A stretch of DNA of 36,768 nucleotides from Cytophagales bacterium (GTDB lineage: Bacteria; Bacteroidota; Bacteroidia; Cytophagales; Cyclobacteriaceae). The stretch is taken from positions 1 to 36,768 of the forward strand of contig JAKSDO010000244.1 of the NCBI GenBank assembly GCA_022360055.1, in the 5' to 3' direction. Under the pieces are notes generated by a model. It made no database searches and was not told the origin of the DNA. It was given only the letters and a program-made list of their open reading frames with translations. The translations under genes were made by a program, and so were the position numbers. This document shows, in pieces, positions 1-36,768 of this stretch; within the stretch, counting starts at the first letter, position 1; the number at the start of each line of letters is the position of its first letter.

Positions 1-160
1 GAAAACGGTTTGGAATAAAAAATATTCATTTGTAAACACCCCCATTATCGATACATAGTTTTTAGCAATATCATTTCTAAAAAATTATTATATTTTCATA
101 CATATATAAATATTATTGAGAATATCGCAAAACCATAGCTGATTATGTACGTTATATTTC

Positions 161-168
161 TATATTTG
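161..168 (+). promoter_or_regulatory. Bacteroidota -7 promoter element
   Basis: TATATTTG matches the Bacteroidota -7 consensus TAnnTTTG. It lies 16 bases before the first possible start codon of the small exported protein, so the leader would be very short. No good -33 TTTG is visible at the usual distance. Confidence 0.5.
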
Positions 169-184
169 CAATCACAACTTAAGT

Positions 185-580
185 ATGCAAGTCATGTTTA
201 AAAGTGCTTTTTTAATCCTTCTGGCCGTTTCCCCGATTTTGTCGTTTGGAAAAGATACCAATTCCGATACTTTGACGATTAAGCCGATTGGCGTTGATTA
301 TTCCAGATATCCCGGAAACGATAAGCTGTATATTGTGGGCGAGTGTGATGGGATGAACGGGAATCAAATTGTCGTGTTTCAAAACAGACCCTCTTTCGCT
401 TTCTTCGAAAGCAATGAAACCTATAGAGAAGAACAAAAAGAATTGGAAAAGGCCATCTGGCAGATGATCCGCGACAACGAGACCATGCAGGTACAGGGAA
501 AATGGCACACGTATAATAACCGGATGATTTTTCTGTGTCATCGTATACTGAAAATGAAAAAAGCCGTACCGGTCAATTAG
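185..580 (+). CDS. small exported protein of unknown function
   Basis: A 131-residue protein whose family I do not recognise. The first ~23 residues form a signal peptide: a basic start, a hydrophobic run FLILLAVSPILSFG, then a polar mature region beginning near KDTNSD. The mature part is mixed alpha/beta in appearance, with one Cys in the middle (GECDG) and one near the C-terminus (FLCHR), which could form a disulfide in the periplasm. No lipobox is present. An in-frame ATG at 194 would give a more typical signal peptide (MFKSAFL) and a 128-residue product, and either start fits the promoter-like TATATTTG just upstream. The gene stands alone, 137 bases before the next gene on the same strand. 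Confidence 0.7.
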   Translation: MQVMFKSAFLILLAVSPILSFGKDTNSDTLTIKPIGVDYSRYPGNDKLYIVGECDGMNGNQIVVFQNRPSFAFFESNETYREEQKELEKAIWQMIRDNETMQVQGKWHTYNNRMIFLCHRILKMKKAVPVN

Positions 581-717
581 ATCTCAAACGACCTATGAAC
601 GGATTCAATTAGATCATGCAGGTCATTCGATGGTCTTCAGATGTCTAAAATAAATCATGTAATTCTGGTTTTGTTTGTTAATTTCGTAGGAGAAATTTTT
701 GACTAAATCAAAGCATT

Positions 718-1728
718 ATGAAGACAATTTTAAGATCCTGTATCCTTATTTTTTCAGTTCTTTTTTCAAGTTATTTTTCTGTATTTGCTGGAGATGGTGT
801 CGCGAAGTACCTGGGCAGATGGGCACTGCACTTTGAAGACGGCATGGGATGGCTCGAGGTTCGACAAGAAGACGGTTACCTGGATGCCGATTTACTGTGG
901 AGATGGGGCAGCGTAATGCCGGTAGCCAATGTTTATGTCTCGGACGGCAAGCTTTATGTAACCCGGACCTCAAACAAAGCCTTTGAAAAAGGCAATGGGA
1001 AAATGCGAACGCACACGATTACCACAACCTTGGTGCTGGAAGGTAAAGGAAAAGAATTGATCGGGAAATTTACAGCGCCCAACAAAGATGGCGTAGGCGC
1101 TGAAGTGTTTTTTGTTCATGCCCACAAAATACCTCCGATTCCGGCAGCTCCCGATCTGTCAGACCTGAAATACGGAACGCCGATCGAATTGTTGAAAGAC
1201 GGGATGAATGGCTGGCGGTTACTGGAGTCGAATGCTGCGAACGGTTGGAACATAGAAAAAGGGATCCTCGTCAACAATCCGGTTCAAAAAGACGGGGAAC
1301 CACATATTCATTACGGCAACCTGCGAACGAATGACGAATTTGAAGATTTCAATCTGAAGTTAAGTGTAAATGTCCCCGAAGGGAGCAACAGCGGAATTTA
1401 TTTGAGGGGAATTTATGAAGTACAGGTAATGGACAGCTATGACAAAAAGCCGGACAGCCATCATATGGGTGCGCTGTACAGCCGGATTACACCGTCAGAA
1501 TCTGCCGAGAAAAAGGCCGGAAAGTGGCAAAAAATGGACATTACGCTTTGCAACCGCCATTTGACCGTGATCCTAAATGGCAAAAAGATCATCGATAATC
1601 AACCTGTCGAAGGTGTGACCGGCGGAGCTATGACCTCGAATGAGTTTATTCCCGGCCCAATTTATTTGCAAGGCGATCACGGCGAAGTCAGATACAAGGA
1701 CATCGTTTTGACTCCAATAATCAACTGA
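718..1728 (+). CDS. secreted 3-keto-disaccharide hydrolase (DUF1080) family protein
   Basis: A 336-residue exported protein. Residues 1-24 are a signal peptide ending near VFAGDG. Residues ~28-135 form a beta-rich, lipocalin-like domain (GRWALHFEDGMGWLEV). Residues ~150-335 carry the 3-keto-disaccharide hydrolase/DUF1080 concanavalin-like fold: DGMNGWRLLE near its start, then GSNSGIYLRGIYEVQVMDSY, the GKWQKMDIT strand, LTVILNGKKIIDN, and a closing IYLQGDHGEVRYKDI. Members of this family cleave 3-keto-glycosides or bind sugars in the periplasm or at the cell surface, often with GMC or Gfo/Idh oxidoreductases. No such partner is seen here, so the substrate is open. TAATTTCG at 679-686 is a one-mismatch match to the -7 element. 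Confidence 0.85.
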   Translation: MKTILRSCILIFSVLFSSYFSVFAGDGVAKYLGRWALHFEDGMGWLEVRQEDGYLDADLLWRWGSVMPVANVYVSDGKLYVTRTSNKAFEKGNGKMRTHTITTTLVLEGKGKELIGKFTAPNKDGVGAEVFFVHAHKIPPIPAAPDLSDLKYGTPIELLKDGMNGWRLLESNAANGWNIEKGILVNNPVQKDGEPHIHYGNLRTNDEFEDFNLKLSVNVPEGSNSGIYLRGIYEVQVMDSYDKKPDSHHMGALYSRITPSESAEKKAGKWQKMDITLCNRHLTVILNGKKIIDNQPVEGVTGGAMTSNEFIPGPIYLQGDHGEVRYKDIVLTPIIN

Positions 1729-1877
1729 AAGTTAAAAAGGAAAACCTAACGGAGATCTGAAGTGCGGGTCCCCCGGTATCGGGATATTTGTTGAGTTGTA
1801 ATTTAGCTTTCATATAAAGATGAGCAGAGGCGGAATTTCGTATAAATACATTAAGAATTAAACCAAATCATATTACG

Positions 1878-2696
1878 ATGGACAAGTACACATTACCACA
1901 ATTGCTGGATTTGTTATGGAAAGATTATGTAGAGACAAATCCTCCGGCGCAGCATATTTACGATTTATTCGTTTCAAGAGGGGAGGAAGTGATCAACGAT
2001 CATGTAGCCTTCAGAACCTTTGACCATCCGCGCATCAATATCAATGTGCTGGGAAAGGCATTCGTCGATCTGGGCTACGTGGAAATGGGGGATTATCACT
2101 TCGAGCAAAAAAAACTTTATGCCCGGCATTTTGAACACCCGAATCCGGAAATGCCGTTAATCTTCATCAGTCAGTTAAAAACCGGAGAATTCGACCGCGA
2201 CATTCGGCAGATCATTGAAAACCTGGTAGCGCAAATCCCGGATGATTTCACCGGGAATCCGTCTTTCGTATTCAGCGGGAAGCCATGGAAGGTATCATTT
2301 GAAAATTATATCAAGTTAAAGGCAAAAAGCGAATATGCGGCATGGATGGCCGCATTCGGATTCAGGGTAAACCATTTTACCGTGAGCGTCAATCACTTGA
2401 ATAATTTCGACGGAATTTATGAGGTAAACCAATTCCTAAAAGATAACGGCTTCCAATTGAATGAAAGCGGGGGTGAAGTGAAAGGCACACCCGAAGATTT
2501 ATTGGAACAGTCATCGACCATCGCCTACAACAAAGAGGTAAAATTCAGTGATGGCAATCATACAATACCGGCGTGTTATTACGAGTTTGCCATGAGATAT
2601 CCAAAACCGGACGGAAAACTATTTCGAGGTTTCATCGCCGGTTCTGCGGATAAAATCTTTGAGAGCACAGACAAAGGTCAGGATATAAAAGTTTAG
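1878..2696 (+). CDS. 2-oxoadipate dioxygenase/decarboxylase-like (DUF1338, HglS family)
   Basis: A 272-residue soluble protein of the DUF1338 family. The characterised member HglS of Pseudomonas putida is an Fe(II) enzyme that converts 2-oxoadipate to D-2-hydroxyglutarate with loss of CO2 in lysine catabolism. The three expected metal ligands can be placed: His42 in NDHVAFRTF, His166 in FRVNHFTV and Glu236 in CYYEFAMRYP. At 272 residues it is clearly shorter than the ~460-residue proteobacterial HglS and matches the compact form common in Bacteroidota. The next two genes are a saccharopine dehydrogenase 13 bases downstream and an aminoadipate-semialdehyde dehydrogenase, so the operon itself supports a role in lysine degradation. 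The activity is inferred from family and context. Confidence 0.85.
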   Translation: MDKYTLPQLLDLLWKDYVETNPPAQHIYDLFVSRGEEVINDHVAFRTFDHPRININVLGKAFVDLGYVEMGDYHFEQKKLYARHFEHPNPEMPLIFISQLKTGEFDRDIRQIIENLVAQIPDDFTGNPSFVFSGKPWKVSFENYIKLKAKSEYAAWMAAFGFRVNHFTVSVNHLNNFDGIYEVNQFLKDNGFQLNESGGEVKGTPEDLLEQSSTIAYNKEVKFSDGNHTIPACYYEFAMRYPKPDGKLFRGFIAGSADKIFESTDKGQDIKV

Positions 2697-2709
2697 ACGA
2701 ATAGTTGGA

Positions 2710-4077
2710 TTGGCAAAATCAATTTTGATTATCGGTTGCGGTCGGTCGGCCCCTTCACTGATCAAGTACCTTGGCCTGGAAATGAATCCATGTCAAGTAC
2801 TTATCGCGGATAAGGATTCAGGTCTGGCGCGGGAGTACACAAAGGGATTTGAAAATATCCGGGTAATTGACTTTGATATCGAAAATGAGGAAATGAGGGA
2901 CCGGCTGATCAAACAGGCCGATCTTGTGCTTTCCATGGTCCCTGCCAGGTTCCATCCGCTTGTATTGGACAGTTGCATTAAACATCGGGTGGATATGATC
3001 ACCCCTTCCTATGAATCGGACGAAATGCTTGAGCGAAAAGACGAAATCCGTCGAGCAGGAATACTGGTACTGAATGAAATGGGCCTTGATCCGGGGATAG
3101 ATCATATGTCGGCCATGAAGGTTATTGATGAAATCCGGGCGGCCGGAAGTGAACTTTCCGCTTTCGAATCATTCACAGGCGGGCTTATGGCTCCGGGATT
3201 CGATCAAAATCCGTGGCAATACAAATTTACCTGGAATCCCAGAAACGTGATTTTGGCGGGGCAGGGCGGCGCCGTCCGGTTTTTACACAACGGCAGACAC
3301 AAATACATTCCCTACACCAAGGTATTTCGAAGAACCGAAAAAATCGAAATTGACGGCTACGGAATGTTTGAAGGATATGCAAACAGAGACTCTCTGAATT
3401 ACCTGAAAAAATATGATTTAAGCAGATTATCGACCATTTACAGGGGAACGCTCCGAAGGCCTGGCTTTTGCAGGGCTTGGGATCTGTTTGTTCAGCTCGG
3501 CGTTACAGACGATTCTTATGTCGTGGAAGGTTCGGAATCCATGACCTACAGGCAATTTTTCAATTCCTTTTTGCCATATAATCCCACGGATTCGGTCGAA
3601 TTGAAACTGATGCAATATCTAAAGATCGATCAGGATTCCGGACTCATGGAAAAACTGCAGTACCTGGATATTTTCTCTAATAAAAAAATAGGACTTAAAA
3701 ATGCCACTCCTGCAAAAATACTCGAACATATCCTTAAGGAAAAATGGAGCATGGATCCTGAAGACAGAGATATGGTCGTTATGTGGCATAAATTCTACTA
3801 TAAAAATCAGGAAGGAACCTATTTTCAAAAAACCAGCTCGCTCGTAGCCATCGGGGAAGATGCCCGGCATACGGCTATGGCAAAAACCGTCGGATTGCCG
3901 ATGGGAATTGCTGCCAAACTGGTGTTGAATGATGAGATCACTTCAAAGGGCCTGCAACTCCCTGTAACCCAAGAAATTTATTTGCAGGTTTTAAGCAAAT
4001 TGAGAAAAATTGGAATTGCATTTGTTGAACAAACTGAAAAAAAAGACGATGACCGCGAAAATCAACCTGTCTTCTGA
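2710..4077 (+). CDS. saccharopine dehydrogenase (glutamate-forming)
   Basis: A 455-residue cytosolic NAD(P)-dependent enzyme that oxidises saccharopine to glutamate and 2-aminoadipate 6-semialdehyde. The N-terminus is a Rossmann fold, SILIIGCGRSAPSLIKYL at residues ~4-21, followed by the acidic end of the second strand (IADKD). The saccharopine-dehydrogenase catalytic domain contains the family segment NEMGLDPGIDHMSAMK near residues 122-137 and ESFTGGLMAPGFDQNPWQYKF near 154-174. No ATG is available between the upstream stop codon and the Rossmann strand, so TTG at 2710 is the likely start. The 3' end overlaps the aldehyde dehydrogenase by 29 bases, which implies translational coupling. A lysine-ketoglutarate reductase to make saccharopine is not in this window. 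Confidence 0.88.
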   Translation: MAKSILIIGCGRSAPSLIKYLGLEMNPCQVLIADKDSGLAREYTKGFENIRVIDFDIENEEMRDRLIKQADLVLSMVPARFHPLVLDSCIKHRVDMITPSYESDEMLERKDEIRRAGILVLNEMGLDPGIDHMSAMKVIDEIRAAGSELSAFESFTGGLMAPGFDQNPWQYKFTWNPRNVILAGQGGAVRFLHNGRHKYIPYTKVFRRTEKIEIDGYGMFEGYANRDSLNYLKKYDLSRLSTIYRGTLRRPGFCRAWDLFVQLGVTDDSYVVEGSESMTYRQFFNSFLPYNPTDSVELKLMQYLKIDQDSGLMEKLQYLDIFSNKKIGLKNATPAKILEHILKEKWSMDPEDRDMVVMWHKFYYKNQEGTYFQKTSSLVAIGEDARHTAMAKTVGLPMGIAAKLVLNDEITSKGLQLPVTQEIYLQVLSKLRKIGIAFVEQTEKKDDDRENQPVF

Positions 4078-5611
4078 AATCATCCCGTTGTTCGAAAAAC
4101 TCGGCCTTTCGGAATATAACCCTTCGTTTTGTACCGGATCTATATGGTCCGGCTTGAAAGAAGCCAAAAAATATACGTGCTCATCACCGATCAATAATCA
4201 GGTGCTTGGCTATTCCGAAACAATCGGCGCCGAAGATTACGAACACGTCGTCGGTTCTGCCCAGAAGGCCTTCCTGAAGTGGAGAATTGTTCCGGCCCCG
4301 GAAAGGGGCGAAATTATCCGTCAATTCGGATTGGAACTGAGGGCGCATAAAAATGAGTTGGGGAAACTGTTGAGCATCGAATCCGGAAAGATTCTGCAGG
4401 AAGGCCTGGGAGAAATACAGGAAATGATCGATATCTGTGATTTTGCCGTTGGATTGTCTCGTCAATTACATGGCTTTACCATGCATTCCGAGCGGCGATT
4501 CCACCGGATGTACGAACAGTACCACCCCCTGGGTCTGGTAGGGATAATATCCGCTTTCAATTTTCCGGCAGCAGTATGGGCCTGGAATGCGACGATCGCA
4601 GCCGTCTGCGGAAATGTATCGATCTGGAAACCGTCTGAAAAAGCCACATTAACGGCAAGCGCATGTTTTAAAATACTGAGAAAAGTTCTGGCAAAGCATA
4701 AGATTAGTGAAGGCGTATTCAATTTGATAATTGGCGGCCCCGAGCCGGGAGAAAGGATGTCGAAAGATTCGAGGATTCCATTAATCTCCGCTACGGGTTC
4801 CGTGCGAATGGGTAAAAAGGTAGGCGCTGCCGTAGGCGCCAGGCTGGGAAGATCCATCCTTGAACTCGGCGGTAACAATGCCGTCATCATCAGCCCGGAC
4901 TGCGATCTGGAAATGGCTGTGAGAGCTACATTATTCGGAGCCGTAGGAACTTGCGGTCAACGCTGCACCACCACACGGCGCCTCATTATTCATGAAGATG
5001 TGTACGAAAAGGTAAAAGACCGACTCATAAGTATATATCGATCGCTGCGTATCGGAAATCCGCTCGATGATCAGGTATTGGTAGGACCTTTGATTGATCG
5101 GGAGGCCGTCGAGAATTTTAAAAAGGCGATCGTTGAGATAAAGCGCGAGGGAGGTGAGATATTGTACGGCGGGGAAGCGCTCAATACAGGAGCATTCGAA
5201 GAGGGAAATTATGTGGTCCCGACCCTTGCAAGGGTTAAAAATGAATTCGATATCGTCCGGGAAGAAACGTTTGCTCCTATTTTATACCTCATAACCTATC
5301 GAGGCGAAATCGCAAATGCCATTGACATCCAGAATAATGTGACGCAGGGATTATCTTCGGCAATATTTACCAACAATCTGCGGGAAAGTGAACTCTTCCT
5401 CTCCCATGCGGGATCGGATTGCGGAATTGCCAACGTGAATATTGGGACGTCCGGCGCCGAAATCGGAGGTGCATTTGGCGGAGAAAAAGAAACCGGGGGA
5501 GGAAGAGAGTCCGGATCGGATGCATGGAAATTTTATATGAGAAGACAAACTAATACAATTAATTTCGGCCTTGATTTACCGCTGGCCCAGGGCATTAAAT
5601 TTGATGTTTGA
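4049..5611 (+). CDS. 2-aminoadipate 6-semialdehyde dehydrogenase (ALDH7-type)
   Basis: A 520-residue aldehyde dehydrogenase that would oxidise 2-aminoadipate 6-semialdehyde to 2-aminoadipate with NAD(P)+. Family motifs appear in order: ISAFNFPAAVWAWN (substrate/cofactor entrance), WKPSEKA (nucleotide binding), ATGSVRMGKKVG, ELGGNN with catalytic Glu272, and GTCGQRCTTTRR with nucleophile Cys306. The GQRCTT context is typical of the antiquitin/ALDH7 group rather than of betaine or succinate-semialdehyde enzymes. The open frame extends upstream to 4010, but ATG 4049 gives a normal N-terminus and overlaps the saccharopine dehydrogenase gene by 29 bases. Position as the last gene of the DUF1338-SDH-ALDH operon fits AASADH in the saccharopine route of lysine breakdown. 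Confidence 0.88.
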   Translation: MTAKINLSSEIIPLFEKLGLSEYNPSFCTGSIWSGLKEAKKYTCSSPINNQVLGYSETIGAEDYEHVVGSAQKAFLKWRIVPAPERGEIIRQFGLELRAHKNELGKLLSIESGKILQEGLGEIQEMIDICDFAVGLSRQLHGFTMHSERRFHRMYEQYHPLGLVGIISAFNFPAAVWAWNATIAAVCGNVSIWKPSEKATLTASACFKILRKVLAKHKISEGVFNLIIGGPEPGERMSKDSRIPLISATGSVRMGKKVGAAVGARLGRSILELGGNNAVIISPDCDLEMAVRATLFGAVGTCGQRCTTTRRLIIHEDVYEKVKDRLISIYRSLRIGNPLDDQVLVGPLIDREAVENFKKAIVEIKREGGEILYGGEALNTGAFEEGNYVVPTLARVKNEFDIVREETFAPILYLITYRGEIANAIDIQNNVTQGLSSAIFTNNLRESELFLSHAGSDCGIANVNIGTSGAEIGGAFGGEKETGGGRESGSDAWKFYMRRQTNTINFGLDLPLAQGIKFDV

Positions 5612-5658
5612 AAAAACGGGGTAACCGGACAACCTGTAAAGTCTGACCCGGATCCGGG

Positions 5659-5696
5659 GAAATGACCGGGCATTGCCCGGAAATTATTGAAATGTA
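5659..5696 (+). repeat. hairpin repeat segment, copy near ALDH end
   Basis: The segment starts GAAATGA, contains the hairpin CCGGGC-ATT-GCCCGG at 5666-5680, then AATTATTGAAATGTA. The same order recurs at 36625-36665 with a different stem (CAGGC-CAT-GCCTG) and nearly the same tail. The paired changes keep the stem. Confidence 0.5.
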
Positions 5697-5746
5697 TTTC
5701 CAACACTAATATTTTGGATATGCGGGGCGTATCATAAACAGTATCA

Positions 5747-5854
5747 CGGATCAATCTGAAAACCCGGGGAACACCTAGATCCATGTGTATACTATGGAAA
5801 TATGTATGAATACCAATAGGAAAGAAGGTCGGTTGAATTTTTGCGGGCGGGGAA
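5747..5854 (+). repeat. dispersed ~108-bp intergenic repeat, copy 1
   Basis: This aligns along its length with 8741-8850 on the same strand. Shared blocks are AAAACCCGG, ACACC, GATCC-TGTGTA, AATACCAATAGGAAAG, CGGTTGAA and TTTGCGGGCGGGGAA. Its first 23 bases (5748-5770) also match 20538-20560, linking it to the other repeat pair. Both copies lie between convergent genes. Confidence 0.75.
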
Positions 5855-5919
5855 AAACCACCCGAACCAAATGCCCCGGTTCTGCAGACCGGGATTGATA
5901 AAGCTATTGTCCGTACCGC

Positions 5920-6492
5920 CTATTCCTCTTTAAGAATGATTTCAGCAATCGAAACCCCGTCGACTACGACGTCCTCCAAAACCGCCTCCCCGTCCTTGAT
6001 TTTTACGACAGCGTATGTTACAGTGGTGGAATCCCGGCTAAATTCATTATATAGCCTTTCTGCCTCCGGAGCTTTGTACTCTTCCATATAGAATCTGTCG
6101 AAAGGATACCTGATACTTATTCTGGCAGTGTCTTCATAATAGTTTACATACCAAATTTCAGCTTTTACATATTCCGCATCGGCGGGTGGTCGATCAATTT
6201 CTACTTTGTCTATGGTCGAATATCCGTTTTCGTCTTCCTTCAGTACCACGAATACTTCTTGTCCCGAAAAAAATGTTGAATCTCCCGGGATTTTATATAC
6301 ATTATTTTCATAAGCCAAAGTGATATACTTGCCCCGCATAGGATCGTTGGGATCGATCGGCCGCGTCTTAAATTTCCATAGCTTACCCTTCTTCAGGACA
6401 TCCTCTCGCTCCATGATCATCGATGCGGGAACATAGATCTGAGCAACCGCCACCAAAATAAACAGGCCCAGCAACACGCTTTTATTTTTCAT
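5920..6492 (-). CDS. GDYXXLXY-domain membrane-anchored protein
   Basis: A 190-residue protein with one N-terminal hydrophobic segment (SVLLGLFILVAVAQIYVPASMI), so it is probably anchored with its body outside the cytoplasmic membrane. Residues ~50-66 hold the family signature as RPIDPNDPMRGKYITLAYE, with Lys where Asp is usual in GDYxxLxY. The family has no established biochemical role but is regularly encoded directly after a DUF2157 membrane protein, as here. ATG 6492 is preferred over the longer frame to 6573 because the protein then begins with the hydrophobic anchor. Its start overlaps the upstream DUF2157 gene by 11 bases, implying coupled translation and a two-protein membrane complex. 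Confidence 0.8.
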   Translation of the reverse strand: MKNKSVLLGLFILVAVAQIYVPASMIMEREDVLKKGKLWKFKTRPIDPNDPMRGKYITLAYENNVYKIPGDSTFFSGQEVFVVLKEDENGYSTIDKVEIDRPPADAEYVKAEIWYVNYYEDTARISIRYPFDRFYMEEYKAPEAERLYNEFSRDSTTVTYAVVKIKDGEAVLEDVVVDGVSIAEIILKEE

Positions 6493-7765
6493 GGCTCCTT
6501 CTTTTTTTGAGTAACAAAAAATTTCCGGCAAAAAAACCGGCGCCGACCAGCACAAACATAACTCCCCGGGCAATAAAGCTTATATCGGCATCAAAAAACC
6601 GGCACACGATCAACGCCGTCACGATCAACAGCCCATAATTGAGCATTCCAAGGTGGTTTTTCCTTGCTCCCTCCCAAATAATGCGTAATCCCAAGATTAA
6701 AACAAGCATATTGATTGCAAGGATAGGGATCACGCTTGAGGAAAAACCGATGGCAAAAATTACGATGAATATGAGAAATATTATTTCCGTAAATTGGACC
6801 GACTTCATCGTTTTATATTTTATTTTCCACATTAACAAACCGATTGTTGCCAAAGAAATGAGGGCGGCGACCATCAGATCGGATGGCAAAACCGACATTT
6901 CAAGCTTTGAAAGATCATTCCAGAACCATTCAAAACTTAGCGCCAGGAGCAATGCCACAGTTCCGATGGAACCGATTGTAGTATAGGCATTACCAATAAT
7001 GCCTTTGCGCTCGCTGAATAATAAATCGCCTGAAATACAGCTTAGCCCAAACCAACTGAAATAGGCGATGAACATGAATTCCTCCTTGTGATCGGAAAGA
7101 GTCCCCAGGCAAATGGTTATTGAAAGCGGGATCAGCCAACTGAGAAGGATAAAAAAGTTGCTTTTCAAATTTTTGCGGTAGAGGCTGTAATAGTGTGGAA
7201 TTAGAAGGGCCACGACCACCCAATATTCCCATGATGGCCGGTCATTTCTGGCCCAATAGCTCGTTTCACAAGCGTAATAGGTAATACCGGCGATTATGAG
7301 CATGGATGCAATTGCCGATCGCAGCAAATAGACCGTCGGAAGACACAACACCATCCAGGTCAGAAGAAAGGTACTCAGGTTACCCGGTATGTTGTAGATC
7401 TGGCTAATCAATGAAATGGATGCGCCGACCGTACAAAAAAGAAAAGCAGCGGCGGCTTCGCGCCATCCGGTCGAATCTGCCTTCTTTAAAAGAACATAGA
7501 CACCTATGGATTGTCCAATGACTAAGGGCAAAAAAGCAAAAGCCGCTTTTGTACTTCTGGAGAGTTCATCCCAGTTGTGAGCAATGATCAGTATGATGCC
7601 GAGCCCGATCAGCAGAGCACCGAGTATGCTGAAAATAACAATCAGCCGACTTTGCGATCTGTCTTTTTTGTCACCGAAATATCGTTTGATTTCTTCCGCT
7701 TTTTCAGTCGTGATAATATCCGCACCGATCAGCTCGGGAAGTACTCTTAAAAAACTCTTTGCCAC
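6482..7765 (-). CDS. DUF2157 polytopic membrane protein
   Basis: A ~427-residue integral membrane protein with a short cytosolic N-terminal segment (PELIGADIITTEKAEEIKRYF) followed by about a dozen hydrophobic helices. That N-terminal pattern and the helix-rich body are the DUF2157 layout, for which no function is established. The frame is open back to ATG 7912, but I place the start at GTG 7765. It directly precedes the conserved N-terminal helix, and an exact -7 element TAATTTTG sits at 7825-7832 on this strand, inside the longer reading. The gene overlaps the GDYXXLXY gene by 11 bases. The start assignment is an inference; the family call is firm. Confidence 0.8.
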   Translation of the reverse strand: MAKSFLRVLPELIGADIITTEKAEEIKRYFGDKKDRSQSRLIVIFSILGALLIGLGIILIIAHNWDELSRSTKAAFAFLPLVIGQSIGVYVLLKKADSTGWREAAAAFLFCTVGASISLISQIYNIPGNLSTFLLTWMVLCLPTVYLLRSAIASMLIIAGITYYACETSYWARNDRPSWEYWVVVALLIPHYYSLYRKNLKSNFFILLSWLIPLSITICLGTLSDHKEEFMFIAYFSWFGLSCISGDLLFSERKGIIGNAYTTIGSIGTVALLLALSFEWFWNDLSKLEMSVLPSDLMVAALISLATIGLLMWKIKYKTMKSVQFTEIIFLIFIVIFAIGFSSSVIPILAINMLVLILGLRIIWEGARKNHLGMLNYGLLIVTALIVCRFFDADISFIARGVMFVLVGAGFFAGNFLLLKKRRSHEK

Positions 7766-7824
7766 TTTAGATAAAAAAGATTTACATGAAGATAGGTAAT
7801 CTTTTGGAAATTCCGGCAAAACCA

Positions 7825-7832
7825 CAAAATTA
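7825..7832 (-). promoter_or_regulatory. -7 promoter element for the DUF2157-GDYXXLXY operon
   Basis: On the minus strand this reads TAATTTTG, an exact TAnnTTTG match, 60 bases before GTG 7765. The expected -33 region falls inside the neighbouring 18-bp inverted repeat, so protein binding there could block the promoter. Confidence 0.55.
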
Positions 7833-7848
7833 ACCCCTTTACTTCCGA

Positions 7849-7889
7849 AATAATTAACCGGGTTACTTTGTGTAACCCGGTTAATTATT
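7849..7889. repeat. perfect 18-bp inverted repeat between divergent genes
   Basis: The arms at 7849-7866 and 7872-7889 are exact reverse complements (left arm AATAATTAACCGGGTTAC) separated by TTTGT. It lies between the divergent DUF2157 and DinB-like genes, ending 31 bases before the DinB start codon and overlapping the -33 zone of the other promoter. It is not where a terminator would be expected. An operator, or a stem in the 5' leader of the DinB gene, are the main options. Confidence 0.9.
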
Positions 7890-7920
7890 AAATTCAATCC
7901 GAATTCAATCAATCATCTTT

Positions 7921-8508
7921 ATGAAACCGATAATTACATGTTTAATCCTTGTTTTTACTATGGCAACACACTCGAAAGCCCAAGGTCAGAAGCTTCCGTA
8001 TCATCAAATTCCCGATTATCCGGAGGCCTATACCGCCAATAATGTCGCTGCGCGGATGATCGACGGGCTCGGTTACAGGTATTACTGGGCTACTAAGGAT
8101 TTGCGCGAAAAAGATCTGGCGTATAAGCCAAGTGAGGACTCCAGAACTACGAGACAGACTTTGGACCATATTTACGGACTTTCCAGAACGATCATGCACG
8201 CGCCTCAGAGCAAGGTAAATGCGTACCCCAAAGAAGAAATGTCTTTTGATGAGCTCCGAAAGCGTACGCTTGAAAACATCGCCTATGCCAGTAAATTACT
8301 CAAAGAGGGTAAAGAGGGGGACATGGACAATTATAAGATGATTTTCCAGCGGGGCGACGGGCAGACCGAATATCCGTTCTGGAATATGATCAACGGACCG
8401 ATCGCGGATGCCATTTATCATACGGGTCAGGTAGTTGCATTTCGCAGAGCTTCCGGCAATCCGATTCAGAAAGGCGTCCGGGTGTTGACCGGCAAGACCA
8501 TGGAGTAA
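7921..8508 (+). CDS. exported DinB-superfamily protein
   Basis: A 195-residue protein with a signal peptide (ITCLILVFTMATHSKAQ, cleavage near residue 21) and a four-helix DinB/YfiT-like body. The metal-site pattern of the superfamily is partly visible: His83 in TLDHIYGL and the C-terminal helix ADAIYHTGQVVAFRR with Asp163 and His167, where many members have HxxxHxxQ. The Asp replacement may be functional or may weaken metal binding. DinB-like proteins range from thiol-dependent transferases to DNA-damage-induced proteins of unknown role, and secretion makes a DNA repair role unlikely. The gene is a single transcription unit divergent from DUF2157. Confidence 0.75.
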   Translation: MKPIITCLILVFTMATHSKAQGQKLPYHQIPDYPEAYTANNVAARMIDGLGYRYYWATKDLREKDLAYKPSEDSRTTRQTLDHIYGLSRTIMHAPQSKVNAYPKEEMSFDELRKRTLENIAYASKLLKEGKEGDMDNYKMIFQRGDGQTEYPFWNMINGPIADAIYHTGQVVAFRRASGNPIQKGVRVLTGKTME

Positions 8509-8859
8509 GGAGTATATTTATTTGACCATTCGAGACACCGGAACCCGCTCCCGGGGAACCGGTAATCGCGCCGATGCAAAATGTAAATTCTTTCGCTCGG
8601 GATTTGCAAACCGAACCCTTATTCCCTCCACCTGTGGTCACTGCCAATCCGAGAGCAATATCGACGCTTTCGCAACCTTTATTAAAATCGGTGATAATTG
8701 ATCTTAAATTATGAACTCGTCCGGAGAGAAGGGCTTAGAGCGGATCCGTCCCAAAACCCGGAGGACACACCTAAATTTCGGATCCGTGTGTAAATATAGG
8801 GATAAATACCAATAGGAAAGCACGCCGGTTGAACCTTTGCGGGCGGGGAAGATCGGGAA
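8509..8859. other. gene-free convergent interval with decayed repeat
   Basis: About 350 bases between the DinB-like gene and the convergent PEP synthase regulator gene. I see no credible coding sequence. The right third is copy 2 of the ~108-bp repeat (8741-8850), which ends about 10 bases before the stop codon of the regulator gene. The left part shows nothing I can name. Confidence 0.55.
8741..8850 (+). repeat. dispersed ~108-bp intergenic repeat, copy 2
   Basis: This is the counterpart of 5747-5854 in the same orientation, with small indels. The best kept blocks are ATAAATACCAATAGGAAAG at 8802-8820 and TTTGCGGGCGGGGAA at the right end. Like copy 1 it lies between two convergent genes, which could mean a transcription-end role or simply tolerated insertion. 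Confidence 0.75.
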
Positions 8860-9708
8860 TCACTCTTCATCGCGCTGCCACTTATCGGCGCCAAACCGAT
8901 CGGTAACCATTGTAATTATCCGGTTGGCGGAATATTCAATCGGTTTATTGGAAACGTTGATCAATGTGAACCCGCCTTTTTCGCAGATTTTTTTTGCATA
9001 GTCGAGCTCATCCCGGACCTTACGGCGATTGACATAGTCGGAATCCTCGGACATTCCGAATTTGGAAATCCTGTTGCTCCGTTGGGCAATTAAAAAAATG
9101 ATGGAAATGTCCAGGCTGAATACTCTTCTAGGGTCTACTTGAAACAGCGTGGGAGGAGGCTCTATTCCGGGTACGATCGGCACATTGGCCACCTTCCATC
9201 CAAACATGGCCATATAAATGCTCAGTGGAGTTTTACCTGTACGTGATACGCCGGTCAGAACGATGTCGGCATTCCTTATTTTATCGGCCTGCTGCCCGTC
9301 GTCATGAGCCATCGTGAATTCGATCGCTCTTACTCTCCGGAAATATTGAATATTCCTCAATCTGTATAATCCCGGCTGCTCTACCGGGCGGATATCAAGT
9401 GTTTGATCCAAATAATCGGAAAGGCCGCCGACCAGGTCAAAATGAGGAATGTTTTTCCTTTCGCATGCTTCCATGAGAATGCGGCGCATCTCGTGGTTTA
9501 CCATTGTATGCGCAATTGCCCCGTTGACTTTCACGACCTGATCGGTAATGTCATCGACCTGCTTTTGAGTCAAAACTTCGGGTTCGACAATCACCGGGAT
9601 TTTATTATCCGGATATTGAATAAGCATGGTCTCGACAATAGTGTGTCCCGCTACTCCTTTCCCTCCCGAAATGACATATATCGGAGGCATATTTTTGTTT
9701 TCTTCCAT
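8860..9708 (-). CDS. PEP synthase / pyruvate phosphate dikinase regulatory protein
   Basis: A 282-residue member of the bifunctional serine/threonine kinase-phosphorylase family (PPSR/RP1), which inactivates PEP synthase or pyruvate phosphate dikinase by ADP-dependent phosphorylation and reactivates it by phosphate-dependent removal. The diagnostic P-loop is GVSRTGKTP at residues 153-161, followed by LSIYMAMFGWKVANVP. The family's N-terminal segment (VISGGKGVAGHTIVETML) and the C-terminal DRRKVRDEL-like stretch (NRRKVRDELDYAKK) are also present. Most relatives read SRTSKTP, so Gly in place of the second Ser is a minor variation. The target enzyme is not in this window. The gene follows the YheT-like gene by 42 bases on the same strand. 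Confidence 0.92.
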   Translation of the reverse strand: MEENKNMPPIYVISGGKGVAGHTIVETMLIQYPDNKIPVIVEPEVLTQKQVDDITDQVVKVNGAIAHTMVNHEMRRILMEACERKNIPHFDLVGGLSDYLDQTLDIRPVEQPGLYRLRNIQYFRRVRAIEFTMAHDDGQQADKIRNADIVLTGVSRTGKTPLSIYMAMFGWKVANVPIVPGIEPPPTLFQVDPRRVFSLDISIIFLIAQRSNRISKFGMSEDSDYVNRRKVRDELDYAKKICEKGGFTLINVSNKPIEYSANRIITMVTDRFGADKWQRDEE

Positions 9709-9750
9709 CAGGATATGCTAAAATTTTGATCTTTTAATTATACTAAATCT

Positions 9751-10755
9751 CTACGGTATTCCAATAATTTGATTTACAAATTGGACGGCTCTTTCCTCCG
9801 CCCAACTGTATTTTTGCCCGGGTCTCCAAAAGCCTAAATGCCCCCCTTCAGCCGGCGTTTCCAAATAGAAATGCGTATGATTTACAGCTTTGTCAAATGG
9901 ATAGCAATCATCCGGGAACATGGGGTCATTTATGGAATTAACCAGTAAAACGGGTACCGTTATGCCTTCGATGTAATTCCCGGCGCTCGCGTATCTGTAA
10001 AAATCCCCGGCATTTTCAAACCCGTGCAACGGGGCAGTGTATCTGGTGTCAAATTCGTAGAAAGACCGGATGCTTTCCAGACCGTCAAGATTAAAAAGGT
10101 CCGGAAATTGGCGCGCTTTTGTTTTTATTTTATGCTTCAGTTTTTTTAGAAACCGGCGCAGGTAAAATTTATTCTGAGGCTCCGAAAGCTTTTTTGCGCA
10201 TGACCCCAACTGGCACGGTATGGAAAAAGCAATGCCTCCGATAATCTCGTCCGACAGATCGCTGCCATTTTCTCCAAGATATTTCACCACTAAGCTCCCG
10301 CCAAGGCTGAAACCTATCAACAGCACCTGTTCGTATTTTTTGGAACGTATATGATGAATCACCGTATCGAGGTCTTCGGTAGCTCCGTGATGGTATAGTT
10401 TAGGCAAAAGATTTATTTCCTCACTGCAACTCCGGCAATTCCAGCACAGTGTATCCCATTCGTTGCTCAGAAACTTGTGCGCCATCCCCCGCATATAGTA
10501 CTTGTCCGAATGCCCTTCCAAACCATGCGCCAGGACGGCGATTCGACGGTTGCCCCGAAAGACAAAATCCAGGTCAAGGAAATCACCGTCCGGCGTTGAA
10601 ATTCTTTCGCGCGTGTAATTCAGTTTTCCCGGATTGCGAATCAGTGCGGGCAAGACCGTTTCCCAGTGTCCGTTTATTAACCAATATGGCGCTTGAAAGT
10701 TGGATTTGTTTATCGTGGGCACGGTCGTTGATTGATCCGATAAATATGCATTCAA
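9751..10755 (-). CDS. YheT-family alpha/beta hydrolase
   Basis: A 334-residue cytosolic alpha/beta-hydrolase of the YheT/EMB8 type, probably an esterase of unknown substrate. The catalytic triad is visible: nucleophile Ser150 in LLIGFSLGGSL, Asp277 in VNSINDPMF and His306 in AEGGHLGFW. The N-terminal family segment (APYWLINGHWETVLPAL) and the oxyanion region (VLAHGLEGHSDKYYMRG) are typical. A near-match to the -7 element (TTATTTTG on the minus strand around 10785-10792) lies upstream. The gene is divergent from the TonB receptor, 53 bases away, and upstream of the PPSR gene with the same direction, so the two may be co-transcribed. Confidence 0.88.
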   Translation of the reverse strand: MNAYLSDQSTTVPTINKSNFQAPYWLINGHWETVLPALIRNPGKLNYTRERISTPDGDFLDLDFVFRGNRRIAVLAHGLEGHSDKYYMRGMAHKFLSNEWDTLCWNCRSCSEEINLLPKLYHHGATEDLDTVIHHIRSKKYEQVLLIGFSLGGSLVVKYLGENGSDLSDEIIGGIAFSIPCQLGSCAKKLSEPQNKFYLRRFLKKLKHKIKTKARQFPDLFNLDGLESIRSFYEFDTRYTAPLHGFENAGDFYRYASAGNYIEGITVPVLLVNSINDPMFPDDCYPFDKAVNHTHFYLETPAEGGHLGFWRPGQKYSWAEERAVQFVNQIIGIP

Positions 10756-10808
10756 ATGCTGAATTCTTTTCCAGGAAGTTTATTTTTATCCCAAAATAAG
10801 AAAAATCT

Positions 10809-13202
10809 GTGAGCAGGATTGTTTTAGTTGGTATATTTTTTCTCTTCATAAAAACCTCATTAGCCCAGACCCTCGTAATCCTGAACGAGGCAAACAATGA
10901 GCCTGTCGAAGGGGCTGCCGTATATACGGCCGGGCAATCGTATTATGTTACAAGTGATGAAAATGGAGTCGCGAATATCGGGGGTTTCGACCCGGGCTCT
11001 ATGATAATAATTCAACACCCGGCCTTTAATGTTCTTGAAATGAGCATCAGTGAACCGGGCACCTCAGGTTCAAAAATCTATCTCAGAGAAAAAATCACCC
11101 GGATGGATGAGGTCGTGATTTCCGTAAGCAGGTGGGAACAAAATAAATCCGAAATCCCTTTTGAAATCCTTTCTCTGAATGCCTCGGATATTTCCGGTAC
11201 CAACCCCCAGACTGCTGCGGATATGCTGGAAGCGACGGGCAAGGTGTTTGTGCAGAAGAGTCAGTTGGGAGGAGGAAGCCCTATGATCAGAGGATTCGGC
11301 GCCAATTCCGTATTGATCGTTGTAGACGGGGTACGCATGAATAATACAATTTTCCGAAGCGGGAATTTGCAAAATGTGATCAGCATTGATCCCAATATTC
11401 TTGAAAGCAGCGAAGTGATTTTTGGCCCGGGCGCGGTAATATACGGCAGCGATGCCCTGGGAGGCGTTATGGATTTTCATACGATTTCCCCCTCGTTCTC
11501 CGACAACGAAAACATAAGACTCCACGGATGTGCATTCGTGAGGTACAACTCTGCAAATAACGGAAAAACAGCCAGCGGCTTGATCAATATCGGACAAAGC
11601 AAATTCGGCTATGTCGGAAATTTCTCGATAAGCGATTTCGATCATCTCAGGACAGGCTCCGAGAGACCGGATGACCATCCTGATTTTGGTAAAAGGCCGG
11701 AATATGTCCGAAGAATTAATGATACGGATTCAATTTTGACAAATGACAACATGAATCTTCAGCGATTTTCGGGATATAAACAAATGAATACGTTCCATAA
11801 AGTGGCTTATCGGATTAGTGATCACACCGAACTTGGGTATTCATTTACATATTCGACCACCTCCGATATCCCAAGGTATGACCGTCTTACGGAATATAAC
11901 GGGGAGGTGCCGAAATACGCGCTATGGAATTATGGCCCTCAAAAATGGATGATGAATGCCATAAAGCTAAAATCCTTTAAACCGAATAAATGGTTTCAGG
12001 CCATGAAATTTACCGCAGCCTATCAGGTATTCGAAGAGAGCAGGCACAACAGAAAGTACCGTCAGAACAATCTTGGAAACCGGATGGAGCGGGTAAACGT
12101 ACTTACGGTCAATGGGGATTTCGAACAGGTGATCGGTACCGGAACCGATTTGTTTTATGGAGTTGAGTATACCTATAATCACGTTAATTCTTCGGCCTAT
12201 ACCCTGGACATTAAAACCGGTGAGACCACCGGGCTTTCGACAAGATATCCGGATGACGGCAGTGAGGTACACACCGCTGCGTTATACGGAAGTTTTAAAC
12301 AAAAAATGAAAGATCATCTTTTTTTGAGTGGAGGACTTCGGCTCAATTACCAAAACCTCAATTCCAAATTTGACCCGGAAGCGTTTTCTTTTTCCAATAT
12401 CAGGAATACGAGCTCGGCAATAAACGGTCATCTGGGATTGGTAATTATGCCGAATCACCTATGGAATTTATCGGTGCTGTTTTCATCGGGTTTTCGGGCA
12501 CCCAATGTCGATGACATCTCCAAGGTTTTTGATTCGGAACCCGGCAATGTAGTTGTTCCGAATCCGGACCTGAGGCCGGAGTATTCATACAATGCAGAGT
12601 TGTCGGTTTCCCGTTTTTTTGGAGACAGGGTCGCCCTGGATGCAACCGTTTTTTATGCATTTCTTCGCGATGCCATGGTACGGGATAATATTCTGATCGA
12701 CGGCCGGGATTCTATTATTTACGACGGTGAGCTCAGCAGGGTGCAAGCGGTTGTAAATACCGGTAAAGCCAATATCTATGGTATTGATATTGCTTTGCGA
12801 GCGGAGTTAGCTCCGGGTTGGACAGTGGCGTCAAGTCTTAATGTTACAAAAGGAAAGGATCTGGTCCGGAATGAACCGCTCAGACATACCACACCATTAT
12901 TTGGAATTGCATCATTAAAATACTCAAAAAATAAATGCGAATGGGAACTTTTCAGCAGGTTTAACGGGAACCGCTCATTTGATGACTTGCCTCCCTCGGA
13001 ACGAAACAAACCGCATCTTTACAGTGTCGAAGGAAGTCTCGCCTGGATTACATTGAATATGCGCACAAGCTATCGGCTTAATGATTGCACGGAAATATGC
13101 GGGGCAGTGGAAAATATTCTTGATCATCACTACCGCACCTATTCCTCCGGTATAAGCGCTCCCGGTAGGAATTTCGTCGTTTCCATCAAGGCCGGATTTT
13201 AG
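10809..13202 (+). CDS. TonB-dependent receptor
   Basis: A 797-residue outer-membrane receptor. The signal peptide (IVLVGIFFLFIKTSLAQ, residues ~4-20) is followed by a carboxypeptidase-regulatory-like beta domain (residues ~21-95). The plug domain has RGFGANSVLIVVDGVRMNN and GPGAVIYGSDALGGVMDF at residues ~160-220, and a 22-strand barrel ends in KAGF. The plug segment with DGVRMNN-IFRSGNLQNV resembles heme/hemoglobin- and transferrin-type receptors, so iron or heme uptake is a reasonable guess, but the ligand cannot be read from sequence. The start is GTG 10809, since no ATG precedes the signal peptide. There is no adjacent SusD-like gene, which argues against a glycan-utilisation pair. Confidence 0.92.
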   Translation: MSRIVLVGIFFLFIKTSLAQTLVILNEANNEPVEGAAVYTAGQSYYVTSDENGVANIGGFDPGSMIIIQHPAFNVLEMSISEPGTSGSKIYLREKITRMDEVVISVSRWEQNKSEIPFEILSLNASDISGTNPQTAADMLEATGKVFVQKSQLGGGSPMIRGFGANSVLIVVDGVRMNNTIFRSGNLQNVISIDPNILESSEVIFGPGAVIYGSDALGGVMDFHTISPSFSDNENIRLHGCAFVRYNSANNGKTASGLINIGQSKFGYVGNFSISDFDHLRTGSERPDDHPDFGKRPEYVRRINDTDSILTNDNMNLQRFSGYKQMNTFHKVAYRISDHTELGYSFTYSTTSDIPRYDRLTEYNGEVPKYALWNYGPQKWMMNAIKLKSFKPNKWFQAMKFTAAYQVFEESRHNRKYRQNNLGNRMERVNVLTVNGDFEQVIGTGTDLFYGVEYTYNHVNSSAYTLDIKTGETTGLSTRYPDDGSEVHTAALYGSFKQKMKDHLFLSGGLRLNYQNLNSKFDPEAFSFSNIRNTSSAINGHLGLVIMPNHLWNLSVLFSSGFRAPNVDDISKVFDSEPGNVVVPNPDLRPEYSYNAELSVSRFFGDRVALDATVFYAFLRDAMVRDNILIDGRDSIIYDGELSRVQAVVNTGKANIYGIDIALRAELAPGWTVASSLNVTKGKDLVRNEPLRHTTPLFGIASLKYSKNKCEWELFSRFNGNRSFDDLPPSERNKPHLYSVEGSLAWITLNMRTSYRLNDCTEICGAVENILDHHYRTYSSGISAPGRNFVVSIKAGF

Positions 13203-13313
13203 GGTTAGCCGGCCATCTGAGAATTTGTCCGTCATATAAGAGAAGATACGATGTTTTCCATACCAATTTTTCAATTCGTCCTAATCCATACATCAGGGTC
13301 AGGATGCACATCC

Positions 13314-13347
13314 AAAAAAAGCGGCAAAGTGTAAAATTTGCCGCTTT
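13314..13347 (-). terminator. intrinsic terminator of glnN
   Basis: A perfect 11-bp stem (13318-13328 AAAGCGGCAAA with 13337-13347) encloses an 8-base loop. On the minus strand the stem is followed by a run of seven T (13314-13320), 23 bases beyond the glnN stop. It can also serve the convergent TonB receptor gene, though the plus-strand T-run is short. Confidence 0.85.
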
Positions 13348-13369
13348 CTGAAAGATATTTTTGTCCGGA

Positions 13370-15532
13370 TCAATGCACAAACAGCATTTCGCGGTACTTG
13401 ACAAGCGGCCAATCCTCATCGTCAACAAATAATTCCAACTTGTCTACGTGATAGCGGATTTTGTCAAAGTACTTGTGCTTGATGCTGTGGCAGTATTCAA
13501 TGGCTTTTTCTCTGCTATCCTCGATTTTATTGACGCGCTTGCGCTCTTCGATCATATCGAGTACACCGTTCTTCACGCCGTCAATGTGCTCCGTGATCTT
13601 ACTGATTACATTCACATTCGAGCTGTTGTCTACTCCGATCTCTTTCAACCCCTTTGCGGCATCAATCAATTTCATCTGATATTTTACCGCGGTAGGAATC
13701 ACATGGTTGAGCGCCAAATCGCCCATGACCCTCGACTCGATCTGCACTTTCATGATATAGTTTTCCCATAGAATTTCATTTCTGGCTTCAAGCTCCCGTT
13801 CACTCAACACATTGTATTCACTAAATACTTCAATACTCTTTTTGGTGAGGAATGCATCGAGGGCTTCCGGAGTATCCTTAACATTTGGCAGACCCCTTTT
13901 TTCTGCTTCCACAACCCAGTCTTCCGAATAATTATCCCCTTCAAACCGCACATTTTTTGATTCCTTGATAAGTTTTCGAAGCACGTCAATGATGGCAAGT
14001 CGCTTTTCTTTTCCTTTTGCGATGAGCGCATCAACCTCTTCCTTGAAGTCGTTGAGCTGTTTTGCGATGATCGTATTGAGGGCTGTCATTGGCAAACCGA
14101 CATTGGCATTTCCTCCGACCGCTCTGAATTCGAATTTATTTCCCGTAAACGCAAATGGTGAAGTTCTGTTCCTGTCTGTATTATCCAGTATAATTTCAGG
14201 AATCTTGTCGATCCCCAGCTTCATGTACATATTGTCGCCTTTTTCGATCTTAACGTTTCCATGACTTTCAAGCTCATCGAGCACTGAGGTTAATTGCGAT
14301 CCTATGAAAACCGAGATAATTGCCGGAGGAGCTTCATTTGCACCCAGCCTGAAGTCGTTGCCGGACGAGGCAATGGAGGCGCGAAGGATATCCGCATATC
14401 TGTGAACCGCAGCTATGGTATTTACAAAGAATGTCAGGAACAACAGGTTTTCCCGGGCGCTGCTGCTGGGCTGGAACAGGTTGACTCCGGTATTTGTAAT
14501 TAACGACCAGTTATTGTGTTTTCCGGTACCATTAATTTCAGCAAATGGTTTTTCATGGAAAAGTACCGTTAATTCATGACGGTCTGCAACTCTTCTCATA
14601 ACATCCATCATCAACATATTATGATCGGTGGCAACGTTCACTTCCTCAAACAACGGAGCAACCTCAAACTGACTCGGCGCTACCTCGTTGTGACGCGTCG
14701 TTACGGGGATACCAAGCTTATGGCATTCCTGCTCAAATTCCTGCATAAAAGCATAAACTCTCCTGGGGATGGATCCAAAATAATGATCATCCAATTGTTG
14801 CCCTCGTGCGGGAGCATGACCAAAAACAGTTCTTCCCGACATCACCAGGTCCGGCCTGGCATTGAACAATGCTTTGTCAATTACAAAGTACTCCTGCTCA
14901 CACCCCAGAGACGCGGTTACTTTGGAGATGTTCCTGTCGAAATATTTGCAGACTTTGGTCGCCGCTTTGTCCACAGCTTCAAGCGCCTTTAAAAGAGGCG
15001 CTTTTACGTCCAGTGCTTCGCCCGTGTACGAGACAAAAATTGTGGGAATACAAAGTGTGGTCCCCCACTTAAACATCGGAGAGCTTGGATCCCAGGCGGT
15101 GTATCCCCGCGCCTCGAATGTCTGGCGAATACCTCCCGATGGGAATGAAGATGCGTCGGGCTCCTGCTGTACCAGGGCGCTGCCCTTGAATTTCTCAATG
15201 CCACTGATGCTATCAAAGAAAGAATCATGTTTTTCTGCCGTGGCTCCGGTTAAGGGCTGAAACCAGTGTGTGTAGTGGGTGATCCCATTTTCGATTGCCC
15301 AAGCCTTTACGGCTGCGGCGACGGCGTTGGCTGCGTCGGGCGAAATCTTCTTCCCTTTGTCGATGCAGTACTTAACCTCTTTATATACTTCAGGAGCCAA
15401 CATGGCCTGCATTTGCGGGACACCAAAGCTGGTAGATCCAAAATAATCCGATACCTTGTTTGAAGGAAATTCCGGAAATTGTGGCTGTCTGCTTCCCGCT
15501 TCCTGGACGGCACTAAAACGTAAGTTTGCCAT
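13370..15532 (-). CDS. glnN: glutamine synthetase type III
   Basis: A 720-residue cytosolic enzyme that makes glutamine from glutamate, ammonia and ATP. The length and sequence are those of GSIII (GlnN), not the ~450-residue GSI. Recognisable landmarks are the N-terminal FGSTSFGVPQMQAML, THYTHWFQPLTGATAEKHDSF near residue 80, the type III signature RHNEVAPSQFEVAPLFEE near residue 280, the active-site stretch EINGTGKHNNWS near 330, and RNRTSPFAFTGNKFEFRAVGG near 450. It is the last gene of a minus-strand ammonium cluster (Amt, porin, DUF4468 protein, GlnN) but is separated by a 310-base spacer with its own terminator upstream, so it probably has its own promoter. No PII gene lies nearby. Confidence 0.97.
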   Translation of the reverse strand: MANLRFSAVQEAGSRQPQFPEFPSNKVSDYFGSTSFGVPQMQAMLAPEVYKEVKYCIDKGKKISPDAANAVAAAVKAWAIENGITHYTHWFQPLTGATAEKHDSFFDSISGIEKFKGSALVQQEPDASSFPSGGIRQTFEARGYTAWDPSSPMFKWGTTLCIPTIFVSYTGEALDVKAPLLKALEAVDKAATKVCKYFDRNISKVTASLGCEQEYFVIDKALFNARPDLVMSGRTVFGHAPARGQQLDDHYFGSIPRRVYAFMQEFEQECHKLGIPVTTRHNEVAPSQFEVAPLFEEVNVATDHNMLMMDVMRRVADRHELTVLFHEKPFAEINGTGKHNNWSLITNTGVNLFQPSSSARENLLFLTFFVNTIAAVHRYADILRASIASSGNDFRLGANEAPPAIISVFIGSQLTSVLDELESHGNVKIEKGDNMYMKLGIDKIPEIILDNTDRNRTSPFAFTGNKFEFRAVGGNANVGLPMTALNTIIAKQLNDFKEEVDALIAKGKEKRLAIIDVLRKLIKESKNVRFEGDNYSEDWVVEAEKRGLPNVKDTPEALDAFLTKKSIEVFSEYNVLSERELEARNEILWENYIMKVQIESRVMGDLALNHVIPTAVKYQMKLIDAAKGLKEIGVDNSSNVNVISKITEHIDGVKNGVLDMIEERKRVNKIEDSREKAIEYCHSIKHKYFDKIRYHVDKLELFVDDEDWPLVKYREMLFVH

Positions 15533-15842
15533 AAAATCTAATTTATTTTTTTGTGAATAAAATTTTCGTGAAAATAGGACAAAATTTGCAAATAGACATT
15601 AAATTGAATTAAAAAAGATGTAGAATAGAATCATTTTTCAAAAATTTATAGTTTTTTGGATCTATTTTTACTCTATATTGAAAATTATTGCAAAAAAGGA
15701 TGGAAATATTATTAATATGCTACCCGAAAATTTTAGACTTAATGAAAATTTGATCTAACTTCGGATTTACAGGGAGAAAAAGGTGATAAATCACCAGGAT
15801 TATCCCCGATATACGTTTTTCCATCTAAAATATGGCATAAAA
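15533..15842. other. gene-free spacer upstream of glnN
   Basis: About 310 AT-rich bases between the DUF4468 gene and glnN, holding the glnN control region. On the minus strand AAATTTTG (around 15580-15587) is a one-mismatch match to the -7 element about 50 bases before the glnN start. The left-hand gene's terminator is at 15777-15795. Nothing else is recognisable. Confidence 0.5.
15777..15795 (-). terminator. intrinsic terminator of the DUF4468 gene
   Basis: On the minus strand GGTGA-TTTA-TCACC is followed directly by TTTTTCT, 48 bases past the stop codon at 15843. The stem is only five to six pairs, but the T-run is well placed. Read as DNA the same bases form the perfect palindrome GGTGATAAATCACC (15782-15795). 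Confidence 0.6.
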
Positions 15843-16424
15843 TCACCATTCTTCAATCGTTTTTACTTTTTTATTCTTTTTCTCTTCCTCGTAAATCATT
15901 TGTCCATATAAGTTCCGGATCAGTTCCCTGGTTTTTTCATAGATCACGGCCCTGTGCTTATCCCATTCTTTTTTATTTAGAGTGCTGACTTCCTTTTCGA
16001 GCGGAGTATATTTTCCATTTACGGGCTCAAATTTTCCGTACCTGTTTTTTCTGTATTCGTTAAACATAAAATTGGCTATGGTATATCTGTATTTATCATC
16101 TTTAAACTCTAATTTAATATCGTATTCCACAGCACCGCCTATTCCTTTTTTTACCGAACCAATCCGGTATACATAGAAACTTCCCCTGTTGTAGATTTCA
16201 TAATTTTCATTATCTACCCGGAGGTATCCGGTTTTGGAATTCAGCACTTTGATCTTTTTCATGAATTTTTTACCGTTCTCAAAGAGCAGGTCCTTCTTCA
16301 TGCCGGTGAGCTCTACAACTTCGATAAACGTATATTTTCCCGTGTCATCCGTGGGAAAATCAATTTCCTGGGAAAACGTATTCAAGTGTATTCCGAAAAA
16401 CAAAAAAAGGGTAAATCTGAGCAT
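15843..16424 (-). CDS. exported DUF4468 (TBP-like fold) protein
   Basis: A 193-residue protein with a signal peptide (FTLFLFFGIHLNTFSQ, cleavage near residue 18). The mature start (IDFPTDDTGKYTFIEVVELTGMKKDLLFENGKKFMKK) matches the DUF4468 pattern of a beta-strand opening followed by a helix of the xxLYxxAxxWL kind. This family is largely limited to Bacteroidota and has no known function. The C-terminus is highly charged (YEEEKKNKKVKTIEEW). It follows the porin gene by about 60 bases on the same strand, but a terminator hairpin stands between them, so it may be transcribed separately from the Amt-porin unit. Confidence 0.75.
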   Translation of the reverse strand: MLRFTLFLFFGIHLNTFSQEIDFPTDDTGKYTFIEVVELTGMKKDLLFENGKKFMKKIKVLNSKTGYLRVDNENYEIYNRGSFYVYRIGSVKKGIGGAVEYDIKLEFKDDKYRYTIANFMFNEYRKNRYGKFEPVNGKYTPLEKEVSTLNKKEWDKHRAVIYEKTRELIRNLYGQMIYEEEKKNKKVKTIEEW

Positions 16425-16430
16425 GTTAAA

Positions 16431-16461
16431 GCAAAGGCCCTGACCGGTGAAGGTCAGAGCC
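16431..16461 (-). terminator. terminator after the Amt-linked porin
   Basis: On the minus strand GGCTCTGACC and GGTCAGGGCC pair over ten positions (one G-T) around a six-base loop, followed by TTTGCTTT. It lies about 25 bases past the porin stop and just before the DUF4468 start. Confidence 0.75.
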
Positions 16462-16485
16462 CTTATCGTTTTATTTTCCCTTCAT

Positions 16486-17547
16486 TTAAAATGCATAAAC
16501 GGCTGCAACCAGGAATTGGGAAGCGCTTTTTGTCATATCGACCCCATCGGAGTTTTTATAAAAGAATTCGTCGCTTGCTCCGTCAAGTCTGAATTCGGGT
16601 ATTACCGTCAAGGGCCCTGCCTTTAGGTTTGCGGTAAGCGTAAAAGCATTTACGCTTTGCGAAGATATCTTTTGCAAATCCTCGTTTGTGAATTCTTTGA
16701 ATTTGAAGTTTTCGTATCTGAAGCCCAGCGAGAACCCATCGGTGAAGGCATATTGAGGATATAGAGCAACACCGGTGTATCCTCCGGCGTCATCACCTTT
16801 TGCCGCATAGTCGGCTGCATTCAGGCCGACATAAAGCTCATCCGTAATCTGCCAGCCGGTTGTAAGATCGATTACCGTACCCGAAGGATCTCCGGTTATG
16901 AAATTTACATATACATCCCAGCCGTCAACGGGCATGAAATAAACCTGGGCTCCAAAGTCGGAGACACCATTTATATCCTGATAGACGTTCCAGTCGTTAA
17001 AGAGGCCAACCATAAACGCAAGCCGGTCAGAGATCGCAAAATCTGCTTTTATCCCCGAGTTCTGGAACGGTCCGTTGGTAAACAGATAGGACGTTGAATA
17101 GTTGAAGTTCGCTGCCGGTGATATCACTTCATAACCTACGAATGTACCCATATAACCGGCTGTCAATGAAAAGACATCCGTAAAAGCATACGAAGCATAC
17201 AGGTTTTGAATACCTACGTAAATATCATCGAATCCATCATCCGGCTGGAATAATGGGATGGATTTAAAACTTCTCGGGCCAAAGGCAAATTCCCCGACAA
17301 AACTCGCTTTCCCCACGGTCTGAGATAGAGCTACATCGATCATACCTATGGAGATCGAATTCTGTTCATCTGCAAAGCTGGTTGGAATATTTCCTATTCC
17401 GGACTCATCTTTATACCCTGAAAAGTCATACTTCCAATATGTATCGACAGAACCTGAGATCTGCAATCCTTCGTTTTCTTCATCCTGGGCTTTTACAAAC
17501 ACAATGCTGAGGATGAGCGACAAAATAAGTAAAGTTGTTTTTTTCAT
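16486..17547 (-). CDS. outer-membrane beta-barrel porin (BBP2/OmpL-like)
   Basis: A 353-residue outer-membrane protein. The signal peptide (TTLLILSLILSIVFVKAQ) is followed by GSVDTYWKYDFSG, NIPTSFADEQNSISIGMIDVAL and other aromatic-rich alternating strands typical of the BBP2 (OmpL-like) porin family. It ends in VAAVYAF, with the C-terminal Phe used for barrel assembly. It begins 107 bases after the ammonium transporter gene on the same strand, with a terminator-like hairpin in between, so read-through co-expression is likely. Pairing with Amt suggests a nitrogen-responsive outer-membrane pore, which is an inference from position only. Confidence 0.85.
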   Translation of the reverse strand: MKKTTLLILSLILSIVFVKAQDEENEGLQISGSVDTYWKYDFSGYKDESGIGNIPTSFADEQNSISIGMIDVALSQTVGKASFVGEFAFGPRSFKSIPLFQPDDGFDDIYVGIQNLYASYAFTDVFSLTAGYMGTFVGYEVISPAANFNYSTSYLFTNGPFQNSGIKADFAISDRLAFMVGLFNDWNVYQDINGVSDFGAQVYFMPVDGWDVYVNFITGDPSGTVIDLTTGWQITDELYVGLNAADYAAKGDDAGGYTGVALYPQYAFTDGFSLGFRYENFKFKEFTNEDLQKISSQSVNAFTLTANLKAGPLTVIPEFRLDGASDEFFYKNSDGVDMTKSASQFLVAAVYAF

Positions 17548-17593
17548 TTTTAAAGAATTTAATAGTAATAAATGGTTATAAAATTTGAGTTTT

Positions 17594-17631
17594 AAAATCG
17601 CGAGGCAATCGACTGATTACCCCGAGATTTT
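17594..17631 (-). terminator. attenuator-like hairpin between amt and the porin gene
   Basis: On the minus strand AAAATCTCGGGG pairs with CCTCGCGATTTT (10 of 12 pairs, one of the others G-T) around a 14-base loop and runs into TTTTAAAA. It sits just past the amt stop and before the porin start, a place where partial termination could set their ratio. Confidence 0.55.
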
Positions 17632-17653
17632 ATGGATCCTGAGAAACTTATTT

Positions 17654-19009
17654 TTATTCCACAACAATCGTATATCCTCTGATTCCGTGTTCGTGGCTAT
17701 CCAAACCATCAATTTCGTGCTCTTCGGAAACCCTGACCCCAATTGTCTTCTTAAGAATAAAGAATATTAAGAATGCACATGGGAATGCAACTACCGCATA
17801 GGATAGTACGCCTATTACTTGCGTCCAGAATGTGTGATCCGGATTCGCGGAGAAAATTCCGACAGCAAGCGTGCCCCAGATTCCGCAAGTTAAATGCACA
17901 GAGACCGCGCCGACCACATCGTCTAATTTGAGTTTGTCTAACGTGATCGCCGAAAGCACGACCAATATACCGGATACGGCACCAATAAATAATGCGGAAT
18001 TGATGGAAACGGAATCCGCCCCAGCCGTGATCCCCACCAAACCGGCGAGTATTCCGTTTAATACCATGCCTAAATCCATCCTTTTAAAGGTGATGTATGA
18101 GGTGAGGAATCCGAATAAACCTCCGGTGCACGCTGCGAGCGATGTGGTCACCAATACGTATGATACGGCATCCGGATCTGCCGAAAGGACAGAGCCGCCG
18201 TTAAATCCAAACCAGCCCAGCCACAAGAGGAATACCCCGATTACTGCCAACGGTACGGAAGAACCCGGCTTATCAATAACCTTTCCGCTTTCATATTTTC
18301 CAAGTCTCGGCCCGATAACGATAATTCCGGCCAAGGCGCCCCATCCGCCCACCGAGTGAACCAATGTAGAACCTGCAAAATCGTAAAAGTTCATGGCATC
18401 CAACCATCCGAATCCCCATTTCCAGCTTCCCAGAAACGGATATACGACTCCCACATATATTAATGTAAATATCATGTAGGCCGACAGTTTAACCCGTTCG
18501 GCAATTGCTCCGGATACGATCGTTGCTGCAGTTGCGGCAAACATGCCCTGAAAGAGAAAATCAGTCCAGTAAGTATAGCCGCCACTTGCATAATCAATCG
18601 ATGCACCGCCTGTCGCGGGATCAAAACCGATACCAAAACCAGCAAACCCAAAAACGCCATCGATGATGTTGAATTCGCCCGGATACATCAGGTTAAATCC
18701 GAGGAAGCAATATGTGACGATACCTATGATCGGTGTAATTGTGTTCTTAAAAAGGATATTCACCGTATTTTTAGCTTGCCCGAATCCTGCTTCGACACCG
18801 GCAAAGCCAAGGTGCATTATAAAAACCAAAGCCGTTGCGAGCATCATCCAAACATTATTCGCCGTGAATAATGCCGAAGCGGCGGCATCTGCTGCTTCGG
18901 CTGCAGTTGTAGCAACATCAAGCAATAAGACGTCAGAAAATAATGCCGGACTCTTGGTACCGGAAATTATACCCGAGTCCGCAATTAAACCTGTAAACAA
19001 AGTTTTCAT
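17654..19009 (-). CDS. amt: ammonium transporter (Amt family)
   Basis: A ~451-residue inner-membrane channel for ammonium with the eleven-helix Amt/Mep/Rh fold. The conserved twin histidines that line the pore are His218 in GSTLVHSVGGWGAL and His372 in AVSVHLTCGIWGTL. Other landmarks are HLGFAGVEAGFGQAKNT near residue 67 and the C-terminal cytosolic tail HEHGIRGYTIVVE. The frame is open to 19018 through a TTG, but ATG 19009 (MKTLFTG) is the normal start. The N-terminal stretch up to residue 50 is Ala-rich and longer than in E. coli AmtB. No glnK/PII gene is next to it, although the tail that usually contacts PII is present. It heads the minus-strand ammonium cluster. Confidence 0.95.
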   Translation of the reverse strand: MKTLFTGLIADSGIISGTKSPALFSDVLLLDVATTAAEAADAAASALFTANNVWMMLATALVFIMHLGFAGVEAGFGQAKNTVNILFKNTITPIIGIVTYCFLGFNLMYPGEFNIIDGVFGFAGFGIGFDPATGGASIDYASGGYTYWTDFLFQGMFAATAATIVSGAIAERVKLSAYMIFTLIYVGVVYPFLGSWKWGFGWLDAMNFYDFAGSTLVHSVGGWGALAGIIVIGPRLGKYESGKVIDKPGSSVPLAVIGVFLLWLGWFGFNGGSVLSADPDAVSYVLVTTSLAACTGGLFGFLTSYITFKRMDLGMVLNGILAGLVGITAGADSVSINSALFIGAVSGILVVLSAITLDKLKLDDVVGAVSVHLTCGIWGTLAVGIFSANPDHTFWTQVIGVLSYAVVAFPCAFLIFFILKKTIGVRVSEEHEIDGLDSHEHGIRGYTIVVE

Positions 19010-19018
19010 AGTAAACAA

Positions 19019-19930
19019 TTAAATGAGAAAATTGAAATAATTAAACAATAACTTAATAATATAACCTTATTATGTTGCAAATAATTAACTGTAACAATTA
19101 CCATGTCAGTCTATCAATACCGGAGAAATTGCATACTTAACACGGATTTTAACAGTAAAATCAATTACTTCAACAAATGTAGAAAGCAAATCATCAATTA
19201 AAAAATTATTAATAATAAAGACATTATGCGCAATTATTCACTTCATATATGTAAAAAACATATAATATATTCAGCAAAACAATATATATATTGATAATAT
19301 TTCAATTATATCGAGTGTTTGCGAGAATAAGGGTACATAATAAAATATAATTATATTGTCTTTAAATTGCATTTAAACAAGAAAAAATAAATTTCCATGC
19401 CCTATTTTTGTAAAAATTTATCTGATAGGGTCAAAAATATCAATTACAACATAATTTTATTGCATAATAAATTTATCAAGGGTATAAAATCAAATACAAT
19501 TATTACAAATATCGCAAATAAAGTTTTTAGAGGGTATCGAAGTGTGCATTAAAACAAAAATGATTTAAATCGTAAATAAATTATCATTATAACATAATTA
19601 AGATTTTGAGAATAGGGCACGCGCTCATTGCGCATTAAAAAAAATACCGGAACAAATTGATTCCATGAGGGTTAAGCGCAGACCAATCAAAATAACGCTG
19701 TACGAAATATTAGATTAGTGCAAAATCAAATTTTACTTAATTTATATTAAATGTGAATTTTCCGGTAATATTTTTGGCAATGCTTGCATCTACAAGATCT
19801 TTTAGTACCTTACATATATAATTGTCTTGAGCAGAATTAAATAAAAACTATTTTGGTTCATTTATTGTACTGTGACAATGGCAGTTTATAATCATTTTTA
19901 AAGAGTTATAATATTTCTTTAAAAAGTACA
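19019..19930. other. long AT-rich intergenic region
   Basis: About 910 very AT-rich bases between two divergent genes without an ORF on either strand. It contains several short inverted repeats (GATTTTA-acag-TAAAATC at 19145-19162; CCCTAT and ATAGGG around 19400-19434), a TATTTTTG -7 match at 19403-19410 that faces no gene, and ATTGT-N6-ACAAT at 19864-19879 upstream of the small gene. No rRNA, tRNA or named RNA is recognisable. It must hold the amt promoter. Confidence 0.55.
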
Positions 19931-20257
19931 ATGACACCACAACAAAAAAATATCAATATTGTCCACAACTGTGAAGAGCATTTATTTAACTGGCTGAAAC
20001 ATGTTCTTCAGGAACACGGGGTATCAATCGATGAAACAAGCAACCTAACAGAGGTACTCTCGATATATGAAAATGAACTCGATTCTTTAAGGCAGCATTT
20101 AAAACCACTTCAGAAATGGAATAAGATCAAAGATGAGTGCTACAACCTGTCAAACAAGCTGAATGGTCAGGGTGAGTATGACGAACAACTATATGCGCTT
20201 TCGGAAAAGGCTGCTTTCGAAGGCCAGATTTTGTGGTTAACCATTCGCGAAAGCTAG
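19931..20257 (+). CDS. small helical protein of unknown function
   Basis: A 108-residue soluble protein without signal peptide or membrane segment. I do not recognise the family. It appears mostly helical (NCEEHLFNWLKHVLQEHG; YENELDSLRQHLKPLQKWNKIKDECYNLSNKL), with a possible short coiled coil around residues 45-78. TAATATTTC just upstream is a weak -7 candidate. Coding character is supported by the clean ATG, normal codon use and a single uninterrupted frame in an otherwise AT-rich, stop-dense stretch. Neighbours give no hint: it is isolated between two long non-coding regions. Confidence 0.6.
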   Translation: MTPQQKNINIVHNCEEHLFNWLKHVLQEHGVSIDETSNLTEVLSIYENELDSLRQHLKPLQKWNKIKDECYNLSNKLNGQGEYDEQLYALSEKAAFEGQILWLTIRES

Positions 20258-20994
20258 GGGTTCATTTTCTTTGTACTGCAAAATACCTATAATACATCTT
20301 TTTTGCCGGCGATCTGCTGTTGGATATTTCTTTTATATTGCCGAAATCCGGAGGATCGAAATGCGGAAAAAGAGGACCGATTGACCTCGGTAAGCACTTG
20401 TACGGAACCGGGAAATTGACCTTTTATACGGCATGGCCTGTTTCATCTGTCTATATTTTTTTAGGTTGTCGACACACAGAGCAATATAATCATGCTTGTG
20501 TGTATCCTGAATTTGCTCCGGTCCTGCCGGTTTCATTGGATCAATCCGAAAACCCGTGGGAAAGGATATAAAACGGTTATTTGCAAGATCCTCTGAAAAG
20601 TAAGGATTTCTACCATTGGTCATAAAAGTATCTGACACAGGAAAACCAACCGGTTCACAGAGATGTTTTTGATCATCTGTATGCCAGGGCACTCAGAGCC
20701 ACACAGCGTTTTGAGAAGAAGTCCGGGCGAGACGCTCAAATTAAGTTACAAGTAACGTGTCATTCCGAGGCCTAACTTTTTATTTACCACTGGAAAAAAT
20801 ATTTATGTATGATTTCCCAAATCCCACAGAAATACCGATGGATCCGTTTCATTTTGAATGAAAAGACGTGTATTGAGCTGCGAAATCCTGTTGATCCCAA
20901 TTTTAAATTTACTCGGACACCGCTAATTTTATATATTAAAACGAATCCCCTATTTTGTGGACAATAATCACTCATTTGTATACGCACTAGGCAC
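20258..20994. other. gene-poor region with a decayed repeat
   Basis: About 740 bases without a convincing gene. The 119-codon minus-strand frame at 20333-20692 lies over repeat copies (20430-20560) and looks like a relic rather than a working gene. Palindromes GTTAC-AA-GTAAC (20745-20756) and TTTCATT-TTG-AATGAAA (20847-20863) occur to the right of the repeat. The promoter of the following gate protein should lie near 20950. Confidence 0.5.
20430..20560 (-). repeat. mosaic intergenic repeat carrying pieces of three other copies
   Basis: Read on the minus strand, 20560-20538 matches the start of the 5747-5854 repeat, 20536-20471 matches 33651-33714 with a two-base indel and three substitutions, and 20448-20430 (AGATGAAACAGGCCATGCC) matches 36626-36644. 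It is the most complete copy and shows how the pieces were once ordered. Its ACACAC and GTGTGT blocks could form a stem. Confidence 0.75.
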
Positions 20995-22227
20995 ATGGTT
21001 CTTAATTATATCTGGATTTCTTTTTTTCTGATTGCTTTTATGATCGGTTTGGTCCGATTGATTTTTTGGGGAGATGTCGAAATCTTCCCAAATTTGTTCA
21101 ACGCTACCATGGACATGGCGAAGCTTGGTTTTGAGATCTCTCTTGGCCTGACCGGCGCCATGACCCTTTGGCTGGGCATTATGAAGATCGGCGAGAACGG
21201 AGGGATCGTTTCCATTTTCTATCGATTGACCGGACCTTTGCTGCGCAAAATATTCCCGGATATACCTGCAAACCACAAGCTGTTCGGCCCTCTTATTATG
21301 AATGTTTCGGCGAATATGCTCGGGCTGGACAACGCCGCAACTCCAATGGGGATCAAAGCTATGGAAGGCATGCAGGAACTCAACAAAAATGAGGACCGCG
21401 CCTCCAATGCACAGATCATGTTTCTGGTATTAAATACATCCGGGCTAACCATCTTACCGATAAACGTCATGGTAATCCGGGCTCAAATGGGCGCTGCAGA
21501 CCCATCCGACATCTTTATTCCAATCTTGCTTGCGACTTTTTTTTCTACACTTGCCGGACTGATCATCGTTTCGATCTATCAAAGAATAAACTTGCTAAAC
21601 CGTACCGTATTGCTGTATGTGGGGTCTTTGACAGCTTTGATCGTTCTGTTGATCGGATATTTAAACACTCTTCCGCAGGAGAAGATAGCCGCAATCTCCT
21701 CGGTGACGTCCAATCTGATCCTTTTCTCTGTAATAATTGCTTTTATCATACTCGCCGTTATAAAAAAGGTAAATGTCTACGAATCATTTATTGAGGGCGC
21801 CAAGGAAGGATTTACGATTGCAATAAAAATTATCCCTTTCCTAGTGGCAATGCTGGTAGCTATCGGAGTTTTTCGCACCTGCGGAGCCCTGGATTATCTG
21901 GTGGACGGCGTAAGATACCTGGTATCGCTGACAGGGATCAATACAGAATTTGTCGATTCATTGCCCACCGCATTTGTGCGGCCATTAAGTGGAAGCGGCT
22001 CAAGAGGGATGATGGTCGAAACAATGAACACATTCGGAGTCGACTCTTTTGCCGGCAGGCTCTCTTCGGTTATGCAAGGGACTACCGAAACTACGCTTTA
22101 TGTTGTTGCGGTTTATTTTGGATCTATCGGGATCAGGAATACGAGGTACGCAATTACATGCGGCTTATTCGCTGACCTGGCAGGCATCGTGGCTGCAATT
22201 TTTTTAAGTTATTTATTTTTTCATTAA
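20995..22227 (+). CDS. nucleoside-recognition (Gate) domain protein, fused SpmA-SpmB
   Basis: A 410-residue inner-membrane protein with two Gate (nucleoside-recognition) domains in tandem. Residues ~1-200 correspond to spore-maturation protein A (WLGIMKIGENGGIV; LFGPLIMNVSANMLGLDNAATPMGIKAM). Residues ~240-410 correspond to SpmB (EGAKEGFTIAIKIIPFLVAMLVAIGVFR; PTAFVRPLSGSGSRGMM; QGTTETTLYVVAVYFGS). In spore formers these are separate proteins; the fused form is usual in non-sporulating Bacteroidota, where it probably acts as a transporter or membrane-assembly factor of unknown substrate. ATG 20995 opens directly into the first helix. There is no operon partner. Confidence 0.9.
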   Translation: MVLNYIWISFFLIAFMIGLVRLIFWGDVEIFPNLFNATMDMAKLGFEISLGLTGAMTLWLGIMKIGENGGIVSIFYRLTGPLLRKIFPDIPANHKLFGPLIMNVSANMLGLDNAATPMGIKAMEGMQELNKNEDRASNAQIMFLVLNTSGLTILPINVMVIRAQMGAADPSDIFIPILLATFFSTLAGLIIVSIYQRINLLNRTVLLYVGSLTALIVLLIGYLNTLPQEKIAAISSVTSNLILFSVIIAFIILAVIKKVNVYESFIEGAKEGFTIAIKIIPFLVAMLVAIGVFRTCGALDYLVDGVRYLVSLTGINTEFVDSLPTAFVRPLSGSGSRGMMVETMNTFGVDSFAGRLSSVMQGTTETTLYVVAVYFGSIGIRNTRYAITCGLFADLAGIVAAIFLSYLFFH

Positions 22228-22299
22228 GAATCTGTCTGAACAATATGTATGGATTGCGAAGATAATATTACATTCGCATCTTAATTTTAATACTTCAGT

Positions 22300-22307
22300 T
22301 ATTTTTG
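22300..22307 (+). promoter_or_regulatory. -7 promoter element
   Basis: TATTTTTG matches TAnnTTTG exactly, 37 bases before the ATG of the 148-residue protein at 22345. The sequence upstream is too AT-rich to single out a -33 element. Confidence 0.5.
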
Positions 22308-22344
22308 CAACTCATTTTTTACACGTTTAAAGTCATAGCAGAAT

Positions 22345-22791
22345 ATGATAAAAGAGAAAAAGCAGGATAAAGTTTATGATTTGGCAAAGAACCATTTTCT
22401 GGGTGATTTCCCGGCATCGCTTCCTATCGAAAAAGCTTATTTGCATATTGGGATTTATATGGGCTGGGTAATAGATAATGAGTTGTATTCGGAATACTTT
22501 GAAGATGAGGCCTCTACGGAGATTTATCGCTTTACACGAAGGGAGATCGGCTGCATCATCCTGGCAGAGATCTGGAATGGCGCCCTGAGTCATGAGTTGT
22601 TTAATGATGAGACAAACCTGTTCACTTTCTACTACTATGCGGGAGGTATTTTCAAAAAAGACTATTACAGTGTGCTGGTTAAATCGCATAAAACGATTTA
22701 CCACGTCGAGGACAACTGGGAGAATTTTGAGATGATCAGCGACCGGATGTCCGAACGCTTTGAGGAATGGAAAAAGCTCACCAATACCTAA
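22345..22791 (+). CDS. soluble protein of unknown function
   Basis: A 148-residue cytosolic protein. It resembles a group of short bacterial proteins that carry a YYAGGxxxxDY motif (here FYYYAGGIFKKDYYSVL at residues ~93-109; the DUF7832 type is my best guess, held loosely). The N-terminal half has an aromatic-rich helix (AYLHIGIYMGWVIDNELYSEYF). There is no signal peptide. The gene has its own promoter candidate at 22300 and ends nine bases from the stop codon of the convergent tex gene, so the two 3' ends are close-packed. Confidence 0.7.
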   Translation: MIKEKKQDKVYDLAKNHFLGDFPASLPIEKAYLHIGIYMGWVIDNELYSEYFEDEASTEIYRFTRREIGCIILAEIWNGALSHELFNDETNLFTFYYYAGGIFKKDYYSVLVKSHKTIYHVEDNWENFEMISDRMSERFEEWKKLTNT

Positions 22792-22800
22792 TTCCTAAAT

Positions 22801-25047
22801 TCAGTTGAATTTGTTCCTCAACCGTGCCAGCTTGTCTTCCATTGTTTCCCCGGATTTCCTGACGGATTTTTGAGAAGCCCTTTCACTTCGTCTGGGTCCG
22901 GTCTTTTCACTAAAGGGATCCGACTTCATAGACAATGAAATCCGTCCTCTCGGGATATCCACTCCGATAACCGTCACTTCGACCTTCTGTTGAACTTTTA
23001 CGAAATTCGCAGGATTCTCGACAAAGCGGTCAGCGATATGACTCTTGTGGACCAAACCGTCCTGGTGAACTCCAACATCTACAAAAGCGCCAAAATTTGT
23101 GACGTTCGTAACAATTCCATTAAGTGACATGCCCACCTTCAGATCTTCCATATCGTGCACATGCTCATCAAATTCCATTTTTTCGAATGCCTCTCTGGGG
23201 TCACGGCCGGGTTTTTCAAGTTCGGCCAGAATGTCCCTGAGCGTTGGCAGACCGATTGTATCCGTAATGTACTTCTCCGGCTTTATGGAATCCCGGAGTT
23301 TTTTCTCCTTGATCAATGCCTCGATACCGGCGTCAATATCCTTCGACATCGCTTCCACAATGCCATAACTCTCCGGGTGGACCGCACTGTTGTCCAGCGG
23401 GTTATCGGCATTTTTTATTCTTAAAAAACCTGCCGATTGCTCAAATACTTTCTCGCCCAGGCGGGGCACCATTTTCAATGCGGCCCTGTTCGGAAAAGGT
23501 CCGTGCGCATTTCTGTAATCGATGATATTTTTGGCCAATGCCGGCCCAAGTCCGGATACATAGCTCAACAGCTCCCTGCTGGCCGTGTTTACCTCGACGC
23601 CTACCGCATTTACACAGCTTACTACAATATCGTCCAGTCCCTGCTTCAGAGCATGTTGGTCTACGTCATGCTGATATTGTCCTACTCCTATGGATTTTGG
23701 ATCGATTTTTACCAACTCTGCCAGCGGGTCCATCAATCTTCGTCCGATCGACACCGAGCCCCGAACCGTTACATCCTGGTCCGGGAATTCTTCCCGGGCC
23801 ACCTCGGAAGCCGAATACACGGATGCACCGCTTTCATTCACCATTACAACCAGTATTTCTTTCGGAAGCCCGATAGATTTCACAAAGCTCTCGGTCTCTC
23901 GTGCGGCTGTTCCATTCCCAATTGCTACCGCTTCAATCCCGTACTTGGCGCAAAGCTCATGGATAACAGCGGCTGACCGGACGGTATTTTTTTGCGGCTC
24001 GTTGGGGAAAATAGCTTCGTGGTGGAGCAGTTTCCCCTGTCGGTCCAGGCATACCACTTTGCAGCCGGTTCTGAATCCCGGATCGATCGCCAGGACATTT
24101 TTTGCCCCCAGTGGAGACGACAAAAGCAATTCCCGTAAGTTTTCCTTGAAAACAGCAATCGCTTCCTGGTCCGCTTTCTTTTTAGTTTCAATCCGTATTT
24201 CGGTTTCGATTGAGGGTTTTAGCAACCTCTTGTACGCGTCCTTTATTGCCAATTCAATTTGGGCGGAAGTCTCATTTGCCCCCTTTAAATAATCTTTTTC
24301 GATCGTTCTGAATACATCCTCTTCGCTCGGGCTTATATCCAGACTTAAAAACATTTCTTTTTCACCGCGGCGCATGGCGAGAAGCCGGTGGGAGGCCACT
24401 CGATTCACAGGTTCTTCCCATTCAAAATAATCTTTAAATTTCGCCGCAGCTTCTTCTTTGCCTTTGATCACCTTGGATCTAATGATGCCCCGGGTTAGAA
24501 ATAACTTCCTTATCCCGGCTCTTACATCGGCATCTTCATTAATTTTCTCCGCTACGATATCTCTCGCTCCTTGCAACGCTTCCTCTTCATTTTTTACGCC
24601 TCTTTCTTCATCGATGTATCTGTGTGCTTCGAAAAGTACATCGATCGGCTTCTGAAGCAATAACGTGTCGGCCAACGGCTCCAGGCCTTTTTCTCTGGCA
24701 ATTGAAGCCCTTGTTTTTCTTTTTGGTCTGTAAGGCAAGTAAATGTCTTCCAGGGTCGACATGGTCTCAGCCGCGTTGATTTTTTTTTCGAGCTCCGGAG
24801 TGAGCTTGCCCTGCTCTTCGATTGATTTCAAAATAGCTTCCCTTCGCTTATCCAGTTCTTTGAGTTGATCTGTTCTGTCTCTGATTTTAGCAATAATAAC
24901 TTCGTCCAAACTTCCGGTCGCTTCTTTTCTGTACCGGGCGATAAACGGAACCGTGCCGCCATCCTCGATCAAAGAAATTACGGCATTGACTTGTTGTGCT
25001 CGAATGCCTAACTCAGTGGCAACGACATTTGAATAGTTTTTTATCAT
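22801..25047 (-). CDS. tex: Tex family RNA-binding transcription accessory protein
   Basis: A 748-residue cytosolic nucleic-acid-binding protein of the Tex/YhgF/Spt6-like family, involved in transcription and stress physiology. Domains follow the family order: an N-terminal helical Tex_N region (VISLIEDGGTVPFIARYRKEATGSLDE, residues ~23-50), the YqgF/RNase H-like fold (NVLAIDPGFRTGCKVV near 325), tandem helix-hairpin-helix segments (SGLGPALAKNIIDYRNAHGP near 510), and a C-terminal S1 domain (VGMSLNGIVTNVTNFGAFVDVG to GRISLSMKSDP, ~655-725). Length is normal and the gene appears intact. Confidence 0.96.
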   Translation of the reverse strand: MIKNYSNVVATELGIRAQQVNAVISLIEDGGTVPFIARYRKEATGSLDEVIIAKIRDRTDQLKELDKRREAILKSIEEQGKLTPELEKKINAAETMSTLEDIYLPYRPKRKTRASIAREKGLEPLADTLLLQKPIDVLFEAHRYIDEERGVKNEEEALQGARDIVAEKINEDADVRAGIRKLFLTRGIIRSKVIKGKEEAAAKFKDYFEWEEPVNRVASHRLLAMRRGEKEMFLSLDISPSEEDVFRTIEKDYLKGANETSAQIELAIKDAYKRLLKPSIETEIRIETKKKADQEAIAVFKENLRELLLSSPLGAKNVLAIDPGFRTGCKVVCLDRQGKLLHHEAIFPNEPQKNTVRSAAVIHELCAKYGIEAVAIGNGTAARETESFVKSIGLPKEILVVMVNESGASVYSASEVAREEFPDQDVTVRGSVSIGRRLMDPLAELVKIDPKSIGVGQYQHDVDQHALKQGLDDIVVSCVNAVGVEVNTASRELLSYVSGLGPALAKNIIDYRNAHGPFPNRAALKMVPRLGEKVFEQSAGFLRIKNADNPLDNSAVHPESYGIVEAMSKDIDAGIEALIKEKKLRDSIKPEKYITDTIGLPTLRDILAELEKPGRDPREAFEKMEFDEHVHDMEDLKVGMSLNGIVTNVTNFGAFVDVGVHQDGLVHKSHIADRFVENPANFVKVQQKVEVTVIGVDIPRGRISLSMKSDPFSEKTGPRRSERASQKSVRKSGETMEDKLARLRNKFN

Positions 25048-25109
25048 CTATATTTGAATGTAAATGGTCCGAATGTATTGAAGGTCACAAGTTGTTAAAA
25101 AAAACCGGG

Positions 25110-25117
25110 CAAAAATA
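25110..25117 (-). promoter_or_regulatory. -7 promoter element of tex
   Basis: On the minus strand this reads TATTTTTG, an exact TAnnTTTG match, about 60 bases before the tex start codon in the short divergent spacer shared with the thioredoxin gene. Confidence 0.55.
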
Positions 25118-25143
25118 GCATTTTGATTTAGAGATAAGACATA

Positions 25144-25725
25144 ATGAAAAAGAAAAAATCCTTAAAAAGGGAAATAATCGAATGGATCATTTTTCTGGGT
25201 GTTATCGGTTTTCTTTTTGGCACCGGCCTGCATACCCCGGTCTTTGGATTTATTCAGGGTTTGATATTAAAGACCGGAGTAATTCAGCCTTCAATCGATC
25301 CGAAGGAGACCGCTAAAGCCGATTATGATTTTATGTTGGTAGATCAGAAAGGGAAACATGTAAAATTTGAAACCTTTGAGGGAAAAGTGGTTTTTGTAAA
25401 TTTCTGGGCGACATGGTGCCCACCCTGTGTAGCCGAAATGCCTGATATTCATGATTTATACAACAATATGAAATCGAAAGATGTGGAGTTCGTACTTATC
25501 TCGCTGGACGATGATTTTCAAAAAGCAAAGCAGTTTGTACATCGAAAAGATTTTGAATTTCCAATATACCAATTGGCCGGCCCGCTGCCGCCCGTCTACG
25601 AAAGCAGCGCCATCCCTACCACCTATGTAATTTCTCCGCAAGGCGAGATTGTGGTTTCAAAGTCGGGCATGGCAAAGTACAATACGAAGAAGTTCAGAAG
25701 TTTTTTGGAGGAGTTAAAAAATTAA
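25144..25725 (+). CDS. membrane-anchored TlpA-like thioredoxin
   Basis: A 193-residue thiol-disulfide protein. A single N-terminal transmembrane helix (IIEWIIFLGVIGFLFGTGL, residues ~10-29) anchors a periplasmic thioredoxin domain (residues ~58-193). The redox motif is FWATWCPPC with Cys92 and Cys95, and the cis-proline loop is SAIPTT with Pro158. The WCPPC motif and layout are those of TlpA/ResA-type reductases, used in cytochrome c maturation or reduction of periplasmic disulfides. The octaheme cytochrome some 4 kb downstream would need such a function, but nothing ties the two genes directly. The gene is alone and divergent from tex. Confidence 0.9.
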   Translation: MKKKKSLKREIIEWIIFLGVIGFLFGTGLHTPVFGFIQGLILKTGVIQPSIDPKETAKADYDFMLVDQKGKHVKFETFEGKVVFVNFWATWCPPCVAEMPDIHDLYNNMKSKDVEFVLISLDDDFQKAKQFVHRKDFEFPIYQLAGPLPPVYESSAIPTTYVISPQGEIVVSKSGMAKYNTKKFRSFLEELKN

Positions 25726-26065
25726 TCCGAAAAATTCATGGAATTTATCGCCCTCCGGGCCGATAAAGTATAAAACACTCAAAAATAGAACGTAAATATC
25801 CATCTGCTTATAAAGCATCCAATCCGGGATTTCCCAAATTTGGGCTACTATGTTTTATGCCATATCGGAATTAACCCTACTCTATGGCATTTAAGATCAA
25901 TGCCTTACAAAGAGCGCTCCGGAATTTTGACGGATGGGGATGAATCATCCGGCTAACGCAAACAGACAGTTGTCATTGGTCCCCCGCCCTATTGATCCGT
26001 AATGAGCTTTCTGCTTTACAAACAAAAAGCGGGGTTAGTTGATGCTTCCCTGACCAGGACGAAGA

Positions 26066-26139
26066 CTCAACAATGAAATGGAAATAACTTCCGCGGTTTT
26101 TACCGCCTTTTCCAAGTTGTTCCGGATTTGGTTCGGAAC
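26066..26139 (+). repeat. degenerate direct repeat, unit 1
   Basis: This begins CTCAACAATGA and shares ACTTCCGCG, TACC, CCTTTT and TTGTTCCGGAT, in this order, with the unit that starts 194 bases further right. It also contains the short hairpin GCGGT-TTTT-ACCGC at 26093-26106. Confidence 0.65.
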
Positions 26140-26259
26140 TAAGTTTCGCTTCAGAGACGAGGGATTCAATAAAAAAACTGCCATTTGAAGTGTTCCATAC
26201 CGCTCCTTCGGATTGGCAATCCAAAAACCCGAGCGGCAGGACCAGTCTCAGCTCCTTTT

Positions 26260-26352
26260 CTCAACAATGACGCGGAAGTTACTTCCGCGATCTCTACCAT
26301 GCCTTTTTCGGACAGGCCAGTTGTTCCGGATCACAAATTCGGAGGAGCGGAA
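26260..26352 (+). repeat. degenerate direct repeat, unit 2, with 19-bp palindrome
   Basis: This is the second unit of the direct repeat, longer by small insertions. At 26271-26289 it holds a perfect 9+1+9 palindrome (CGCGGAAGT-T-ACTTCCGCG). Unit 1 keeps only part of it (GGAA and TTCCGCG). Confidence 0.65.
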
Positions 26353-26426
26353 CACATCTCATCACTAAAAACCGGAAGATCGCCGACCGAGCCTGACCAA
26401 AGGAGCCATTTTAATCGAAATTCTCG

Positions 26427-27551
26427 TTATACGGCAGCCAGTAAATTTCCAATCTGCCTGGCTGTTTCTTCAAGGTCAATGGCTGTCCGGTCCATGGCTT
26501 TTTGAAGTGTCATTGGTCCGTTGGTAATTGGCAATACCATATTGAAGCATTGATTTAACTGATTGAAGTCATCTGCCTTGCCGGTCAGGATAATTGACGG
26601 AATCCCACAGGATCTTGCTTTTTCGGCTACGCCGAACGGCCCTTTTCCCTGCAGTGTCTGAGCGTCCGCTTTACCTTCGGCGGTAATAAGATAGCGGGCA
26701 GTTTTAAGGCTGGCCTCAAAATTCATTTTCTCCAGAAGGAAGTCGACACCGCCCACAACGGTTGCATTGAAAAAGGATTTAAGCGCAACAGCGATCCCTC
26801 CCGCAGCTCCAGCCCCCTCTATTTTCGACAAATCACTGCCCGTTTTCCGGATCAAAATCTTATTGAACTTCTGCATCGCTTTTTCGAGCAGTTCCACCTC
26901 TTCCGGTCCGGCGCCCTTCTGAGGCCCAAAAATATGAGCAGCTCCATTCAATCCCAATAACGGATTCTCTACGTCGGATAGAATTGTAAAGTGAATTCCT
27001 GATAATTTCGGGTCAAATTTGCCTGTCGAAATAGCATCCAACTCAAGTAACGGGTTTCTGTAGCGGTCGATTTGGCGGCCGTTTGAATCCAATAGCTCCG
27101 CTCCAAAAGCCTGCAATATCCCCAATCCCCCATCGACCGTAGCACTGCCGCCAAGCCCTAATATGATTTTTTCAGCGCCGTGCATTACCGCTTCAAGAAT
27201 CAATTCTCCGGTACCGAAGGAATTTGCTTTGAGCGGATCCAGATTGCTTTTATCTACCAGGTTCATTCCGGATGCCTTAGCCATTTCAATAACTGCGGTC
27301 CTGCCATTCTCCAGGCTCAACCATTCGGCTGTGACTTTTTCTCCCAGCGGACCCGGAACAGCCCGATGCCTTATTTCACCCCCGAGCCAGCTATGGAAAA
27401 CCTCTAACGTATGATCGCCTCCGTCTGCTATCGGGAAGAGTTCGCAGTTCACCTCCAGTTTGCTTTGAAGCAACCCGTTTTCGATGGATTTTGCCACCTT
27501 AAACGCATCAAGGCTTCCTTTAAACGAATTTGGTGCGACAACAATTTTCAT
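26427..27551 (-). CDS. glycerate 2-kinase (GarK/GlxK family)
   Basis: A ~374-residue cytosolic kinase that phosphorylates D-glycerate with ATP. The family start MKIVVAPNSFKGSLDAFKVAKSIENGL and the segments PIADGGDHTLEVF, PVPGPLGEKV-like (AVPGPLGEKVTAEW), EMAKASGMNLV, TGELILEAVMHGAEKIILGLGGSATVDGGLGILQAFGA and GAGAAGGIAVALKSFF are all in place. Family members of the class I type produce 2-phosphoglycerate, and I cannot exclude the 3-phosphate. The frame extends to a TTG at 27557, but ATG 27551 is the conserved start. A possible 56-codon ORF ends two bases before it. Confidence 0.93.
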   Translation of the reverse strand: MKIVVAPNSFKGSLDAFKVAKSIENGLLQSKLEVNCELFPIADGGDHTLEVFHSWLGGEIRHRAVPGPLGEKVTAEWLSLENGRTAVIEMAKASGMNLVDKSNLDPLKANSFGTGELILEAVMHGAEKIILGLGGSATVDGGLGILQAFGAELLDSNGRQIDRYRNPLLELDAISTGKFDPKLSGIHFTILSDVENPLLGLNGAAHIFGPQKGAGPEEVELLEKAMQKFNKILIRKTGSDLSKIEGAGAAGGIAVALKSFFNATVVGGVDFLLEKMNFEASLKTARYLITAEGKADAQTLQGKGPFGVAEKARSCGIPSIILTGKADDFNQLNQCFNMVLPITNGPMTLQKAMDRTAIDLEETARQIGNLLAAV

Positions 27552-27553
27552 GC

Positions 27554-27724
27554 TCAATTTTCGAAACTTGTACTTACCGGATAAAATAAGTTAAAATTTG
27601 TGGTATCAAAAAATACGAGTGCTTCCAATTCCGACAAATGGATCAGCTCGTAAACCGAACCAATCGTCCTTTTCACAACGGTCTTATGGATTTCGATCGG
27701 TTCCGTATTTTGATTAACTGCCAT
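27554..27724 (-). CDS. possible small ORF upstream of glycerate kinase
   Basis: A 56-codon frame (ATG 27724; open further to 27796) whose stop lies two bases before the glycerate kinase ATG, an operon-like spacing. The predicted protein has a plausible mixed composition (TVVKRTIGSVYELIHLSELEALVFFDTTNF) but no family I recognise. It may be a small protein or merely leader sequence. The rest of the interval to rpsT holds only the rpsT promoter. Confidence 0.3.
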   Translation of the reverse strand: MAVNQNTEPIEIHKTVVKRTIGSVYELIHLSELEALVFFDTTNFNLFYPVSTSFEN

Positions 27725-27795
27725 AAACGCATAGCGCCCCCCCTCAACGGCCCGTGATCCGTAGTCGGAGCGCCATAAAAAATAATCCGGAAGCA

Positions 27796-27827
27796 TTTGC
27801 CATTAAAAAATAATACCTCTACATTTG
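27796..27827 (+). promoter_or_regulatory. rpsT promoter (-33 and -7)
   Basis: TTTG at 27796-27799 and TACATTTG at 27820-27827 are separated by 20 bases, the textbook Bacteroidota arrangement TTTG-N19/20-TAnnTTTG. The rpsT start codon is 33 bases downstream. This is the best complete promoter in the window. Confidence 0.75.
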
Positions 27828-27860
27828 CATTCCGAAAATCTAAGATAGAAAAATTAAAGA

Positions 27861-28115
27861 ATGGCACATCATAAGTCAGCATTAAAGAGGATCAGGTCGA
27901 GTGAGACAAAAAGGCTTAGAAACAAGTATTATCTGAAGACGACGAGAACGTTTATTAAGAAGCTCAGAAAATCAACCGACAAGGAAGAAGCTCAGGAGCT
28001 ATACAAAAAAGTTTCGAGCATGCTCGATAAACTTGCCAAAAGAAATATCATTCATAAGAATAACGCTGCGAACAAAAAAGCAAAACTTCACAAGGTGGTA
28101 GCTGCTATTCAGTAG
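27861..28115 (+). CDS. rpsT: 30S ribosomal protein S20
   Basis: An 84-residue, strongly basic helical protein that binds 16S rRNA in the small ribosomal subunit. The typical opening MAHHKSALKRIRSSETKRLRNKYYLK and the closing IIHKNNAANKKAKLHKVVAAI leave no doubt, and length is normal. It is transcribed alone from a strong promoter at 27796-27827 and ends at a clear intrinsic terminator at 28138-28167. Confidence 0.98.
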   Translation: MAHHKSALKRIRSSETKRLRNKYYLKTTRTFIKKLRKSTDKEEAQELYKKVSSMLDKLAKRNIIHKNNAANKKAKLHKVVAAIQ

Positions 28116-28137
28116 CGTAACATAGGAATTAAAAAGG

Positions 28138-28167
28138 AGCCTCTTCGACGATTCGGAGAGGCTTTTT
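28138..28167 (+). terminator. intrinsic terminator of rpsT
   Basis: AGCCTCTTCG (28138-28147) pairs with CGGAGAGGCT (28154-28163) over ten positions with one T-G pair and a six-base loop, followed by five T. It is 22 bases past the rpsT stop. Confidence 0.88.
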
Positions 28168-28226
28168 CTGTTTACAGGCTTTGGTTTTCATCGATTATTG
28201 ATGATTTTTATTGAAAACCATAAGAT

Positions 28227-28925
28227 ATGCCTGAACAAAAGAACGATTTGAGCATCCTTAGCTGGGCAGAAGAAGACAGACCCAGGGAAAAATTATTGCT
28301 AAAAGGGAAATCAGCTTTGAGCGATGCGGAACTCATCGCTATTCTTATAGGATCGGGAACAAAATCTTTGAGTGCCGTCGATGTCGCCAAACAGATCCTT
28401 GGCAATGCGGCGAATAATCTAAACGAGTTGGCCAAACGCTCTGTTAAGGACCTGAAGAAGGTAAAGGGTATTGGAGAAGCCAAGGCAATTGCAATTGTAA
28501 GCGCCCTGGAGTTGGGCCGCAGAAGAAAAAATGAGGAATATATGGATAAGGTTCGAATTACGTGCTCAAATGACATCTATGAATTGATGAAACCGGATCT
28601 AATGGACCTGCCGAAGGAAGAATTTTGGGTAATTCTCTTAAATCGGGCCAATCGGCTGATCAAAAAGGAGCAAATAAGTTCCGGAGGGGTTTCGGGAACA
28701 GTAGCAGATCCGAAAATCATATTCAAAGCGGCGCTTGACCAGTACGCCTCATCAATAATTTTGGTACATAATCATCCTTCGGGAAATTTACACCCAAGCC
28801 AATCCGATATCAATTTGACTAAAAAGATGAAAGAAGCCGGAAATTTGTTGGAAATACCCGTACTCGATCATGTGATCTTCAGTGATCAGGGATACATAAG
28901 TTTTGCAGATGACGGATTGCTCTGA
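28227..28925 (+). CDS. radC: RadC family JAB-domain protein
   Basis: A 232-residue protein of the RadC family. An N-terminal UPF0758 helix-hairpin-helix region (LSDAELIAILIGSGTKSLSAVDVAKQIL and LKKVKGIGEAKAIAIVSALELGRR, residues ~31-100) precedes an MPN+/JAB metalloprotease-like domain with the full zinc motif HxHx7SxxD: His181, His183, Ser191 and Asp194 in HNHPSGNLHPSQSD. The role is unsettled; an old link to DNA repair is weak. The gene's stop is seven bases from that of the convergent Crp/Fnr regulator gene. Confidence 0.95.
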   Translation: MPEQKNDLSILSWAEEDRPREKLLLKGKSALSDAELIAILIGSGTKSLSAVDVAKQILGNAANNLNELAKRSVKDLKKVKGIGEAKAIAIVSALELGRRRKNEEYMDKVRITCSNDIYELMKPDLMDLPKEEFWVILLNRANRLIKKEQISSGGVSGTVADPKIIFKAALDQYASSIILVHNHPSGNLHPSQSDINLTKKMKEAGNLLEIPVLDHVIFSDQGYISFADDGLL

Positions 28926-28931
28926 TCGGTA

Positions 28932-29627
28932 TTATCCGTTTTGGCTGATCATATTAAGTCGCTCGGCATCCAATATTTCAATGTGATCACTGCCGACCTT
29001 GATCAGACCATCGTCTTTAAATTTTGTGAGGATTCTGGTGATACTTTCGACCGACATACATGCCAGTTCGGCAAGCTCTTTTCTCGACAGTTGTAACGGG
29101 AAGTCGTTTGCTTTATATATTCTTTGCGACAGACATAAAAGAATATCGGCAAAACGGCCATAGGCCTGCTTTTTGGTCAAGCAGAAAAAACGGCCATATG
29201 TTATTACGGTATTCTCACTCAGAAGACTAATAATCTTAGCGGCAAATTTCGCATTTGTATTTATCAAATGTTTGAATGCATTTATCTCGATCATTCGAAC
29301 TTTTGATTTTAAATAGGCCATTGCCGAATATTGGAAAACATTGTTGCCTTCAAATAAAGTATTCAACCCTATAATATTTACCGCGGGCAGTATTTTGAGT
29401 ATAAGGGTATCGTTTCCTCCCTCCTTATATATCTTTGCAAGCCCTTCATCGAGAACGATTATATGAGATGCAAAGGCTCCTTGCTTACAGATCGTTTCCC
29501 CTTTTTCAAACTCAAGTTCAACAACATTATCTTCTACCATGGCCAACTCCCGATCCGTAAGTTCTTCAAAGCAACACATTTCGGTTTTCCCTACCGTACA
29601 GCTATTTATAATCTTGGTGCTCGACAT
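28932..29627 (-). CDS. Crp/Fnr family transcription regulator
   Basis: A 231-residue regulator with a cyclic-nucleotide-binding-like beta roll (residues ~20-140, including GETICKQGAFASHIIVLDEGLAKIY), a dimer helix (~140-170) and a C-terminal winged helix-turn-helix with LSRKELAELACMSVESITRILTKFKDDGLI (~180-209). N-terminal cysteines at 10, 18 and 19, plus Cys47, are suggestive of a redox or metal centre, but their spacing differs from the E. coli FNR pattern. The gene is divergent from the octaheme cytochrome operon, with an inverted pair of Fnr-like half-sites between them. The likely role is oxygen-, NO- or sulfur-responsive control of that operon and of itself. Confidence 0.88.
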   Translation of the reverse strand: MSSTKIINSCTVGKTEMCCFEELTDRELAMVEDNVVELEFEKGETICKQGAFASHIIVLDEGLAKIYKEGGNDTLILKILPAVNIIGLNTLFEGNNVFQYSAMAYLKSKVRMIEINAFKHLINTNAKFAAKIISLLSENTVITYGRFFCLTKKQAYGRFADILLCLSQRIYKANDFPLQLSRKELAELACMSVESITRILTKFKDDGLIKVGSDHIEILDAERLNMISQNG

Positions 29628-29653
29628 TTTTACGCTTCAAGTGCTTTCGTCAA

Positions 29654-29661
29654 CAAAATTA
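29654..29661 (-). promoter_or_regulatory. -7 promoter element of the Crp/Fnr gene
   Basis: On the minus strand this reads TAATTTTG, an exact TAnnTTTG match, 26 bases before the regulator's start codon. The adjoining Fnr-like dyad (29662-29697) covers the -33 region, a position suited to autoregulation. Confidence 0.6.
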
Positions 29662-29697
29662 GTGTAACAGATCAATATCTTATATGATCTATGTCAC
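29662..29697. promoter_or_regulatory. inverted pair of Fnr-like half-sites
   Basis: GTGTAACAGATCA (29662-29674) and TGATCTATGTCAC (29685-29697) are inverted copies matching at 10 of 13 positions, ten bases apart. The right member alone, TGAT-CTAT-GTCA, is a TGAY-N4-RTCA palindrome close to the Crp/Fnr consensus TTGAT-N4-ATCAA. It is next to the regulator's own promoter and about 78 bases upstream of the -7 element of the octaheme gene. Confidence 0.65.
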
Positions 29698-29774
29698 TTA
29701 AAAAACCCTTTTGTTTGTCTTCCATTCTTGTTCTATCTGATGCGGTATTTTTTCAAGGGCTCATTGCCCGACTC

Positions 29775-29782
29775 TAAATTTG
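29775..29782 (+). promoter_or_regulatory. -7 promoter element of the octaheme cytochrome operon
   Basis: TAAATTTG matches TAnnTTTG exactly and lies 23 bases before ATG 29806. It supports that ATG as the start and argues against the longer frame from TTG 29728, which would begin upstream of the promoter. Confidence 0.6.
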
Positions 29783-29805
29783 TAACAAGTAATTTTTTAT
29801 TTGTT

Positions 29806-31413
29806 ATGAATAGCCGAGGAAAGAGTTTTTTAGTCTCATTGTTGGTGGTGTTTATCCTTCCGGCGCTGGTCATCTACGTCATTTTTTCTTTTTACGGAAA
29901 ACGACCGGATCAACGCGCCGAAGTGCATGTTGAGTTTAGCGCCGATCATGTGGCATCAACCGATCACTCAGAATTCGAAATCCTGCAAAAAGAATTTAAT
30001 GCTCCGCAGGAAGTGACAGAAGCATGCATATCCTGTCACACCGGACGAGATGATGAGATTATGGCCAGTGCGCACTGGAAATGGGAACGAGAGGTTGAAA
30101 TTCCCGGTCGTGAAGGGAAAGTAAGTATAGGGAAAAAGAACCTGATCAATAATTTCTGTACCGGCGCTGCCGGTAACAACGGGAGTTGTATGCGGTGCCA
30201 TATTGGATTTGGCTGGAAGGATAAAAGCTTCGACTTTACCGATTCCAGGAATGTCGACTGCCTTGTTTGCCACGATCAAACAGAAACATATCTCAAGAAA
30301 AAAGGAGAAGCCGGAATGCCCGCAACGCCTGAAAACGCCTCTTTACAGTTTCCTGTTCCCAACTATAATTATGTGGCTCAAAATGTAGGTTTGCCAAAGA
30401 AACATAACTGCGGAATCTGTCATTTCTATGGTGGCGGAGGCAATAATGTAAAGCATGGAGATCTGGAGGAGGCTTTGCTGAGTTGCTCTTATGAGGTTGA
30501 TGTTCATATGTCTTCGGACAGTCTGGATATGAATTGTATAGATTGCCACAAGACGGAAAAGCACAATATTACAGGTAAGCTATACTCCGTTTCATCGGAA
30601 AATAAAAACAGAGCTACATGCGCGTCGTGCCACACCGATCGACCGCACATGGATAGGATCCTTGATGAACACTGTTTTAAGGTAGCTTGCCAGACCTGCC
30701 ATATTCCGAAATACGCCAAGGTAAACTCCACAAAAATGTGGTGGGACTGGTCGAAAGCAGGTCAACTGGATGAACATGACCAGTCATATGCCGAAACCGA
30801 TGCGGATGGAAACCACAATTACCTTTCGATAAAAGGAAGTTTTGTGTGGGACGATAATGTGATCCCCGAGTATTATTGGTTTAACGGAACCGCCGATCAC
30901 TATTTAAATTCCGATACAATATCCGAAGTCCCTGTGAAGATCAATACCCTGTTTGGATCGTATGAGGACCCAACGTCAAAGATCTGGCCCGTAAAGGTAC
31001 ACCGGGGCAAACAAATCTACGACACCGAAAACAACACACTCATCAATCTGAAATTATTTGCCAAGAATGAAGGCGAAGGTGCCTTCTGGAAAGATTTCGA
31101 TTACGATACCGCCGCCTATCTCGGCATGAAGTACAACGAACGTCCGTACAGCGGTTCTTATGATTTTATAGCGTCGGAAGCCTACTGGCCAATAAACCAT
31201 ATGGTATCTCCAAAAGAAGCCACCCTCACCTGTACCGAATGCCATTCGCGCGATGGACGGCTCTCAGGTTTGGATGATTTCTACCTTCCGGGGAGGGATT
31301 ACGCTTCGATTGTGGAGTATGGCGGTATCGGCTTTATACTACTTTCATTACTTGGTGTAATAAGTCACGGAATTATGAGAATCGCAAGCCGAAGAAAAAT
31401 TAGATCATATTGA
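29806..31413 (+). CDS. octaheme c-type cytochrome, tetrathionate reductase (OTR) family
   Basis: A 535-residue periplasmic multiheme protein with eight CxxCH motifs, at residues 74, 128, 152, 202, 244, 272, 295 and 476. The number, the overall length and the long gap before the last heme match the octaheme tetrathionate reductase family known from Shewanella oneidensis OTR, which reduces tetrathionate and also nitrite and hydroxylamine in vitro. A signal-anchor helix (FLVSLLVVFILPALVIYVIF, ~8-27) and a C-terminal helix (GGIGFILLSLLGVISHGIM, ~507-525) fix it to the membrane at both ends; soluble OTR lacks the second. The stop is two bases before the cytochrome b gene. The physiological substrate is inferred from context as an oxidised sulfur compound. 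Confidence 0.9.
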   Translation: MNSRGKSFLVSLLVVFILPALVIYVIFSFYGKRPDQRAEVHVEFSADHVASTDHSEFEILQKEFNAPQEVTEACISCHTGRDDEIMASAHWKWEREVEIPGREGKVSIGKKNLINNFCTGAAGNNGSCMRCHIGFGWKDKSFDFTDSRNVDCLVCHDQTETYLKKKGEAGMPATPENASLQFPVPNYNYVAQNVGLPKKHNCGICHFYGGGGNNVKHGDLEEALLSCSYEVDVHMSSDSLDMNCIDCHKTEKHNITGKLYSVSSENKNRATCASCHTDRPHMDRILDEHCFKVACQTCHIPKYAKVNSTKMWWDWSKAGQLDEHDQSYAETDADGNHNYLSIKGSFVWDDNVIPEYYWFNGTADHYLNSDTISEVPVKINTLFGSYEDPTSKIWPVKVHRGKQIYDTENNTLINLKLFAKNEGEGAFWKDFDYDTAAYLGMKYNERPYSGSYDFIASEAYWPINHMVSPKEATLTCTECHSRDGRLSGLDDFYLPGRDYASIVEYGGIGFILLSLLGVISHGIMRIASRRKIRSY

Positions 31414-31415
31414 AA

Positions 31416-32042
31416 ATGAAGACAAAGAAAATCGAACTTTACAGCAAATTTGAACGATTCTGGCACTGGACCCAGGGCGTATTGGTGATCTTGCTTGGCA
31501 TCACGGGGTTTGAAATCCATGGTTCATTCAGGCTTTTCGGATACGAAACGTCCGTCCGATTGCATTCCGCAGCCGCATGGGCTTTTTTGATCCTGATCGC
31601 CCTGGCAATATTCTGGATGTTTATTTCAAAGCAGTACAAAAACTTTATTCCGACAAGTAAAAACATTAAAGCCCAAATCAATTACTACATCTCAGGTATT
31701 TTTAAAGGAGCGGCGCACCCTACAAAAAAGACCAAACTGGATAAACTCAATCCCCTTCAACGACTGGTTTATCTCGGCCTTATCATTTTGGTCTTTCCCG
31801 TTCAATTGATCTCAGGTTTTCTTTATATGTATTATCACTACCCAAATAAGCCCGTCGAATTAACCGGATTGGAAACCGTAGCAATAATACATGTTATAGG
31901 CGCATTTTTGCTCGTCGTGTTCTTAATCGTTCATTTATACCTCATTACGACAGGCACAACTCCACTTACAAACCTTAAGGCCATGATCACCGGCTTTGAG
32001 GTGGTTGAAGAAGACGAAGAATTAATAAAAAACCAGGTTTAA
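31416..32042 (+). CDS. cytochrome b membrane subunit (cytochrome b561/PhsC-like)
   Basis: A 208-residue inner-membrane cytochrome b with four transmembrane helices. The candidate ligands for two b hemes are His17 (FERFWHWTQG), His50 (VRLHSAAAW), His159 (AIIHVIGAF) and His173 (LIVHLYLIT), the pattern of the Ni/Fe-hydrogenase, formate dehydrogenase and thiosulfate reductase cytochrome b group. It would oxidise menaquinol and pass electrons to the octaheme protein encoded two bases upstream. ATG 31416 is preferred over an overlapping TTG at 31410. The acidic C-terminal tail (VVEEDEELIKN) should be cytosolic. Confidence 0.9.
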   Translation: MKTKKIELYSKFERFWHWTQGVLVILLGITGFEIHGSFRLFGYETSVRLHSAAAWAFLILIALAIFWMFISKQYKNFIPTSKNIKAQINYYISGIFKGAAHPTKKTKLDKLNPLQRLVYLGLIILVFPVQLISGFLYMYYHYPNKPVELTGLETVAIIHVIGAFLLVVFLIVHLYLITTGTTPLTNLKAMITGFEVVEEDEELIKNQV

Positions 32043-32052
32043 AATATATGTT

Positions 32053-32565
32053 ATGAGGAAAATCGCTTTAGTGATAACTGTGTTTGCACTCTTTTCCGGT
32101 TGTAATAGAGTCAAACAATTTGCAACCCCGGAGCAAATGGTAGAACAAGCTCTGAAAATTGTAAAAACTATTTCCGTCGATGAGCTCAACAAGCTTATGG
32201 ACAGCGAGGAGATTTACACTTTAATTGATGTGAGACAAAAGAGTGAACATTATCACGGATTTATACCGGGTTCACTTGTCATCCCAAGAGGAAGTATTGA
32301 ATTTCTTATTGGAAAAGAAAAATTCTGGGAGGAAGAAGGTTTGTACATGCCTCTGAAAGATGAGAAGATCATACTTTACTGCCGCAAAGGTAACCGAGGG
32401 TCAATGGCCGCATCATCGTTGGTGCAATTAGGCTATAAAAACGTATTTACACTGGATGGTGGATGGAAAAAATGGGAACTAACTTATCCCGATTTAACCG
32501 ACAAAAACCTTGACATGCTATCCGGAGGCGGTGCTGAAGCACACGATGACGGTGGAGGATGTTAA
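32053..32565 (+). CDS. rhodanese-domain lipoprotein
   Basis: A 170-residue periplasmic protein. The signal peptide ends in a lipobox (VFALFSGC, acylated Cys17). Residues ~40-155 are a single rhodanese domain: ISVDELNKLM, LIDVRQKSEHYHGFIPGSLVIP, and the active loop YCRKGNRG with nucleophile Cys110, which matches the canonical sulfurtransferase loop. A Gly/His/acid-rich tail ends in a terminal Cys (GGGAEAHDDGGGC), perhaps a metal- or sulfur-handling tail. It follows the cytochrome b gene by ten bases and is part of the same operon. It would carry persulfide sulfur at the membrane face near the reductase. Confidence 0.9.
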   Translation: MRKIALVITVFALFSGCNRVKQFATPEQMVEQALKIVKTISVDELNKLMDSEEIYTLIDVRQKSEHYHGFIPGSLVIPRGSIEFLIGKEKFWEEEGLYMPLKDEKIILYCRKGNRGSMAASSLVQLGYKNVFTLDGGWKKWELTYPDLTDKNLDMLSGGGAEAHDDGGGC

Positions 32566-32597
32566 CTTTTACTCAAACAAATTAATTCTTTAAAACA

Positions 32598-33596
32598 ATG
32601 AAAAAGCTTTTAGACATATTATTCGTATTTGCGATGGCAAACATCGTATTCATAACTTCTTGCAGGGAAAGCAGCGATGATCCCGCGGCAAAAACGGAAT
32701 TTGAATTATTGACCGAACACCTTGTCGCGACTGAAATGGATCTGGATCACGTAATCAAATCGGCCGGCGGGAACAAATTTGTTTTTGCTCCAACCGATGC
32801 GGCAGATGTCGCCGGAAAGTATATAATTGACATCCGATCCGAGGCCGATTTCAATGAAGGTCACATTGACGGTGCCGTCAATGTCCCGGTTGGAAGTATC
32901 CTAACAGAAGCTGCAAAAGCCGGCGATAAGGATATTTTGGTTGCGTGCTATACCGGCCAGACGGCTTGCTATGCGACTGCTCTTTTGAGATTGTATGGCT
33001 ATCACGACGCGCAAGCCTTAAAGTGGGGAATGAGCAGTTGGAATGGCAGCGCAAACAAATGGTCTGCAAATACAGGTGATTCCGGAGCCGGTCAACTTTC
33101 TACGGATGCCGCACCCGATAATGTCGAATACGGAAATCCAACTGTAAATACGGGTAAAAGCGACGGCGAAAGTATCCTGAAGGCCCGCGTGGAAGCAGTC
33201 ATTTCAGAATGGGGGAATGCAACGGTAAGCAGCGCCGATGTCGTGGGTGCTCCGGGCGATTATTTCATAAACAATTATTTCAGCTCGGCGCATTATACCG
33301 GTTTTGGTCATGTAGACGGAGCGGTGAGAGTAAATCCGCTAAAAATTGAGGACAGCTCAATAAAATTCCTTGATCCGTCTAAAAAAGTTGTCACATATTG
33401 CTATACGGGACAAACATCAGCGGTGATTACGGCATTTTTGAGAGTGCTCGGCTATGATGCGAAGAGTATGCTGTTCGGAATGAACGGATTAAACCATGCC
33501 AATACGTTTTGGACCAATGGCGGCGAAAATGGTACTGCAGTTTCAAATCATTGGGGAGTAAACGCCCATCCTAATGATTTCCCGCTGATAAACTAA
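32598..33596 (+). CDS. double-rhodanese lipoprotein with CYTGQT loops
   Basis: A 332-residue lipoprotein (ITSC lipobox, Cys22) with two rhodanese domains, residues ~70-160 and ~195-315. Both carry the same unusual active loop, ACYTGQTA with Cys117 and YCYTGQTS with Cys268, followed by closely similar sequence (LLRLYGYHDAQALKWGMSSWN and FLRVLGYDAKSMLFGMNGLN), which indicates an internal duplication. Typical rhodanese loops carry Arg or Lys after the Cys; this one has Tyr-Thr-Gly-Gln-Thr, so the electrostatics of sulfur transfer should differ. Both nucleophile Cys are kept, so both domains may be active. The gene is 32 bases after the first rhodanese gene. Confidence 0.88.
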   Translation: MKKLLDILFVFAMANIVFITSCRESSDDPAAKTEFELLTEHLVATEMDLDHVIKSAGGNKFVFAPTDAADVAGKYIIDIRSEADFNEGHIDGAVNVPVGSILTEAAKAGDKDILVACYTGQTACYATALLRLYGYHDAQALKWGMSSWNGSANKWSANTGDSGAGQLSTDAAPDNVEYGNPTVNTGKSDGESILKARVEAVISEWGNATVSSADVVGAPGDYFINNYFSSAHYTGFGHVDGAVRVNPLKIEDSSIKFLDPSKKVVTYCYTGQTSAVITAFLRVLGYDAKSMLFGMNGLNHANTFWTNGGENGTAVSNHWGVNAHPNDFPLIN

Positions 33597-33611
33597 ACTA
33601 TAATAAACCCT

Positions 33612-33634
33612 GAGTCCCGAGCATGTCGGGATTC
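33612..33634 (+). terminator. intercistronic hairpin before the porin gene
   Basis: GAGTCCCGA (33612-33620) pairs with TCGGGATTC (33626-33634) with one G-T pair and a five-base loop. No T-run follows, so partial termination or protection of the upstream mRNA end is more likely than full termination. Confidence 0.45.
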
Positions 33635-33650
33635 AATCTTCCTTAACACG

Positions 33651-33714
33651 ATGAAACCGGCAGGGCCGGAGCAAATTCAAAACACACAAGCATGATTATA
33701 TTGATCGGTGTGTC
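33651..33714 (+). repeat. dispersed 64-bp repeat inside the sulfur operon
   Basis: This matches the minus strand of 20471-20536 from ATGAAACCGGCAGG to GTGTGTC, with one two-base indel and three substitutions. ACACAC and GTGTGT within it could form a stem. It lies in the 141-base gap between the double rhodanese and the porin gene. Confidence 0.8.
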
Positions 33715-33737
33715 AGTAACTTAAAAAATATAAACGA

Positions 33738-34838
33738 ATGAAAAAGGTGATAATGATGATTTCAATGGCTGGTCTTCTGTGCCTTCCCAATTTGGTTGAG
33801 GCTCAAGGTTGCGCCGCTCCGAGCTCCGATGAAGGAGTAACGATTTGGGGATATCTCCAGCCTGAGTTTGCGATGAAAAACATGGGAGGCACAGATCCAA
33901 ATACCGAGGCTACCGCTGCCTTCCAGTTCCGAAGAATGCGAATAGGGGCCATGGGAAATATTCCGTATGATTTCGGATATTATGTACTTCTGGAAACAAG
34001 TCATTTCCTGACTCCCGACAAAACCGGAGCCTGGATTTTAGATGCATTTGTAACGTATAACAGATTTAAATACGCTACTATGGCTCTCGGTTCGTTCAAA
34101 ATACCTTTTGGGCGCGAGTTGAGCATGCCATGTCACGGATTATACACCATCAATAGGTCCAATTTTGTAGATGAGCTCACTGCAAGTCTTGACGGATTCA
34201 ACAGAGATCTCGGATTTATGCTGCTCGGCGGAAACGATTCGACGTTTTTCACCTATAGATTGGCCTTAACCAACGGGAAAGGACTTTCTGCGGTTGATAA
34301 TGATCTATACAATACCTATGCCGTTACGGCCAGAGCCACGATTCAGCCGTTACCCGGCTTTTATTTGGGAGCAAGCGCAAGATACGGCGAGAATCCCCCG
34401 GAAGCGGAAGGCGTTGAAGACAAGGACGATAGAGTTCGATATGGTTTTGACGCACAATACAGCTTTAAAAACTTTACCGTTTTGGGTGAATATATCCACG
34501 GAAAAGACGAAGGTTCGTATACCGAAGGCGGTGGTTGCGGAGGAGATCCCGTTACAAAAGTTGGAACAAATAATGCCGACGGTTTTTATCTGATGGCCTT
34601 ATACAGAACCAATTCAAACTTCGAACCGGTCTATAAAATAGAAAGATACGAAACCGTCCGAAGTGACGGCGGAGATGTACCTGTCAAAGACGAAAACCTG
34701 GGTACATGCCAAACGTTTGGGTTAAACTATTATCCGAACGATTGGACGAGGCTCCAGCTCAACTATATATACCGGGTTGAGGAACCAAAAGAGGTAGATA
34801 ATGACATGCTTCTTCTGCAAGTTCAGGTGAGGTTTTAA
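33738..34838 (+). CDS. OprO/OprP-like outer-membrane porin
   Basis: A 366-residue outer-membrane barrel. The signal peptide (VIMMISMAGLLCLPNLVEAQ) is followed by the family's first strands (GVTIWGYLQPEFAMKN; FQFRRMRIGAMGNIPYDFGYYVLLE), LGSFKIPFGREL near residue 118, and a C-terminal strand ending LLLQVQVRF with the terminal Phe for assembly. OprP-type porins favour anions, which would suit entry of tetrathionate, thiosulfate or sulfite. This is a suggestion from family and location. Four Cys outside the signal peptide, in a region GGGCGGDP among others, are unusual for a barrel. The gene is 141 bases after the double rhodanese and 16 bases before the next sulfurtransferase gene. Confidence 0.85.
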   Translation: MKKVIMMISMAGLLCLPNLVEAQGCAAPSSDEGVTIWGYLQPEFAMKNMGGTDPNTEATAAFQFRRMRIGAMGNIPYDFGYYVLLETSHFLTPDKTGAWILDAFVTYNRFKYATMALGSFKIPFGRELSMPCHGLYTINRSNFVDELTASLDGFNRDLGFMLLGGNDSTFFTYRLALTNGKGLSAVDNDLYNTYAVTARATIQPLPGFYLGASARYGENPPEAEGVEDKDDRVRYGFDAQYSFKNFTVLGEYIHGKDEGSYTEGGGCGGDPVTKVGTNNADGFYLMALYRTNSNFEPVYKIERYETVRSDGGDVPVKDENLGTCQTFGLNYYPNDWTRLQLNYIYRVEEPKEVDNDMLLLQVQVRF

Positions 34839-34854
34839 TAAAAAAACAGAAATT

Positions 34855-35700
34855 ATGAAATACTTAAATATCTTAATAGCAATACGACTGCTGATCCCGG
34901 CAAATTTCACAAACGGACAGGATTTAATTACTGCCCAGGAATTGTCAAAGACCTTGAAAAACGGAAATATGGTTTTGGTCTCGACAAGACCGGCCTCAGA
35001 TTATAAAAAAGTGCATATTACGGGAGCCGTTCACGTAGATCATACGGAACTATATCGAGACGGTCCCGTGAAAAATATGCTAAAAAGTGCCGATGAAATT
35101 GCGGCGATCCTGGGTTCAAAAGGCATAACGGAGTCGAAAGCCATTGTCCTTTATGATGACGGTTCGGGTAAATATGCCGGAAGATTATACTGGATCTTAA
35201 GTTATTTGGGAGCTGGTAATGTGAAGATCCTGGACGGACATATGGATGCCTGGAAGGCAGCCAGAAAACCGGTGACTAAGAATCCGTCAAAGATTGTACC
35301 GGCAACTTTCACCGCCAGGACGGACAGATCCAAAATCGCTACGATGGATGAGGTAAAAGCAGGGGGAGCAACGATAATAGATGCCAGGTCTCCCCAGGAG
35401 TTCAACGGAGCTGCGGCAACGGAGCTCAGAAAAGGACATATCCCGGGAGCGATCAACATCGAATTTAAAAATATGATGGATGCAAAAGGGAAAATGAAAT
35501 CAGCCGAAGCATTGAAAAAGATCTTCGCCGCTGCGGGAGTAACCAAAGACAACAAGGTGATTATATACTGTGAATCGGGAGTAAGGGCCGGAATTGTATA
35601 TTTTGCACTCACATCGGTTCTTAACTATTCAAATGTAAAGATATATGACGGCGCATATCTTGAATGGCAGGCAAATGCAGGCAATAAGGTAGAAGCGTAA
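34855..35700 (+). CDS. periplasmic thiosulfate sulfurtransferase (tandem rhodanese)
   Basis: A 281-residue exported sulfurtransferase. The signal peptide ends near ANFTNGQ (residue 22). The N-terminal rhodanese domain (~25-135) has LYDDGSGKYAGR where the catalytic loop should be, so it lacks the Cys and is structural. The C-terminal domain (~150-275) has IDARSPQEFNG, HIPGAINIEF and the active loop YCESGVRAG with Cys239. This inactive-active pairing is the standard arrangement of TST/SseA-type enzymes, which move sulfane sulfur from thiosulfate to a thiol or cyanide. It is the last gene of the operon, followed by a terminator at 35772. Confidence 0.92.
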   Translation: MKYLNILIAIRLLIPANFTNGQDLITAQELSKTLKNGNMVLVSTRPASDYKKVHITGAVHVDHTELYRDGPVKNMLKSADEIAAILGSKGITESKAIVLYDDGSGKYAGRLYWILSYLGAGNVKILDGHMDAWKAARKPVTKNPSKIVPATFTARTDRSKIATMDEVKAGGATIIDARSPQEFNGAAATELRKGHIPGAINIEFKNMMDAKGKMKSAEALKKIFAAAGVTKDNKVIIYCESGVRAGIVYFALTSVLNYSNVKIYDGAYLEWQANAGNKVEA

Positions 35701-35726
35701 GTAGAACACTCGAGTCTAACTGCTGC

Positions 35727-35759
35727 TGAATAAAAATTAATAAACCTGGTTTTTATTCA
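35727..35759 (+). other. AT-rich hairpin after the sulfur operon
   Basis: TGAATAAAAA (35727-35736) and TTTTTATTCA (35750-35759) form a perfect ten-base inverted repeat with a 13-base loop. It is AT-only apart from the ends and precedes the stronger terminator by 13 bases. Confidence 0.5.
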
Positions 35760-35771
35760 TAGCAAATGAGG

Positions 35772-35812
35772 AAGCCGCGGTCACTCTGTTGACGGTGGCT
35801 TTTCGTTTTTTA
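35772..35812 (+). terminator. intrinsic terminator of the sulfur operon
   Basis: AAGCCGCGGTCA (35772-35783) pairs with TGACGGTGGCTT (35790-35801) at 10 of 12 positions plus one G-T pair, with a six-base loop, and is followed by TTTTCGTTTTTT-like sequence. It closes the run of six genes that begins at 29806. Confidence 0.8.
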
Positions 35813-35837
35813 CGTTTTATATGATCGTTAAATCGTT

Positions 35838-35845
35838 TAATTTTG
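35838..35845 (+). promoter_or_regulatory. -7 promoter element of the DUF1684 gene
   Basis: TAATTTTG is an exact TAnnTTTG match, 18 bases before ATG 35864. TTTT around 35814-35817 is at about the right distance for a -33 element. Confidence 0.55.
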
Positions 35846-35863
35846 AGCAATTAAGATTCGCGT

Positions 35864-36484
35864 ATGAGTAAAAAGATACTGTTCGGAATTGTCGCGGTAG
35901 GCCTGCTCGCAATTACATTATATAACATCAAAGGTACAAGTACAAGATCAGAAGGGTACGCGGATAAAATTTTAGCCGAAAGACAGGAAAAAGACAGATC
36001 ATTTAAAGAAGCTGACGACTCCCCCCTTTCCGAAGAGCAAAAGCGCACATTTGAAAAATTAACTTATTTTCCCATAAATGAAAAGTATCGGATCACAGGT
36101 GATTTTCATCGCAATTCCGGAAACGAAATCGTAAAGATGGCAATTACGGATGGCTCCCGACGGGAGTATGTTGTATTCGGCCGCATCCATTTCCATCTTG
36201 AAGGCAAAGAACTGGATATAACCGTTTACAAACCGGTAAAATCGGAGCCTGGGTATTTGTTTGTCCCGTTTTACGATAAAACCTGCGCCGATCTTACCTA
36301 CGGTGGAGGGCGGTACGTGGAACCGGTGCTGCTGGAGGATGGCTCGTTGGAGATTGACTTTAATTTAGCCTATAATCCATATTGTGCTTACAATCATAAA
36401 TATCGATGTCCGATCCCCCCGCAGGAAAATAATTTGGATGTATCCATACTGGCAGGAGAAAAAATCCCTGATTTTATTCATTAG
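35864..36484 (+). CDS. DUF1684 family protein
   Basis: A 206-residue protein with an N-terminal hydrophobic signal or anchor (ILFGIVAVGLLAITLYNI) and no lipobox. The DUF1684 domain follows the conserved order: RSFKEADDSPLSEEQKRTFEKLTYFPIN, then FVPFYDKTCADLTYGGGRYVEP, then the signature DFNLAYNPYCAYNHKYRCPIPPQEN, and LAGEK near the C-terminus. The family's function is unknown; the conserved Cys and His residues suggest a metal or small-ligand site. It has its own promoter candidate and is a single gene between the sulfur operon terminator and pheT. Confidence 0.9.
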   Translation: MSKKILFGIVAVGLLAITLYNIKGTSTRSEGYADKILAERQEKDRSFKEADDSPLSEEQKRTFEKLTYFPINEKYRITGDFHRNSGNEIVKMAITDGSRREYVVFGRIHFHLEGKELDITVYKPVKSEPGYLFVPFYDKTCADLTYGGGRYVEPVLLEDGSLEIDFNLAYNPYCAYNHKYRCPIPPQENNLDVSILAGEKIPDFIH

Positions 36485-36509
36485 GTTTCTCAACAAAAAA
36501 AGTATATGC

Positions 36510-36517
36510 TATTTTTG
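36510..36517 (+). promoter_or_regulatory. -7 promoter element, probably of pheT
   Basis: TATTTTTG is an exact TAnnTTTG match, about 200 bases before the pheT start codon. If used, pheT has a long leader that includes the repeat segment at 36625-36665. Confidence 0.5.
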
Positions 36518-36624
36518 CGGACAATTTTAGAGGAGCATCCTCTTGGATTTGGCGATATGATTTATAAGGTTTCGGACACGAATTACGAACAATTTGTCTG
36601 AATTCACAGAAAAGGAAAAATAGT

Positions 36625-36665
36625 GAAATGAAACAGGCCATGCCTGAGATAATTATTGAGATGTA
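36625..36665 (+). repeat. hairpin repeat segment in the pheT leader
   Basis: GAAATGAAACAGGC-CAT-GCCTG followed by AGATAATTATTGAGATGTA. It corresponds to 5659-5696, and its first part also matches 20448-20430 on the minus strand. A 22-codon frame (36628-36696) runs through it but has no sign of being a real gene and has only one Phe codon. Confidence 0.5.
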
Positions 36666-36718
36666 CAAGATCATGATGTTCAACGGTACGTGGTGAGGTT
36701 TCTGCAAATTTTAAACAG

Positions 36719-36768
36719 ATGAAAATATCCCTGAATTGGCTGAAAGCGTATATTGAAATAAACGAATC
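36719..36768 (+). CDS. pheT: phenylalanyl-tRNA synthetase beta subunit, 5' end only
   Basis: The window ends 50 bases into this gene. The 16 complete codons read MKISLNWLKAYIEINE, the well-known opening of bacterial PheT (MKISxxWLxxYI). The rest lies outside the window. The subunit forms the alpha2-beta2 synthetase that charges tRNA-Phe. The leader of about 200 bases contains a promoter candidate and a repeat segment. Confidence 0.85.
   Translation, partial: MKISLNWLKAYIEINE

Follow-up and report, generated by a model that had tools for sequence, protein, structure and literature searches.

To our knowledge, the physiological role of the octaheme cytochromes of the OTR family is still unsettled. 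Shewanella OTR is active with tetrathionate, nitrite and hydroxylamine (PMC4484225), and in Thermosulfurimonas dismutans OTR adjoins a cytochrome b (TDIS_1882-1883), as it does in the operon described here, with a membrane-linked tetrathionate reductase proposed for that pair; unlike here, no rhodanese or porin partners are described for it in the available text (PMC4911364). Exported rhodaneses together with a porin and YedE are known from Desulfurivibrio dismutans, and have been proposed to deliver sulfur to a periplasmic reductase (PMC12142623).

The operon analysed here is from a Cytophagales bacterium (Bacteroidota; Cyclobacteriaceae; GCA_022360055.1), and the whole stretch that was analysed, positions 1 to 36,768 of the forward strand of contig JAKSDO010000244.1 (36,768 nucleotides), is called the window. 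Positions 28932–35700 contain a divergent gene for a Crp/Fnr-type regulator, followed by the genes for OTR, cytochrome b, the rhodanese proteins RHO1 and RHO2, an OprP-type porin (POR) and RHO3. A six-gene run of this kind with a divergent regulator had been suggested by a sequence-only reading, and every gene of it was recovered in place. The family calls were matched by profile (TIGR04315, PF01292, PF00581, PF07396, and the Crp HTH and cNMP domains), and the PF00581 stretches and Cys positions agree with its count of 1+2+2 rhodanese domains, four of the five with a catalytic Cys. The clustering exceeds chance, since 5 of the 18 rhodanese matches in the whole genome are concentrated in this stretch and related genomes repeat the gene order. 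The contig seems to derive from this genome, because its Tex gene is present there as a single full-length copy (G000) and the flanking genes of the nearest relative, L044, match those of the window when compared by size and strand, not by alignment; a contaminant contig is thus unsupported. A DUF1684 gene is located downstream in the window and L044 only, and an operon reaching into it was rejected. Neither the yedE, tusA and dsrE genes of a YTD disproportionation cluster, nor Sox families, nor the SirA/MccA octaheme sulfite reductase model were found among the Pfam and NCBIfam profile matches of the operon.

The regulator (28932–29627, minus strand; PF13545, PF00027) is divergent from the operon in all eight complete relatives, and several Cys residues are conserved among its orthologues; it scores 52.7 bits with the NCBIfam Fnr model, where the cut-off is 228. 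A candidate Fnr-like half palindrome, TGATCTATGTCA (TGA-N6-TCA), is located at 29685–29696. This motif is found in or near the gap between regulator and OTR in 10 of the 10 loci examined, taken as a raw count, and the fuller palindrome TTGAY-N4-RTCAA in six of them, the window not being among the six.

OTR (29806–31413, plus strand) scores 577.9 bits with TIGR04315, above the curated cut-off of 375, shows eight CxxCH motifs on reading of the sequence, matches the structure of Shewanella OTR (1sp3) with an E value of 3e-119, and has hydrophobic segments close to both termini. The ATG at 29806, giving 535 aa, is better placed as start than the TTG at 29728; the OTR of L044 has 533 aa. Counted on the 1sp3 alignment, the motif NNVKHGD aligns to K153, which we take to be the ligand of the active-site heme, and the equivalent Lys is thus kept. 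The motif is present in all 132 OTR proteins, as KHG in 131 and KHA in one. The following gene encodes a cytochrome b561-type membrane subunit (31410–32042, plus strand; PF01292, E 8e-27) that is presumed to be the quinol link; it scores 104.2 bits with the NCBIfam model for thiosulfate reductase PhsC (PRK15006), below the cut-off of 204. POR (33738–34838, plus strand; PF07396) is modelled with 16 long strands, and OprP (2o4v) was its second match in the fold search. Cys 25, 132 and 267 are conserved in 11 of 11 RHO2-linked copies of the porin, but a placement of the three within the pore was dropped given the mean pLDDT of 69.5 and the poorly defined loops.

RHO1 (32053–32565, plus strand; PF00581) is lipoprotein-like with a single rhodanese domain (C110) and ends in Gly-Gly-Cys, encoded by 32554–32562 (plus strand). 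RHO2 (32598–33596, plus strand; PF00581 in two stretches) is lipoprotein-like as well, with CYTGQT loops and with C117 and C268 of its two domains invariant across eight aligned orthologues. The exported RHO3 (34855–35700, plus strand; PF00581 in two stretches) has a catalytic Cys in domain 2 only (C239), replaced by Asp in domain 1. The N-termini, judged by reading and not with a predictor, are lipobox-like in RHO1 and RHO2, and signal-like without a lipobox in RHO3. RHO2 is no marker of OTR. Relatives of it, counted at E values of at most 1e-20, are present in 31 of 395 genomes of the phylum, and in 13 of 16 regions, sampled one per genome from 16 of the 31, they lie 0–47 bases from a ten-heme gene instead.

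The Gly-Gly-Cys tail is found in 10 of 10 RHO1 orthologues, and in the predicted structure, which is a rhodanese fold, residues 156–170 have pLDDT below 50. RHO1 matches only PF00581 in Pfam and ends in GGC, not in the C-terminal GGCGG that defines SoxY; it does share the SoxY-like working principle of a flexible tail with an invariant Cys. YedE-linked rhodaneses carry the tail too (37 of 40 YedE fusions, the remaining three ending in GGLC), and the catalytic Cys is missing in 51 of 56 tailed rhodanese proteins while retained in 70 of 75 rhodanese domains without a tail. The tail is not a trait of all OTR rhodaneses, since triple rhodaneses, which precede OTR in 11 loci, lack it. The tails, the usual loss of the catalytic Cys where a tail is present, and the three-Cys porin are new relative to the earlier reading, and they make sulfur carrier a likelier role for RHO1 than sulfurtransferase. 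A literature search gave no description of a Gly-Gly-Cys rhodanese tail or of an OTR-rhodanese-porin operon in the titles and abstract openings among the matches listed, which does not prove absence.

Linkage of these genes, on which the sequence-only reading had staked its proposal, is conserved in some Bacteroidota, with the full layout in 8 of the 80 named OTR loci and two further loci cut short by contig ends, and the window and the layout-bearing loci form one supported clade in the OTR tree. Within 4 kb of OTR, a rhodanese gene is found in 66 of 132 loci and YedE in 42, and neither in 65, some of which end at contig ends and five of which have a rhodanese or YedE gene at 4–9 kb; sulfur linkage is therefore not universal to OTR. 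Rhodanese genes number 88 at 0–4 kb (933 kb scanned) and 5 at 4–9 kb (890 kb), and YedE genes 42 and 5, counted with profile models derived in part from the same loci. The enrichment is seen on several separate OTR branches; four of the near rhodanese genes lie on the opposite strand. A PhsA-like gene adjoins the OTR-cytochrome b pair in loci from Calditrichia and Neomarinimicrobiota, NrfD-YedE-YedE-rhodanese genes are located immediately upstream of the regulator in L050, and in L246 a RHO2-POR pair stands without OTR behind PhsA-like-FeS-NrfD-YedE genes. Twelve Chlorobi-type loci have cytochrome b as the sole partner, with rhodaneses absent. The genome of the window itself has a separate PhsA-like-FeS-NrfD-YedE-YedE-rhodanese(GGCS) cluster, its PhsA-like protein scoring 464.7 bits, below the cut-off of 694, and Carboxylicivirga linearis FB218 (L047) has the operon with no match in the search for molybdopterin oxidoreductases.

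From the observed gene content, conserved linkage and motifs we infer a quinol-linked periplasmic sulfur-respiration module as the probable function of the operon. Under anoxia the Crp/Fnr-type regulator would switch the operon on, POR would pass a sulfur oxyanion through the outer membrane, RHO2 and RHO3 would accept sulfane sulfur or pass it on, and RHO1 might bear it on the flexible tail. Menaquinol would be oxidised by cytochrome b and the electrons passed to OTR, which should cleave the S-S bond of the substrate reductively, most likely tetrathionate to thiosulfate, or thiosulfate or a persulfide further, and the product might be passed on to the separate PhsA-like/YedE/rhodanese cluster. 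The earlier interpretation is supported in part. Its sulfur substrate finds good support in the conserved linkage, in the YedE, PhsA-like or triple-rhodanese genes that accompany OTR on separate branches, and in the RHO2-porin pair in a PhsA-like/YedE run without OTR. The 65 loci with neither rhodanese nor YedE within 4 kb count against the sulfur reading, as do the four opposite-strand rhodaneses, the Chlorobi-type loci with cytochrome b alone, and Caldithrix abyssi, which bears otr and was reported not to grow on predicted sulfur acceptors or tetrathionate (PMC5317091).

Rather tentatively, the substrate of OTR might be protein-bound sulfur, with rhodanese-like domains that no longer have the catalytic Cys remade as carriers whose thiol sits on the C-terminal Gly-Gly-Cys arm, charged at the three-Cys porin, RHO2 or YedE and swinging into the heme site of OTR. 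If true, this would be a reductive counterpart to the Sox cycle, common to octaheme and PhsA-type reductases. A Sox-like oxidation of thiosulfate or of sulfane sulfur on RHO1 by OTR, with electrons passing via cytochrome b to the quinone pool, appears unlikely; the OTR-cytochrome b pair occurs also in the sulfur-oxidising Chlorobium, but rhodaneses are missing from the Chlorobi-type loci. The likeness of the tail to the SoxY arm would suit this direction (PMC6067878), against which stand the Crp/Fnr-type regulator with its putative site and the PhsA-like partners, reductases by family resemblance.

Reduction of nitrite or hydroxylamine in ammonification or detoxification, with the rhodaneses serving another purpose, is quite improbable, even though Shewanella OTR reduces both (PMC4484225), a nitrite role has been proposed for otr of Deferribacter autotrophicus (PMC6896113) and the active-site Lys motif is kept. 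The partners in the operon are sulfur genes, and the genome encodes an NrfA above the cut-off with an NrfH-like neighbour, besides a NapA-like protein below the cut-off. A separate NrfA in 10 of the 11 genomes of the operon clade weakens a nitrite role, and since NrfA is commoner in OTR genomes (27 of 55) than in others (35 of 340) in the phylum sample, OTR is no stand-in for it; we rejected OTR as a replacement nitrite reductase on this co-occurrence. Selenite or tellurite reduction, which in Geobacter drops on loss of extI (PMC5877670), is very doubtful. The Ext cluster there includes the rhodanese ExtH, the porin ExtI and cytochromes; an Ext identity was rejected for the operon, as RHO3 and POR match ExtH and ExtI at 77.6 and 56.7 bits, well under the cut-offs of 200 and 150, and the NCBIfam matches of the operon include no further Ext family. 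Least probable of all is sulfide or polysulfide detoxification or sensing, as contig 108, with rhodanese/YedE-like genes and a metallo-hydrolase-rhodanese protein, suggests that sulfide stress may matter but itself resembles a detoxification set, and detoxification would hardly call for an eight-heme protein linked to cytochrome b and provided with a dedicated porin.

A sulfur-respiration role for OTR should be testable by one deletion, because of the conserved sulfur-gene partners, the separate NrfA, and C. linearis FB218. With Shewanella oneidensis OTR (1sp3) the protein shares TIGR04315, the eight CxxCH motifs and the Lys153 equivalent; the former is periplasmic and interacts with STC (PMC4484225), while here there are hydrophobic end segments, cytochrome b, rhodaneses and a porin. 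Like D. dismutans, with a triple rhodanese in its Psr operon and porin-rhodanese-YedE genes, the operon combines exported rhodaneses with a porin, but the reductase there is Psr and no octaheme cytochrome (PMC12142623). The Dethiobacter alkaliphilus cluster has octaheme and rhodanese proteins, the octaheme being upregulated with thiosulfate; unlike OTR here it is SirA-like, with 20-23% identity to Otr/SirA, and a porin is not mentioned in the available text (PMC10376724). Geobacter extHIJKLMNOPQS likewise combines a rhodanese and a phosphate-porin-like gene with multihaem cytochromes (PMC5877670), but differs in the cytochrome and in the sub-threshold scores given above. In some Bacteroidota, a conserved gene set points to sulfur-compound respiration for an eight-heme enzyme of debated function. 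SoxY carries its sulfur on the Cys of a C-terminal Gly-Gly-Cys arm (PMC6067878); RHO1 differs in having a rhodanese fold. Rhodaneses that carry a Gly-Gly-Cys tail and have usually lost the catalytic Cys give a simple prediction of general reach for how sulfur is moved in the periplasm.

All genes named in the sequence-only reading were found where it had placed them, and Pfam and NCBIfam concur: a Crp/Fnr regulator, encoded on the minus strand, is followed by the genes for the octaheme cytochrome (OTR), a cytochrome b, the rhodanese proteins RHO1 and RHO2, an OprP-type porin (POR) and a third rhodanese protein, RHO3. RHO1 contains one rhodanese domain and RHO2 and RHO3 two each, and the catalytic Cys is present in four of the five domains, as that reading had counted. 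The OTR start is probably the ATG at 29806, and the protein has hydrophobic segments close to both ends. Its alignment with the Shewanella OTR structure 1sp3 spans 430 residues, and the equivalent of Lys153 is retained (position counted on the 1sp3 alignment). This lysine, which we take to be a ligand of the active-site heme, lies in a motif present in all 132 OTR proteins compared, as KHG in 131 and KHA in one. A DUF1684 protein is encoded 3' of the operon (35864–36484), and is kept in the same place only in locus L044.

The scan of named genomes gave 89 OTR-encoding stretches, and among the best 80 of these the full layout with the divergent regulator is present in eight loci (L044–L047, L049–L051 and L053), L050 and L051 being near copies of each other. 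Contig ends interrupt the layout in L048 and L052; the regulator of L052 is co-directional with OTR. In the OTR protein tree (107 of the 132 proteins, rows thinned beforehand) the window and these ten loci form a single clade with an SH-aLRT of 100, and the linkage that the earlier reading had put up for comparison is thus conserved. TGA-N6-TCA, a candidate site, is found in or near the gap between regulator and OTR in 10 of 10 loci (L052 left out), and the fuller TTGAY-N4-RTCAA in six of the ten, the window not being one of them. The distribution of the operon is patchy and may reflect horizontal transfer, since OTR scores over the family cut-off in only 3 of 291 genomes of the window's order, the window's own included, and the other two loci (L124, L125) have a YedE layout.

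Sixty further OTR loci were fetched, 58 of the 59 remaining phylum-sample places with a score over the cut-off (the one left out, in genome G028, is on a contig as long as that of L065) and two from the order sample. With the window the set is 61 loci: in 37 both YedE genes and a rhodanese lie up to 4 kb away, in 13 cytochrome b alone and in 10 neither, and the rhodanese-porin layout is seen in the window alone. When nine duplicates had been removed, 132 loci had a rhodanese in 66 cases, YedE in 42 and cytochrome b in 108 within 4 kb; neither rhodanese nor YedE lies within this distance in 65, partly owing to contig ends, and in five of those one is found at 4–9 kb instead. The neighbour models were partly derived from these same loci, and therefore the comparison of distances, not the raw count, is the control: within 4 kb (933 kb) there are 88 rhodanese, 42 YedE and 109 cytochrome b genes, against 5, 5 and 0 at 4–9 kb (890 kb). 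Four of the 88 rhodanese genes are on the strand opposite to OTR.

Sulfur partners are found on several separate OTR branches, as seen from contexts other than that of the window. In Calditrichia a MerR-type gene comes after the OTR-cytochrome b pair, and then genes for a PhsA-like enzyme, an FeS protein, NrfD and YedE, and one locus also has a POR-like porin; two Neomarinimicrobiota loci have a PhsA-like gene divergent from OTR; and triple rhodanese genes, split into two ORFs in two cases, are located directly upstream of OTR in 11 loci, mostly Desulfobacterota. The YedE label changes at least six times over starred branches of the tree, where gain and loss are indistinguishable, and the independent gains may be fewer. 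In L076 the YedE genes go with a second OTR gene of the locus.

Among the triple-rhodanese loci (L111–L118, L120, L122 and L123), several also encode a small protein (about 115 aa) that looks exported and has a C-terminal CK, and the one scanned, in L118, gave no Pfam match. A clade of short OTR proteins (L094, L096, L106, L119, L125, L166 and L167) has YedE genes and, close by, a protein with 7 to 9 hemes that in the loci scanned includes a cytochrome-b-like part; the C-terminal hydrophobic segment is absent in the one checked (L094). OTR ORFs of Anaerolineae MAGs are lengthened to 12 and 15 CxxCH motifs (L088 from 10001 and L089 5990–7372), and twelve Chlorobi-type loci (L172–L183) have OTR-cytochrome b with no rhodanese or YedE within 9 kb. 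A MerR-type regulator with a Cys-rich C-terminal half, encoded at L129 7883–8332, may sense thiols or sulfur, and 16 genes of this type are found no farther than 4 kb from OTR.

All 10 RHO1 orthologues end with Gly-Gly-Cys (GGC), and in five of them the catalytic Cys is replaced by Asp. Of the 40 YedE-rhodanese fusions close to OTR, 37 have GGC among their final eight residues and three have GGLC; none has Cys in the catalytic column, and in six a Cys occurs elsewhere in the domain. In the tailed set of 56 proteins (40 fusions, 10 RHO1 and six others, three of which end with EGC) the catalytic Cys is missing in 51, and it is present in 70 of 75 tail-less domains, the five exceptions being domain 1 of RHO3; a Fisher test of tail against catalytic-Cys loss gives 1e-24, which is not a true probability since the rows are related. 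Another 1645 ORFs, picked mechanically from these loci, were all without GGC in the last five residues, and among the 15 rhodanese proteins of the window's genome only RHO1 and a contig-129 protein are tailed. In locus L246 both tailed proteins have one Cys only, the last residue. The RHO1 tail has a pLDDT under 50 in the structure model, consistent with a disordered tail, and the core resembles rhodanese folds in a fold search. SoxY is described as bearing sulfur on the cysteine within a C-terminal GGCGG (PMC6067878), and the RHO1-type tail may be a sulfur carrier.

The POR model is a barrel with 16 long strands (mean pLDDT 69.5), and OprP ranks second in its fold matches. Cys 25, 132 and 267 are kept in 11 of 11 RHO2-linked copies; the Calditrichia porin is without them, and its locus is without RHO2. 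By strand order Cys132 is placed, with modest confidence, in the third outer loop. RHO2 may be outward-facing, because in nine sequences with a clear start it begins with Cys followed by Lys or Arg and then acidic residues, unlike RHO1, and this resembles the K-(D/E)2 surface-export signal reported for Bacteroidetes lipoproteins (PMC5080379). Both the putative carrier tail and the porin with its conserved cysteines are new leads.

In the phylum sample, 31 of 395 genomes, that of the window among them, encode relatives of RHO2 (E up to 1e-20). Sixteen such regions were fetched: 13 adjoin a ten-heme gene, two (L246 and L247, in whose genomes the phylum-sample search gave no OTR match) a POR-like porin, and one has tandem RHO2 paralogues. 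L246 encodes on a single strand a PhsA-like enzyme, FeS protein, NrfD, two YedE, two GGC-ending rhodaneses, a Crp-like regulator, two RHO2 and the porin, so that the import module seems to work with either kind of reductase, molybdopterin-type or octaheme. The ten-heme gene that adjoins the RHO2-type double rhodanese (L248–L258, L260 and L261) is often near 6-, 10-, 14- or 28-heme genes, and the one scanned had no NCBIfam match.

The window's genome has a second sulfur-reduction cluster on contig 129 (L212 6635–13255), with a PhsA-like enzyme scoring below the PhsA cut-off, an FeS protein, NrfD, two YedE halves and two rhodaneses, one ending GGCS and the other Cys-free. On contig 108 (L213 3437–7381) lie genes for a pair of YedE-like halves, for single rhodaneses and for a metallo-hydrolase-like protein that has two rhodanese domains; by eye the set adjoins a small ArsR-like regulator, and it looks like a sulfide detoxification set.

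For this clade the linkage supports well the earlier proposal of a sulfur substrate, and tetrathionate or thiosulfate respiration is the most likely role of the operon, the main rival being that the module runs in the oxidative direction. Two published cases speak against a simple story: Caldithrix abyssi has an otr gene and is described as not growing on these acceptors (PMC5317091), and for the otr of Deferribacter autotrophicus the proposed substrate is nitrite (PMC6896113). The window's genome encodes NrfA over the cut-off, with a neighbour resembling NrfH, and also a NapA-like protein that scores under its cut-off. Ten of the 11 genomes of this OTR clade have NrfA, and in the phylum sample NrfA (E up to 1e-50) is present in 27 of 55 genomes with OTR vs 35 of 340 without. 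This co-occurrence rules out OTR as a replacement for NrfA and is still compatible with a nitrite side activity. Nine of the ten named genomes, all of unstated completeness, also have a molybdopterin enzyme match; that of Carboxylicivirga linearis shows none.

Among known systems, a 2026 survey of disproportionation markers has no mention of cytochromes by a term count over part of its text (PMC12998232), and a study of a sulfidic spring took OTR in 73 genomes from 14 phyla as a tetrathionate reductase (PMC9040765). Thermosulfurimonas dismutans is a known case of the OTR-cytochrome b pair (PMC4911364), in Desulfurivibrio dismutans Psr was proposed to be fed by exported rhodaneses, a porin and YedE (PMC12142623), and in Dethiobacter a SirA-like octaheme cytochrome is encoded with rhodaneses and upregulated on thiosulfate (PMC10376724).
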